Assembly (NCBI GenBank): GCA_003194525.1 | Contig: NBIV01000014.1 | Location: 434,001-498,000, forward strand | Direction: 5' to 3' | DNA length: 64,000 nucleotides | Origin: Gracilariopsis chorda | Lineage: Eukaryota; Rhodophyta; Florideophyceae; Gracilariales; Gracilariaceae | In this document: positions 1 through 64,000 of the stretch, piece after piece | Numbering within the stretch: position 1 is the first letter of the stretch | Layout: every line of letters starts with the position of its first letter | The notes under the pieces: generated by a model | The model's input: the letters and a program-made list of their open reading frames with translations, nothing else | What the model was told of the DNA's origin: nothing | The model's database searches: none | Translations under genes and position numbers: made by a program

Positions 1-300
1 AGTTTCCGCCTGGCCCTACATTCTAAGTATCATTGTCTTTCATGTGGCAACCGTGACAACCGGTTCTTGGAAATAATGGTAGATGTAATTACGCGCAGGG
101 TTCTATCTCGGTTTTGACTGGAGAAAGACGATGTTTACCGTCTATAATCACCGTAAAGTTCTTAACTCGCTTCTTCTAAAGGTCATGTTTGCTGGAAGTG
201 ATAACTGTGGATGGGTGACCAAATCAGTGTGAGAGCTCAAGTCATACTTGAGTATTTAACGTGCTCAGCAGGTTCAACGGCCTGAAAAGGTGGACTGTGT

Positions 301-1065
301 TTATTGAGAACTGAAGCGAGGACGTTTCTTCGAGTGGTCAATTGTTTGTCGTCGTGGTTCAATTTCTGAATCATGAGCTCTCTTTCCGTTCAGTTCCAAA
401 CGTGTGGTCCTACTATCTATCGTAACGCCGTTGCCGCCATTATCTTCAGACTCAGCACCATGCTGAGCTCCGTTTGCTATCAAAACGCGATCGTTTGCCG
501 TAGAGCGAAGTCTTTTGGTTGGAGGCGGCTTCTTCTGATTATCGAGCTTTGCTCCCAATCCGAGCCTACTCGGTCTCGGCACAGGAGCTTTATGCTTTTC
601 TTCTGCGCTTTTCTTCCCACTCCACCCCATCGCCTTCAACATCATTTCACCAAACCCATCCACAGGACGCTGATCATACCCCGCACCGTCCGCACCTTCA
701 GCGCACTTGGAAAGGTCATATTGAAAAAGCACATTGTCCCGTTGGTCGCGATTTGTTGAGGAAGATAATTGTGCTTCTTTCCTCCTCTCAACGAGCCGCG
801 CGATTTGCGAGGTTTTTGGGCGCGTTGTGTTTTCTTGCGCTTCAGCTTGTTGCTCTGCTTTCACTGAGGTCGATTGGTTGTTTTCGGTTTTAGGCGCTGG
901 CGTGGAGACTGTGGTGATTTTGCGCGGTCGGGATGCATCTGTGGAGGCGTCGGAATCATGTTCTGAGGCGAAAGCTGACGGCTGCTTTTTGAGGGGTGGG
1001 AGTGTGTTTGCGCGGGCTTTCTTCCTCCGAGCTGCTGTTCTTTTAATATTAATCTGGAAGTTCAT
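301..1065 (-). CDS. Spp2/GPKOW-like G-patch splicing factor
   Basis: Predicted 254-residue nuclear protein. Residues 130-172 match the distinctive G-patch-like core of yeast Spp2 and animal GPKOW: a tyrosine, RPVDGFGEMMLKAMGW, a charged linker, then RLGLGAK. The N-terminus (MNFQINIKR followed by basic residues) and the Lys/Arg-rich tail also fit. In this family the G-patch binds and activates the DEAH helicase Prp2/DHX16 during spliceosome activation, so a role in that step is inferred. The rest is low-complexity and probably disordered. The ATG at 1065 is the only sensible start. No intron is needed. The gene runs in tandem with Rpp14, with about 195 bp between them. Identification rests on one domain, but that domain is specific. 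Confidence 0.8.
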   Translation of the reverse strand: MNFQINIKRTAARRKKARANTLPPLKKQPSAFASEHDSDASTDASRPRKITTVSTPAPKTENNQSTSVKAEQQAEAQENTTRPKTSQIARLVERRKEAQLSSSTNRDQRDNVLFQYDLSKCAEGADGAGYDQRPVDGFGEMMLKAMGWSGKKSAEEKHKAPVPRPSRLGLGAKLDNQKKPPPTKRLRSTANDRVLIANGAQHGAESEDNGGNGVTIDSRTTRLELNGKRAHDSEIEPRRQTIDHSKKRPRFSSQ

Positions 1066-1260
1066 GGTTTGCGAAGTGACGCTGCTCGCCTTGTGAAGCT
1101 TGACTCAACGCATAAGTCTGTTGCACTCGAAATTGCACGGTATATCCTAACGGGCGAAGCGGTTTCGATGCGAACCGATGCCATGCGGCGCTCCAGCTTG
1201 ACCGTCACATAAGTATGCAAAAGAGGAAAAAATTGAAAAGCCGCTGTGAATGAGACATCT

Positions 1261-1644
1261 TCAAGTGTCTTCAAAGAGCGCAAACAAGAATGGCGTTGCC
1301 TTCTCAACAACGAGACGCGCAGCAAATCCGTCAACTTTGGGAATCATGGTGATAGCAGCCCATACCTTTTGATAGTGTTTCACAGGTACGCGCAATACGT
1401 GAAGTCCTTCATCCAGCGATGCGAAGTCACAGAACTCGTACACAAGCGTTGCGCTACCTACAACTCCATACATTTCAATTAGAGCCCACGGGATGGCGCG
1501 CTCCATCATGTTCCTCGGCACTGGCGTTAACGCCGGACATTCCATTTCGGCACGTATCTTCAAGTAAACTGATCTTGGCTTCAAGACCCTCGTTGACTTT
1601 AGTTTAGTCTCCTGCTGTTGTGAAACTGCGGTTGGGGGTGGCAT
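1261..1644 (-). CDS. RNase P/MRP subunit Rpp14 (Pop5/Rpp14 family)
   Basis: Predicted 127-residue protein, close to the size of human RPP14 (124). It follows the RPP14 pattern throughout: SVYLKIRAEME near the start corresponds to the family's YHYMKVCLEF strand, and the second half (LHVLRVPVKHYQKVWAAITM, then VEKATPFLFAL) corresponds to the human stretch ending VSPFLLAL. Rpp14/Pop5 proteins are protein subunits of RNase P and RNase MRP, which mature tRNA 5' ends and pre-rRNA in the nucleus. ATG at 1644. The gene is head-to-head with mL49 across about 530 bp. Pop5 is the nearest alternative, but the C-terminal PFLFAL motif favours Rpp14. Confidence 0.75.
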   Translation of the reverse strand: MPPPTAVSQQQETKLKSTRVLKPRSVYLKIRAEMECPALTPVPRNMMERAIPWALIEMYGVVGSATLVYEFCDFASLDEGLHVLRVPVKHYQKVWAAITMIPKVDGFAARLVVEKATPFLFALFEDT

Positions 1645-2172
1645 GATTCATCACAACAGTTGGTTCGAAACGCTCGTCCACTGTCTTTAATACTCGCGAG
1701 TGTTCCGTTTCAGAACTTTGTACCGCCGCAATCTCCAGTAGTCGAGAGATTGTCACCTCTCAACGGAAGAATTATGTAGAGCGCAACTTGGGAGGAAGGC
1801 TACCAGAGGAAGATTAAGGTTTTGGCCCCTTCGTAAGCTTCTAACCCTCTCAAAAGGGGAATTGATGTATACCCTAGGCACCTCGCTTGAAGAATCAACT
1901 TCAGGGTGACCTTTGCGACGTTTGTTCTTGACCGCGCGGAACGGACGACGGCGAATGCTCGTGTCTTGCGCGGGGTAGATAGGTCTTCGACAGAATACCC
2001 AGGGTATATAGTTCGCACCCCTGCCGTTTTTTGAATTTGAGCGAACGTTTTATTGCATCGGATCATCCGACCTGAGAATGATTCCCGTAGGCTGGGTTGA
2101 TGGCGAGCCCCGTCAAGCTTCTTTCAAAACTCTCACTCCATTACCGTCATCCCGTTTACTTGTTCCCCACAA
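1645..2172. other. Intergenic, divergent promoter region
   Basis: 528 bp between the start codons of Rpp14 (minus) and mL49 (plus), so it must carry both promoters. An 88-codon minus-strand frame (1800-2066) has no family resemblance. I see no RNA gene or repeat. Confidence 0.4.
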
Positions 2173-2592
2173 ATGACTCTCTGGCGCTACGCACTGCGAT
2201 CTACACACAGACTGTTAAGTACAGCTGCCCATTTACAACCTCGTCCACCATGGACACCACCATCAACCTTAAAATACACTCTTCAGGACACCTCAAACCA
2301 GGTCAGAACGCCGTCCAAATGGTCGCCACCCATGGGTGGTTTCGAGCATCTTCCTTTCCGAGTATTTCGCACCTCCAAGGGAAAACAGATCCCCGTTTAC
2401 ACTGACTACAAGAATGGTCGCACCCGATGCCTAACAGTTCTCCGACGGATCCGCGGAGATGTTCCAGAGCTTGCTGAAGAAATGTCGCGTGTTTGTGACG
2501 ACAAACCCGTTACGATTCGTCCAGGCAGTATTCAGGTTGTCGGCAACTACCGTGCTCGAGTTGAGGAATGGCTCTTACGTCTTGGTTTTTGA
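2173..2592 (+). CDS. Mitochondrial large-subunit ribosomal protein mL49
   Basis: Predicted 139-residue protein of the mL49/IMG2 family. The N-terminus (MTLWRYALRSTHRLLSTAA) is rich in Arg, Ser and Thr with no acidic residues, as expected for a mitochondrial presequence. From about residue 62 it carries the family core: LPFRVFRTSKGKQIPVYTDY, NGRTRCLTVLRRIRGD, and the end GNYRARVEEWLLRLGF, which matches the family's conserved GY..E...WL...GF terminus. mL49 is a mitochondrion-specific protein of the large ribosomal subunit. The ATG at 2173 gives the complete presequence; no intron. Length agrees with the family. Confidence 0.9.
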   Translation: MTLWRYALRSTHRLLSTAAHLQPRPPWTPPSTLKYTLQDTSNQVRTPSKWSPPMGGFEHLPFRVFRTSKGKQIPVYTDYKNGRTRCLTVLRRIRGDVPELAEEMSRVCDDKPVTIRPGSIQVVGNYRARVEEWLLRLGF

Positions 2593-5592
2593 ACGAGCTT
2601 CACGTGGGCTTCACCGTGCTTATTGTAAACAAGGAATGTTGCAAAGATAAACATACTGTCGTTCGTAGTAGTGAGCGCTTCACGTGCCCGTGCGGGTTAA
2701 GCTTTCAGATCGGGCACCAGTTCGTTCTGGCAGTTTTTTGGCGCATACGCTCTGCTACTTCCCAGCTCTGCATTTCCATCCGTTGCGTACGCAAGGGGAG
2801 AGATAGCTTACTTCTTGATCGTCTCACGCTTCATAGCAAAATGTCATACTAACTCTACACAGAAGCATTGCGAATATGTCTGCGCTGCCCTCCTGTAACA
2901 ACGATTGACGAAGTCTCTCACTCCGTATCTTTTTGAATCTCGCTTTCGCGGTTCTCAGCATTTGGTTTGCGTACCATACATGGCTCACTAGTCACTTCTA
3001 GCTAACAAGATTCTTAGCGGATGGACTGCCAGTCCGTAAACGTACCACTTCTTTCTGATGGATCTCGTTAAACACTTGCACAATGATGAAGGAAGCTTTC
3101 TGGTCATGAATAAAACAAGTTGGAGCGCATGTAAACGATAATGCGTGGGATATGTCGGTAAGTGAGGCAGTCAAGCTACTGAGCATTCAAATAACTCCAA
3201 AGAAACGAGCCAGTCTCGCGGTCCACTGCCAGAAGTATAGCTCCCAATTGGTGTTGCTTCCTGCTCCTCCTTGTACAACGACATCCTAGCATCATGGTAA
3301 GGCCTTGACATATGCTATGTACGCGATCTTTCGGTCCGCACGTTCGCTGTCTGCGTACTTGCGTTTCTTCAAACCACTCTGACTGTAGAACCAGAAAGCA
3401 GCACAGCAGAGTACGTACAAGAGCGGCACTCCTCACTGGGGTTCGCGTGTACGGATTACGGCCTCGAAATGTTTTCCCGATGTTACAGAGACTGGACAAC
3501 GAAAACTGCACTTCATGCATGATGCAAGCAATGTTTGGCTGATGACCTACCTTTGGTACAAGAACTGCAGGTTGTTCGCAAGTCCGCAACTCTGCAAAAA
3601 CAAATGCAGAGGGGTTCGTGAATCCAACAACTACGCATGAGCGGGAAATCGACTCACAAGGGTTACCCGAACGTACTATGTGCAAGTGGAGCACACAGTT
3701 CGAGCACAACACGTAGGGATACTTGTTTGAAATCTACGCAGATATCGATACAAAGAAAGAAGACACCGTACACTAGTGTCAAGCTAGAGCGCTATATTGA
3801 AAGTTCGACTGGTTGCGGTGGAGCATCTAAAGCAGCTTGTAGAACTACAAGCCACAAATACGGATTGTATTATGTAGCCGTTGGGAGTGGCGATGAGGAC
3901 AAGTCAATCGATTTCTGAAGACATGCTCGCACAGTCTTCGATCTGTAGTTTTGTTTTGAAGCAAACCGTTCAGTGCTGAATATCGACGAGGTTTCTTAGA
4001 GACGAAAGGGCTTAATTTTTGTTCATTGATAGCAACGAATGCGAGAGGAGCACACGATTACGTTGGTGAGCTGGGCTTCGTGTGGCGTTGACAACGCACC
4101 TGTACGTTTCCGCCACTGGGGCACTAACGTACGTCTTCTGTGGCGCATTAACGTAGAAGGGCGTTTCGTCCGGGAATGCGAGCGGTCGAAACGTCAGTAC
4201 AGGAGCTCGCTTATCGACTAGAGCGATGAACGTTAACTGCTAGGAACATCGCAACGGCAAACACTGCGATGGCAGTGGCGCTAAAGCGAAGTCTAGTGGC
4301 ATACTGTGGTATGCAGCGCTCAAAACAACCGAGCGGGAGGCGACGGCCGAAGCTGCAACGGATGTGATTCCACCAGTACAATGCTCCAGTGCGGTGGTGG
4401 TCTCCATCCGATGCTGCGCAATGGTAATCGCCAGGTAACATGCTGGTGCGGATGGTGCTTTGCTGAAAACGAATAAGCATATCATGGGGAAAATGTTGTT
4501 GGAAATGATTAGTGTTCACCAGTATGATACGATAGGGTGTTAGTAATAAGACGCAACATGTTGCTGAAGTTGGCATTTGACCAACTTGTATCAGGCAGTT
4601 TGTTCAGTGTTCATCTGGAAGCAGAGAGTTGTGTGAACCATATGATGCTGGCCGAGTGGAGTGAATTAGTTGCAAACAACTTGAGCATATTACATAGGGC
4701 GAGATGACCTGCGAGGCATCCTGTTAACCGCGAATGCTGTTTCTTGTCCGACACGGCACCTGTCGCTGACGATGCTTTCATAGTGCTGTGCACTTGGACG
4801 AAATGAGGCATATTGGCAATGCATCTTCAGCAGACATGCGTTGAGCAAGAAGCAGTCAAGTTGTGTAGAGAATCTCATTTGCATACGTTTTGAAAGTGAG
4901 CAGCACCGCAGGCGTCATGACAGAATCGCGTGTGCTCTTGAAAGTGTGGAACGGGCGGTTCTACACCCGGGCGGCATGAAGCGAAGGAGCAAACAAGAAA
5001 GGCATATTATGCGTTTCGATGGACCGGGTAGCTACTGAGGGCGGCCAGAGGTCGCTGCGATACGCAAAACGGACCACCAGTGGTCATCGTCGCGGACTGT
5101 CGCGCAGCGCCGGACTGCAGTGGTGCGAGCCATTTCAACCGAGCTGCTAGCAGTGGGCCGTTACAGATGTAGGAGCTTCGAACCGAAACCGACACTGCGC
5201 GCCGTGGCACGCGATCGCCGCTACCAAGGGCACCAGCGCCACCAGCGCCACAGCAGCATGGCCCGCGGGGCACACATACGGGCCGGGTGGCCCTTGGCGC
5301 CAGTGCGCTGGCACCGTACCACCCCCCATATACGCTTCTTTCAACCACTCCTGGGCGGCTCCTCCCGTGCACCCGCAGCGCAGCTGCGAATGCGTCCTGG
5401 CCAACCCGCCCCAAAAAAGTCACTGTCCACCCCTTCGATACCTTAAACCACTGCTCCCCTCTCACTTCTTCCCCTCCCCCTCCCCTTTACCCCCTTCTAC
5501 CCCCTCCCCCTACAGCGCGGTCCTTCCCTCCCCCACATGCGTCGCCCGCGCTCGTCCTATCCCCTCCCCCCCGTCGCCGTGCTTTCCCCGCC
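2593..5592. other. 3-kb stretch without a recognisable gene
   Basis: Several frames of 60-178 codons occur on both strands (longest minus-strand 3176-3712), but none resembles a known family and several lack an ATG. Composition shifts at about 5040, after which the sequence is GC-rich up to the Bre1 start. Untranslated exons or fast-evolving genes cannot be excluded. Confidence 0.3.
5440..5592 (+). promoter_or_regulatory. Pyrimidine-rich leader of the Bre1 gene
   Basis: Directly before the Bre1 ATG lies about 150 bp composed mostly of C and T in long runs. Its position suggests a promoter or 5' untranslated region. The reading frame stays open through it, so a longer N-terminus is formally possible, but the resulting Pro/Ser-rich peptide looks like translated leader. 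Confidence 0.35.
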
Positions 5593-7951
5593 ATGGACAA
5601 AAAGCGCCACGCCCTCTCCAACCCTCACCCCTCAGTCCCTCCCGCAAAGCATTTCCGCGCAGATTCCACACACACCTCCTCTCCCAACTCCTCTCCGGAC
5701 GACGTCCAGCCCGATGCCATCGTCACCTTCCAGCGCGCCCAGCTCGCTGCAAAGATCATCGAACAGCAGCGGGATCTCACTTTGCTCCGTGACAAGGTCG
5801 ATGAACTCCAGAAACTCGTCGCTGTGCTCGACGCTGCCCCCCGAGCTGCCCTGTACCATATGTGCGCCGTCAGGGAGGATCTCACCCTCACTCTTGCCCG
5901 GCTCGGGCTCACCAGGGAGCTCGATCCGTCCGAATGCCCCATTGCAGCCGTCATGCTCAACGCCGAGGTCGTCACAAACGAGTCCCTCGGCGAGATGCCG
6001 GCAGCCATCAAGAAGCTTACCGCTCAAATCATCCTCGCTATCGAGCAGACCATCTCTGAATCCGTCAAAAACTCCGAACACTCTTCACAGAATGCTGAGC
6101 TACACCGTCGCCTCAGAGAGGTTTCCGATCAACTTGACCGCTATGCTGAACGCGAAAAGCAAAGTCTCGTCTCCTCCACTACCTTTCGAGACGACTATGA
6201 TGATCTTCGTGCAGAGTCCTCTCAGCAGCGTCGCAGAATAGTTGCTCTTGAACTTCAATTAAAAGAGAAGCAGGCTGCTCTCAGTTCACAAAAACATGAC
6301 GACTCAAAAAATGGCGATGACACCAATGCCCACTCAAGAACCGATAATAGCACCAAAGATGCTACAAATTCCTCTACCAGTCCTGTGATGTCTACTTCTG
6401 ATACCAAGGCGTTTGAAGCGGCAAAGGAGTTAGGTGAGAAGCGCCTTGCTGAGCTGGAGCAATTGCATCAAGATAACAAGCGTCTGATATTGGAGAATGA
6501 AGCTTTGCGAGCAGATGTCGCTAAGCGAGATGCAACCATTGTTCCAATCAAGACCATTCTGAACACAGGCTTGTATCAAACCATGGAGGCAAACTTACAT
6601 CAGGTTTATCTCAAAGAGCGCACATGGCAATTGGAAAAGGAGGCTCAGAATGAGCAACGAGAAGCAGAGCGAAAGCAAGCCCAAGACCAGTTGGCAGAAG
6701 CGAAGAGCAGTGCTGATAAGACAATAGAAGCTTTGCGTCGACAAATGGATGAGCTGCGACGTGTCGCGGATGCAGCTAAAGTCGAGAAGGACAAGGTCGT
6801 AATGACGTATGAAGCGAGAAAGATGGAAGCCGGGGCAGCAGCCGCTGTCATAAAGGCCGCCGAGAAGCGCACAAAAGTAAGCGAAGAAATGCGAACTAAA
6901 CTTGAGAAATCTAACCAGGAGCTGTTAAGAGAAGTTGAAGCACTCAGATCAAGAGTAACAGGTTATGAGAATCGGATGACCGAGACTGCATCGGTAAGTA
7001 CTTGACTTTTTTCAATGGCGTTGAGTTGCAACGTCTACTAGTTCCCGACACTGTCATGGGTTGAGCTGCTAACGAGTTTTTTCTTTTCTATGCTGACACG
7101 TTCATAAACGAAAACAGGCTGAGTCTAACGATCTGATATCAAAGTTACGAAATGATATCGAGGAGGAACGAGCGAGATCTGCAGGATTCATGCAAGAAGT
7201 AGAGTCTCTCTCAAATATGTTTGGAGAACTTGAAAGCGAAAACGAGAAACTTGTAAGATTGCTGACGGAAAAGGAGCAAGTTCTTTCGAAGGTTATGGCC
7301 GAACGCCTGCGTGGAAGACAGTTGCTTACCACCGTAAAGGAAGAGAATCGAGTACTAAGTCAAGGTCGGGATGTGGACAGCGATAAGATCAAAGCTTTGA
7401 CTCAAGCAGTTGCAGCCAGCAAAAAGGTTTCGCAGGAGGCAAATGCGGCTTCTGCAAAAGCGCAGCAAGAAGCTCGTGAGCTTGCAACAGTGCTAGAAAA
7501 GAGAAGACGGATAGCAGACGATGCCATTGTCTCAGCAAGAACAGCCAATGCAGAAAAGGACGAGATGAAACGAGAGAGAGACGTATATGCGGCAAGGGTG
7601 GAGGAGTTGCGACAGGGTGAACACGAAGATAAGTATAAGGCAAATCGACTGAGGGAGCAATTAATTGAAGTCGAGCGGAGAGCAAAAGAAGCCGAAGAGG
7701 CGCTCGAAAGATCTAAGCAGAACGGACGCTCTTCGAGCTCTGATACTGTTCGAGACGAGATCATTGGGGAACTGAGAAAGAAGCTGCGCTGTTCCATTGT
7801 GACGAACAAGCCCAAGGAAGTGGTGCTGCTGCGTTGTGGTCACCTGTTTAGCAGGCAATGTACGGACAACCTGATTGCCACAAGAAACCGAAAGTGCCCC
7901 ATTTGCGGCGAAACATTCGGTAAGGACGACGTACGGAACGTTTTCTTCTAA
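5593..7951 (+). CDS. Bre1-type RING E3 ubiquitin ligase (RNF20/HUB family), degenerate RING
   Basis: Two exons, 5593-6993 and 7118-7951, joined in phase 0 across a 124-bp intron (GTAAGT donor, CTAAC branch-like motif, CAG acceptor), give 744 residues. The body is almost entirely coiled coil, and the C-terminus is the Bre1 RING ending ETFGKDDVRNVFF. Bre1 proteins mono-ubiquitinate histone H2B with Rad6 during transcription. ATG at 5593 lies in a good context (GCCATGG) and begins MDKKRH, like family N-termini. Oddity: of eight RING zinc ligands, C692, C707, H709, C715, C727 and C730 are present, but the second ligand is V695 and the fifth is S712. Both belong to zinc site I, so classical two-zinc folding is doubtful. 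Family assignment is firm from the C-terminal sequence; activity is uncertain. Confidence 0.9.
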
Positions 7952-10255
7952 CTATCGCACTGGAAGGAGGTGCGCATTGTTTATATGGAATGCAATAACA
8001 ACGACATTTTGTACTCTCCTTTTCGCTCAAAGGCGGAGAACTCAAGCCAATGGCGCAAGTCTACGTGGAGTGAATGAAGTGAATGGCTCACGAGCCTGCG
8101 ATATTTCGTAAGTTCGTGGCAATGTAAGCGTCGTTGTTCTGATTTGTTTATGTGTAGCTTTGCTCTCACTTGATCTCTGACCTGCTGATGTTATCGGCAT
8201 AACTCCTACTCGCTGACTGGCGTTGCGATGAAGCGAGGGAAGAAGGCGCCAGTGTGGCGCAGCTTGAATGTTTGATACTCTATAGGGCTTTGAGCCGATA
8301 GCCTCGAGCGCAGGCAGCTGCGGTGATTTTGTGTTTTTCTCTTCCATCGAAATGGCGGTATTTTGTTGAGAGTGGATAGCTGAGCAAGATCAAGAGGCAC
8401 TTTGCTTGATGAGAAACATGGTGGCGATAGCGTTGTGTGCTTACCCTTGTTTGTAATGTACTGCGATCACTTTCTTCGACGAATTATGACCTTGCGCAGA
8501 AGAACTGTATTCCTTTGCGATAGGCCAATTGTGAATACAAGATGATGGTGCCATTGAACCGGCGGTTGACATTGTATCACCCTTTCTTCATTCTTCACAG
8601 CTGCGTTCGCGACCTGACACGAAGCCGTAGCTAGTCTAGTGTAGCGCAGTTGTCCCGCGTTGCGATGTGCTCAAGACACGGCAATATGCGAGCCGTCTCA
8701 TCAAGAGTGATACTGTTTGAGATCTTTGTTGTTGATAACATTCGGCGGCGAGGTAACCGCTCGTGTTCCGCGAGCACCGGTAGTGTCATCCCGATATCGT
8801 TGTCCTGCGAAGCCGTTTGAAGAACTCGTCTCGCTTCAAAGGGGTGAGAGATTCCCTCGACGACTACCTTACCTATCCTTTCACCATAATTTTGGCAGCT
8901 GCTTGTGTGTAAATGTGCTCTTTACAACCCCTCTGCAAAACCAAACGTTGAATATCCGTGCCACGGGATAGATACGACATTCAGTAGCGTAGTGTTTCGA
9001 AGCACAATCTGCAATTACCGATAAAACTGGACTTGTTCATGTTCTTCCCATGTTTGGCGAGTTTACCTCAAGAACCGCTGAAAAGAGAAGGTTGGCATTC
9101 TACAAGTTATAGCGACGTTCGGAGCAGCATGTGTGAGTTTGGACGGTGTGTCGGAGATAACGTGTTACGTATGTTAGTGGTGTATGTGTACGGGAGAAGT
9201 TAAGGGTGCTTGCTGATGTTGTTGTTGTATCGTATCGGTGTTGCAGGGTACGGGCTTTGATTCCAAAATGGTCTTCACTGGTTGGTTTGCAGGTCTAGTA
9301 GCGCCAAGCTCTTGGAAAAGAGAGCGATGCCGTTTGTTCACGACGATGGCAGCAAAATTCTCTGTACATTGAAGGTGGTCACATAATGTTGAGCTCACGC
9401 GGAACTCTGGGCATCGTAAAGCTTGCCCTTGGTACCAAGCAAAGTCTCTCACTGCCACAACATACGGCATGCGCTCGTGCACTGTGCCGTATAGATTAAA
9501 TCGGCTTTGTTTAGAAGCAATTAAAGAACACGGAAGCAGCGTGCCTAGTAAAGAGTTACATCTCACGAATAGATCAGTCGCGTGCTTTCCGGGCTGGGCG
9601 GAAGCGGAAGGGTGTGTTTGGGGAGAGGAGGTGGGCGCAGCTAAAGTGGAAAGTCGTGGCCGATGCGCGGACTGGATATAAGCAAAGGAAGAAAGGTTAA
9701 AGGGTTATCCCTTAGTCTCCCTTTAATAACACGCCCCGCAAACCTTACAGACCGTCATAACCATCGTGTAGATGACGATCAGATGATGGTTAACGCATCA
9801 TGCTGATGATGATCAAGCTTGACAGACATTTCAGCAGACGTGGACCTCCACGATGCGAATGGGAAGAAAACTGAATCGGAAAACGAACAAAACGCCAAAT
9901 AATCCAAAAATAAAGCTTTGCGTGCAAAAACCCCGTGGACGTTCGTTTCGTTTTTGGTTCTGTGTGTGCGCGCGCCCACCGTCAATTCTACACTATGATA
10001 GAAGTGTGAACAGCGGATGTTCCTTCCGGACCTACGCTTCCCCGCGTTCCCCGCTTTCCCCGGTACACCTCTTTCATCTCTTGAACTCTACCTCATCCCT
10101 CCACCCGCTTGTGAAAAAAAAAGCTTCACCCACCCACCAAACCGTCCACAGCGACAAAAAGCCTCTGAGCACCTTCCCACCCGCAGTCAGCTAGCGTCGC
10201 ATCACACGCGTTTTCAAACCTTCGCGTGGAGAGTCTGTTCACCGTGCGGGCGCGA
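7952..10255. other. 2.3-kb stretch without a recognisable gene
   Basis: Only short frames without family resemblance. The minus-strand frame 9174-9566 opens with GTG and reads like random sequence. The segment before the dynein light chain gene (about 10020-10200) is C-rich and pyrimidine-rich, like the leader of Bre1. Confidence 0.3.
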
Positions 10256-10943
10256 ATGGCGAACACGACATCTTCAGATACAACTATGGCCACCGCAAAT
10301 CCAAACGGCCCCGATTCACCCACGGCGTCAAACAAGACCGTTCCCCACGACTCCGCCATAGACAACGCCTTGCTCGTGTCCCACAACACTCTCGACGAGG
10401 ACTTCATCAAGGAAATTGTTGAAAAAGCCGTCGATGACGTCATTCAGGACGCCACATATTCGCACGACGCCACTAACGTCTGGGCCAACAAGATCGCCGA
10501 GCTCCTTGTGCGCACTCTCGTAAACGTCGATCGCGACAACAAGTATATAGGTACGTTCGGATATCACATGCGCTACTCAATCTCGTCAGCTATCTTATCA
10601 CACCAATATCATCACCGTCCCATTGCGCTCGACACCAAAGCGCCGTAAACTGACCGTTTCATGCTGCCCCTGCAACCACCTTTTCTGTTCAAAGTAACAA
10701 GCATGATCGTGCAGAACTTGAGGCAAGGTATGCGCTCCGCCACATCATGCTTTTGGAACGCGCAAACAGATAACGGATATTCTCTAACGTAAGTTCACAA
10801 TCATTTTATACATACCGCCCCTCCCACATTGAATCTAACAACCCCTACCTCCGCAACAAACGCTTTGCGCAATATCCACCTCATGCAGTCGGGAAAAGAA
10901 CGGCATGTACGTCATCACAACAGTGTTCATATGCAAGGCATAA
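10256..10943 (+). CDS. Tctex-type dynein light chain (DYNLT family)
   Basis: Three exons, 10256-10550, 10695-10788 and 10889-10943, give 147 residues. Introns are 144 and 100 bp, with GTACGT/AAG and GTAAGT/CAG boundaries. After a Ser/Thr-rich leader of about 45 residues, the Tctex1 fold is clear: FIKEIVEKAVDDVI, VWANKIAELLVRTL, KYIVTSMIVQ, the signature SATSCFWNAQTDNG and the last strand MYVITTVFIC. The GLHTASSCFWD equivalent of human DYNLT1 is well conserved. Members are light chains of cytoplasmic or flagellar dynein and also serve as adaptors elsewhere. ATG at 10256 is used; an upstream GTG is ignored. If the host is a red alga, which lacks flagella, a cytoplasmic or adaptor role would be implied. 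Confidence 0.88.
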
Positions 10944-11166
10944 CCGCTTTCGACTTGGCAATCAAGTCCACCTTACCTGTACATCGCACCGCCGCGCGTT
11001 CTACCCACACCCCAATAACCCCGTTACTCACCTTAAAATCATGTCTTTGGTCGCAAACCATGATTAGCAAGCATACTACGTATGTTTACCTTCCTTACCA
11101 CTTCGAGTCAACGCCCGCTAAAGTAAACTTTTCAAGTTTTCTTTCACTGCGCTTTGACCCGCTTCT

Positions 11167-13917
11167 TCAAGTGCTTGACGCCTGCGCTTGTTTCAGAGCC
11201 TTCACACTCTTTGACCCACGCGCTAAAGAAGTGCAGTATGCTATGAATCCTTGTTCAAGTGCATCGAGTCGTCTCCTGCTCTTGCTCTCACTCGACGGCG
11301 ACAAATACGTCTCCAGAAGGTACTCTGCATCCGGTCCGGGTGTAAGCTTCCACAGTTGGCAAGGTGATATCCTTTTCGCCGCCACAGCCCGCGCTGACTG
11401 TGAGATTGCGTCTTCTGATTCTTTGGAAGCCCTCGGTCCGACATATACAAATACGTTAAAGCCGGTGTCCAGCACTAGAACAGCTTCATCAGTCACGTAC
11501 ATCTTTTCAAGCTGCACTTCTGCCATCAGCCCTGTAGCATCATCGGCCATTGCATTTGTGAACAAGCGCGGTGACATAAGAAGCGACGCCAGCGACACAT
11601 CAGAGCGCAGAAAGAATGAACGCAATACCAAAGAGATATCACCATGAACATGTTGTCCTAGCAGAAGGCCGCGACGTAGTTCAAACAACAGTCTAGCCAC
11701 TCCAGTAGCCTTTTCCGAGCCCAGCAGCAATCGTTGCACAGTCAGGTCAACCGCTTGACGAGAGATGGAAGGCCTTGTAAGCGCACCACCGGAAACAATG
11801 CATGCCTTGCCAAGGATGAGTGCGCATATCTCTGCGTCAAGCGAGTTCATATATTCATGTACATTCTTGGTCAAAGGTATTCTGACAGTGACGACTCTGG
11901 TAATATTACCCGCCTTGGCTGCGAGCTGTACTACAGCGTGCGAGAGAACGTCCGCATCAGCTTCTGGAGCAATCTGAGACTTGAGAACAACGCAGAAGCC
12001 TGTAATTGGATCCACACCAGGTACTGCGTACGTATGCTGCGAAGCAGTCGGAAATGCAGGTCCAATAACTCTAGCCACGGAAAGTGGGCTCGAAACACGG
12101 ATCGATACAACTCCTGGGTTTGTTGATCTCTGAACCAGGAAAACCGCCGCTTCTGCGAGAGCAGGCGCAGATGAAAAAGTGTGAGTAGCCGAGTAAAGCA
12201 ATCCCCCTCTAGACCGTTTGGCTGCTCCAAGTAGGATTTCTCCTGCAAACCCGTCTTCAGCTCCAAAGCACAGGAAATCAAGAGCAATTCGCATGTCACC
12301 TGCTTTTGATCCAACTTGTTCGTAAAGCTTTGAGAGCGCAACAAACGATTCACTTGATTCAAGCTTGGCCTCATCTGGTGCTGTACCGCTCAAAGGACGT
12401 GGGGAACTTGTGCGTAATGCATGTTCTGCTAGCGTCGGCGGGCCTGTGATAAGCGACAAGATTCGAGTACTCTCACTATCAGCGATATCCTTGATGAGCT
12501 CAAACGCCACAACAATGGCCACGTCTAAACGTCTGGATTCCGCATCCGCGGGAAGCCTTACTACTCGCCTTCTAGGTTGGCCTTCTTCGCCGTCCTTCTT
12601 TTCCGCGGTAGCACCATCACGCTCAGCAACAAACGCGGAGGCAGCACGGGGCGTTATGAAAGGGTCAGTAGGGGCCTTTTCAAGCTCCTCATATGTACCA
12701 TTAGCATAGGCTGTCCCACTTACGACAGATGCAGGTGGATTCAGAAAGAAGCGCTCTTTTTCCGTCGTAGTAAGCTTTGAAGCTCTTGCAGCACTTAGCA
12801 TTTCGAACGAGGCCGCGGATGTGTCATCGTCTCTCCTAACAGCAACGGAACAGCCAGATCCAATGGTGAGAAGAGCAAATCGAAGCCCTCGTTCTGCGGC
12901 CGCAACATGAACAGCAGCAACAGCGGTGCGAGCCCAGTCAGCCTCCTCTTCTTCCAGATTTTCATCTATTATGAGGATGATAGCACCTCTTCGGTTGATC
13001 GGGGTAGGAGGTTGTTGCGGCTGTTCATACTGTACGGTATCGGAGAACAATTGAGGATAAGACGTGGAATCTTTGAGCTTCTCCGGAGGAGTATCTCCCA
13101 CATCATTGTCATTCCTCCCACAAAAAGCGCAAGTCCACCTCGAAGACCCTGCCAAAAGCCCCTCTGCGCCATTGCCCTTCGCCACAAAAGAGCCGCACGT
13201 TCCGCATCTGTACGGAGCTTTTGGAATACGGTGCACTTCGCGCAGGTCGCCGAACGGGGACCATACAAAGCCAAGTGGTAGACCCTGCATTTGTTGGAGG
13301 TGAACGGGTTGATGTTAGAAAAGGACACAGAGTGGCGTATGACGGTTTGCGATGGAGAAACGTACTGTTTTGTCAAGGGCGTTGTGATCAATCAAGGCGT
13401 TTCCTGCGGAGAAGCGAAGAATTGGATGACTCGGACGACCTTCGAAGAGCAAGGAGTCAGTGTCTGGTTTGACTTGGATCAGTGTGTCCTCTGCTTCATC
13501 TGCAACTTGCTCGAGTGTTTTGGCGGGGGGTAGTTTCTGTTCGGCAGGAGTTTGGTTGGTTCCATTCGGGGTGATTTCATCTTCATTTTGATGCGGTAGA
13601 CTTGATGAAGTTTGAGGTGAAACGTCTGGATCTAGATTATTTTCCTGATCTAGATGTATTGAAGCAACCGCTGATGTAACCTCATCTGCCGGAACTTGCT
13701 GGGGAGCATTGGTACTAGCCTTGGGGTTGGTTGTTTCATGTGGTGTGCTTGAAGTGGCAGGTATCGGTGGAGAACTGGGGTTCGAAATACTTCGACCAAG
13801 AAAGCGACTGAGAAAAGAATGAACTGGAGAGACAGGAATGTCTGTCTCTGGAATCTGGCTGGTATCAGCTAAGGCAGAGCCGCGGGAAAGCTGCGAAGAA
13901 TGCGGCGTGTTCGACAT
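11167..13917 (-). CDS. Divergent SEC23-like COPII protein
   Basis: Two exons, 13917-13366 and 13284-11167, joined in phase 0 across an 81-bp intron (GTACGT donor, TTCTAAC branch motif, TGCAG acceptor), give 889 residues. Residues 1-160 are an acidic Ser/Pro/Thr-rich extension absent from ordinary SEC23. Then follow the SEC23 start (ILRFSAGNAL...LPLGFVWSPF), a zinc finger with C211, C214, C236 and C239, the trunk (AIILIIDENLEEEEADW), a helical region and a gelsolin-like domain (VLVLDTGFNVFVYVG). SEC23 is the Sar1 GTPase activator of the inner COPII coat at ER exit sites. Aligned by eye, the place of the catalytic arginine finger (GGSQARFLL in canonical SEC23) reads GPDAEYLL, with E838, so GAP activity may be lost. 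It may be a paralogue comparable to the diverged plant SEC23-like proteins. Confidence 0.85.
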
Positions 13918-14578
13918 GGCGTTGCGATTGAGATGAAAGCGCTTGATGGATGAGGAGGAGGCGCGGTGCGGAGATCATGAAGGCGGCGAGCATGCGCGCG
14001 AAGAAGGGTGTTGTGCGATTGAGAGCTATCGATACTACGGTGAGTGAGTAGGTGGAATAGTGGGGAAGGTCGGAATTCGCGTCATGGTCGCGCAGAAACA
14101 ACAGATTGCAATGGCGATGAGGGGCGACTCGATGATCTTCCGATCTTCTCTCAGCGCAAGGGCTAACTTACACCACGTTCCGACCTTCACAGGAGGGGTG
14201 CATTTATTTTTTTGAAACTGGAAAAGCGGGCGGGCGCAATTGTGGGACGAGACTCGCTGCACCGCTGCACGGCGCCAACGAGTACACGTAGATGCCTTTT
14301 GTACAAGGGTACAGCGCAAGTTCCCCTTCAGCCTTGGTACAACGGTATAAGATACACAGGCACAACTAACATCACATGTTTGGGCCCCCTACTCCGCACT
14401 ATCGAACGGCACGGCCCTACTGATCCAGGCGACAGCGTCGATGCCGGTTCGTGCTCGTCTGGCCTGCGGCTTCCTCCTTCGCCGCCCCGTGTTCGTTTAC
14501 CGGCCAGCTTGAGTTCTAATTTCTTCTGTCCAGCATCACTTATCCGTCGCCCACTGTCCAAGAACACACCGTACCATC
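13918..14578. promoter_or_regulatory. Bidirectional promoter region
   Basis: 661 bp separate the divergent ATGs of the SEC23-like gene (minus) and the SAP-like gene (plus). It must hold both promoters. No TATA-like box or repeat stands out. Confidence 0.4.
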
Positions 14579-17500
14579 ATGCCCGACCAACCGCAACAAC
14601 AGCAACCAAGCACAGTGCAGCATCAAATGGAAGGGATCACAGCGCCACCGGCTTCCCCAGTCGAACCCAACCCCTCCATGTCCGCCAAGTCTGACCAGGC
14701 CACTGTTGAGAAACCCCAAGGCCAAGCTCAAGAAGAGCAACCGCAAGTTCCAGCAGCCAGCAGTGCACAGCCGGCCCTGTCCACTGAAATGAAAGAGAAA
14801 GATCCCAAACAAGGGCAAGTACAATCGCAACCATCTGAACCCAAGGCTGCGGACGATGGTGTCAAATATACAGAGCCGGAAAGAGCATCGGGAGGGCCGG
14901 GAGAAGCATCCGACGAGCCGAAAAACCCGTCCGAAGAGTGTCAAACTTCATCTGCTCCAAAGCACAACAGCCCATTAGAATCCGCCGAAATGAAACATGC
15001 CGCCGGCCATCAAGAAGAACACAGCGCCATTCCTCAAGAAAAATTGGCGGACGAACCGAAAGAAACTCCCCCATCCGAAGCGAAGCACGTTGGCAAGACA
15101 GAACCTTCAGAAAAACTGCACCCCAATGATGTGCCTCAGAGTTCAAGTGCAGAACCTGAACTACAGAAGTCTGATGAGACCAACGACGTAGACAAACATC
15201 CTCTACTTTCAGCTTCTTCGCCAGATACCCATTCAAAGACTGAAAGTGTGAAACACATAGGCACTACTCTGCCCAGTTCCGAACGGCCGGAAACCGCGAG
15301 GGCGGAAAACATTCTCCCACCATCGACAGATCAACCAGCCTCTGCACAAGAGCAACCATCCAATCAAAATAAGTCGGGTGCTGATGCTCAACAACCACAT
15401 GCAAACCCAATGGCAGCAGATGATCCCGTCGAAATAGATACAGAACCATACATCAAGGAGAACACTAGCGATCGACACGCAAATAACAAACGCGACGCAA
15501 GTAGTGTTTCGGAAGAAAAAGAACTTCAAGCAAAGCCTTCTGAACCCGCACCACTTCACGAAAAGGATACTACTGAATCACTATCAAGAGCGAAAAGCGT
15601 GAAGAGCGAGATTCCAAATGGAACGTCATCGCCCGATGGCGAACCTGGAGGAGGGAGTCATGCCGGTGTATTTGAACAAAAGATGAGTCCGTCAGCTTTT
15701 GTTGATACGAGCCCGTCAATAGCAAAACCTGGCGACGCAAGCATGGAGGCGACGGAACAAAACGGAGCTGACAATAAGCTCGATAGTGAAATTAAGCCAC
15801 AACTGGAACCAGGAAATGAGTCTGGAGACAAAAAGGATTCTAAGACGGATGCGCAAAATGCTCGTCGAGAGCTTGACCCAGAAGCAGAATCAAAGTATGC
15901 GGGTATAAAATCTAAGGAGGGAGAAATGCTGACAGAACAAAATGTTTCGGTTATGGATATTGATGATACAAGTGTTCCAGGAACGAAAGGAGCTAAGACA
16001 CCAATCACGCCAAGTATTAAGCCAGGTGCTGCTGAAATGCAAAATGCAAACGAAAAAACCACACCCATGACGAAACCAAGTGAAACTGCCAGCGTAAGTC
16101 GGGAAGACGTTGTCATGACCGAGATATCACCTGCCAAGCCTGACACGGGGAAGAAAACGAAACCGTCGGCACTCGAAGAAAACTCAGCTTCAGGGAAGAA
16201 ATCGCGTAAGACCGCACGTAAAGGGTCGCAATCGCGACTTTCGAGAGCGCGTAGCTCAAGCCGAGGTGGAGCAGGGGATTCCTCGTTTGATTCCGGAGGA
16301 AAGCAGGACTCCGCTGCGCCGTCGTCCTCATACCTTCACCCTCAAAAGTCTACAGAGGGTTCTCCAGCTGCCCCGAAAAACATAGAAGTGGTAGACGATG
16401 GCGGTCCGCGACCAGTTATGGAGGCAAAAGGGCTAGTAATGCGAGTTGGAAACGCTGTATTTGTCACGGAGAACCAACTTGACGACCTTAAGACCGCTCG
16501 GCTAAACGACAAAAAAGTGCTTCCTTTTGAAAAGCTGACTTTTAAAGAACTACGAACATATAATCGGGACCAACTACGTGCGTACTGCTTTGCATACGGC
16601 ATGGAACGCAGAAAGAAGACCGAGATGGAAGCCGACATGGCGAGATATCTTTCCTACTGGAATCGAGGTAAGCCAGGGTTTGCAATACACGAATACATTC
16701 CCACCAGCGGTCGCGCTTTTGATAGAGATGACTTCTTAACGAGTCGCGGTTCCCATGCGAACCAGAGCTCAGCGTCCCTGGGTGGAAGCACATATGGTGG
16801 AGTGGACTCAAGCAGACGTTATGGTTCTCGACCGCAATCGGGTTCTGGCTTGCTGCAGGACAAGCACAATGCTTCTGGTGGACTGGGGCCAGGAAATCCG
16901 CAGACATCGCCGCCAGCTCCCTCAGCAGGAAATGCGAACCGGAACTCAAGAGCCGGTGGCACACCAGCGAGCTTACAAAGAGGATTCGGGACGTCTTTCA
17001 AACAAAGGGTGCATGCCCGTCAAGCTAGTGCAAAATTCAAGGCAGCATATAATGGGGCCGGTGACACAATTGTAAACGTGGTCGAGAACGCAGCCGCGTA
17101 TTTCGAAGGGAAAGATTCATCGGAGGTCATAGCGGATCAAACAAAGTCTTTCGAAAGATATCAGTTAAACGTTGATCTTCTGACGGAGATTTTCGACGGT
17201 CCTATACAAAGCGATGCAGACTTACCTAAAGGCCATGTAGCTCATGCTAACGGAAACATAGAAGGGAGTCTTGGACGCATGGGACGAAGAAGCAGTGCAA
17301 CGAAACCGAACATAACAGGAAAAAGTGACGTAATGTATGACATTGCTAAGAGACTGCTGTCAAACAAACGAGATGCTCACAAAGCAGAGTTGGATTCCTT
17401 CGAATCAAATCTAAAGCGTGTTGAAGAAGAAGCCAAGCATACTGAGCGGCGCAACATGAAGCTGTTCCAAAAACTCGAAAGAGCTGAGACTCAGGAGCAA

Positions 17501-17653
17501 GTCGAATCTATCAAGAAAGAGTTTGAGAAAGAGTTCGGTACATCAATGGACTGTACGTCTCGGCCAGTTGTACGTCGCAAAATTGACAAGACTCTACCTC
17601 CACTTGTAATACCTGATGAACAAAGTCGAATTCTCCGTTTTACTTTCTTGTAA
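14579..17653 (+). CDS. Large disordered protein with SAP-like motif and C-terminal coiled coil
   Basis: Single-exon frame of 1024 residues. Residues 1-620 are low-complexity, rich in Glu, Pro, Ser, Lys and Gln, and surely disordered. Near residues 645-695 is a helix-turn-helix-like stretch (LTFKELRTYNRDQLRAYCFA...EMEADMARYLSYW) that resembles a SAP motif, which binds DNA or chromatin; this is a resemblance, not a proof. After another Gly/Ser-rich linker come a short conserved-looking segment (about 825-870) and a charged coiled coil (about 930-990), ending PPLVIPDEQSRILRF. The folded islands suggest a nuclear scaffold or chromatin-associated protein. I do not recognise the family. ATG at 14579 follows CCATC. 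The 3' end lies 20 bp from the convergent dioxygenase gene. Confidence 0.8.
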   Translation: MPDQPQQQQPSTVQHQMEGITAPPASPVEPNPSMSAKSDQATVEKPQGQAQEEQPQVPAASSAQPALSTEMKEKDPKQGQVQSQPSEPKAADDGVKYTEPERASGGPGEASDEPKNPSEECQTSSAPKHNSPLESAEMKHAAGHQEEHSAIPQEKLADEPKETPPSEAKHVGKTEPSEKLHPNDVPQSSSAEPELQKSDETNDVDKHPLLSASSPDTHSKTESVKHIGTTLPSSERPETARAENILPPSTDQPASAQEQPSNQNKSGADAQQPHANPMAADDPVEIDTEPYIKENTSDRHANNKRDASSVSEEKELQAKPSEPAPLHEKDTTESLSRAKSVKSEIPNGTSSPDGEPGGGSHAGVFEQKMSPSAFVDTSPSIAKPGDASMEATEQNGADNKLDSEIKPQLEPGNESGDKKDSKTDAQNARRELDPEAESKYAGIKSKEGEMLTEQNVSVMDIDDTSVPGTKGAKTPITPSIKPGAAEMQNANEKTTPMTKPSETASVSREDVVMTEISPAKPDTGKKTKPSALEENSASGKKSRKTARKGSQSRLSRARSSSRGGAGDSSFDSGGKQDSAAPSSSYLHPQKSTEGSPAAPKNIEVVDDGGPRPVMEAKGLVMRVGNAVFVTENQLDDLKTARLNDKKVLPFEKLTFKELRTYNRDQLRAYCFAYGMERRKKTEMEADMARYLSYWNRGKPGFAIHEYIPTSGRAFDRDDFLTSRGSHANQSSASLGGSTYGGVDSSRRYGSRPQSGSGLLQDKHNASGGLGPGNPQTSPPAPSAGNANRNSRAGGTPASLQRGFGTSFKQRVHARQASAKFKAAYNGAGDTIVNVVENAAAYFEGKDSSEVIADQTKSFERYQLNVDLLTEIFDGPIQSDADLPKGHVAHANGNIEGSLGRMGRRSSATKPNITGKSDVMYDIAKRLLSNKRDAHKAELDSFESNLKRVEEEAKHTERRNMKLFQKLERAETQEQVESIKKEFEKEFGTSMDCTSRPVVRRKIDKTLPPLVIPDEQSRILRFTFL

Positions 17654-17672
17654 AGTGTTGACTCCATAACGG

Positions 17673-18737
17673 TTACTTCGCAAAGCCACGTCCACGTGCA
17701 TTCGACTTCCGGCGTTTAGTCTGTCGACTTTGAGCTTCTTCACGTAATTGCGATGCGGCTTTCAATGTTGCAGGATGTGTCGCCGGGTTTTCAATTATGG
17801 TAAACAAGAAGCTCAGAGCTTTTCTTTCGACCTCGGAAAGTTCAGGGTGCCAGAATCTAATCAACAGCACATGCCGTTCTTGATCTTCGGACTCGTTCAT
17901 TGTCTGATGAAAGAAACTGGTATTGAAGACCAAACCTTTTCCATTCTCCCAATATCTTCGTTCTCCCCCGACTTCAATCCATGACATATCTCGTGGCGCG
18001 CTTAAAGCTAGGTGCATCGTCAGGATGAAATTACAGTAGTCAGTATGAAGTTTAATGCCGGTGTTTGGCGCTTGTTTGGCGAAGAAAGCCTCCACAGACG
18101 GAACGTCTGCAGTTTCATCACGCAAAATCTTCACCGTTTCTGGAAATAGTTTCATGTTAATAGGGTCCCACTCCCTATCTTGTAACACGAGTGTTCGCCA
18201 GTCTGGTCCGTAACTCATCGCATCTTCCACAACCGGTGGCACCCAAATATTGTTCCCTCTGGTTTGGATGTCCTTTTGAGAAGTTACAGCTTTCAGCTCA
18301 TTCGCTATTACTTCCCAGTTTTGCTCCAGGTGTTCTACCCAGCGCAGTTGTGAGTCGTTCGAAGTAAAGTCGTCGTAAAACGGTACCGCATCAAGACCTT
18401 CAATGAAGCTCGTGGCCATTTGATGTCGGGGAGTGCCTTTACCAACGTCCAATTCTCTGCCTTGCATTGCATCATGGAATGAGTTTAAAACTCTAGATAC
18501 ATTCTTCCCCGCAAACTCGTTCTCCACAGCTCTCTTGATGGTCTCTGTGAAACTTCCTTCTGCTCGAATAGGTTCTTTGTGAACCTCAACTCTTGGAGAA
18601 CGAACATATTTGCGTCGTGCTACCTGCAGTGGCGTAATTGTCAGGGACGAGATACCAGCACGACAGTGCTTTGTCGAAAACCCCAAGAAGTTGGAAGAAA
18701 CTGCAAAAGCTGGAATCCCTTGTTCTGCGAATCGCAT
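17673..18737 (-). CDS. Aspartyl/asparaginyl beta-hydroxylase-like 2-oxoglutarate dioxygenase
   Basis: Predicted 354 residues from the ATG at 18737; the frame stays open slightly upstream but only to a TTG. The C-terminal half has the AspH fold: KLHTDYCNFILTMHLAL, WIEVGGERRYWENGKGLVF, SFFHQTMNES and a closing WHPEL, in the order of human AspH. Predicted iron ligands are H231 and H277, and R288 in ERHVLL would hold 2-oxoglutarate. The residue two after H231 is D233, so a full HxD...H triad is present, whereas animal AspH has glycine there. The N-terminus is basic, hydroxylated and free of acidic residues for about 20 positions and could be an organelle transit peptide. The substrate is unknown; bacterial-type LpxO hydroxylases are relatives. 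A basic tail (TKRRKSNARGRG) ends the protein. Confidence 0.85.
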   Translation of the reverse strand: MRFAEQGIPAFAVSSNFLGFSTKHCRAGISSLTITPLQVARRKYVRSPRVEVHKEPIRAEGSFTETIKRAVENEFAGKNVSRVLNSFHDAMQGRELDVGKGTPRHQMATSFIEGLDAVPFYDDFTSNDSQLRWVEHLEQNWEVIANELKAVTSQKDIQTRGNNIWVPPVVEDAMSYGPDWRTLVLQDREWDPINMKLFPETVKILRDETADVPSVEAFFAKQAPNTGIKLHTDYCNFILTMHLALSAPRDMSWIEVGGERRYWENGKGLVFNTSFFHQTMNESEDQERHVLLIRFWHPELSEVERKALSFLFTIIENPATHPATLKAASQLREEAQSRQTKRRKSNARGRGFAK

Positions 18738-19322
18738 CTTTGCCAACGTATGGTGACGGAAACAAATGTAGAACGGTTTCTTATGCAAAGGCTGTTACGG
18801 AGTAAAACGTCTAGCAAAAAATATGCTCTGGAATAAGACTACAACACCAAAGTATATCTCTCAGTGCTTCGCAGACACGAGAGTTTGACGATGCACAAGC
18901 AAGTTGAGTACGAAAGCGATAGGAAACCTCGCCTGGCTTTCTGTATCTACACAGGTTCGTTTTTGTCCCTGTATAGAACGAACTAACGAATGAATGGGCT
19001 TTCAAGGCATGGAGGAAGATGGTGCGGCGCCAGAGATGACGGGATCCTCACTAACGTCTTGAATTTTGAGCTGAAGCCAAAACCGTGGTAGATAAAGCGG
19101 TTAATTTATAGATTCCATTTTGTGTATTTCACCTTGGTGAGAAGCTACGGAACGGGAGCCTAACCGTCCACAAAGCAGATTCCGTTTCTGGTTTTAGTCA
19201 AACCTGGCAATTCGACGCAGATTGTGAGCTACGTCAATCAAGTATCCGATACCCCTGGTGCAGTAAATGGTACTTGTACTCTAAAACTTCCTCGCGTACT
19301 TGTTCCGATCCATACGTGCATC
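18738..19322. other. Intergenic, divergent promoter region
   Basis: 585 bp between the start codons of the dioxygenase (minus) and the ACAD10/11-type gene (plus). I see no gene or repeat. An untranslated or short coding 5' exon for either neighbour is possible. Confidence 0.35.
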
Positions 19323-21800
19323 ATGGTTGCAGAAGAGCATCCTTACCCCTCCCTCGATCAAACTCAATGTGCTCGTCTTTTATCTTGGGCCTCGTCTGGT
19401 GGTGTTGCTCCACTGTCCGAACTAGGGTTGAGTCCATCTTGCTCTCAAATTGAAGCTGTTCAGTTCGACCATGGCCAATCTAACCCGACTTATTCAGTTA
19501 GTGTGATGCATTCGAATGATCCAAACAGACAGTTTAGGTTTGTTGTTCGATCAAAACCGAGAGGAAAACTTCTGAAGGGAGCACATCGGATTGACCGCGA
19601 ATTTCGTGTCCTGGCAGCCCTATCATCCTCACCAGTCCCCGTTCCTCAAGTTTACGGGTATTGCGAGGCCCACTCCGTGCTTGGAGTGCCATTCTACGCC
19701 ATGAGCTATGTTCAAGGACGCATATTCAAAGATGTCAGTTTAAGAGCAGTTGCCTCTGCAAAGGAACGGCGAGCCATCTACGCCGAAGCTGTACGTGTTC
19801 TTCATTCATTGAGCAAAATTGATATTGATGCGTACGGGTTGCGAAATCTGAGCTCCGTTAGGATTTCTTGGATTGATAGACAGCTTGCTACATGGTATCG
19901 GCAGTACCAAGCAAGCAGAATACCCTCTGCGGACTATTCAAAGATGGAGCAGCTTTATGGGAATCTTGTAAGAGAATTGGAGACGTCTAGAGATGATCTG
20001 AAACATGCGCCGCCGAGCCTAGTTCACGGTGACTTCCGGATTGACAACTTGGTTTTCCATGAATCAAGACCCGAATGTTTAGCAGTTCTTGATTGGGAGC
20101 TAGTTTCCCTCGGTAGTCCGACGGCCGATTTAGCTTCGCTTCTTTGTCCTTATCACATGCCAGAAGAAGCCGCGTCAGTGCCAGTTCTACGCTCTGTTGC
20201 GTTTAGTTCACCACGTCCACCTGGGATTCCGACAGAAGACGAATTAATCGAAATGTACTTGCATAAGTTGCATAAGATCGATACTGATCGGAAACAATTT
20301 CTACCAAACTTGAGAATCTTTCTGGCGTTTGCGTTGTTTAAGTACGCAGCAATAATCTATGGCGTGCAATCTCGTGCTGTTCATGGAAATGCAGCATCCG
20401 TGCACGCCGTCACTCTGGGGAGCAATGCGAAGTATTTTGTAGAGGGAGGCATGAGTGCTCTCAAGACACCATGGACGCCCAGTTTTATTAACACCAAGAA
20501 TGTTTCCACTGCGGAAGACACGATAAAACAGAAAGTTCTGTGTTTCGTTCAACACGAAATTATGCCCTTGGAGGAAAACTTCCTCACCCATATACGATCA
20601 CAGAATCGATGGGTGCCATGGAAACCTCTCGAATTGCTAAAATCCAAAGCAAAGAACGCAGGACTGTGGAACTTCTTTCTTCCAAAAGATCTTGGCGGAA
20701 CAATGACCGCCCTTGAATATGCGCCGCTAGCAGAAATAACCGGAAGATGTCCGTATGCAGCCGAAGTGTTTAACTGCTCGGCTCCAGATACAGGTCCGTT
20801 TGTCATCAACGTATCGTAAGCTATGAACTTTTTTCTGACTGGGGTGAACGCTTTTTCGTCTTTTTCGTGTGTCTAATGAGGCACAGGAAACATTGAATTA
20901 CTTGCCAGGTATGGGACCGCGGAACAGAAAGAACAGTGGCTACAACCCCTGCTGAACGGGGAGATCCGCTCATGTTTTGCTATGACAGAGCCCGAAGTAG
21001 CATCATCAGATGCGACCAATCTGTCTACTAGTATCGAGAGCAGAGGGACGAAATACATCGTCAACGGTCGCAAATGGTGGACGAGTGGGGCGATGGATAA
21101 GCGATGCAAACTCATTCTCTTAATCGGAAAAGGCCCAGAACGAGTCTTGGGAAACAGAAAGCACAGACAGCACACAATTCTTCTAATACCTATGTCAGCA
21201 GCTGGGGTCAAAGTCCTGAGGCCATTGACGGTGTTCGGCTTCGATGACGCTCCACATGGTCACGCCGAGGTTGAATTCAACAATGTTGTCGTCAGTGTCT
21301 CAGAAGCTTTGCTTCACAAAGAGGGTGCCGGTTTCGAGGCCGCACAAAGCCGATTAGGGGGTGGTAGGCTTCATCACTGCATGCGACTGATTGGGTGCGG
21401 AGAAAGAGCTCTAGAACTACTCACGAAGCGTGCTGGAGAAAGGTCTGTCTTCGGAAAGAAGCTGATTGACAATGATGCGGTGCGTCAACAAATTGCACAG
21501 TGTAGATGTAATGTGGAAGCTGCTCGAAGTATGACGCTGTCTGCAGCTCGAGCGGTGGACGGCAGAAATGTACGTGATGTGCGTCGACTTGTAGCTGTAG
21601 CAAAGATCATGGTACCAAAGCTTATATCAGAAGTCGTAGATAGCGCCATCCAGATCCATGGGGGACTAGGTGTATGTCAGGACTCAATCTTAAGCCTGCT
21701 ATTTGCGCACGCGCGAACTTTGCGACTGGCGGACGGGCCGGATGAAGTGCACTCGCTCAACCTGGCAAAGATGGAAATCTCGTCGATGGCAAAACTGTAA
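19323..21800 (+). CDS. ACAD10/11-type fusion: APH-like kinase plus acyl-CoA dehydrogenase
   Basis: Two exons, 19323-20793 and 20887-21800, joined in phase 1 across a 93-bp intron (GTCCGT/ACAG), give 794 residues, the usual length of ACAD11. The first 350 residues form an aminoglycoside-phosphotransferase-type kinase domain with the catalytic HGDFRIDN at 235-242 and the metal-binding DWE at 257-259. The remainder is an acyl-CoA dehydrogenase: FNCSAPDTGNIELLARYGT, the flavin-binding stretch CFAMTEPEVASSD, and the C-terminal IQIHGGLGVCQD...ADGPDEVH. In animals ACAD10/11 phosphorylate and dehydrate 4-hydroxyacyl-CoAs for peroxisomal or mitochondrial beta-oxidation; plant IBR3 has the same layout. 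No clear peroxisomal tripeptide is seen at the terminus (MAKL is only loosely similar to SKL). An in-frame GTG upstream at 19224 is not used. Confidence 0.92.
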
Positions 21801-22498
21801 CATGTTATGTTGCAGATGTTGAACAGAGCCATAGGCTATGCACATACACATATAAGATCATTCAAGCTTCGTGAGTACCAAAATTCATGTTCATCCAGGC
21901 AGTAATGCTATAACCACGTAACGCAGCAATCCCAGGGTTAACGTATTGTTACTTATGCGCTTCCGCATTAGTTCCCATTCTTAATGCATTTAACTTTCTG
22001 CTTCACATCAACAATTTCTTGAAAGGTAGTGGAGTAATGATCGTGTACTTCAGAGACCAATCTCCGTGAAAATAGAGGTGGTTCAAGTGCAGCGTCTTCG
22101 GAGTAGCGACAACTTCCCGCAGATAAGAGTGGGGTTTCATCAACTGTTGCGTACTGAAACAAAGGCTGTAGACTCACAAAATCGGCATTCATCGACATTT
22201 ACACCTATGAAATCGTTCTTTCGTTAAACCCGTTACCCCAGTATCCGTTGAATCCGGTGCGTTGTCGACCGTAGACATCGCATACTTTTGTCACATTGCA
22301 ACCCCACACTGGTCCTGTTGTGAAGACATGGCACTAAGAGGACGTTATAAGACAACCGCCCGCTTGTTCGAGTCATAGGTTACTCTTACAGGAATATCAG
22401 CTTTTCCTTGACCAATCTGCAGTCTTAGGCCAGTTGGGCCCTTCTATGGAACTCCGTCCAAGCATTCTCTTTCCTATGTCCCCGTGAGAATGTTTACA
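21801..22498. other. Intergenic region
   Basis: About 700 bp between two convergent genes. A minus-strand frame with an ATG at 22198 and stop at 21968 encodes 76 residues of natural-looking composition (ETPLLSAGSCRYSEDAALE). I cannot place it in a family and do not call it a gene. Confidence 0.3.
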
Positions 22499-23464
22499 TC
22501 AAAGCTGAGCTTCCACAGCTCCGGTTTGCTGAATCCATTGCTGGAGTAGCGATGGACATGTCATGTTCCCTCCGCAGACCACAACAACGATCGTTCCTTC
22601 AAGTGAAATACCTTGTAAAGCCGCTATAGCAGCTCCACATGCCGGCTCGACCAGCATACGGTGTTTGACGGCAAGCAAAGAACACGCTTCTACTGCCTCA
22701 CGATCGCTAACTACGCGTGGTATTACTTTTCTACCTTCACGCACCCACTCTGCACACTTCTCGCTAACTGCAAGAGCGCCCAATGATTTCGCAATGGACG
22801 AAATTTCGGGCAAAGCAACAACCTCGCCGGCTTCCACCATCTTCGCAAAGCTATGAGCACCATCGGTCTCCGCTGTCACGATAGGCACGTCATCCCATCC
22901 ATTCCGACGCATACCCTCTGCGATACCAAGGAAGAGACCGCCGCCTCCAACGCTAACAACAACTGCAGCAGGTTTATTATCCAGTTCCACTGCCAGTTCG
23001 TCTATTAAAGTTGCATGGCCAGTCCATAAGCGTGGATGATCAAACGGGCTAATGTGTAATGAACCTTCCTCTTTTGCGAGTTGCTGAGCATGCTTATCGG
23101 CCACGTCCCAGACTTTTCCGTGGACAACTACTTCAGCTCCTTCTTCTCGCAGTCTTCGCTTCATGAATTCTGGCGTGCTCTCCGGTACCACTATTGTGAC
23201 GTGCACACCTAATTGCTTCCCCGCATACGCAACCGCAGCGCCCGCATTTCCACCTGACGAGGACACAAAGTGGCGCACTCCTTCCTGTACAGCGGTTGAA
23301 CACAGATACCCATGACCACGGATTTTAAAAGATCCACTTGGTTGTGTGTTTTCCAGCTTTAGAAGCACTCTCTGGGTAGGTGTTGAAAGAACTCGGGAAT
23401 GAATAAGAGGGGTTTGAACATGTAGCTGCTCTGTTGCTGTGTTGGTGGATACAGACTTGGCCAT
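22499..23464 (-). CDS. L-serine/L-threonine ammonia-lyase (SDS-like, PLP-dependent)
   Basis: Predicted 321 residues, matching animal serine dehydratase (about 328) along its length. The start LHVQTPLIHS corresponds to LHVKTPIRDS of human SDS. The pyridoxal-phosphate lysine is in PSGSFKIRG; the phosphate loop is SVGGGGLFLGI; SSSGGNAGAAVAYAG binds substrate; VEPACGAAIAAL and VVVVCGGNM close the fold. The reaction is deamination of serine (threonine) to pyruvate (2-oxobutyrate) and ammonia. ATG at 23464 (MAKSVST) gives the cytosolic length; ATG 23554 would add 30 residues. Serine racemase is an alternative, but the SDS-type start argues against it. A Harbinger element lies 161 bp upstream of the chosen start. 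Confidence 0.9.
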   Translation of the reverse strand: MAKSVSTNTATEQLHVQTPLIHSRVLSTPTQRVLLKLENTQPSGSFKIRGHGYLCSTAVQEGVRHFVSSSGGNAGAAVAYAGKQLGVHVTIVVPESTPEFMKRRLREEGAEVVVHGKVWDVADKHAQQLAKEEGSLHISPFDHPRLWTGHATLIDELAVELDNKPAAVVVSVGGGGLFLGIAEGMRRNGWDDVPIVTAETDGAHSFAKMVEAGEVVALPEISSIAKSLGALAVSEKCAEWVREGRKVIPRVVSDREAVEACSLLAVKHRMLVEPACGAAIAALQGISLEGTIVVVVCGGNMTCPSLLQQWIQQTGAVEAQL

Positions 23465-23625
23465 TTTAGCCTCTGATGACGCCAATCTACCTTTTTTCCT
23501 CTGACAAAGCGGCGGCAGTTTGCTCTCTTTTGCAAGGGTGTTGGGATTGCACATCCTGCCCACGCCATGAAACCCCGGAGAAAGCAAGCTCAGGTCACCT
23601 CTACTGGCTAGCAGAGTTTTACTAA

Positions 23626-23640
23626 GAGCATCTCCACCGG
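23626..23640 (+). repeat. Left terminal inverted repeat of Harbinger element
   Basis: GAGCATCTCCACCGG, preceded by TAA. Matches the reverse complement of 26510-26524 at 14 of 15 positions. Confidence 0.9.
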
Positions 23641-24119
23641 AGGCGAAGCAAATAGGAAAAAGAGCAAACAGTTCGAGCAACTTGTAATGCCGTGGTTGGC
23701 TGAACAAATGTTTTCTGTTATTCTGTCCTGCCTCAATTTAGCACATCCCCACCGGTGTCGGGAGTTCCTGTGAGACGGCAATGATCCTTTCAAGCCATGG
23801 ATATTCTTCTCCACGAACTTGTACACGATGACCAAGACGCTGCCTTGCTCCTTCTCGACAGCAGCAGCAGCGATAGCAGCCAAGGCGGTCCTCTTCGAGG
23901 CTGCCGTCCAGGAATAGCAGCAAAAGTGCCGCGGGGTCACAAAAAGGCATCTGTAGATCTATAACGCTATTGTTTCTCTACTTATCCCATATATAGTTCT
24001 ACCTTGATCACCAGCTGCTATTACATATCTCTGCAGTGTTTTACCGCATTGCTAGCGCAATCGCAGAGCACGGCTTGTTTTTCACGTAAACAACTGATAC
24101 AACGCACTTGTAAGGCTTC

Positions 24120-24900
24120 ATGACTTTGCAAAAGACAACTGCCGCGCTTTATCTCTTAGCCTATGGCAGTGCGGCTGACTCCATCTACATATACGTTCGC
24201 ATAGCTGATTATACGGCTTTGCAGTGCATAAAGCACTTTGCAAAGGCAGTTCTAGCCTGCTTTGTTGTCTATTACCTACGAAGCCCTACCAAAAAGGACA
24301 TGCGTCATCTTTTTCGTCAAAATCAGGAGCGTGGTTTTCCCGGTATGTTGGGTTCTATAGATTGTTGCAAAGTGAAGTGGAAAAATTGCCGGACTACGCA
24401 TCATGGGCACCAAAAAGGTAAGAAAGGCGTTGCAAAGATCAAGATGAAAATGATAACCAATCGCCGTTTATAGATCTTGCATATATGCTTTGGGATACCC
24501 GGCTGCAAGAATGATATCAATGTTCTTGATGCATCCCCTCTGAGCAACAAAATGGCATCAGGCACATACCCGCCGCCGTGGCAGTACGCAATTGCTTGTC
24601 AATTCCGCAGCATACTCTACTAGTTTGCCGACGGTATATACCCAAATTGATTCATTTTTGTACAAACCGTAACGTTTCCGTTGACAAGAAAAGAGCGTTT
24701 GATGACTCGGTGCCAAGAAGTGGAACAGAAAAATGTAGAGCGTGCTTTTGGGGTCTTACAAGGAAATTGGCATATACTGGCGCGACCTATTAGGCTCTGG
24801 AGGAAGCATGTGAGAAATGACATTGTCAACTGCTGAGTTACCATGCACAACATGGTGATTGAATTGCGAGGAGAAGGATATGTGGAACAAAGTAGAGTTC
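24120..24900 (+). pseudogene. Decayed Harbinger transposase
   Basis: Scattered plus-strand frames show the plant-type PIF/Harbinger transposase in order: FAKAVLACF and YLRSPTKKDMRHLFRQNQER, then GFPGMLGSIDCCKVKWKNC (first catalytic Asp in SIDC), FGIPGCKNDINVLDASPLS, ADGIYPK (second Asp), and VERAFGVLQGNWHILARP (final Glu). At least three frameshifts and several stops interrupt these blocks, so it is inactive. The frames after about 24730 continue with RLWRKHVRNDIVNC and HNMVIE, the usual C-terminal landmarks. No intact copy of this subfamily lies in the window. Confidence 0.88.
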
Positions 24901-25245
24901 AGCAAGATAACTATACAGTCGTGTGGGAAAGCGCTGCTCCCTTGTGGAGTCTAAAAAGCACAGCGAAGGCAGAGTTCCTCCATTTGGATCAATTGGTGCC
25001 ATATTTCGCCTGCAAAGGTTTATGCGGAATGAGAAAGAGTATTACAAAACCAAGAGACTGGTAATGGAACACCTTTGGCGGCGTTTTCGTGAGACGGAAT
25101 CGTAGATAGTGCGAATTTCAGGCTCAAAAATACGCGCTTGTCGCTGACAGAGAGTTTGTGGAGCTGTTTCAAAGATATTGGTAGCGTCAGAATGCCAGAA
25201 CACGCTTTATTTCCAAAGCTACATGAGAAAGACGGTGTAAAAGCA

Positions 25246-26145
25246 TCAGGCAGTCTTCCCACTTTCGTTGGCATCTTCTGACACACTTTTTCCCTCCTCT
25301 AGCACATCGGAAGAGGTTTTACACAGCTCTTTCAAAGCCCGGTAGCGCATAATGTTGAAGTATTCAACACATTCTACCTCGTCACAACCTTCCCAAGCGC
25401 TCGTAAAAAGCAATATTTCATAATAGCGCTTGAAGGCAGCGTTGCACTCTACCTGGGCGGCAACTGGCTCCTCGGCAAGACGCATTTTCTTCTCGGTTAG
25501 TGTCGACCTCTTCAAAAGCTCCTTCCCCTTCCTTCGTCTTGTCGGACGGATTTTCTGCTCAGCATCATTTTCGTCGCTTTCCATTTTATCTGAAGAAAGG
25601 GTATCGTTTTCGAGTTTGATGATTGAGTCTTGAGGCGACAAACCTTGGACATCCCCGTCCCCGGTTTCACATCCTCTTGCCCCAGCCATGGCATTCTCAT
25701 ACGCACACTTGTATTTGTCAAAGTTACGCAACACCCTCCAGGCCAATTAGTGCTTAAATGGAGGATCACAGTCCTTGCTGACGTGGTTCATGTTTATTCC
25801 GTTGTAGACAGCAGTGGTCATCTTGATGATGTCTTCGGGAGAAACACCCGTGTTGTCTTGGCGGACGAGGCGGGCGTTATATCCATTAAAGATCATACAA
25901 TCTTTGTGTACGATCTTGCACCGGGCCTTTATGGAAAAGACGGGGCATTCCACTCTGTTTGCAGGCTTGAGGATCTCATTTTAAAGCTCTGTGACGGCGA
26001 CATAGAAGGCATCTCCCTTCTGCTGTATGTCTAGAATATAGTTTTCCGATACTTTCACCCAAGCTTTTGCAATAGCCTCTTCTTCGGCTGGGGTGAAACT
26101 GGAACCACGCAGAATCTTCTTTTTTGGAATGTACGAAACAGCCAT
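25246..26145 (-). pseudogene. Harbinger accessory Myb/SANT-like DNA-binding protein, two internal stops
   Basis: Read from ATG 26145 (MAVSYIPKKKILRG), the minus strand keeps one frame for about 300 codons, broken only by two in-frame TAA codons (near 25979 and 25748). The start RGSSFTPAEEEAIAKAWVKV and the following FYVAVTE and KPANR..CPVFSIKARCKIV fit the trihelix/Myb-SANT domain of the second Harbinger protein, which binds the element's ends and escorts transposase into the nucleus. The acidic linker is followed by a plant-like C-terminal helix (AAFKRYYEILLFTSAW). It has decayed much less than the transposase in the same element. Confidence 0.8.
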
Positions 26146-26509
26146 GAGAGGATGGAAATACAAATCGCTCTTCTTAAAGAAAGGTGGTCAATCAAGTATG
26201 GGTAGGAGGGTTACTTCAGGAGAGTAGCTAGTGACTATTTATATCCTGCTTTGGGTGTCTCCGTCACTTGCCGCCATCCGCCAACAGGGGTTTCGGCTGC
26301 TACGTCTCTTTTGGCGGCAAAATGCACCATTCACAATTAGCCAAGTGAAAACTTCTTTGCTCCAGTTTGCCGTCAGCAAAGAGGCAAATGGGTAATATTT
26401 GTTCTCGAAATTCTGCGAAGACTTCTTTCTTTCTCCTGATTTTTACCCATTGCGGTGGTCCTGGGCTCAAAAATGACCAAAATGTGCTGATTTGATTGTT
26501 TGATGGCTG

Positions 26510-26524
26510 CCGGTGAAGATGCTC
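26510..26524 (-). repeat. Right terminal inverted repeat of Harbinger element
   Basis: CCGGTGAAGATGCTC on the plus strand, followed by TAA. Inverted partner of 23626-23640. Confidence 0.9.
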
Positions 26525-26590
26525 TAAGTGAACAAGGTATGTTCCTCAAGTCATTTCAACCATTAGACCATTCAGCATTTACCATTCGTA

Positions 26591-27982
26591 CAGTGCACGA
26601 AAATCTGTTAAGCACACCCAGCCACAAGCTTCTATTGTAGGGATCGGCATGCTTTGGCGGTATAGTGATGTGGTGCACGCCGCAAGTTGGTTAGTTGTTC
26701 ACATTCATAGACTTTTTTTCTCATAGATAAGAACCACAGCTCTGCTATCATTAAAACACCTTGCGAAACTTCTTTAAACCCACGAAATACTATATGACAC
26801 ATGTCACAAAAATGGAGGAACTTTCTGCCAATTCAAACCTTTTGCCTGGCACTACTTATTATTAGTCACAGAAAACACTGCTTTGCTTGGCTATCCCAAA
26901 TAAGGCCCCAAATATGGCCAGAGGAAAGTACTTGTCTCAATTTGAAAAGACAGATATCCGCACTCCGCTATGAAGGAATCTCTTTACGCTAAGTTTCAGA
27001 GCACTTACAGCGCTCCGTCGGGGCTATGAGAAGCTTCTTAAGTTCAAAAAAAAGGCAAATCAGCCCACCATCGCCAGAAAGTTTCGAAAACTGTTTCCAG
27101 AGCAACATATTGCTTTGCTACGGGAGGCACATAAGGGCAACTGGAGTGGATCAGATTTGAGAAGGGACCTCAATCTCATTTTATCTTTTCAACGGGTGCA
27201 GCAGCTACTCAAGGAAGACGAAACCTTTAAATATTCAGAAATGATGCAAGGCCCAAAAATCACCGAAGATCATAAGATAGCATGACTACAATGGGCACTA
27301 CGCAACATATCTAAAGGAGATTTTTTTGGAATAAAGTTGTATGCTCACACGAAAAAAGCTCAACCTTGACGGTGCAGATGGTCTTTCATATTACTGACAT
27401 GATTCGAGAACAGAGCCGCGACGCCTATCCTCCCATGTTGGAGATGGTAGCTCGGTCATGGTTCGGGGAGCGAGATCATTGGATGGTGTCAGTGACTTAT
27501 TATTTTTATCAGGCCCTCAGGAATCTAAGAAGTATTGCGATAGCCTAGAGTTTGGCCTACTATCTTGGACTGCAGAAATATTTGGACCTATGTCAACTTG
27601 GGTGTTTCAACAGGACGGTGCATCAATTCATCGTTTTACTTTCACAAAGAACTGGCTACTCTAACGTCAGGTTCGGCTTCTATCTTGGTCTGCTAGGTTT
27701 CCAGACCTTAAAATAACTGAGAATGTCTGGGGACTAATGGCTAGGAAGGTTTACGCAAATGTTAAGCAGTTCGAGAATGTTGAGAATCCTAAGGACTCTA
27801 TTCTAAATGTATATCGCATTCTCACCGCAGACTACATGCAGAAACTGTATCGATCTATTCCTAGACGCTTGATAGCTGTGATGTACAAGCGTGATGGTGC
27901 TACAAAGTATTAGAACAATAAAGGCGTGCCATTTTATTACATTTATCATAACTTATTTAACGTGCTTAAACATTTTTTGCTG
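26591..27982 (+). mobile_element. Decayed Tc1/mariner-type DNA transposon
   Basis: About 1.39 kb, the usual Tc1 length. Its ends are inverted relative to each other: CAGTGCACGAAAATCTGTTA then AGCAC at the left, and, on the opposite strand at the right, CAGCAAAAAATGTTTAAGCAC, similar after small gaps. TA dinucleotides flank both ends (26589-26590, 27983-27984), as expected for Tc1/mariner. The interior is a broken transposase. It starts only 63 bp after the TAA of the neighbouring Harbinger element. Confidence 0.85.
26801..27913 (+). pseudogene. Tc1/mariner transposase, broken
   Basis: Plus-strand frames contain Tc1 transposase landmarks: KLNLDGADGLSYYWHD (first Asp region), VMVRGA, WVFQQDGASIH (second catalytic Asp), FPDLKITENVWGLMARKVYA (catalytic Glu in ENVWG) and the terminal PRRLIAVMYKRDGATKY. 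The first third (to about 27000) is an open but divergent N-terminal DNA-binding part. Several stops and frameshifts lie between these blocks, so it cannot be active. The C-terminal third is the best preserved. Confidence 0.85.
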
Positions 27983-28297
27983 TATGTTTTTCATGTGTAC
28001 TCCGTATGAAACAGAACTGCTTCAAACACGTACCACCGTCTTTTTGGGCACCCTTTTTGCACTCATGCAAGCGTGACTAGTGTCATGCTTGCACCTTTGA
28101 AACGCAATTATGGGCAGTCAGATGGATGTGCTTAAAGGCGTTTCGCGCACTGTATATACAGTCGTACGACTTATACCTATGAGATTGTCCAGCGAGCCTG
28201 TTATCCAGAGTTTTATTGACCAAAATATCCGGAATCTCAGTCGAAGCAATCACATTGTACACAGGAATGTAAAGCCTACCCGGGTGCATTACGCCTT
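27983..28297. other. Gap between Tc1 and Copia elements
   Basis: 315 bp of host sequence between the two transposons. Nothing recognisable. Confidence 0.4.
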
Positions 28298-28302
28298 CCC
28301 AG

Positions 28303-28430
28303 TGTGGGAGCAATGAAGGTGAAGCCTGTGGCTTTCTTTATTGTTGTAGATGCTTAGATCTCGGTGCTTAAATTGTGCTTGCTCGCCGTCGCTGCTTCTA
28401 CGTTGCTATGCTATCTGTCGTGTGACAACG
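28303..28430 (-). repeat. 3' LTR of outer Copia element
   Basis: About 128 bp. Pairs with 40327-40452; both contain GGGAGCAATGAAGGTGAAGC and end near TGTGACAAC/TTTGACAACA. Preceded on the plus strand by CCCAG. Confidence 0.9.
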
Positions 28431-30227
28431 GTTTCGAGGCGCGTTTCCATGGTCTACGGATTCTTTTCGCTCGCGCGAATGGGTTTCGCGTGACAACATT
28501 CCTCCCAATCCGCAGAAGTGTTAGGTAATGAAGCGAGAGGGATAATGTTAAGGCATTGCTTGAGATCCAATAATTTCGTTCGCGGAAGGCACTTGGTTAG
28601 GATATCGGCAAGAATGTCCACTGAAGCGACGTGGTGTACGCTGATCAGTTTCCGGATTAACAGACATCGGAGATAATGATGGCGAAAGTCAATCAGTTTC
28701 CTTCGTTTCGATAGTCCTGTGCGATTGGATATGGCTATTGCAGCTTTTTTGTCAACAAACAAGGGCACAGGTAGAGACGGTGCGACTTTGCAGAACGACA
28801 AAAGGCGGTGTATGAAAGAGGCGTGTCGTTATGTGAAGTTGCAGCGACGTATTCGGCTTCGGCCGTTGACTATGCCACGATGGATTGCTGTGAGGAGGTC
28901 CATGTGATAGGGCTGGTAATTATGGCTATTACTAATCTGGTAATTGACTTCCAATTCTGTTTGTCTGCGGCAAAGTCGGCGTCAGCCTATGTTCGAGAGG
29001 TATTTTGTGAGACTTTAGGGCCTGATCTGGATAGGATGCCGTGGTAGAATATTAGTCCAAAGGCGAAGTGGGGAAGTAGTACCAACTACGGGTAGTGGTT
29101 GCAAAGTACCAGCCACTAGGGTGACAGTCCACTGGGGTGTGGTTGCGTTGTGAGTACTTTCTGGCGTGCAGACGCAATGGGCGGGCGTTATCTGAGGCCC
29201 ATACCGGTCGGGCGCACTCGTAACGATGGCTTGGAAGCCTGTGTCCGCTGAACGCTTGGGGGCGACTAGAGCATGGAGGTTATGCTTGCCTTTACTCCTC
29301 AGTGGCCGGCTGCACTTGAGCAAATTAATACAGTCGGCGAGGTGCTCTAGACCACCGGTAACTACTACTAAAAAAATAAATAAAATTCTACGCTATTTTA
29401 CCGTGCACTGTGCTGCAGTGCCAGGTTCACCAGACGTCACAATTCAGATCACAACTATCTCCAACCTACGTGGCTAATATTGAGACGAGCCAGTGGTGCT
29501 CTGGTCCTTCGTCCACCTCTTCGGAACTCCAGCTTGCCAGCCGTCTGAACTTAGGGCTATTGTACTACAGATGCCATGCGTGTGTGTTCCTTGGAGGTAG
29601 CGCAAGACTTCTTTCAGAAGTGCCTAGTGACATGTGGTTGTAAATTTGAACACTCTTGTAAGTCCGGATACGGCAAATGCAATGTCAGGACGAGTGCAAT
29701 CGGCGAGCCAGCGAAGGAGACCAAGAACGCGGCGATATAATTCGTTATGACTTGGTAGCAACGTGTTGTCGTCGGAGGGGCCGTGGAGTTCGGCTTTCGG
29801 GCTGTTGGGAGTTTTGCAAGGATTGAATTGAGAGAGTTGGATGAGATTTAAGGCTTGTTTGGCGTATTGCAGTTGGCTGACGTTTATACCGCCGTCAAGG
29901 TAGGTCAACCGCCAACCTAGGTAGACTGAAGTACGCCCGATTCGTTCGATCTCTTATTTCTGTTGTAGGTGCTGAAAGAGCTCGGAGATGATGTATGTGG
30001 ATGTGGAAGACACAACGTAGTCGTCAGAGCAAAGCCATACTAAATTGAACTCAGTCTGAGTGTGTCTTTTGTAAAAGAGACATGGCTCGTCATCAGATTG
30101 GGTGTACTTAGCTTTTCGGTGGGAGATTATGGCATCCTCTAAATAGTAGGAGAAACCTTATGGGATGTCGTATAGATTCTTGACTAGCCGTCTCCCTGGA
30201 GTGTTATGTTTGTACGTCCCATCAAAC
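28431..30227 (-). pseudogene. Copia reverse transcriptase C-terminal block and RNase H (outer element)
   Basis: RT motifs resume beyond the inner element (RLVKNLYDI; ELYRRVLGLLRWLADCTRPD), followed by RNase H ending DILADILTKCLPRTKL about 30 bp before the 3' LTR. Several breaks; part of the fossil. Confidence 0.8.
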
Positions 30228-30309
30228 TGTGGTTCTTGTTATCTCTTTTCTTCATCGTCCATCGTCGTTTAGCTTATGTATGGTTGGTCTAATGTAAGGC
30301 TGTTTGACA
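30228..30309 (-). repeat. 3' LTR of inner Copia
   Basis: 82 bp, TGTCAAACA...CCACA on the minus strand. Shares CATACATAAGCTA and CGACGA with 33173-33262. Confidence 0.8.
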
Positions 30310-33172
30310 CTGCAAAAATGTGACGCAGCAAGATGTGTCATTGTTTGTTAGTCCCCGGTTGATGCGTCTCATTTTTTTGTGGGACGGGGAATGATGCTTA
30401 TCGCCGCTCAGTGCGAGGTTGTGATGATGTTGTGGTTTAGACATGTGCTGCGCGAGAAGATCAGTGTCGTCCGCAATGTACGCAATTTCAGGGCGGGTAC
30501 TGTCTGTGATATAACGAATTTCACCGAGAACCTGTCGATATCGCGTTGCTTCTCTGGCTGTGAGTAGTTTGGTGGAGGGCTGTTGATCGAGTACTGTGAG
30601 GTTGTTGTAGGGAGTCTGCGTGGGGTTTCAATTTTGCATCCCAGTTTGGTGTAGGATCACATCAATGGCATCAGGTGGCGAGAGGTGTGTTTCGTACTTG
30701 GTCTGCGTGATGGTCCAGTTGAGGAAACGTCGCACAGTACCCAGTCGTTTGATTTTGTATTTGCGCAGGAGTTGGGTGTAAATGTTGTCAATAGGGTATT
30801 GGTGGGAAGCTAGAACCAGGAAATCGTCGATGGTGGTGCTGATGACGATATAACCGGTGTCTTTTTTGTGAATATAAAGGTAGGGATCGTGCTCGGAGGC
30901 CTTGAAGCCGATGCTTGTAAGGAGCTGTTTGAGACCGTGGTTATAGTATTATGCTGCAGGAAGTGATTCGTACAAGTTGCCGATGAGTTCGCCGTATTGG
31001 CCGGAATGCTTTTAAGTGCCGTTAGACCTTTGCACTTGTTTAAGATATATAGGCCGATCCCGTTGACAGCGCTCGTGAAGGTAGGCGGACTTAATGTCAA
31101 AACGTTCCAGGGGTAGTTGGAGTGAGGCGTGTAATGCTATGATCATACGTTGTGTCGTGCGGTCCGCGGTAAATGTTTTCGTGTGTTGTGGGTCGTAGTG
31201 CAAGCCGGGTTTCATTGGATCGCCGCGCACATTGCAGCCAGCATTGCGTTCTGTTATGTGTCCTTCTGCGGCCCGTTTGTACCTGTATAGCATCATGAGC
31301 GTATGAATGCTTCGAGTGGTGGCCGGTGATGAGCTGGCAACCATTTGATGCTGCTGTGATTGTCCAGGTTGTCTAGTCCGGCGTCATGGGCCTGCTTCCA
31401 GGCCTGTGCGTCGGGATGCATGCGAGCTTGAGCTAGATTGGCAGGTGAAGCGATGTCAATGGTGATGTCAAGAGGGATGGGTTTTTCGTGAGGTGTGGGT
31501 GGGGGATATGGGTAGAGCTTTGGACTTGCCCATGGGACGAGGAGTGGGTGAGGGAGGTAATGTTCGTTTATGGCGGGAGCGGGGGAACGGCCGTTCTGTG
31601 TGAGCTGAGATGTTGTGCAATATTATGCCGTTGAGTTGGTAGTGAGTGCCATTCTAGAGAGCTGTGCCGATCAGAATTGGCGGTGATTGAGTGGTGTCCC
31701 AGATGCTGCCTTCGGTTCACCTGAAGGATACTCTGCCGTAGTGACATGGTGAATCATGTACTGAAAGGAGATTACGTCTGATGTGATGGTTGGCAACGGC
31801 GTGCGTTTGAATGGTCTTATTCCTGTTCGTGTGCAGGTGGATGATTCCATGAGATGTGCATCGTGTCCGCTGATGCGTGGTGGAATGAGTTAGGAGTTCT
31901 CTGGCTGTAGTGTGCATGGTGGTTTTGTGGTGCATGAGATGCGTGGGATGCGCGCCGCTGTCGAGGATGAACTTACCATCTGCTTCGCTGCCAATTTTCG
32001 AGGTGACGTCTATTTGGTTGGGTGCCGTTGCCGGATGTGGCTGAAGTGGTGAGTACGCGATGGGCTGGGCTATGGGATGGTATGCATACTGGCGCTGTGG
32101 TGGATATGCTGGACCGGCATGTGCTAGAAGGGCTTGGGTTTTGCCTGTGCAATGATAGGGGTGATTGATGTCCCTATATATGGCGTCTGTGTGATTGCAT
32201 TTTCTGCCAAGGGCTATGTGGTATGCACATAGTTGGTTGTATGGGATCCTTTTTCGTAGATATGGTGGGCGGTTGAATTGTTGCCGTGAGGTGAATTGTG
32301 TGGGGAATGGTCCATAGTCTCCGGTGATTTTGGTATACCTGTGTGGATGTGGGGTTTGCTGTAAGCGGGGCGGTAAAGGGTGGCAAGCGATTTGAATATG
32401 CGAGTAAAGGTCTTGAGTGTGGTCAGTTTGTTGGCCAGTATGGGTGCTAGCATGGGGGTGAGAGTCGGAGAAGATTTGAGTCCAGCGATTATGAAGTGGA
32501 CAGTGGTTTCCTCATCTCCGATTCCAGTATATTTCGCCGTAATCATGCGTTGCCTGACTTTGTTGTGTTCCGCTAAGTAGGTTTTGATCGGAAGTTCTAC
32601 ATCGTACGTAATGTTTTCAGCTTCTGCTTTCAAGAACTGGTGATCGTCCTTTGTGGGCTGATTGATGTGCTGAATGATTCGTTCCACTAGGTCGTGAGGT
32701 GTCGGTTCGTCTTCAAGAACTAGGAGTAGACCGAGAATATCTATGGGAACCCTGCCTAATACGGCAGCTAACAAGCTTTTTTGCTTGGTTTGGTACTGTT
32801 TCTGAGCATTGGAGTCTGTGGGAAGGGGTGGGTTTTATTGGAGGTGTGGGAGCACGTCGGTGATAGCCGCATATGTTTTGAGTGCTAAGTACCACAAGGC
32901 ATAGTTGGAAGTGTCTAGGTCTAATATAATGGGTGCTTTGTCTGATTCCATGACTGCGATAGAACGTGTGGTAAGTTGGGTGGTGTCGCGGGGTATGTGG
33001 TTATCGTTTTGAGAGAGTATGGCGTTGGTTAAGAGGTCTTGTATGTGAGGATTCTTGCGGAGGTCGTGGCAGAGATGCCGTGCTGCTCGTGTGGTTGAGA
33101 GAGCCGTTGTGGGCTTGGGTGGGGGGCAGGCGGGGTGGACGTTAATGGCGCATGTAGCGTTTGCCCATAACC

Positions 33173-33262
33173 TGTGAGTGAGAGGCACTGACTATCTCTT
33201 TACTTTGGCGTCCGTCGTCGTCTAGCTTATGTATGTTTGATCTACTGTAATGTTGTTTGACA
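33173..33262 (-). repeat. 5' LTR of inner Copia
   Basis: 90 bp, TGTCAAACA...CTCACA on the minus strand, directly followed by the primer site at 33163-33172 (GGTTATGGGC). Confidence 0.82.
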
Positions 33263-33971
33263 GTCGAAATGGTCAATGTTCAAGTTGTATTGTGCCATGA
33301 CTGCGAGTACCAGGCGAACGGTTTCTTTGTGGGCCAGTTGAGCTGAGACATGTTCTCGATTGTAGTGCTCACCTGGCTTCATTAAGTCTCCGCGCACTGC
33401 AAGGTGCGCTTTACGGTCGCTGATTACTCCCAGTGCGTCGTGTTTGTATCAATATTTCATACTTAAGGGTATACGTTTTCGTGGGAGTTGTTCTGGAGGG
33501 AGCCACTTGATAACTTGAATTTTGTCACGTTTGTTGAGCTCTGCATTGTGTGCAGTTTTCTAGAGTTGTCTTTCCGGGTAATCTTGGGCTTGTTTGCGTG
33601 ACATGGGCGGCGGGGAGTTCTTCGTGACTTTAGAAGGGATTCCGTGGATCTGTATGACTTTGAAGGCCAATGCCCTAGTAGGGACAGGGTCATGGTGGGG
33701 AAGGTATGGGTGGCATTCGACGGTTCGAAATTGGCGATACCGGCCGGATTGAACTTCTTGAATGCGAATATGAGTGTCGGTGGTACCGTGCATATACAAC
33801 GTTAATACGCCTCTGCTATCCAGTTTCTTCAGTACAGTGTTGTCCGTGACTACTGGGGCGGCACCAAGCTGGACAAATGGAAAACTGTGCGTGAAGCTGG
33901 GGGGTTGGCCGTGCTATCCGGTGTATGAGATGCGGTTTGTGGTCTTGTGTAAGGTGCGATTATACTTGTAA
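33263..33971 (-). pseudogene. Copia reverse transcriptase, N-terminal block (outer element)
   Basis: Carries the start of the Copia RT domain (KAHLAVRGDLMKPGEHY, YNLNIDHFDC). It ends exactly where the inner Copia LTR begins at 33262, consistent with interruption by that insertion. Confidence 0.75.
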
Positions 33972-34058
33972 CCGCGTCTCGCAGGGTGTCCTCCCAGTAC
34001 GAATTGGGGAGTTTGGAGTTGAATAGGGCCGCGCGAGTTATTCGTGTACGGTTTCCGA

Positions 34059-35282
34059 CTACGCGCTCGGCAATGAGTTTTCTCGGGGGCTATATGCGGT
34101 AGAGGGCTTGTGCATTACTACATAGCTTTGCGGGACTTCAGGTGGGGCTGCGGATGTGAATTTTTCAGCGGTGTCCGAAGTAAATACAAGTGGTGCTCGT
34201 CCAGAATTGGCTTTGGAAAAGGCTAGGACGGTTGCAATCAGTTTGAATGTTTGCTTGCTGTCTTCGGTGTAGACCGCGATAACAAACCGTGTTCTTGTTT
34301 CTATGAAGATACTGAAGTATCGATTGCCGTGATTTGATGATGTGGGGAAGGGACCACAGGTGTCAGAGAATATAGACTCGCCGGCTTTGTGATGGTGGAG
34401 TGCTTGTCTGTACGGTTGTCTGGCTATTCGTGCGTGCCCACACCCGGAACAGGTGAGTTTTGGTAGTGGGTTCTTGAGTACCGAGCAAACATCAAGTAAG
34501 TTTCTTTTGGCCATTTTCTGCAGAATACTCGGGTCGATGTTGTTATAGTGCAGGTGCCATTGGTGGAAAGTCCGTGTGATAAAGTCGCTAGGTGGGTTGG
34601 GGTGGGAGTTGGGGGGAGGTTTGGCTACTGGGGAGGTGGGCTGTTTGGGGTCGGACTTCGCTTTGAATCGGCGTGTGGGTTTGAGAGGCGTAGGCTTTTG
34701 AACACTGATTGGAGATGGTTTGTTGCTCTGAAATGTTCGAACGCTGGCAGCCATGGACAGACGGTTCAGTTTGTAACCATGTGGGGTCCATGAGGCTGTC
34801 CCAATGATCTTTAGGTGTGGTTTTGAGCGTATTAGGAAGGAGTGTCGTTGGCCAAAGAGAACCCAGCTATAGCGTTGCGCAATGGAATGTACTGATAGGT
34901 GGTTGTTTTGAACGTGCTTGGATACGTATGCTGGGAGTGAGATATTAAGGCCTTGGTCAGTCTTCAGATTGATTTTGTCCATCATCTGAAATGGAAGGGA
35001 AGAAGAATTGGCGGTAGTGGGGGATTTTGGTGTAGCTAGTGGTTGGCTGTTGGGCGGTGCGCTGCACACATTGGAAGGATGAGTGCCAGAATCCAAGATA
35101 TACTTACAGTCGCTTTGCATTGCGTCCTCCCGATGGTTGGCCTCTTGTATGGCTTGCAAAGCCTGCAGTACTTTTTCATCGAGGTCTGCGTCTCGTGAGT
35201 GGCATTGGCTTGGCCCGCATTTTGAGCTCGACTTCCACCTGTTCGGCGTGGTTTGGCGGGCTTGGTGCCATACAAGTCCCAA
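34059..35282 (-). pseudogene. Copia protease and integrase region
   Basis: Contains a Copia-type protease motif (YILDSGTHPSN), then the gag-pre-integrase zinc region (LTCSGCGHARIARQPYR) and the start of the integrase core (ESIFSDTCGPFPTSSNHGNR, TRFVIAVYTED). This is the longest readable part of the outer element; the element as a whole is broken. Confidence 0.85.
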
Positions 35283-35942
35283 TGAGGAGCTCGGTTGGTT
35301 TTATGGCTTGTTTCTGGTCGATGAGTCGCAGTTTATTGTTCATGTGGTTTATGGTGCAATGCTCGGAGGCAGGAGCTGGCCCAAAAGGGTCTTTGACGTC
35401 CTCTTCTATGGAGTAGCGCAGCGATAAAATCAACTGTGGTGAGCAGACGAAACCGGGTGTAAAGCCGGGACTCACCGTCACGACGGGCGTACAAGTTCAA
35501 GAACCAAGAAGACCGAGAAGTTGGAAGCGGGAAAATATGGCAACAAACGAGTGGTGGGCAACGCCTAAGGGGGGCACGGTATCCACACGAGTGGGGCAGT
35601 GGTGAACAAGGCAACGGTAATCATCAGTAGTCTCCATACAGTGACACCTGTATACAGGGGAAATCAGCAATAGCCGGGGTAAACGCGCGCACAGAAACAA
35701 AGTCAATAGCGGTACAAATGTGTTGGAAACTCTACGAGGTTTGTAACTAGGCCTGCACTAGGTGGCGTCTCTCCGGACGGAGCAAACTGTAGTGCAACGC
35801 CCTCAGGGAGGGATTCTTGGTACTTGAACGCTTTCCCGATATTATCGGTCGTGTAGAGTGTATATAAACTACGCCCCATAATGGTGGGTATGGACACGTG
35901 GGACACGGTTTTGGGTCAATTGGCGGTTGGCCACAGTAGTGG

Positions 35943-36699
35943 ATGTTGCCACGAAATGTGGAGTATTTAATTAATATTATTTATTATTTTCACACCCATT
36001 TCTGGGAAGCTAGTACTTGGTGCGACGGCGCACTGCCGTCGCACCAGTAAACCTTCCCCAACAAGGGACCCCAACCTGGGGAATTGGCTCTAGTTGGTAC
36101 CGCTTGCGCGCGTGCTCTACTTCTCCTTGGAGGGAAACGCCGTGAAACACGGGACATCTAACCCCCTTGCACATCTAAAGGGACCCATCACTGGGATTCA
36201 TATTATTCCAATTGCATTGGTGTTTCGCCCTGTATAGGGATATTTTTACCGGCATCGCCGTTCGCCCCCGTCGCTCTCGCGACTCACTTCGTCCTCTCTT
36301 CCTCCTCTTCGCCCTTCCTTCTTCCCCTTTTTAGGGTAGCACCGCCCGCTATCCGCGTCTCTCGTGTGCGAATCCGCTCACACACCCCCACTTACGTGGA
36401 AACCTACCTCTGGCGAGGACGCATTCCCGCTCTCGCGGATACCGATTCTTGTCCTAAACCCTCTTGCGCTAGTCGCGAAGGGTGGCCTCGGTCTTACAAA
36501 CCGGCTCCACCGTGCCACCCCTAGAGGGGCTCTACCCAACTGGGTTCACCTCCACGGAGGAAAGATCCCGAACGTCTTTCGGTGTTTCTCCCCTTTGGGG
36601 CGTTGCACCACACAAACGACTCACAAGGGGTCCTGAGTTGGAGCCGACACTCTTGTGCTACATTCACCTCCATACGGGCGACCGGAGCTCACACACATA
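35943..36699. other. Unidentified 757-bp block flanked by an 8-bp direct repeat
   Basis: Compositionally distinct from the Copia sequence around it: an AT-rich start (ATTTAATTAATATTATTTAT), a 12-bp hairpin, long C/T-rich runs (36290-36340) and no convincing gene. AGTAGTGG stands at both borders (35935-35942, 36700-36707). Possibilities are a solo LTR of another family or a small non-autonomous insertion; neither is proven. Confidence 0.45.
36018..36046. repeat. Perfect 12-bp hairpin in the unidentified block
   Basis: TGGTGCGACGGC and its exact inverse GCCGTCGCACCA are separated by 5 nt. GC-rich and stable if transcribed or extruded. Confidence 0.85.
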
Positions 36700-37219
36700 A
36701 GTAGTGGTGGTCGGCGCCCTGACAGTACAGTTAAATTAACTAATAATATCTCTAAGGGGGGGTCTAATATTACAAAGGTGTGGCATATGCCAGCAAGTCT
36801 GTGCACTATACCTGCAACTCAAATTGGTACCCTACCAACGGAAACTGAATACCGGTGCATTACTCAAACTTCACAGTCGAAAGTTGAACATTGCCAACGC
36901 AAAATATGAAACCAAGTAGTGCTCATACCGCTAAAAGCGTTGCACTTCACGGTTGAGCGCTGATAGAATCTTGTGGAGGGTGGGGTCTGTACATGATCTT
37001 GCAACAGGCTGCGTAGGCACGGGAGTGGGTTTCTATGTGTGGTTGTCTGCAGTACTCAGTTGTTGGTCTGGTCAAGATTGGGCGCTGACAGAAGCAAATG
37101 CTTCTAGGGACGTTTTGTTTCAGATATAGATGTGGGGGTGCCAGCAACAGTGAGGGTCGCGGCTATATGAGAAAATGGATTTGCTGTAGCGGATAGGCCA
37201 TGAAGGATGATTCTGATAG

Positions 37220-37250
37220 TGGGCAACTTCTAAAACTCAAAATGCGAGCA
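37220..37250 (+). repeat. Left terminal inverted repeat
   Basis: TGGGCAACTTCTAAAACTCA and following bases; partner of 39584-39614. Confidence 0.75.
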
Positions 37251-37384
37251 ATTTGAATATATCAAAATGAGCACAAACACAAATTTTGAGTGTCATAACG
37301 GTCACTGATATTACCGCGCAAAATGCGACAAGCCAAGATGTTCAGCTTAGCATTGTCTCCACCTTTTTCAATCTGTCTCAAAAC

Positions 37385-38551
37385 ATGACGCCAACTTCAG
37401 TCCTACTGATTGCTCTGCTTAACCGAGAGCTGTCAAAGACTTTAACATTCAAACAAAGGCTTAACTCCGAAGGAAGACGACGTCGTGATCGTCGCATAAA
37501 TCGTTCTGCTTTGCTATTGCCATCAAAGTCCCCGTTTATATACGTTTTGAATTCAATGTCTGATCAGTCTATGATAACTCTAACAGGAATTGATCACGTT
37601 ACATTCGTGTATCTTCTGACACTATTCGAACCATTGTACTACCGATACACTCCACACGCCCGCAATGGAGATATAGGACTACGATTCAGCAAAAGTGGCC
37701 GTCCCCGCTCTATGACAGCCGAAATGTGCCTTGGTCTTGTGCTTTCATGGCATCGCACAAGAGGGGCGATGTGGAATTGGTGCCTATTATTCGGAGTTAC
37801 AAACTCTGTGTGCTCTATGTTTCTTCGGTTTTGGAGGCGTTTGCTACTGCGTGTCTTGTCCCGCGAAAAGCATGCTACTATAAGAATGCCAAATCTAGTT
37901 CAAGTACAAGAATTTAAGGAAGCTATTTCTGAGAAGTATCACAAACTAGACAGCGTCTATGCCATTGTGGACGGTCTCAAACTGTTGTTGGAACAATCTG
38001 GTGATTGTGTTATTCAGAACATGTTCTACAATGGATGGACTCACGACCATTATGTTGGAAACGTTTTTGTGTTTGCTCCAAATGAAACGATCATAGCATG
38101 TTTGCTTAATGCTCCTGGCAGCATGCACGATTCTGTTATAGCAGATCTTGGAAAGCTTTGCAACAAACTTGGCGCTAAATATGCCGAACATGGCGGCCTT
38201 TGTCTGGTAGATTCAGCGTTCTGCAAGAAGAATCACCCGTTTCTTTTAAAATCTGCCCAGGATGAGACAAATGTGACCGATCCAGACGACCTCGTACGCC
38301 TCCGTCAAGCAGCCTCAGTTCGCCAAGCCTCAGAATGGGGCATGCGCGCATTTCGAGGAATGTTTCCGCGAATGAAAGACCGCTTCATGTATGAAGAAAA
38401 TGGAGAAAGGAGGATAATGCTGCTTTTCACTGCGCATCTGTTTTATCTACGAACACGCAAAGCCGGCATAAACCAGATTCTGTCAACCTATATGCCTCAA
38501 AAAAGTGCAGATGTGAATTATTATCTGCAGGATACCTTTAACCTCTACTGA
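37385..38551 (+). CDS. DDE_Tnp_4-type transposase
   Basis: Open frame of 388 residues from ATG 37385; the frame extends 33 codons further up to a TTG without an ATG. It has the HARBI1-like endonuclease order: a helix-turn-helix region with SGRPRSMTAEMCLGLVLSW, YAIVDGLKLLLEQSG (D196), NAPGSMHDSVIADL (D249), LCLVDSAFCK (D276) and ASEWGMRAFRGMFPRMKDR (E317). These acidic residues are the candidate DDE triad plus the usual extra Asp of PIF-type enzymes. The last part (LLFTAHLFYLRTRKAGINQI) resembles the terminal HNL segment. No stop or frameshift is seen after the ATG, so it may still encode protein. A short upstream exon or a lost N-terminus cannot be told apart here. Confidence 0.85.
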   Translation: MTPTSVLLIALLNRELSKTLTFKQRLNSEGRRRRDRRINRSALLLPSKSPFIYVLNSMSDQSMITLTGIDHVTFVYLLTLFEPLYYRYTPHARNGDIGLRFSKSGRPRSMTAEMCLGLVLSWHRTRGAMWNWCLLFGVTNSVCSMFLRFWRRLLLRVLSREKHATIRMPNLVQVQEFKEAISEKYHKLDSVYAIVDGLKLLLEQSGDCVIQNMFYNGWTHDHYVGNVFVFAPNETIIACLLNAPGSMHDSVIADLGKLCNKLGAKYAEHGGLCLVDSAFCKKNHPFLLKSAQDETNVTDPDDLVRLRQAASVRQASEWGMRAFRGMFPRMKDRFMYEENGERRIMLLFTAHLFYLRTRKAGINQILSTYMPQKSADVNYYLQDTFNLY

Positions 38552-39324
38552 GATTTCGATGTCTTTGCGACCAACATGAGCATCATCTCCGTCAATTTCT
38601 CGTGACGACGACTTTCGTCAAGACATTGCAGTCGGTTCTCCTCTCGCTCCTCTTTGCGGCTTTCTAAGTCCTCCTCTCTCCGCTTCTGGTCATTCAACAT
38701 CGACAACCTAAATAAATCCATAATATCGTCTCTATTATCCTTCCCACGCATCATGGGGCAAGGACGAACTAAAGGGCGTGCGATCCTTAACGGGGTTTGG
38801 ACCAAAGTCTTTTCCGCAATCACATCTTTCGTTTCATTCGTGTCGTGTGCACCCTCCCTATCAGTCTCCACTAATGTTGATAACTGTGTTTCGTTAAACG
38901 AAACTTCTACTGCATCCTCAATATCTTCGTCCACAGCGATTTCGGCACGCTTGGTGATCAAATCTCGTATTGATTTTGCACGATGGACATAATAAGGAAT
39001 CAGCGGATCCTCTGTCTGCATGCGATGACGGTGAAGAGAGAAAAACTTGCGTTTGAGTGATTCAACACTTCGCTCTCGCTGAGAGAACGTTTTTTTGTGT
39101 TCGCTGAGCAATGCCGCCCATTCTTCACTTCCAATAGGAAGATACTTGTCCATAAGATCCAATAAGAAATCCGTTTTCTTTTGACAAAACCCAAATATCC
39201 GTGGAGCTGTACTAGTTTTCTTTTTCATGGTTTTTGCATGCGGTTTGAAAGGCGGTGGTAAAACAGAGTCAATCGGATTGCCAGCAGAGAAAGACGTACT
39301 GTCGGGAAGAAGACGTGGAGTCAT
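38545..39324 (-). CDS. Transposon accessory protein with Myb/trihelix-like domain
   Basis: Open frame of 259 residues, ATG 39324, ending 7 bp inside the transposase stop region on the opposite strand. Residues 45-120 (FLLDLMDKYLPIGSEEWAAL, RERSVESLKRKFFSLHRHR, DPLIPYYVHRAKSIRDLI) resemble the DUF6818-type Myb-like domains found next to transposases in oomycetes and other protists: one W-containing helix, a Lys/Arg helix, then the P..V..AK motif. The C-terminal half is a charged coiled coil (RREEDLESRKEEREENRLQC). Second Harbinger genes of this sort bind transposon ends. Intact. Confidence 0.75.
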   Translation of the reverse strand: MTPRLLPDSTSFSAGNPIDSVLPPPFKPHAKTMKKKTSTAPRIFGFCQKKTDFLLDLMDKYLPIGSEEWAALLSEHKKTFSQRERSVESLKRKFFSLHRHRMQTEDPLIPYYVHRAKSIRDLITKRAEIAVDEDIEDAVEVSFNETQLSTLVETDREGAHDTNETKDVIAEKTLVQTPLRIARPLVRPCPMMRGKDNRDDIMDLFRLSMLNDQKRREEDLESRKEEREENRLQCLDESRRHEKLTEMMLMLVAKTSKSQ

Positions 39325-39583
39325 TATAAAAGAAGCTGAGCAGGTTTTGTTAAGGCAGAAGGCGTTTTGATGGCTCAGAGTGGGTGCTGAGATTGGGTTA
39401 TGTCAAATCGAGTACGCTGTTTTGGGCTCTGGTTTGGCGGCATTCGGGTTTTGGTAACCTGTTTGGCGCCAAAAGAGCGAATGCCGCATTTTGCGGAACA
39501 GCTCGTATGGGGCGGAGGCATCCCCGACTTTCGCATTTTGAGTGCACGCTAAAGCTCTGAATTAATGAATTTGAGTGTGCGCT

Positions 39584-39614
39584 TTTTGCGATTTGAGATT
39601 TTAGGAGTCGCCCA
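39584..39614 (-). repeat. Right terminal inverted repeat
   Basis: On the minus strand TGGGCGACTCCTAAAATCTC; 14 of the first 16 bases equal the left end. Confidence 0.75.
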
Positions 39615-39783
39615 GTGCGAGTATCACTTTGGAACTCTGCTGCACTAGCCTGTATGAAAACAGCTTGATAGCGGGGGTGGTGTTCTTCATAGATATATAT
39701 TTTTTCGGCGTGTGTTTAGCGGATTTTTTAAACTTCTGTGAGAAGTTAATCGACCTTTTGTGCAGAAGTGTCCAGTAAGCTCT

Positions 39784-40146
39784 TCAGATAGGCATAATAT
39801 CGAACGGTGAGTTGGTAAACAAAAAAACTGGGACCAGGTCGTTGACGTCTCTTGAGATGCTGTTTGTGATTAACGACCGGCAGGAAACAAATACTTTTTG
39901 CTTTGCATCTTTGTCGGCTACAAATGTTGAGTGAAGAATATCAGAATATCTATGGATCGTTAATATGTCTTTGAAGCTTGCTTGCCATTGTTTGAAGTTT
40001 AACTTTGTCAAGTCTTTCAATGTATCGCTGCTAAAATTCCGTGGCCACTTGTTTGTGTGATTCAGCGAAGTAAAAAGTTGCTGGAGCAATTTCAAACTTA
40101 GGGTTTCGTCAGAGAAGTCAGGTGGGCGGGGGACGGGTTTGGCCAT
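39784..40146 (-). pseudogene. Copia gag, N-terminal fragment
   Basis: Begins MAKPVPRPPDFSDET about 170 bp inside the 5' LTR, the place for gag. The fragment (FKQWQASFKDILTI) has the helical gag pattern seen in other Copia elements. It is part of the outer fossil and stops near the DNA transposon insertion. Confidence 0.6.
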
Positions 40147-40316
40147 TTGTAGTGTTAGCTAAGCAGCAAAAGAACAGTGATGGTCGATTGTTTGCTGTCT
40201 ACGCTGGAAACGTTATGCACGCGCGTGATTGCGCGTTTCCCGTTCAGCGGGGGAAGTATATGGTGTTTTGAGTACGTGTTGGTGTGTTAACACCGGACGG
40301 GTTGCTCGGTATTATG

Positions 40317-40326
40317 GCACATAACC
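40317..40326 (-). other. Primer-binding site of outer Copia (internal tRNA-iMet type)
   Basis: Directly inside the 5' LTR the minus strand reads GGTTATGTGC, close to the GGTTATGGGC site that Drosophila copia pairs with the cleaved anticodon-loop end of initiator tRNA-Met. Confidence 0.7.
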
Positions 40327-40452
40327 TGTGGGAGCAATGAAGGTGAAGCCCGTGGCTTTGTTTATTGTTGGAGATGCTGCGGTCGGTGTTTAAAATGTGC
40401 TTGTTTGCCGTCGCTGTTTCTAGGTGGCTATGCTGTCTGTCGTTTGACAACA
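40327..40452 (-). repeat. 5' LTR of outer Copia element
   Basis: 126 bp, reading TGTTGTCAAAC...CCCACA on the minus strand (TG...CA ends). Followed on the plus strand by CCCAG, the target duplication shared with 28298-28302. Confidence 0.9.
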
Positions 40453-40457
40453 CCCAG

Positions 40458-41710
40458 TACAGTAAGCTACGTATTGTGTGGTCGTTCGTTCGTTCGTATC
40501 CTTCCTTTGTTCCTTCCCGACACGTCATCGAGTGTCCCAGAGGTGGCGCTTGTATCTATGATAGGGAGCACAAGAACCTACTGAATTGAAGTAAAGGTTA
40601 GCAGTCTCACCTTTACCGCACTTGGTCTGGAATGCAGTGTGCATGCGTTTACCAAGGGTAGAATGCTATCCTAAAGATGATACTACTGCTGGCAGTGCTT
40701 AAATGTGCTCATGGAGATGGTCCGCGCTGGGGCGGTTGGGCGACTAGTCCTGGAGCTACATGTGCTTTTCAATCATACGAGATCGTGACCGTGAACACCA
40801 GTAGGGTCGACCAATCCGAGCAGTAATTTGGACTGAAACACGTTCTCCACTCCTGAACGGTGGATATAATGTTCATGTATAGTCAAAGGGAGAATGTTTA
40901 CGTATCAGAAAGCGTGTTTTGGAGATCGGTGCTGTGGGACAGCTCGAATTAGGTACACGACCGCAAAAAAACCCCCACTCTCGATATCCATGCCCCTATC
41001 CAAACTTCATCTTATTTCTCCGTCCTTCGAAGGAACATGCTGAGGGGAGGCGCAGGCTTCCCAGAGTAGCTTTTTTTGCCACAGGAGTGACAAAACCTCC
41101 CCGCACTCTCAGTAGAAAAAATTGCTGCAACAAACACGCCAAAAAGAGTAGAGGGGCAACGCCACACGCACTAAAACCTCGTCATGACCCACTTTGATTC
41201 CATTTTACCACCACCACTATGCACTTTATGCTTCTCCTAGTGACGACCTCATGCACACTGTTTCCAAAAATGAAAATCAGGCTCCACCAAGGTAATGCAA
41301 GCTGAACAGTCCGGATTCTGATTTGTATCGTCGCTCCCAAAAGAAGCCAACAACAGCACTGTCCGTTGCAACAAACCAACATGTCAAAGCTGTTGCCATA
41401 CGGAGTTGCACTACACGTTGAATAACTTACGAAGGATACTCTCGATGCGCAGACAACCCAATGCAGCATCAACACTTTGCGCATTGAATTCGAACGCGAA
41501 TGAAACGCCGCCACGACATGAAGATGCTTCATTCACTGCAAACAAGGAGCATTCTGTATCACCACCGCAAGTAGCAACATGTATCAGTCAAACTGTCCGC
41601 ACTCCGACCGTCTCTTCTGGACCGTATAAAAGGAACACAGGCCATCGTTCAACAACCTACCCACTTCGTTCACCTCCAGTCACAACTGTCAAACAGCCTA
41701 AGAACCTAAG
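40458..41710. other. Intergenic stretch
   Basis: 1.25 kb between the Copia element and the coiled-coil gene. A 90-codon plus-strand frame ending at 41714 (ATG 41445) overlaps the next start codon; it has no family resemblance and may be leader sequence. Confidence 0.3.
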
Positions 41711-42343
41711 ATGAAGCTGTTATTGAACGCCGTTCTCGCCGCCACCGTCGCTACCATCACCGCAAAACTGGTGTCCGATCACGTCGAACGGGCAACCCGA
41801 GCAGCGCGGGAGGAGGCAAAACACGCTCTGGAGAAGAAGGAAGACGACTTTGAGCGCGAAAAGCAAGCGCTCATTGCTTGCATTGAGGAACACAAGGCCG
41901 AGCACGCAGCAGCCAGAATAAGAGAACGAAGCGCTGCGAAAGAGTTGGACGCACTGCAAGGGGATGTGCAGCAACTTCTGCTAGCCAGCACGAGGTTGAA
42001 ATTTATGGCGCAGCATTCGTTGCGTACGAAACAACGCCGTCGAAAAGCTGGAGGTGGGAGAAGCGGCGAGCTCAGCCGCCGGAAAGAATGCGCTGTAGGA
42101 TCTGCGACGGTAAAGGGGGGAACGCAAACGAGACCACGCTTCGGGGCACGGAAGCAAAGCGATGACAAGCGACGCGAGCCAGAGAAGCTGAACGGAAATC
42201 AAGGGCTTGCTCTAGTCAACTGCGTACGACAGCTCTTTGGCCTGGATGAGAGACATGGACAAAGGCGGAGAAATGAAGCGCCCACTCTTCGCCTGGAAAC
42301 GACAACACCAAGACGGGCGAACCCGAACAAAGCCACCCCGTAG
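41711..42343 (+). CDS. Hypothetical membrane-anchored coiled-coil protein
   Basis: Predicted 210 residues. Residues 2-22 (KLLLNAVLAATVATITAKL) form a hydrophobic segment that could be a signal anchor. It is followed by a long charged helix (about 25-100: RATRAAREEAKHALEKKEDD, then FEREKQALIACIEEHKAEHA) typical of coiled coil. The last 100 residues are Arg/Lys-rich and probably disordered. ATG at 41711 follows a purine-rich context. I do not recognise a family. It lies between the transposon island and the GTPase cluster, transcribed away from the former; a link to the GTPases is only positional. Confidence 0.55.
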   Translation: MKLLLNAVLAATVATITAKLVSDHVERATRAAREEAKHALEKKEDDFEREKQALIACIEEHKAEHAAARIRERSAAKELDALQGDVQQLLLASTRLKFMAQHSLRTKQRRRKAGGGRSGELSRRKECAVGSATVKGGTQTRPRFGARKQSDDKRREPEKLNGNQGLALVNCVRQLFGLDERHGQRRRNEAPTLRLETTTPRRANPNKATP

Positions 42344-43363
42344 CCCACGAGGACCGCCGGCCTTCAACACACTCATCGCGGAAGAACGCCGATGCCAGTG
42401 CGCCTGCGGTCATACCAACGGTACCGACGGAACCTGATAGTCGTTCTTACCTGTTATACAACATGATGTAGATATAAAACAATTTTGAAACTGCAAGTAT
42501 CAACCCGCCGCCCTTTTCCTTGTAATTTATTAATATCATTATTCTTTACCCTTCGAGCAGAGTAGAGAAGCTTGAAGAATGTGTCATGCAAACGGCACGC
42601 GTTTCTTCATGGATTGCGTCCTTGTACAATCAAGGACTGGGGCAACCCAAGGAGGGCAGTTGCAGTGGAGGGGCTAAACAGTTGGTAACTACATTAGTTT
42701 GGAGCCAATGTCTCTTCGTTGGCGAGCAAGCTCTTTTCAATGCAAGAAACTTCAATACCCTATGTGTGAAGTTTCCTCCGAGCGGACAAGCGTCTGCACA
42801 GCTCGCTGCAGTACGTATCTGCATCCAGCGCCGCCGTAAGTCGTGCAAATCAGCTTGCATGCTTAGACTAACAAGCCTTGTACATCACGAGACAGGAGTC
42901 CTGTCTCGTAGTGAACAGATATGAAATGAGCAGACACGAGGAACTGTGAGCCAGTCAATGCTTTGACCTAAGCCGAGCGTATCGAGAAGCTGTATTCTAA
43001 CCGCGCTGTTCTGGAAGGCTGCAAAAACGCGGCGACAGAATACAATCGCAACTGCGACGGCGCTGCTCGACGCTCCCGCTCTACTCTCTCATGGCCGTTT
43101 CTTTCCCTCCCAAACCTCACCTATGGCACCCTTTTCACATGTCCATTTATTTGCGGCAACAACATTACGTAGTTTACAAACGTCTACACTTTTCTTGAGA
43201 TTTATTGCTGAACCTGCTTTGATTAAAATGTAAGTTCTTCAAGTGCTTTCACTACAGAAAACTATCAATAAAACAAACTCGAAGAAGAACAATCACAGTC
43301 TTTATCTCCGCCCAGAATGACAGTCCACTGAGCAAACAGAATGTGAACCATCCTCAACACACT
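42344..43363. other. Intergenic stretch
   Basis: 1 kb without a convincing gene. It contains the short perfect palindrome at 42887-42909 and is AT-rich near 42470-42560 and 43140-43260. Confidence 0.35.
42887..42909. repeat. Perfect 23-bp palindrome
   Basis: ACGAGACAGGA, one central G, then TCCTGTCTCGT. Could be a protein-binding site or a transcript hairpin. Confidence 0.8.
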
Positions 43364-44170
43364 CTACTTGAGAAAATAGGAAAATGAGTCAAATACTGTA
43401 TCGAGTGCATCGCAAACCCTGCTGCCGAGCTTCCTGCAAAAGCGCCGAAAACCTCCCTGTGGGTTTTCGCCATGTCTGTTTAATGCTTCTTTCAACTTCT
43501 TTTCCAGCTCTTCCACCATCTCTTGCAGCCTTTGAACAGTCAGCTCAAAACCATTGGCGTTGATTGCAAACGATTTGTTCCTGGACATGTCAAAGGCTGG
43601 CGCTGTTCTTAAAAATTCCTTGTACACATTTGAGTCAGTTGTAACAAGAACGTTATGCTTTCCTGCAGCATAGTCTCTGTATGGCATGTACGCAATTCTT
43701 CCCGCAGGGGCAGCAGAGTTTAAGGGAACTTCTAGCATGGCCCTGTTCTTCTTATTCTCGAGAAGCTCCAGCACCTCTGGTTCACACTTGTTGATGATGA
43801 TGGAAAACTGCTTGGCAGGGTCAACACCAACGCTTTGAATTGCCTCTACGATAATTCTCATAGTGGCAAGATCAGTGCTTCGCAAACGACCGGCCTCGAG
43901 TGTCGAGACAAAGATAAGCTTTATCTTTCCGCCTCTTCGAAAAGCATACGAGATTTCCTTGGCAGCCCTATCACGTATACGCGCATCATCAAGCCCAGGG
44001 GTGTCAGAATATAAAACGTTTCCGATTCGCTTCGAGTCCAGAGCGGTAGTCAGTCCGCTCCCAAGAGAGATCCCGGACTCGAACTTCACTCTTCCAATGA
44101 TGCTGTTGAGAATCGAAGACTTCCCAGAGCCGGGGTTTCCAGCAACGATCACATGTTCTTGCCTGGACAT
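43364..44170 (-). CDS. AIG1/GIMAP-like GTPase A
   Basis: Predicted 268 residues from ATG 44170. G1 is GNPGSGKSS (11-19), followed by FESGISLGSGLT (G2 region), DTPGLDD (G3), the AIG1 conserved box as TLEAGRLRSTDLATM and NKCE (G4, IIINKCEPE). These features define the AIG1/GIMAP branch of septin-related GTPases, which in plants and animals act in defence and in lymphocyte survival by assembling on membranes. After the G domain come a module shared with the two neighbours (AGKHNVL...TAPAFDM), a coiled coil (VQRLQEMVEELEKKLKEA) and an amphipathic, Phe-rich tail (DTVFDSFSYFLK). There is almost no N-terminal extension, so an upstream exon may have been missed. Head-to-head with GTPase B. Confidence 0.85.
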   Translation of the reverse strand: MSRQEHVIVAGNPGSGKSSILNSIIGRVKFESGISLGSGLTTALDSKRIGNVLYSDTPGLDDARIRDRAAKEISYAFRRGGKIKLIFVSTLEAGRLRSTDLATMRIIVEAIQSVGVDPAKQFSIIINKCEPEVLELLENKKNRAMLEVPLNSAAPAGRIAYMPYRDYAAGKHNVLVTTDSNVYKEFLRTAPAFDMSRNKSFAINANGFELTVQRLQEMVEELEKKLKEALNRHGENPQGGFRRFCRKLGSRVCDALDTVFDSFSYFLK

Positions 44171-45356
44171 AGAGACTATCAAGCCACGGCTAAGCGTCTG
44201 GATTGGATCTTTGTAACCTGTTGGGGATGGCTCTAAGTCGCAATTCTTGATGATACTGGTATAGTAAGCTTGTGCCCAATGAACAGCAGATGAGCAAAGG
44301 GGAGAGTGGAACAGGAATCAGGGGAAGCTACACTTTATTAGCGACAGAACGTAACGGAGAAGTCACGGAGTGGCACCAATGCTTGTTGTAAATCTTCGTT
44401 TTGTACCGCTTGCAAAGGCGTGTCTCCTTTTATCTTTTTGGGAGTATCCTCAGCGAGCGACCAAAGAATAAGGTGTGCGTTTGCAATACTAACTCTGTAG
44501 GCCATTGTTTGTTGCAGCAACACAAGTGACCAGTGCATTTTGATATTAGGAAGGGTCCTACAACATATAACTGTCGAATATGCCCTTCTGCTTTGGGAGC
44601 ATCCCGTGCGACAGGTGCTCATCCCTCTTAGGGCAGCAAGGCTACACAAATAATCTGCGTAAAGGCCTTATCCACCATGTGTTACACGGATACAGTGTAT
44701 CTTTATACTGTACGGAACCTTTGTTTGACAACTTCTAGAACGTAATAGTAAGGTTTCTCGTATAGATACAGCTGCAACCGCACAAAGGGTTTCGTAACAT
44801 CCGACGTGTTTGAAACTCTTACGCAAATCTCCGACATGTGACCAACACTCCAGCACATAAAAATTTACGCCAACTCCGACTACGAGCGGAACACGGTTGC
44901 GCATGTCTCCCATCGTTGACTAAAACGATAAAACATAATCACGAATACAGATCACGCCTGTCTCTCAATTTCAATCCGGCAGAAATGATATCCGCCAGCA
45001 TCAAGAAGCTTCTAGGAATTCAGGGGATTCCACTCGACATTATTTCACGGGATTATTGTTGTAGACGGAGACAGTGCACAGCAATTCACTGCAGTGTGCG
45101 AAAATCGGCGACTATATATCATACGAACCTTGGATGGTTTTGCATCGTTCCAATAAGTGTCGTGAATAAGAGGAACAGCTCCAGACTTCGTTCGGTATCT
45201 TGACGGATTTCCAACTTTCTCCGAGGGACTGTGGCCTAGGAACTAGACCAACGCCTACAACGCGCTTCAAAACGAGACATCCAAACTGCTTCGTACGTGC
45301 AAGTTAACCGTTAAGCTTTGATTCTTGCCTACCAAGTACAACCGTAACTGAGCAGA
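44171..45356. other. Divergent intergenic region of the GTPase pair
   Basis: 1.19 kb between GTPases A and B. A minus-strand frame at 44338-44649 ends with a segment (AHLILWSLAEDTPKKIKGDT, then PLQAVQNEDLQQAL) faintly like one ankyrin repeat. It may be a remnant or an unrecognised exon of GTPase A. Confidence 0.3.
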
Positions 45357-46565
45357 ATGCATAGATCTCAAGCTTCTCTTCAACATGCTCAAAGCTGTGA
45401 ATACGTTGCCCATCCATGTGGTAGGAAAACATGTGGGATTTGTGATCAACAGCGGCCACAGAGATCGTATTCAACACCAGCACGGGCGTCATCTCCCAGT
45501 ATGAAATCACTAAAACACCAAGCCGCTACCCCCGGGAGAAGAACCGATCTTTCTGTTTGCCAAAATTGTGATAGATCGCAAGGTGAGGAGACGAAAGAGA
45601 AAAGCACTTCATCTGACAGTCAGACGCTCTCTGTCGTGTCCGACACGGAGCATTCGCAAGTTCTGCCCAACTCAGAAACTAAAGCACCCACAAGAGTGAT
45701 TGTGATTGGCAATCCAGGGGTCGGAAAGTCAACGATCCAAAACACCCTACTCCAGAAGACTGTATTCGAATCAGGAATTTCATTGGGTGGAGGTCTTACA
45801 AAGAGTACGGCAACGTGCACCAAAGGTGACTTGACGTTTGTTGATACTCCAGGTTTGGATGACTTGTACAATAGGAGAACAGCAGCCAAGGAGATTTCAG
45901 CTGCTTTGCGTGGACCTTCTACGGTGAAAATGGTCTTTGTAACTGCTTTGGAAGCCGGTCGTGTGCGCTCAGCTGACGTTTGTACATTACAGACAATTGT
46001 GACGGCGTTGAGAGAGGTTGTGGGGGATATGACAAGAAAGTATACGTTGATAATTAACAAGTGTGAAGACTCACTCGCGCAGACGCTAACAAAAAAAGAT
46101 TCTCTAGAGCTTCGGGCAAGCGTGTTGGGTCCGTATTTTGCGGTTGAAGAGGCGAAACAAGTTGAAATCATTCGAGCTGAGACGAGTATCCGAGGAAAGT
46201 CCGGTACTTTGCTTAACAGGCAAGCAGCGGAGAGGCTTCGAGGCCTCATTGAGCGTGCCCCAACTATCGACCTACCTGCTGAACCTGTTGTGAGGTTGAA
46301 ATTGAAAACTTACGAAAAGAATGCTCAACAAATAGACGAAGAAATGCGTCGGTTCTACAAGGGGTCTGCACAGAATGAAAAGATCAGTAATAAGAGGGCG
46401 GCCAGGAACGAGCAGAAAACGCAATTCTACCCGCAACCTTGTGTCGGTGATGAAGCGAATATGGAAAGGTTCAAAGCACGAATGAGCCACTATTCGAACA
46501 GAAGGGGGGCACAAAAACGCAAATGGTGGGCAGAAGTCTTTGGCGGAATGTTCAACACCCCTTAG
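45357..46565 (+). CDS. AIG1/GIMAP-like GTPase B with cysteine-pair N-terminus
   Basis: Predicted 402 residues, ATG 45357. The first 110 residues are Ser/Thr-rich and carry two CxxC pairs (CGIC at 26-29, CQNC at 68-71) that could hold one zinc ion. The G domain follows: GNPGVGKST (118-126), FESGISLGGGLT, DTPGLDD, the conserved box ALEAGRVRSADVCTL and IINKCED. Then comes the shared module (IRGKSGTLLN...RAPTIDLP), a short charged helix and a strongly basic tail (YSNRRGAQKRKWWAEVFGG). G-domain sequence is closest to GTPase C by eye. Family role as for GTPase A; the local role is unknown. Convergent with GTPase C at 590 bp. Confidence 0.87.
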   Translation: MHRSQASLQHAQSCEYVAHPCGRKTCGICDQQRPQRSYSTPARASSPSMKSLKHQAATPGRRTDLSVCQNCDRSQGEETKEKSTSSDSQTLSVVSDTEHSQVLPNSETKAPTRVIVIGNPGVGKSTIQNTLLQKTVFESGISLGGGLTKSTATCTKGDLTFVDTPGLDDLYNRRTAAKEISAALRGPSTVKMVFVTALEAGRVRSADVCTLQTIVTALREVVGDMTRKYTLIINKCEDSLAQTLTKKDSLELRASVLGPYFAVEEAKQVEIIRAETSIRGKSGTLLNRQAAERLRGLIERAPTIDLPAEPVVRLKLKTYEKNAQQIDEEMRRFYKGSAQNEKISNKRAARNEQKTQFYPQPCVGDEANMERFKARMSHYSNRRGAQKRKWWAEVFGGMFNTP

Positions 46566-47155
46566 AAACATGTCGACTCAGCCTGTCGCTATTCGCATTC
46601 ACTTAAAACGCAAATCGACGCTTTGTGAAGGCCCTAGTGTTTAGCTGAATACAAAAATTGCACGCAGCTGTCGGACAAAGACATGATGCTGTTTCAAGTT
46701 TGTGGGAGCTCACTACAAGTATCGCTGCCTGTTTTCTCCGGTGCCTTGGATGACGCTCTTCATGGCAATTAAGTTTATACCTCAGTTGTCATAAATAAAC
46801 TATCATAATAAAGGGGTAGACGTGCAACTCGACATCGAGAGACCACCGTTTAGTTTTAGTTTGCTTGTCGCCGCGACTTCTAGACGTCCCGATTTAGCCC
46901 AAGCCTGTTATGGCAGCTTTGGACTCTGAATCGCTGAGGATGAAGATGAGCAAAGCGAACGTGACATAAGGTTTGCAATCGTTGGAAACTATTATACATG
47001 TACGTTGCAGCATATGCTAGAACGTTCTGCAACAGGGAAGTTGCACAAAACTGCTCTGCTTAGCCACAAGCCCAAGCTGTAGTGACCTTTAGGAGCACGA
47101 ATAGTTAGACAAGAAGAAAGTATACCTCAGAATAACCTGCTAAATCATGTCAACG
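46566..47155. other. Convergent intergenic region
   Basis: 590 bp between the 3' ends of GTPases B and C. Nothing recognised. Confidence 0.4.
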
Positions 47156-48076
47156 CTACAGAAAAGCCAAGACCAAGCTACAAGCCATCTGCGCAAGTCC
47201 TACCCAGGGTTCAAGTCCGGCCAGCAATTCTATCAACTTCCCCATACCTCTTCTAAACCTTCCCAACCCCCGCTCGCCATCTACCTCGCTAACAAGACTA
47301 CGAGGAGCACAGTATTCTGGATCACTGATACCTCCCCTCGAATTATTAAGTTGAAGCGCGCGGTCATACGTGTTGTAGAACACCTTGATGTCTTCTTCAA
47401 TTTCGTTCTTGCAATGGCCGAAGTTGGTGAAGTCCAGATGCAGAATTGGGTTGTAAGGTAGCTTGATGGTTGGAGTAGCCACAATCACGTCACGGAGTCT
47501 CTCAATGTTTGTATCCCGGAGCAAAACATTTGCCTTCCCACTTGCGGTTGGTTCACGTCGAATCAGTGCAAATCGTGAAATCCCGCCGAGCGCCTTAAAC
47601 GGGGCTAATACGCGCGTGCGAGTTTTCACCTTAGTGAATTCATCCAAAAGACTGTTGTAGACGGAATCCTCGCACTTATTGATGATAAGCAAGTATCTGT
47701 CATCAATATTTCCAACCACATGCCTCAGTTCATCCAAAACAGTGGCAAGAGTGGCAAGGTCACCACTCCTTACTCGCCCAGATTCTAGAGTGGTTACAAA
47801 CACCAGTTTAACACGGCACGGGCCTCGTAGAGCAGCTGAAACTTCTCGAGTGGCGTTCTTGCAATTGTATACATCATCTATGCCGGGAGTGTCCACGTAC
47901 ACGAAACGACCCAGCGGAGATGAGCGTGCAGCGTTTGTAAGGCCTCCGGCGATCGAAACACCGGATTCGGATGCTCTTCTACCGAGAAGAGTATTGTATA
48001 TTGTTGACTTTCCCACGCCCGGATTACCGAGCAGTACGATCTTGGTCGGAAGGTTGTCAGAGGAAGTTAAAAGCAT
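47156..48076 (-). CDS. AIG1/GIMAP-like GTPase C with hydrophobic C-terminus
   Basis: Predicted 306 residues, ATG 48076 (MLLTSSDNLPTKIVLLGNP). G motifs: GNPGVGKST (17-25), SESGVSIAGGLT, DTPGIDD, TLESGRVRSGDLATL and IINKCED. The shared C-terminal module reads SGKANVLL...ATPTIKLP. It ends in a hydrophobic stretch (WVGLAQMACSLVLAFL) that fits a tail anchor, as in several GIMAPs and Toc34-type proteins. So the three neighbouring paralogues have three different tails: amphipathic (A), basic (B) and membrane-inserting (C). Single exon. Confidence 0.87.
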   Translation of the reverse strand: MLLTSSDNLPTKIVLLGNPGVGKSTIYNTLLGRRASESGVSIAGGLTNAARSSPLGRFVYVDTPGIDDVYNCKNATREVSAALRGPCRVKLVFVTTLESGRVRSGDLATLATVLDELRHVVGNIDDRYLLIINKCEDSVYNSLLDEFTKVKTRTRVLAPFKALGGISRFALIRREPTASGKANVLLRDTNIERLRDVIVATPTIKLPYNPILHLDFTNFGHCKNEIEEDIKVFYNTYDRALQLNNSRGGISDPEYCAPRSLVSEVDGERGLGRFRRGMGKLIELLAGLEPWVGLAQMACSLVLAFL

Positions 48077-49488
48077 GTTTCGTTGAATAAGATGGACGAA
48101 AAGTCTCCAAAACTGGAGCTGAAGACTGATTCCGGGTTAAAGGTGTTCGAGCTTACTCCCCGACAGGAAGGTGGCTGAGAGAACAATGAAATGAGGGCTG
48201 TGTTCCCCAAGCCGTGTTCCGAAAGTATGTTTGGCTCGCACCTGATTGTGGCTGAGTATCTCTTCATCAGATTTGACAACCCTCGCAAGGAAGAATGACG
48301 ATAAAACATAGCAGCGCTCGGCCATGGCTTCTTTAAGGCTAACCTTACCAAGGAATCTGTGGGAACTCGCTATACAGTTGTATCCGCTCCTCCGGTGTCC
48401 TGGCCGGGGCACTTCCTTTAGCTCAGTCGTCACAGTATTGGATAGCACACCTCGCACTGTTGGCGATGAACGTGCAGGGAAACGTCCGGTAAACGGGCTG
48501 TCCTTTTTTTCTACTCTGGCGATTAAGTTAAATCAACTATTGGACAGCGGATATGGCAGTGCACAACGATGCACGAAAGATTTAAGGGTTTCTATCATAT
48601 AGTTAGATAACTGTTCGGCATAAAACTCGTCGGTTTAACTGTAATTCGTCGTTTCATATCAAAAACCGTAATCGACGTTTTGCAGAAAACGAACGTTTGG
48701 AGCGCCAGTCTCTGAACGCTCAGAAGCCCACCCCTCCAAGAATCCGTTATCATTCCCCTCTAAACTTCGTTAACAAGACCCTTCATGAGCTTCGTGCAAT
48801 CTCACAAGCTTTCAGCGTAATCAAATGAGGGGAACAAATTTTACCAAGCACACGAACAACAAGTGTCCCGCAAAACGCCCGATTAACGACACCAAAGCTC
48901 CAAAACAGTCAACGCAAGCGCTATTTCACATAAATTGGGTGTTTGGTACTCGGGGTACACGTTCAAGCACGGTTGTGGTCGTTTGAAGGATATGACCTTC
49001 ACTTGGCGGCGGTGATGTAGATTTGTGATTAATTTTGGAGCTGTTGGCACGCCGCCAACACGCGCGACGAATTTCATTGATATTGGAAAATGGCCTCGTC
49101 TGACGATGTCCATTGTTTCTGTTCTCCCTTTTGAAGTACTATGCCGTCCGCTACGAAACTTTCATAGCTTGTAGTCTGCTCAACGAGCGATTTTTACAAA
49201 GCTTTCAAAACGGTAATTAGACACCTATAAGCTGAGTTATGGATTCTGAGATTGTTTGCAGTTCGAAGACGGATTAAGAAAAAAACTTGGCAACTGGAAA
49301 ATTTCCAGTTGCCAAGTTGTTTTCTTAATCAGTGGAAATATAATAAACAAAACTATATTCATTCATAAAAATTATTTTTCGAAAGAAACATTTTAACTGT
49401 CTAGACTAGCTTGGCGTGATCCCCAACTTTTCCAAAGCGACGACGACAGGGTGAAACGCGTCGCTCTTCAATCACCTTCACTGGGCTC
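48077..49488. other. Intergenic stretch with long palindrome
   Basis: 1.4 kb between GTPase C and PAK1IP1, both transcribed outward from it. Small minus-strand frames show no family. An AT-rich segment (49330-49395) and the palindrome at 49272-49330 precede the PAK1IP1 start by about 160 bp. Confidence 0.4.
49272..49330. repeat. Near-perfect 59-bp palindrome
   Basis: Two 29-bp arms around one central A at 49301. The arms differ at a single position (GATTAAGAAAA then A or C, then AACTTGGCAACTGGAAA). Such length and symmetry are far beyond chance. Confidence 0.95.
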
Positions 49489-50604
49489 ATGGTACGCCAA
49501 TCCACGTCCCCATCTCCCACCAACGTTGTGTTGGGAGGCTACGATGGTTCGCTTGCAGGTCTCTCTCTAGCCGCTGATGACACGACCGCGCTAACCTTAA
49601 CACTTAACTTCGCCTATGCTCCGCACGCCAACGCCGTACGATGCGCGGCTCTGCGCTCTTCCCTGCTAGCCTCGGGCGGCGTAGATGAAACCATCAGGAT
49701 CTACGACCTCGCGAAAGCTGTCGAGGTGGGAACACTGCTCCATCACGACGGAACCATAAATGCGCTTCAATTCGTTCGCGACTCGCATCGAAACCTGCTC
49801 TTCTCATGTTCAGATGACGCTTCAATATGCGTGTGGCGCTGCTCTGACTGGACGTGCATGAAGCAACTTCGCGCCCATCATGCACCAGTCGTCGACATGG
49901 CTGTGCATCAATCCGCGCGGGTGGCGCTCAGTATCGCGAAGGACCGCGCGCTTTGCATGTGGAATTTGTCTAAAGGCAAGGTTGCCTTTTCTTGCAAGAC
50001 CAAGGGAACCAAAGCACCTTCATCAGTTCATTGGTCACCCAAGGGGGATGAATACTCCCTCACTAGTGGGACCCAAGTCACACTGTTCAGCGTTGAAGGC
50101 AGGTCCAACTCAGTTTTGAAACATCAATACTCAGTTCTGTGTGAGCAGTTTATTGATAACCACACGCTTGCTACCGGCGGTGAAGAGAAGACTGTCCGCA
50201 TATGGGACACACGGCAAGCCACCACCAGTGTGGCCGCGTTTGACCATGATAAGCGAGTACGAAGCCTGGCTTTTGTCGACGACTTGTTGCTTTCTGCAGA
50301 TTCTAACGGTGGTATCAAGATATGGGATGTCAGAATGCGAGGCCGTCCTCGAATCGACACATGTATAGCAGATGGACATCTTCGTCTCACCTGCATGACG
50401 GCCGCCCATAAGCGCGACCCTCCTGCAACTCCGAAAATCCCGGAAGACGAGAACGAGGTACAAGTGTCGGATGATGAATCTCCATTGTCGCCAGAAGCCG
50501 ACAAGAAAGCAACCACGCAGTCTCAAAAACCGAAACTCCCCGAGGGCACAGCGTCACAAAGGAAACGAAAGAAACGGAAACTCATGAAAGCAACACAGAA
50601 ATAA
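49489..50604 (+). CDS. PAK1IP1/Mak11-type WD40 protein (60S ribosome assembly)
   Basis: Predicted 371 residues. WD40 repeats are clear: LASGGVDETIRIYDLAKAVE, LLFSCSDDASICVWRC, ALSIAKDRALCMWNLSKG, LATGGEEKTVRIWDTRQ and LLSADSNGGIKIWDVRM. The stretch VGTLLHHDGTINALQF matches the hallmark GTLLHHDGTITCLQF of PAK1IP1, which singles out this subfamily among WD40 proteins. Yeast Mak11 and human PAK1IP1 act in the nucleolus in 60S subunit assembly. The acidic linker (EDENEVQVSDDE) and final Lys/Arg run (KRKKRKLMKATQK) are typical. ATG 49489, no intron. Convergent with Ltv1 (176 bp). Confidence 0.92.
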   Translation: MVRQSTSPSPTNVVLGGYDGSLAGLSLAADDTTALTLTLNFAYAPHANAVRCAALRSSLLASGGVDETIRIYDLAKAVEVGTLLHHDGTINALQFVRDSHRNLLFSCSDDASICVWRCSDWTCMKQLRAHHAPVVDMAVHQSARVALSIAKDRALCMWNLSKGKVAFSCKTKGTKAPSSVHWSPKGDEYSLTSGTQVTLFSVEGRSNSVLKHQYSVLCEQFIDNHTLATGGEEKTVRIWDTRQATTSVAAFDHDKRVRSLAFVDDLLLSADSNGGIKIWDVRMRGRPRIDTCIADGHLRLTCMTAAHKRDPPATPKIPEDENEVQVSDDESPLSPEADKKATTQSQKPKLPEGTASQRKRKKRKLMKATQK

Positions 50605-50779
50605 AGGCCACTCTCGTACACCGCACTCCTTCTTCACATGCGCTGCACACCTCCATGGTACCGTTGTGCCTACCTTGTCTGAACCCCCTACTAAACTACT
50701 AAGCTCTACGATCACACAATTCTGCTGGTAAACATCCGCTAATCGTTACAACCTGCACCATTGTATGTCATTAAACCAC

Positions 50780-52519
50780 TCAAAATTTGACTGCGACCTT
50801 AGCCTTGCCCAGAGTAGTTGCATGACGCCCTTGCTTAGTCCGTTCTTCTCCAAATGCTTTCTTCATCTCACTCTTCAGCGCTCGCCGTTCTCTCGAAGCC
50901 AACTTGGCTGCATTCTTACGGGCCTTTTTATCAGCCTTACTCTCCCCCTTCGAACGCGCTGGAACGTTTGCAATGGCGCGTCTCGTTCCGTAATCAGTAA
51001 CGTGCTCGGAAACGGTGTCATTTCTCTCTTGCACAAACTCGGCAGGTGCCTGAGTACGCGGATCTAACTGGATGATGGCGTTTCTTGGAGCTGTACGCCT
51101 TCGTCGTCCGGACGGAGCATCGATAACACTTGGGTGGTTTTCCAAATTAGTGTAGGTGGAGATGATAGTTTCACAGTCCCACTTCTCTCGTTCCTTATAC
51201 ATCTCCTCAAATTGAGAGTCAAGCTCAGAATCGTGACCGTCGCTCTCAATGCCAAGATCAGTGAGTTGATCGACACGAGCCTTCTCCTCCTCCTCAGCGA
51301 TTTGAATGGCCTCTTTGGTCTTCTGCACATCATCAAAAGCATCAAGTGTCTGTTCCGCTGTAGCACGAACATAGGAGCCTAGCAAAGTTTCCATCCCCCT
51401 TTCAAACTCGGCAGTGGCGTACTGTTGAAACTCCTGTTCACGCGCATTTCGAGATTGAGAGGCGCCAGGGAACCCAGTTGGAAGCGGTATTGTGGAATCA
51501 TGTTGTGGGCCTTGACTTTGATCATCACAGTTCAGAGATGCCAAGCCCTGTATCAGATCCTCATCATCCAGCAAGCCATCCGCTTGCTCCGAGGTCATGT
51601 ACGCGGGATCATTCTCGTATCTGTCTGCCTGCTCTCTAAGCTGTTCCCGGAATTCTTCATACTCTTCATCGGTAGAGTCAACTTGAAAGCCACTCATGAA
51701 CTTGTCAAACTGTTCGTCAAGAAGCCTAGGCTCTCGAAACTCTTTAACTACGTTACTCCACAAATCATCATCAACAGGTTGGCTTTGATTTGCCGGAAGC
51801 GTATTAGCAACTGCAATAAAATCATCGTCAAGTAAATCAGAAGTGTGCACAGACGCAGCATCATCTGCAAGCCCAACGGGAAGTTCGTCGAATAGATAGT
51901 GATCAATGTTTGCAGCGTCGGATGCAGTGGATTCAAGGTCTCCATCCGAATCCAGTTGTGCAAAGATTTCATCGAGGTCTGGGTTATTCTTCCTCTCGCG
52001 CTGGATCTGATGTATGGCTTCGATTCTTTCAATCTCGTCTACTGGATTCCTCCACGGCTTGTCAGATGGGTGCGGCGACTCTGATTGCGAGGGCTGCTGA
52101 GCGTCGGTCTGAGTATCTTTGAGCACTACGTGGTCAGAGTGTGGATGATTTTTGGACTTGGAAGCGTGCTTTGAAGAGGACTTAACAGCGTCTGGATCCG
52201 GTAAACCAGATACAGCGTCCATAAAGACGCCGCCGGCGCCTCCAATTGGACGAAAGTGCTGCGAATAATCATAACCGTCGTCAGGAAAACCGTATTCTCC
52301 GTATTCATAGTCGACGCGTTTATAGCCTTCTTCTTCATCTGAAATGTGGACAGAAGCGCTTGGGTTGGTTTGAACGTTTGCCGAGTGTTGTTGTTGAGAG
52401 TCGCCAGAAGTTACTGGAACGAAGACATGGTGAGAGCGATTTGTATCAGTCGGTGCATTGACCAGTTGAAATGTCGTTGCACGAGACCTGTCGATGAAAG
52501 TTCTCTTACGACGCGGCAT
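50780..52519 (-). CDS. Ltv1, 40S ribosome assembly factor
   Basis: Predicted 579 residues. The N-terminus PRRKRTFIDRSRATTFQLV is the Ltv1 signature (KKFIDRKKAVTFSLVHRS in others), followed by VFVPV. The family's YEYGEYGFPDDGYDYSQHFR motif lies near residues 70-90, where Ltv1 proteins have DDGYDYLQHLR. Acidic middle segments (EEYEEFREQLREQADRYEND) and a basic C-terminal helix (KADKKARKNAAKLASRERRA) complete it. Ltv1 binds the 40S beak on late pre-40S particles and is removed by casein kinase phosphorylation. ATG 52519; single exon. Confidence 0.95.
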   Translation of the reverse strand: MPRRKRTFIDRSRATTFQLVNAPTDTNRSHHVFVPVTSGDSQQQHSANVQTNPSASVHISDEEEGYKRVDYEYGEYGFPDDGYDYSQHFRPIGGAGGVFMDAVSGLPDPDAVKSSSKHASKSKNHPHSDHVVLKDTQTDAQQPSQSESPHPSDKPWRNPVDEIERIEAIHQIQRERKNNPDLDEIFAQLDSDGDLESTASDAANIDHYLFDELPVGLADDAASVHTSDLLDDDFIAVANTLPANQSQPVDDDLWSNVVKEFREPRLLDEQFDKFMSGFQVDSTDEEYEEFREQLREQADRYENDPAYMTSEQADGLLDDEDLIQGLASLNCDDQSQGPQHDSTIPLPTGFPGASQSRNAREQEFQQYATAEFERGMETLLGSYVRATAEQTLDAFDDVQKTKEAIQIAEEEEKARVDQLTDLGIESDGHDSELDSQFEEMYKEREKWDCETIISTYTNLENHPSVIDAPSGRRRRTAPRNAIIQLDPRTQAPAEFVQERNDTVSEHVTDYGTRRAIANVPARSKGESKADKKARKNAAKLASRERRALKSEMKKAFGEERTKQGRHATTLGKAKVAVKF

Positions 52520-53087
52520 TTCGATTCAATAGTGCACGTCACAAAGCGTCGGTTGTCATCACCCGTGAACGCGCTGAAACACTACTCGCCGTCCCAAACA
52601 CGCGGGCGGGTCGTCGAGCGTAGCACGGACACTTGCGTTTGGAGAGAGAATGCATACAGGCGCGGTGGACTAACGAGTTGAGTAACCGTTGGCCTCGGGG
52701 ACACCAAACGTGCACAATCTTACACTTGATCATGATGATGATGCGTGCGCAACACGCTGCATCCTCAATTCAGCGCCCTTACAAAGACTTACACCGATCC
52801 GTTCACCGAAAGAACTGCTCGCACACACAACGCGCCACGGCGTATATATAGCCCTTTCCCACGCATTCGTGCACCTGATGCAACCGACCGATATCTAACA
52901 ACGGTATTACTGTAGGGTACACCGACCCCTACAATCGCCGCCAGTAGATCCTACAAGCAGACAGTCCACCTGAGCGCCCCCACACCAGCCACCACAAAAG
53001 CCGCAGCCGCGCCCCCCCACAGCGCTTCCCCAAGCTCGTCCGCACCACGCTAAGCCATTATACCCCGTTCCCACCTCCTTCAGCCCA
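52520..53087. other. Intergenic, divergent promoter region
   Basis: 568 bp between Ltv1 (minus) and the small hypothetical gene (plus). C-rich toward 53087. No feature recognised. Confidence 0.35.
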
Positions 53088-53588
53088 ATGCCCTCGCCTT
53101 ATCCCCGTCCGACAGCCCGGCAGCTGGCCTCCCTCTGGGAAAACCGTCTTGCCGACGAAGCTCGAGCCAAAACGCCATCCCCGCTGCTCACAACGCCCAC
53201 AACGCCCACAACGCCCACAGCGCTGACAACCCCACCCCCGAAAGCACCCACCTCTCCCTCAAGTTTTCAACGGCCCCGTAAGAGGATATCCGGCAGCAAA
53301 CCACCAATGCCGCCGGCACTAGCCCCAAACCCAATAACCCCAACCAGAGAAGAGGTGAAGCTGACACACGCAATGGTAGATGCCATATCACCCGTCTCCA
53401 GTTTTCACAGCTCCACACCTTCGTCCCCTTCCGCACCCACCTCGCCATTACCACCCGCCCTTGCTGCACAAGTCGAACAGCTTTCCAGGACACTGTCAGA
53501 ATGTGATCGTCGAATGGATAACCTCGAGATTCAGTTTAGAGAAATTTCTTCTCGCATGACGCAGCTGAGAATGCATCGTGAGCGTTGA
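53088..53588 (+). CDS. Hypothetical Pro/Thr-rich protein with C-terminal coiled coil
   Basis: Predicted 166 residues. After RPTARQLASLWENRLADEAR, residues 30-125 are Pro/Thr/Ser-rich, partly built from a tandem DNA repeat of ACGCCCACA units (TTPTTPTTPT). The last 40 residues form a heptad-like helix (QVEQLSRTLSECDRRMDNLE, then IQFREISSRMTQL). I do not recognise a family. The helix end and the codon-structured repeat suggest a real gene; the start is the first ATG after a C-rich leader. Confidence 0.5.
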   Translation: MPSPYPRPTARQLASLWENRLADEARAKTPSPLLTTPTTPTTPTALTTPPPKAPTSPSSFQRPRKRISGSKPPMPPALAPNPITPTREEVKLTHAMVDAISPVSSFHSSTPSSPSAPTSPLPPALAAQVEQLSRTLSECDRRMDNLEIQFREISSRMTQLRMHRER

Positions 53589-54333
53589 TATCACCCTGTT
53601 CATACTGGCTCTATACATCACAAGCTTTTCGTATCGTTCAGCCGCTCGACTACTCGTTCCGCGATATGGCTGCCCTCGTACGACTAGTGGATTGTTGGAA
53701 TATCTTCGTACCACTTTGCCAGAGTACACGCTACACACACTCACATCCTCCGTCTCGTTCACAAAGCTCACGGCTCTCACCTTAAGCATTCTCACCTTCT
53801 TGTACATATGACTGCTATCACATTCCCGTCTCGCGCATCAAAGCCACGGCGAAGCACGAGAATTGGACCGTGGTCTCCCTTCAGCTCAACCGTTCCCTCC
53901 ACAGTTGGCCCGCCTCGTTTCGCGCCACTTGAAAGCCGTGCGTCCCTGAAACAATACTTTCTGCCAACAACAGTTTAAACTTGGCACACATCGCTTCACA
54001 TGCTTTCAAAGCGCGTAGGAGCTGTATCTATAAATGCATTTGCAAGCTTTATTATTGTCGTACTTTTCCTACTGAATGCACTCCCTTTTGATCTGTCCCA
54101 TTCCGTAACCTTACCTTTGGTGTTTTCTACCGAAAGATCCCCTGGCAAGCTTGTTGGTTCCCAACAGTTGCCCTCCGTGTGTCACAACCTTGTCCTCGTC
54201 CTTATCCCCGTGCAGCTTTTCCTCCAGCATAGCATTAGTCACCTATCTGGAAGGCCACTTCAGTCGCATTGATGAACTGCGCTCAGTAATTTCAAAATCT
54301 GCTGCCAATTCCCAAATCCACATCACGTGTCGC
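53589..54333. other. Intergenic stretch upstream of TrmO
   Basis: 745 bp. An ATG at 54000 opens 90 codons with a hydrophobic segment (FASFIIVVLFLLNALPF); it could be a 5' exon of the next gene, but I found no in-phase splice pair that joins them. Confidence 0.3.
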
Positions 54334-55418
54334 ATGCTCTCCCGAACCGCCCTGTTTCGTTTCACTCACCCCAAGTCGCCTGCGCGCCTACTTTACGTGA
54401 TGGACTTCAGTTCAGAGCCCCTCAACAACCCTCCGATCGAATCGCCTGAACAGAACAAGAACCAACAATCTAGGCACAAAGATGAACAGGCCATGCTAAA
54501 TGAAACTCGACAAGTTACTCCATACATTGCCACAAAACGTCGCGAGAAACCTCCCATGCGATATACAGATGATTTTGAAACGCCCACTCAAGTGTCTCTG
54601 AACACAATTGGAGTCGTTCGCTCTCTTTACAAGGTAAGCTTTTCGCAAGTACCGCTTCATTCTGTTCTACCAGCATCCGAAATGATAAACTCTTACATGT
54701 GAAAAATACAACAACTCACACACTCAACTGCAGGAGCGATTCGGAACACCGAGACAGCCAAATGTCACCAAGAACACCCTCGGCAACCAAATGCAACCAG
54801 CCACCATTCAGCTGTACGAAAGCTGCAAGTATGATCTAGCTCTTCGTGGACTAGCACAATTCGAGTATTGTTGGGTAATATCTTACTTTCATCTTAATCA
54901 AGGCTTCAATCCACTCGTTACTCCTCCGCGAGGTCCTAGGAAGAAGCAAGGTGTTTTCGCTACGCGATCTCCACACAGGCCGAATTCTATAGGCCTCTCG
55001 TGCATTAGGATAACCGGCGTAGATGAGAAAAAGGGGTTGATCCATGTCTTAGGAGTTGACCTGTTAGACGGTACCCCTGTTTTGGATGTAAAGCCATGTA
55101 AGTTGAACTGGTCTCTTTCGATTCTTTTTCCACACGCATCCTGTCCAGTGAGACTTGCAAAACTGACCTACCAGTTCCTTCGATATGTGTATAGATGTAC
55201 CCTACTGTGACAGCTTCCCTAAAGCCAAGGCTGGTTGGCTCGACACCCTACGAGAAGACATGAAAGCACCAGATGTGCTCGGATACTACCCGCCCCCAGC
55301 GCACCTAACGCGTCAGTTCGGTTCATCAAATAACAATGAGTCACTTACCACGTCGCAGAATGTCAGTCTGGAGAATGGAGATGCATTAACTGAAGACGCC
55401 GGTGCATCAAACAAATAG
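54334..55418 (+). CDS. TrmO-type tRNA N6-adenosine methyltransferase
   Basis: Three exons, 54334-54633, 54734-55097 and 55195-55418, give 295 residues. Introns are 100 and 97 bp with GTAAGC/CAG and GTAAGT/TAG ends. The TsaA/YaeB-like beta-barrel is complete: NTIGVVRSLYKERFGTPRQP, ALRGLAQFEYCWVISYFH, TPPRGPRKKQGVFATRSPHR followed by PNSIGLS, GVDLLDGTPVLDVKPYVPY and DSFPKAKAGW. Bacterial TrmO and human TRMO use S-adenosylmethionine to N6-methylate the t6A37 base of certain tRNAs next to the anticodon. The start is uncertain: ATG 54334 is the first in this frame, the frame is open above it, and 54400 is a second candidate. About 95 residues precede the domain. Confidence 0.87.
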
Positions 55419-56127
55419 CAATGAACACATTCATACTGCTGCTCCTCACAGGGAAGGGACAGATACTTGTGCCAAATATGCGCCATTCCAAGCATGAACC
55501 GTGTTGACCGCTGACTGTTCATCGTAACAGCAGACGATGGATGCTCATATGAGTCGACTGGCCATACGATTGACCTTTTTGTTTTGCATAGGCTAGACCC
55601 AGAGATTGTTTTGTCGCTGAGATACCAAGGCTCATGTATGCTAGTATTGCATATCAATATGTCTCAAAGGGCTGCAGTTTTTGTGGACCTCATCCACTGC
55701 GTGTATTGGCTTAGCAACAGGGCACCCTTGTATTCACTTCCAAGGGCGAATGATGCATCCATGGGAAATTTGTACAAACTGACAATTTGCAAATTGGTTG
55801 TCCTAGCCGACGGGGCGGGACCATGTTTCCTCGCAGTACTAGAAGTGCAGGGGTAGCCCATAAGTATTATTCTTCTCTATGGGATCGTTCCGCGCTCAGT
55901 TGCGAAGACAGTAAACGAGGAAGCATGTATTTACTACTCTGAACCTGATATGTAATGAGTTTTGTCTCTTGCTGAAAGTTTCTAAAAGCATGTCAAGGTT
56001 TGAACGAAATTGAAGGCTTGAACGCAGGTGGATACTACCACTTACTATCACTGACTGCCCGAATCAGAACAATGGCGAATAAACGCCATCCTCGTACAGG
56101 ACAAAAGAACGCTGCGAGCTAGGTTCC
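55419..56127. other. Convergent intergenic stretch
   Basis: 709 bp between the 3' ends of the TrmO and PMP22-like genes. Short frames only, no family. Confidence 0.35.
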
Positions 56128-57108
56128 CTATCTTTCCGTTCTTGATGCCTGAGAGATCAGATAAGCATTCCAGAAAAAGGCAACAACACTTCCAAACAAC
56201 ACTCGCAGTTCCAGAGGAATGACCATGTAATTAATGAAGTTTGCTGGGACCCACAATGACCAATTTTTCTTCATAATGCCCAAGAGTTCGCTCTTCAACC
56301 TTTTTGTAGTCGTCGCTACACTTCGATCTTCAGACAGCGCTCGAAAGTAGAAGTACAATGAGGTAAAAATTGGGGCAAAGATGAATTGATCAATAATCAG
56401 CTTACCAAGAACTACCGTTGGAGAAGTCTGCTTTGCACCCTTGAAAACCACCTTGTCCAGGAAATTGTGGAACGCGTGAATCAATGGACCTCTACATTTG
56501 AAAACGCCATTCATTATTTTCAGCAAAGGTAAAGAACAGGAATAGTCAGTAACTCTAAGGGAGAGACGTAGAAACCGCGCGTTAACTACCAATGTCACGA
56601 GAGAAATGGGGACTGCGCAAGATGGCCCAGAATGAAAGGCATCATAGAAAATCGTCATCAGGGTCGTCTATACAATTGATTCTCGCTAGAACGGCAAGAA
56701 GATACGCTAAAATCAAATGTCGTATGTACATCGAAAAGAAGCAAACTTGTAGGAAAAACGTACCGCAGAACAAGTCCGATGGTCAATTCATGCATAGCCG
56801 CAGATGATTTCAAAGGCAAATTCCTCAGTCTCTTAGCGAAAACTTCACTGCACACGGAAAGAACAGCTGAGGTGATTGCCTGACATCATTACGTATCATA
56901 CGATAGAAGATTTGAGCATATAGAGATCATCAAGAGAGCGACATTCAGGCATCTCAGTAAGCAACAACTTGATTGCGTGAGAGAGTTTCGGAATTGAGCG
57001 TACCTTGGTAAGAAGTGGGTCCTTTTGCAATCTCTGTAGATATGACCGCCATGCCACAGTGATTACAACGGATGGAAGTGGCATTCTAGGTGATAGAAGA
57101 AGATTCAT
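56128..57108 (-). CDS. PMP22/Mpv17-family membrane protein
   Basis: Three exons, 57108-57004, 56879-56764 and 56491-56128, give 194 residues (186 from ATG 57084). Introns are 124 and 272 bp; boundaries are GTACGC/CAG and GTACGT/TAG. The assembled protein follows Arabidopsis PMP22: WRSYLQRLQKDPLLTKAITS, then LSVCSEVFAKRL, GPLIHAFHNFLDKVVFKG, IIDQFIFAPIFTSLYFY, WVPANFINYMVIPLELRVLF and SVVAFFWNAYLI. Spacing between blocks agrees to within one residue, which supports both introns. Four membrane segments are expected. Members sit in peroxisomal or inner mitochondrial membranes and form or regulate channels. The close match to PMP22 favours peroxisomes. Confidence 0.85.
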
Positions 57109-57583
57109 TGCTGCGACGGTATGCAAAATCAACGACGCGAAACGAGAAAGCTGTAGAGGATGTGTTTAAGTTGATGATATCTCTCTCTGCAGGTTTGAAT
57201 TGTTGGGTAGTAGTCGTACTTCGGAATTGTCACGAAGTTTACGCTTGGGAGTTACGTTATAGGTTTCTTTCTCCGTTCGTGAGAGGAATCCCGCCATTTC
57301 CGCGACTTAGGTTTCTCAGATATTTCGCCCTTCACACATGTATATATTATACGAGATTTGAATCGTGAATCTCGTCATGATCAAATTTAGTGAAAGGCTA
57401 TTGAAAATAAACGAAGATTATTCGCGGGATACTGGCACGTCACCCTCAGAGCTGCTCCGGCATGTGGAGCAGCATTTTGCATTTTGGTCGACCCTATCGA
57501 ACCCATTTGCATAACGCACATGCCATCAAGATTCCATACTTCGTTGCCATAGCGTGAAAGGGAACAACCCTGCCAGCACCAAT
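57109..57583. other. Intergenic, divergent promoter region
   Basis: 475 bp between the PMP22-like gene (minus) and the mL50 candidate (plus). Nothing recognised. Confidence 0.35.
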
Positions 57584-58090
57584 ATGAGTGCGACTCGCAG
57601 ATTATTGCGAACAGTATGCTCAAAAGCGATCTCAGGTTCGCCAGCGGCAGGAAACAAACCCATTAGCGCCCATGATCTCATTCAGGAAAGCCACGTCCAA
57701 GCCCTGCTTAGCAAATCCTCTTTATCCAGCAGTCAGGAAATATTGGATGCGACAGTGAAGATGGATATTTTGAAGCACTACGCCCTCAAGTATCGCATTC
57801 CGGTTGCAAGTAGCGCATTCTCAACGATGAGAAGCGCGCAGGATATTGCAGAATGGTATTCCACTCAGCTTCATCCGAGAGGTCCCCAGTCGCACGGAGA
57901 CCACATCGTTCTCAACATGATAAAGAGTGGTGAAAAAGAGAATATGCCGGAAGATCAAATAGATCTGGCAAGTGCAAAGCAACGAGCTGAAGTTCTCGAG
58001 TCATTACCGCAAAACCTTCGTCTCGACGAGAGGGCGTTTCGGAGACCTCAGTTTTCGTTGAAGGGGAAGAAGAAACGCACCCCTACCTAG
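57584..58090 (+). CDS. Small probable mitochondrial protein, mL50 candidate
   Basis: Predicted 168 residues from ATG 57584. The N-terminus MSATRRLLRTVCSKAISGS is basic and lacks acidic residues, like a mitochondrial presequence. The core MDILKHYALKYRIPVASSAF followed by SAQDIAEWY resembles the mL50 pattern (helix, IPD-like turn, then a TV.DL helix), and LPQNLRLDERAFRR resembles the LPPN segment seen after it. The tail is basic (SLKGKKKRTPT). The match is by shape rather than strong identity, so mL50 is a suggestion; a different mitoribosomal or organelle protein is possible. Confidence 0.5.
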   Translation: MSATRRLLRTVCSKAISGSPAAGNKPISAHDLIQESHVQALLSKSSLSSSQEILDATVKMDILKHYALKYRIPVASSAFSTMRSAQDIAEWYSTQLHPRGPQSHGDHIVLNMIKSGEKENMPEDQIDLASAKQRAEVLESLPQNLRLDERAFRRPQFSLKGKKKRTPT

Positions 58091-59083
58091 GCGATCAACG
58101 AGCACCATAACCATGCCTCTTTTGCGTACAGCGAGGAGTGTGATTGGGAGGATTTTATATGCATGTGTATGTACGTGTGTGGGTGCATGGCAACCGTGTC
58201 GGAGTTAATGTCCTTTGGAGATCCGATCGCGAGTCTATTTCGCTTCCATTACTTAACGAAAGCGAAGGCAGGCACACCTCGTGAAGGGGGATCAGTTTGT
58301 GCCCAGGACTTTGTTTTGAGAAGTATCTCGGTGTCTAAAACGATACAGAGATTACATAATTTTCGGAAAGGGGTGTGATAATGACTAACGGGATCTGGAG
58401 AAGGATCACAATGAGAGATGAATCGGTAATGCATCAAGCACGGAGTGCCTTATTTTTTCTGACGTTGGTCAAAGATAGACATGCGCGTCTGTAGCTGCAA
58501 CCTCAACGAAGAAATCTGGGATTTGAGTCTCAGCATCGCCTTATCGTTCCATCATTGGCTGGGAAAACGGCTGATGTTTTCAACGTTCACAAAGGAAAGC
58601 CGTTTGCCATTTATCGAGGGTCCCTCTCTCACACTTTGCCGAAAGGGGTGCGAGCGAGGGGTGCTACAATGAAAAGCTGGCTATCCTGCATCACAGAGCG
58701 ACAAGTAATCAAGAACGATGTGTTCGACAACCTTGGATCGACGTTTCTATGTAGCACAAATATCTAAAAACAGTGTTAAATTATCTACCGTTTGCTGCGG
58801 AGGAAAACGAATAGGCTGCCGTTGTTATGTATTTAACTATCAACTCCTTAAAACACACCCCACTCATGATTTCTTCTCTCAGCAAACCAGGATCAACCGA
58901 AGCGACGACGTTTATCTCTAGCTTGCACTGTTCAGAATTGTTTTCCCGCTTTCCGAAAACATGTACTGCTCCATACTCTGACAAATAATCTGATCCCAGC
59001 GACTACGAGCTTCGACATCGAGCTTCGACATTGAGCGATTTCTCCGTTGCAGAGCCAGAAAGTGTTAACAACTTGTAAACACC
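58091..59083. other. Intergenic stretch
   Basis: About 1 kb before EFL1. Frames of 60-70 codons only; nothing recognised. Confidence 0.35.
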
Positions 59084-62000
59084 ATGAATAACGCTTCGCA
59101 ACCCGATGTGCAAGTGCCTCCTTCTCGAATATGGAACGTCTGCATGATTGCCCATGTCGATCATGGGAAGTCAGCATTAACGGACTCCCTAATAGCATCC
59201 AATGGAATTATATCTACCAGGTCCGCCGGGAAGACACGTTACATGGATTCCCGGGAAGATGAGCAAAGAAGAGGGATCACCATGAAATCTTCTTCTATAG
59301 CCCTCGGGCATCGCGTTTCCGGTAGGTTCACAAAGCGCTTTCTACTCGTTCATGAACTTCGTCATAAGCTTTGTTCTGACATTCTTGACCCAGTAATCGA
59401 TTTCGGTCCAATTCCCACACTTCACAGACGACGCACCTTTGAATATTATAAACCTAATAGACTCCCCCGGTCACGTGGATTTCACAGGTGAGGTTGAAGC
59501 AGCTATGCGAATATGTGATGGAGCTTTTCTTGTCGTCGACGTTGTAGAAGGAGTACGCGTTCAGACGGTTACCGTCTTGCGTTCCGCGCTCAAACACGAG
59601 ATTCGTCCGGTCCTGGTACTTAACAAAATCGATCGATTGTTCACTGAACTTAACCTCGATCCTCAGGAGGCTTATGAACATATCGTCAGCACTCTCGCAG
59701 AAGTGAACGTGATCATGGGGGTCAGACAAGTTGAGCAAATGATGGCTGCTGCGTCGGAACTGGAAACTGAAGGAGAAAATGAGTCAGGCTGGAGGCTCCA
59801 AGAAGATCCTTCTGACGATGTGGAAAAGTCCATTAGTGGATACTTCTCTCCAGAGATGGGAAATGTTGTATTTGCTTCTGCACTGGACGGTTGGGCATTT
59901 CGTCTAATAGACTTTGCAAGAATATTCTCCGAGAAGCAAGGCATATCCCGTCGAGTACTAAACAAGACTCTCTGGGGTGATTATTACCTTCATGCCAAGT
60001 CAAAAAGAATTGTCAAGCGGAAAGTCACTGATGTTCGAACAAAGTCGAAACCCATGTTTGTGCAGTGTATCATGTCAAACATTCACGCTGTTTACGATAC
60101 TCTGCTTAAGACACAGCACGACCACGAACTGACGGTCCAGAAGAGAAAGCACTTCGTATCTAAACTGGGTGTTAGTGTCAACGCCAGGGATATCAATCAT
60201 AGAGATGCGTCTACTGCGCTCCGGGCCATCATGAATTCCTGGCTCCCGGCGTCTTCTTGCCTTCTGGATACGGTAGTCGGAAAATTGCCGAGTGTAGCAG
60301 AAGCACAGTCCTTGAAGAATCGAGTACGAGCTTTGTGGGGAGATGTAGATGATTTGTGCAGCTCCAAGTCCTCAAGTAAGAAGATTAAGGCTGAAGTCAT
60401 TGAGAGCTTCAAGCGCCAACAGGAGGCCATATCGCAGGCCTCAACGAGCAAGGCCGAACCTTTCGTTGCATATGTAGCAAAAATGATTGAGAAAGATCGC
60501 GACGCGGGAGGGGGAACCATGAATATCCGAACACCAAAGACTCTGGAAGAACGGCGGAAAATCAATGAACAAGCGGCACTAGAGAACACCAGAAACCAAG
60601 ACTCGCCCGAAGCATCGATGATAGCATTTGCTCGAATTCTATCTGGAAGACTCACCATAGGCGACACTGTTTTCGTGTACTCCCCAAAATACAGAGTCTC
60701 CTTGGACGGTCGCTATGGCGAGGAATCGGTTATGAAAACAACAGTAACAGAACTTTATCTATTGATGGGAAGGGGAATGGATCCCATACATTCCGCCTCT
60801 GCAGGCTGTGTCGTCGGTATTGGTGGTCTAGAAGAATGCGTTCTAAAGACAGCTACTCTTGGCTCTGAACCACCAGGCCATTGTCTACCCGTCGGCTTCA
60901 ATTCGTCCACAATGATGAGAAAAGACCGAGAGGCTCTAGTACGCATCGCTGTGGAACCTCACTTACTCAGCGATGCTGGGAAGCTTCAAAACGGACTAAG
61001 GCGTCTCAATCAAGCTGATCCAGCAGTGGATACTTTCCTCACCGCCAAAGGAGAGCACATCATCGCAGCAAATGGAGAGTTACACCTCGAACGATGTCTA
61101 AAGGACTTACGAGAACGTTTTGCAAAAGGTGTGCGCATACATGTTTCGAAACCAATTGTACCATTTAGAGAAACGGTTTACGGAGGCTTTTCTCCAAATG
61201 TTCCACTTCCAGAAAGTGCGAAATCGAAAGAGCAGGTTCCGAAGCGAGAGTCGGAAACATCTATCGTCGAATCAACCGATAATAACAATGCACATGAAGC
61301 AACATCAATATCTGTCAAATCGCTGCCATTCAGTTCTTCATGGCGAGTGAGCATTGAAGCGAACGGTGAACCACTGAGCTACATAGATTCAAGCGTCGTT
61401 AATCACGGATTGTTTGTAACTGTGAGCAATGAGTCCATGTCTTTCCGGATGACAGCGGCACCCCTCCCGGCTCCTCTGGCAACGGTGTTAGACAGAGCTG
61501 GAAACGTTTTCAGAACTCCAGAGCTTGATGGGAGAGATCTGGACAAAGCAGCTGCCTCCGCACGACAGAGCATCAAAGAAGCCATTGAAGATTACGCCAA
61601 GGAGTCCAGTTCCCGTAAGCAATCAAAAGCGTCCATCGTCAAGTTTTGGAACGAAAGCATCTTTCCTTACGTGTGGTGCTGTGGCCCTAATCAGTGCGGA
61701 TCGAACTTGCTCGTGGGCCCGTATCCATACTCTGGCAAAACAGAGATCACGGAGCATATCTTCGGAACGAGCAAAACTATTGAAGATCGTTTTCGCGCGT
61801 TAGTGGATATTGAGAAGGCTATTGTTACTGGATTTCAGTTAGGGACACGGGCTGGTCCTTTGTGTGAAGAACCGTTGCATGGGGTGGTGATCCTACTGGA
61901 CAGTTTGAAAGCGGAGGGTATTTTGGAAGCTGAGGATGCGAAGTTGGGCACAGGCTCTGCAACGGGAGCAGAAGCCGGTAACGGTGAGGTGGACGATGAA

Positions 62001-62555
62001 GTGAACGAAATTAGCAGCATGCTTGGTCGTTCAAGCCTAAAGAGCTCGCCAATGTCTGGAGTGTTGATAGGGTGCATGCGAGAATCAGTGCGAACCGCGG
62101 TGATGCACGGAAACCCAAGACTGATGGAGAGCATTCTACACGTAGATATCTCGGTACCAGGCAGCGCCCTAGGCAAGACGTACACAGTTCTGGGACAGAG
62201 ACGCGGTCGAGTGCTGAAGGAGGAAATGAAAGAAGGGGTGAATGTTTTCGGTATTGAGGCGTACATGCCGGTGCAGGATTCTTTCGGGTTTGCTGACGTG
62301 CTGAGAAAACAGACGTCTGGATTTGCGGTGCCGCAAATGGTGTTCAGTCACTGGGAAGCGGTTGACCTTGATCCGTTCTGGTTTCCGCAGACGGAAGAGG
62401 AAGTTGAGGACTTTGGGGTTTCGGATAGCACGGCGGAGAACAATAATATTGCACGCAAACTGGTTAACGGGATTCGGCGGAGGAAGGGACTTAAGGTGGA
62501 AGAAAAGATTGTTGATGATGCTGAGAAACAACGAACTCTTTCGAGAAAGAAGTGA
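59084..62555 (+). CDS. EFL1/Ria1, elongation factor-like GTPase of 60S maturation
   Basis: Two exons, 59084-59321 and 59428-62555, joined in phase 1 across a 106-bp intron (GTAGGT/ACAG), give 1121 residues, as expected for EFL1 (about 1110-1120). GTPase motifs: AHVDHGKS (24-31), [17 protein letters not shown] (G2), DSPGHVDF (G3) and LNKIDRL (G4). The long insert between G domain and domain II, absent from EF-2, is present, followed by domain II ([20 protein letters not shown]), domain III ([20 protein letters not shown]), domain IV and the C-terminal [22 protein letters not shown]-2's diphthamide histidine loop is not seen. EFL1 with SBDS evicts eIF6 (Tif6) from late pre-60S particles. ATG 59084 in context ACCATGA. 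Confidence 0.96.
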
Positions 62556-63166
62556 AGTGGTGGGCGGGACAGGGCAGCTATTAGTGGCAATTAAACGGGA
62601 GGGCGCGCGTGCGGCGATGGGCTAGGTGCATGGTCGTGCGGATATTAAGGCTAGGGCAAGTGATGCCGAACGTGGTAGGGGTGAGCCATACGCGCTGTAT
62701 TCTTTGTGCGAATGAGATATGATCCGACGTCAAGGTGAAACGACTTTGTTTGAAGCGCGAATCATTCTGCAGGCATGCTGGAAACTGTGTTCACGTCGTA
62801 TGTACAGGGTAGTTGACATTGCAGATAGATAGGTTGCTTATGATTATGAAGATCCATGAAACCCCTTCATCTGTCTATCAATCTATCGGCGGTTAGCGAT
62901 CGAGAGAAGCCTACGGCTCCTTGAAGAGCGCGATATAGAGGCGGGCAAGACATTCGTCAGCTCAACGAGGGAGCGGATGCCTACTGTAAGCCTTCTCTCC
63001 ATTACAGTCTGTGTGCACGCTCGCCAGCATCATGGCAATGCACCGAAGAATGAGAGCAACTGGTGGTGGCGTCGAGCCGAGTTGCCGAGCTGAAGAAGAA
63101 GTAAGTGGTCGACCGCCGTCTTCCAGCGCGCACCCTCCAAGTTCCGTCAATTCAGCAGCCGACGCC
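62556..63166. other. Intergenic stretch
   Basis: 611 bp between EFL1 and NDUFS7. Near 62822-62890 an imperfect inverted repeat (AGATAGATAGGTTG / CAATCTATC) occurs. Promoter for NDUFS7 expected at its right end. Confidence 0.35.
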
Positions 63167-63860
63167 ATGACCGCCTCCTCCCTCCGATACGCTGCGCAAG
63201 CCGCCATCCGCGCCTCCGCCGCTGCTTCAAAGGTACGCGCTCCCCGCCCAACCGTCCCCACACCGCCCAATCGCCGGCATCTAACCGCACAATCACCACG
63301 CACTTGCCCAAGAACAACGCCGTCGGCCTAGCACAGCTCTCCTCCCCATCAGCTCTCGCCAACTACGCCCCGCAAACCGCCCTGGCAATCCCGCGCGCCA
63401 TTCACTCCAGCTCCGCGCGAGACAGCAAAATCGCCCATCTCAAGGGCATGCAGCCGTCGAACCGCGCCGAATACGTCGTCACCAAACTGGACGATCTAGT
63501 GAATTGGGCGCGCAATAACTCGCTCTGGCCAATGACCTTCGGTCTCGCCTGCTGCGCCGTGGAGATGATGCACGCCGGTGCTTCTCGCTACGATCTCGAT
63601 CGCTTTGGATTTCTCTTCCGTCCCTCCCCTCGACAATCGGATTGCATGATTGTGGCCGGCACACTTACCAACAAAATGGCCCCCGCCTTGAGAAAGGTCT
63701 ACGACCAGATGCCCGAACCTAGATGGGTCATTTCCATGGGGAGCTGCGCGAATGGAGGCGGATACTATCACTACTCTTACTCCGTCGTCAGGGGCTGTGA
63801 CCGAATTGTTCCGGTTGATATCTACGTCCCGGGCTGTCCACCCACCGCCGAAGCTTTATT
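63167..63860 (+). CDS. Complex I subunit NDUFS7/PSST (NuoB-like), 3' end not resolved
   Basis: Two exons are seen, 63167-63232 and 63313-63860, joined in phase 0 across an 80-bp intron (GTACGC/AAG, with CATCTAAC before the acceptor). They encode 204 full codons and part of the next. The N-terminus [20 protein letters not shown] is a mitochondrial presequence. The NuoB core is complete for the ligands of iron-sulfur cluster N2: C102 and C103 ([11 protein letters not shown]), C167 (SMGSCANGG) and C197 ([12 protein letters not shown]). This subunit passes electrons from N2 to ubiquinone. After AEALL the family continues with YG.LQLQ; here a GTAAGT donor follows at 63861, so the last exon presumably lies beyond. 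An acceptor inside the window (63966) would give only a few residues and a stop. Confidence 0.93.
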
Positions 63861-64000
63861 GTAAGTGAACAATTCTATGCTTAATAATGCGTACTATGCC
63901 TTGACCATCTGTTACTAACCACGCCTTACTTTTCTCATGTTCCGTGCTCCGTTTGTATCCTCACAGATGTACGTACGACTAGCTGAAGCACCAAATTTTC
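63861..64000 (+). other. Probable intron of NDUFS7 running to the window edge
   Basis: Begins GTAAGTG and contains CACAG at 63962-63966, but splicing there would give CTYD and a stop instead of the expected YG.LQLQ end. The true acceptor may lie outside. Confidence 0.5.

Follow-up and report, generated by a model that had tools for sequence, protein, structure and literature searches.

Three neighbouring GTPase genes of the red alga Gracilariopsis chorda, here termed A, B and C, are probably long-diverged paralogues that make up one AIG1/GIMAP/Toc34-like ('paraseptin') subfamily, whose members would work as arginine-finger dimers. They lie in a window of 64,000 nucleotides, the whole stretch of DNA that was analysed, and we confirmed the three-gene observation reported for this place. 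The locus is laid out as follows, in positions of the window:

43364..44170, minus strand: gene A, 268 aa; G domain of AIG1/GIMAP-like type, predicted helical part towards the C-terminus, and amphipathic tail (243-260)
44171..45356, no strand: A-B spacer, 1186 bp; the starts of A and B lie head-to-head
45357..46565, plus strand: gene B, 402 aa; front of about 110 residues with two CxxC pairs, G domain and basic tail
46566..47155, no strand: B-C spacer, 590 bp; the ends of B and C converge
47156..48076, minus strand: gene C, 306 aa; G domain followed by a predicted long helix, then an amphipathic segment (268-285) and a hydrophobic end (290-306)

Common descent and the wider genome

All three open reading frames are uninterrupted and, judged from these open frames alone, the genes appear to have no introns. 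We take the start of gene A to be the ATG at 44170, as opposed to the TTG at 44182 chosen by the ORF lister; upstream, the frame is open as far as a TGA at 44318-44320 with no further ATG. This upstream frame aligns to B, but it looks like filler and was rejected as an exon. The A-B spacer could have room for a promoter common to both genes.

The similarity of the three proteins is far beyond chance, as the initial annotation had held in calling them paralogues: BLASTP gives 40% identity for B-C (302 columns, 1e-71), 33% for A-C (241 columns, 2e-40) and 36% for A-B (215 columns, 7e-41). The G motifs it had listed as common property, GNPGxGKS, ESG(I/V)S..GLT, DTPG(L/I)DD, LE(A/S)GR(V/L)RSxD and NKCE, each occur in three of three proteins. 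The common C-terminal module that it had described as ending in an APTIDLP-like motif stands for two of the pairs: beyond NKCE, A-C and B-C are clearly alike (scores reached by 0 of 2000 shuffles in each pair), the likeness of A and B is weak (112 of 2000), and the motif, exact in B and close in C (TPTIKLP), is degenerate in A (APAFDMS). At the level of sequence, these comparisons demonstrate G1, G3 and G4-type motifs, a GIMAP-type box and common descent of the three genes.

Searches of the whole 91-Mb assembly with A, B and C returned no further copy of the subfamily, and the genome-wide family count that had been proposed adds no member of the A, B or C type. The genome holds three other AIG1-like genes, namely a pair designated C45 (Pfam AIG1 48.9 and 40.8 bits), also arranged head-to-head, and C296 (43.3 bits), as well as two Toc34-like genes, C20, which matches Toc33 at 1.3e-12, and C42; all five are distant from A, B and C. 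The Pfam census of the genome comprised 15 candidates sorted by eye, of which C1, C44, C22, C150 and C51 were read as Der/YlqF/Era-type and C284 and C66 were left aside. In a tree of 11 G domains, all from this genome, A, B and C are monophyletic with a support of 0.990 and do not nest among the other AIG1-like genes, while C20 and C42 cluster together apart from them (0.989).

Transfer from prokaryotes, phages or plasmids was rejected, as no relative turned up in the prokaryote contig collections or in the phage and plasmid collections, the latter two searched with the core of B only. Three loci from 160 matching stretches were set aside as other GTPases, the whole proteins being, by eye, little alike beyond the G motifs; tblastn of A, B and C against those three loci alone gave a best value of 1.1e-6. 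No relatives were found in four scans of viral contigs, and against models of bacterial defence systems the matches were weak and partial at best (5.5e-6). Among viral proteins, the fold of C is matched best by the AIG1 family protein of Marseillevirus LCMAC103 (1.4e-11, 26% identity, TM by target 0.67), which has 225 aa, as against 268-402 aa in A, B and C.

Family assignment and the conserved-box arginine

With the Pfam AIG1 model (cut-off 27 bits), B scores 44.7 bits; A scores 30.5 bits, equal to its score with MMR_HSR1 (cut-off 21.9); and C scores 31.8 bits, below its MMR_HSR1 score of 37.0 bits. The AIG1 model is unspecific, since it is also passed by 8 of 14 prokaryote controls and by a Der protein of the same genome, which at 40.0 bits outscores A and C. 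With Pfam Septin (cut-off 26.2), B and C reach 15.5 and 11 bits, and the family is absent from the best 25 of the 29 families of A. NCBIfam adds remote matches to YlqF, Der, Era and HydF, every one far below cut-off. In a search with a profile of the three proteins, GIMAP7 (3.6e-10), GIMAP4, GIMAP2 and Toc33 all rank above the highest Der (6.4e-6); with gene C alone, GIMAP7 (1.1e-6) and Der (1.4e-6) are about level. G1 (GxxGxGKS) and G3 (DTPG) are present in all three proteins and, being common to other TRAFAC GTPases, are unspecific. NKCE is a near-canonical NKxD G4 and differs from the GIMAP-type G4.

The structural models of A (pLDDT 68, pTM 0.72; tail below 50) and C (pLDDT 65, pTM 0.67; residues 248-306 mostly below 50) both have GIMAP2 as their best PDB fold match, at 9.4e-6 and 1.3e-6, respectively, with GIMAP7 and Toc34 close behind and Toc34 structures forming the second family. 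The scores of C are modest (TM by query 0.37-0.44 over eight GIMAP2 rows; FeoB next at 1.5e-5), and the GIMAP rows of both lists have 16-23% identity. Long helices are predicted at residues 208-232 of A and 216-246 of C. The initial reading of AIG1/GIMAP-like motifs and fold and of local paralogy is supported. AIG1 membership is probable rather than settled: the Der protein outscores A and C, and in the tree the three genes fail to nest among the other AIG1-like genes.

In the profile alignment to GIMAP7, GIMAP2 and Toc33, the LE(A/S)GR(V/L)RSxD stretch aligns with the GIMAP conserved box (the aligned stretch of GIMAP4 stops before it), and the box arginine, R95 in A, R202 in B and R101 in C, is aligned with the LGRYT arginine of GIMAP7 and with Toc33 chain position 130. 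The title of PDB entry 3DEF describes Toc33 R130A as a dimerization deficient mutant. For pea Toc34, R133 is described as a finger required for dimers, its mutant being said to lack hydrolysis (PMC12973003), and both TOC34/159 and AIG1/GIMAP proteins are said to have arginine fingers (PMC11238149). The box column is not exclusive, as an Era-type row also has arginine there; the residue is kept in the C45 pair and missing from C296 and C42, which pass as AIG1-model genes, and from both Der rows. The alignment suggests that A, B and C are GTPases activated by dimerization, with an arginine contributed from the other side of the interface.

With the GIMAP/IAN proteins (GIMAP7, GIMAP2), the three share G1, DTPG, the box arginine, the fold, a predicted helical part at the C-terminus, a putative mix of soluble and membrane-type proteins, and clustered genes; they differ in the ESG(I/V)S..GLT signature, in the low identity of the fold rows and in not nesting with the AIG1-like genes of their own genome. 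With Toc34/Toc33 they share the box arginine, the fold and a possible C-terminal anchor in C, whereas A lacks an anchor-like end, the front of B is Cys-rich and the genome has other Toc-like genes. The C45 pair and C296 also pass Pfam AIG1, but they belong to a separate subfamily with longer proteins and other flanks.

Protein ends and age of the cluster

The three proteins had been described as differing at their ends, with an amphipathic tail in A, a CxxC front in B and a hydrophobic anchor in C. The first two descriptions hold. The amphipathic moment of residues 243-260 of A is reached by 17 of 2000 shuffles, and the CxxC pairs of B lie at residues 26-29 and 68-71, in a front for which a search up to E 10 gave no counterpart elsewhere in the assembly. 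C proves to be amphipathic too (residues 268-285, 8 of 2000), and its hydrophobic end is borderline as an anchor: the best 17-mer has a Kyte-Doolittle value of 1.71, reached by 273 of 2000 shuffles of the last 60 residues. The tail of B does not behave as an amphipathic helix (1459 of 2000). An alternative moment test gave 18, 9 and 1528 of 2000 for A, C and B, respectively, the best window of A then containing the un-helix-like NPQGG. These tests support a predicted membrane-binding type for two of the three ends, those of A and C. A common origin of the A and C tails is weak (62 of 2000 shuffles), and one for A-B (894) or B-C (952 of 2000) was rejected.

The cluster had also been called locally evolving, and its place beside a transposon island had been taken to fit fast turnover; neither description is supported. 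Synonymous differences have reached or nearly reached saturation (pS 0.70 for C-B, 0.85 for C-A and 0.80 for B-A; dS 2.05 or infinite). With blastn at E 0.01, DNA similarity is confined to the B-C coding sequence, with none in the flanks compared. The synonymous sites and the unrelated spacers speak against recent duplication, which was rejected. No gene fragments were found by tblastn of the window, the sole extra being a 21-residue chance match (E 0.94). Since the adjoining Harbinger-type transposase has at least 109 matches genome-wide, its nearness means little. The C-terminal module of B-C has a dN/dS of 0.65, compared with 0.27 overall, a looser evolution that leans toward the earlier view. 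A, B and C resemble sister genes that separated long ago more than they do a rapidly changing defence cluster.

A putative mechanism and its alternatives

Drawing on relatives and on models of low to medium confidence, we hypothesize that G domains with bound GTP form face-to-face pairs, and that the arginine of LE(A/S)GR(V/L)RS enters the partner's site, where it would stabilize the dimer and set off hydrolysis. The long helix that follows the G domain would be placed as in GIMAPs. A and C would rest on membranes by their amphipathic tails, and the short hydrophobic end of C might insert; B would be a soluble member that contributes its Cys-pair front; same-type or mixed pairs could then form a nucleotide-controlled membrane scaffold.

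It is in our judgement unlikely that the genes form a rapidly evolving defence cluster whose membrane-bound member would recruit soluble partners to act against pathogens. GIMAP/IAN relatives are described as answering immune challenge, three coral genes rising more than 50-fold with MDP (PMC3723955), the layout resembles tandem IAN/AIG arrays (PMC12845241, PMC7053062), and the looser B-C module agrees with it; the saturated synonymous sites, the unrelated flanks, the want of extra copies or fragments and the fact that nearness to a transposon is common in this genome all count against it. Comparably improbable is that the genes are not AIG1 at all and represent a separate eukaryotic Era/Der/YlqF-like (MMR_HSR1) branch grown GIMAP-like. 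The MMR_HSR1 scores of A and C, the distant NCBIfam matches, the near-canonical G4, the arginine in the Era-type row and the attachment of A, B and C, which the 11-domain tree does not resolve, are in its favour, but GIMAPs come first in the profile search as well as in the two PDB fold searches, and the box arginine is missing from both Der rows.

We give still less credence to Toc34-like work at an organelle surface, the plastid or mitochondrial outer membrane, in place of defence. Its host is photosynthetic (seven phycobilisome-linker places in the assembly), the box arginine pairs with Toc33 R130, C ends hydrophobically as tail-anchored Toc34 does, and Toc34 ranks second in the fold lists; however, the separate gene C20 matches Toc33/34 far better and groups with C42, not with A, B and C. 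Equally doubtful is the broader proposal of a red-algal counterpart of the plant IAN and animal GIMAP clusters, that is, an ancient three-part membrane switch of mixed arginine-finger dimers formed by amphipathic-tailed A and C and soluble, Cys-pair B, with a relative in giant viruses through gene exchange. We retain the reading of three long-diverged, arginine-finger paralogues as the probable one.

AIG1/GIMAP genes have a patchy spread over eukaryotes. A survey of AIG1 genes in plants, published in 2026 and covering ten plant species and three outgroups by its methods and eleven species by its abstract, leaves Cyanidioschyzon, Chondrus and Galdieria unmentioned in its main text (PMC12845241). 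A red-algal, non-Toc AIG1-like subfamily with the dimer arginine retained offers a small group of genes amenable to testing; it bears on whether membrane GTPases activated by dimerization arose before the red and green lineages split, and on whether they served immunity or housekeeping first.

Gene layout and family membership of the three GTPases

The three AIG1/GIMAP-like genes, termed A, B and C (268, 402 and 306 residues), together span 4.7 kb:

43364-44170, minus strand: gene A, uninterrupted frame with an ATG start
45357-46565, plus strand: gene B, uninterrupted frame
47156-48076, minus strand: gene C, uninterrupted frame

A and B are arranged head-to-head with 1186 bp between them, while B and C converge, 590 bp apart. 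Pairwise identity is 40% for B-C, 33% for A-C and 36% for A-B, with E values from 1e-71 to 2e-40; the cluster described in the initial annotation is thus real and was correctly recognised, far beyond chance, and the G motifs that it listed are found in all three genes. Their third-position G+C (0.44-0.51) falls inside the range of seven other ORFs in the window (0.42-0.63) and therefore gives no compositional sign of recent arrival. Between C and a WD40 gene we observed a near-perfect 32-nt inverted repeat (49269-49333; 94%, 1 nt between the arms).

All three proteins pass the Pfam AIG1 model. However, at 40.0 bits a Der protein encoded in this genome passes it too, and MMR_HSR1 scores as high as AIG1 for A and higher for C, so that Pfam alone is indecisive on the family; the Septin cut-off was not reached by B or C, nor did Septin appear among 25 of the 29 families matching A. 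Given that the AIG1 cut-off (PF04548) was also passed in 8 of 14 prokaryote control genomes, as well as by the Der-type GTPase, an AIG1 label assigned automatically should be backed by another test. Against the PDB, C alone matched GIMAP7 (1.1e-6) and Der (1.4e-6) nearly equally, whereas a profile of the three proteins ranked GIMAP7 (3.6e-10), GIMAP4, GIMAP2 and Toc33 above Der (6.4e-6). Structure models of C (pLDDT 65, pTM 0.67) and A (pLDDT 68, pTM 0.72), each built from a three-row alignment, both had GIMAP2 as their top fold match, with modest scores; FeoB, Era and others were no more than one or two orders of magnitude behind. In a viral fold library C gave 18 matches at 0.001 or better, the best being the AIG1 protein of Marseillevirus LCMAC103 (1.4e-11) and the second reaching 1.4e-6.

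No relatives were found in GTDB contigs (592 and 160 matching stretches in two scans), in viral contigs (four scans), or, with the core of B as query, in phages or plasmids; the pattern-based scans detect close relatives only, and these collections represent prokaryotes and viruses and say little on other algae. Three GTDB loci from the 160-stretch scan were set aside as other GTPases. In the portions of the literature consulted, we found no report of an AIG1 cluster in a red alga, which does not establish absence of such a cluster from print.

Copy number, divergence and surroundings

The assembly searched comprises 91.3 Mb in 1081 contigs. Its G+C of about 48% resembles that given for four Gracilaria assemblies (46.6-49.9%, with 45.7-66.2% repeats; PMC10388701, in part). 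Phycobilisome-linker places number seven; among the 14 prokaryote controls, the cyanobacterium alone was positive. Taken with a genome of eukaryotic size, these linkers suggest a red algal host.

When the whole assembly was searched with C (E up to 0.001), B and A (both E up to 10), no further copy of the subfamily appeared among the best 5, 5 and 4 candidates scored, the sole additional row being an Era-type gene (E 0.30, query B). The Pfam AIG1 model gave 15 candidates, 8 above cut-off, which were read singly and then scanned as whole proteins. Beyond A, B and C, AIG1-like genes occur as a head-to-head pair on contig C45 and singly on C296, these three being mutually related; two Toc34-like genes lie on C20 and C42:

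C45, L004 and L007: head-to-head, about 2.6 kb apart; second AIG1-like cluster of the genome; arginine of the box between G3 and G4 kept in both
C20, L010: Toc34-like candidate; Toc33 match in the PDB at 1.3e-12; hydrophobic stretch at 462
C42, L012: Toc34-like candidate solely by virtue of its grouping with C20

A FastTree phylogeny of 11 G domains of this genome joined A, B and C (0.990), C45 with C296 (0.948) and C20 with C42 (0.989), with no resolved attachment point for A/B/C. Both AIG1-like clusters contain a head-to-head pair, a layout also reported for Arabidopsis IAN duplicates in the part of a plant survey available (PMC12845241).

It had further been proposed that the genes, with a putative role in defence, turn over fast beside a transposon island. 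Synonymous differences of 0.70 (C-B), 0.85 (C-A) and 0.80 (B-A), corresponding to a dS of 2.05 or infinity, and DNA similarity at E 0.01 restricted to the coding sequence of B-C do not support fast turnover; non-synonymous differences are 0.40-0.50. A single figure leans towards it, namely the dN/dS of 0.65 (dS 1.15) for the C-terminal module of B-C, against 0.27 overall. The nearby Harbinger-type pair consists of:

37286-38551, plus strand: DDE_Tnp_4 transposase
38545-39324, minus strand: DUF6818 ORF, converging on the transposase with a 7-base overlap

This transposase has at least 109 matches in the assembly (106 of 299 candidates scored), so an adjoining transposon is ordinary in this genome and the weight placed on it is not borne out. 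Eight of its matches extend over 336 or more of the 391 residues with an identity of at least 79%, and of these the window copy alone lacks an internal stop.

An ORF at 34059-35282 (minus) carries an integrase core (rve, 30.4 bits, below the cut-off of 32.6) and probably belongs to an LTR element. By Pfam, the ORF at 19224-20819 (plus) encodes an APH-type kinase; it is followed by an acyl-CoA dehydrogenase-like continuation recognised by eye (20982-21800, plus), and the two are perhaps parts of a single ACAD10/11-like gene, separated by an intron or a change of frame. At 59439-62555 (plus) lies an EFL1-like elongation factor ORF whose match begins within the GTPase profile, at position 71, so that its true start is probably upstream of 59439.

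Protein ends

With the test confined to the last, helix-compatible stretch, the amphipathic moment was reached by 17 of 2000 shuffles for A, confirming the amphipathic tail ascribed to it, and by 8 for C; for B, 1459 reached it, and its tail has no moment beyond composition. A wider first test gave 18, 9 and 1528 of 2000 for A, C and B, the best window of A including Pro and Gly-Gly, and 11-residue windows weakened the signal (A 91/2000, C 145/2000). The tails of A and C may be common in origin (62/2000); no shared origin was found for A-B or B-C. The last 17 residues of C are hydrophobic (1.71), as annotated, but this value is reached in 273 of 2000 shuffles of the final 60 residues, which makes the label 'anchor' a guess. 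The CxxC N-terminus noted for B is present, at 26-29 and 68-71, and a search of the assembly at E up to 10 gave no second match to this front. We regard membrane binding by the tails, metal binding by the B front and mixed dimers among A, B and C as putative.

The box arginine and a possible mechanism

For mechanism, the telling feature is the conserved box LE(A/S)GR(V/L)RSxD. The first of its arginines, which is R95 in A, R202 in B and R101 in C, aligns with that of LGRYT in GIMAP7, the residue that GIMAP7 employs. It also aligns with position 130 of the Arabidopsis Toc33 chain, for which the title of PDB entry 3DEF names a dimerization deficient mutant, R130A, and is the counterpart of R133 of pea Toc34. 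R133 is described, in the part of PMC12973003 available, as an arginine finger that reaches into the partner and is required for stable dimers, hydrolysis being absent in the mutant; arginine fingers are stated for TOC34/159 and AIG1/GIMAP generally (PMC11238149, in part). From this alignment and these reports, we infer that A, B and C are probably dimer-activated GTPases. In the box column of the 11 G domains, arginine occurs in all three cluster genes, the C45 pair, C20 and one Era-type gene, and is absent from C296, C42 and both Der rows. We stress that, because the Era-type gene has the arginine and C296 and C42 do not, the residue fits dimer activation but is no proof of it.

The cluster is ordinary in kind, and somewhat unusual in its host and as a self-contained three-gene subfamily. 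That the box is present in A, B and C is a point of interest, given that in coral GiMAPs it is reportedly not recognisable (PMC3723955, in part).
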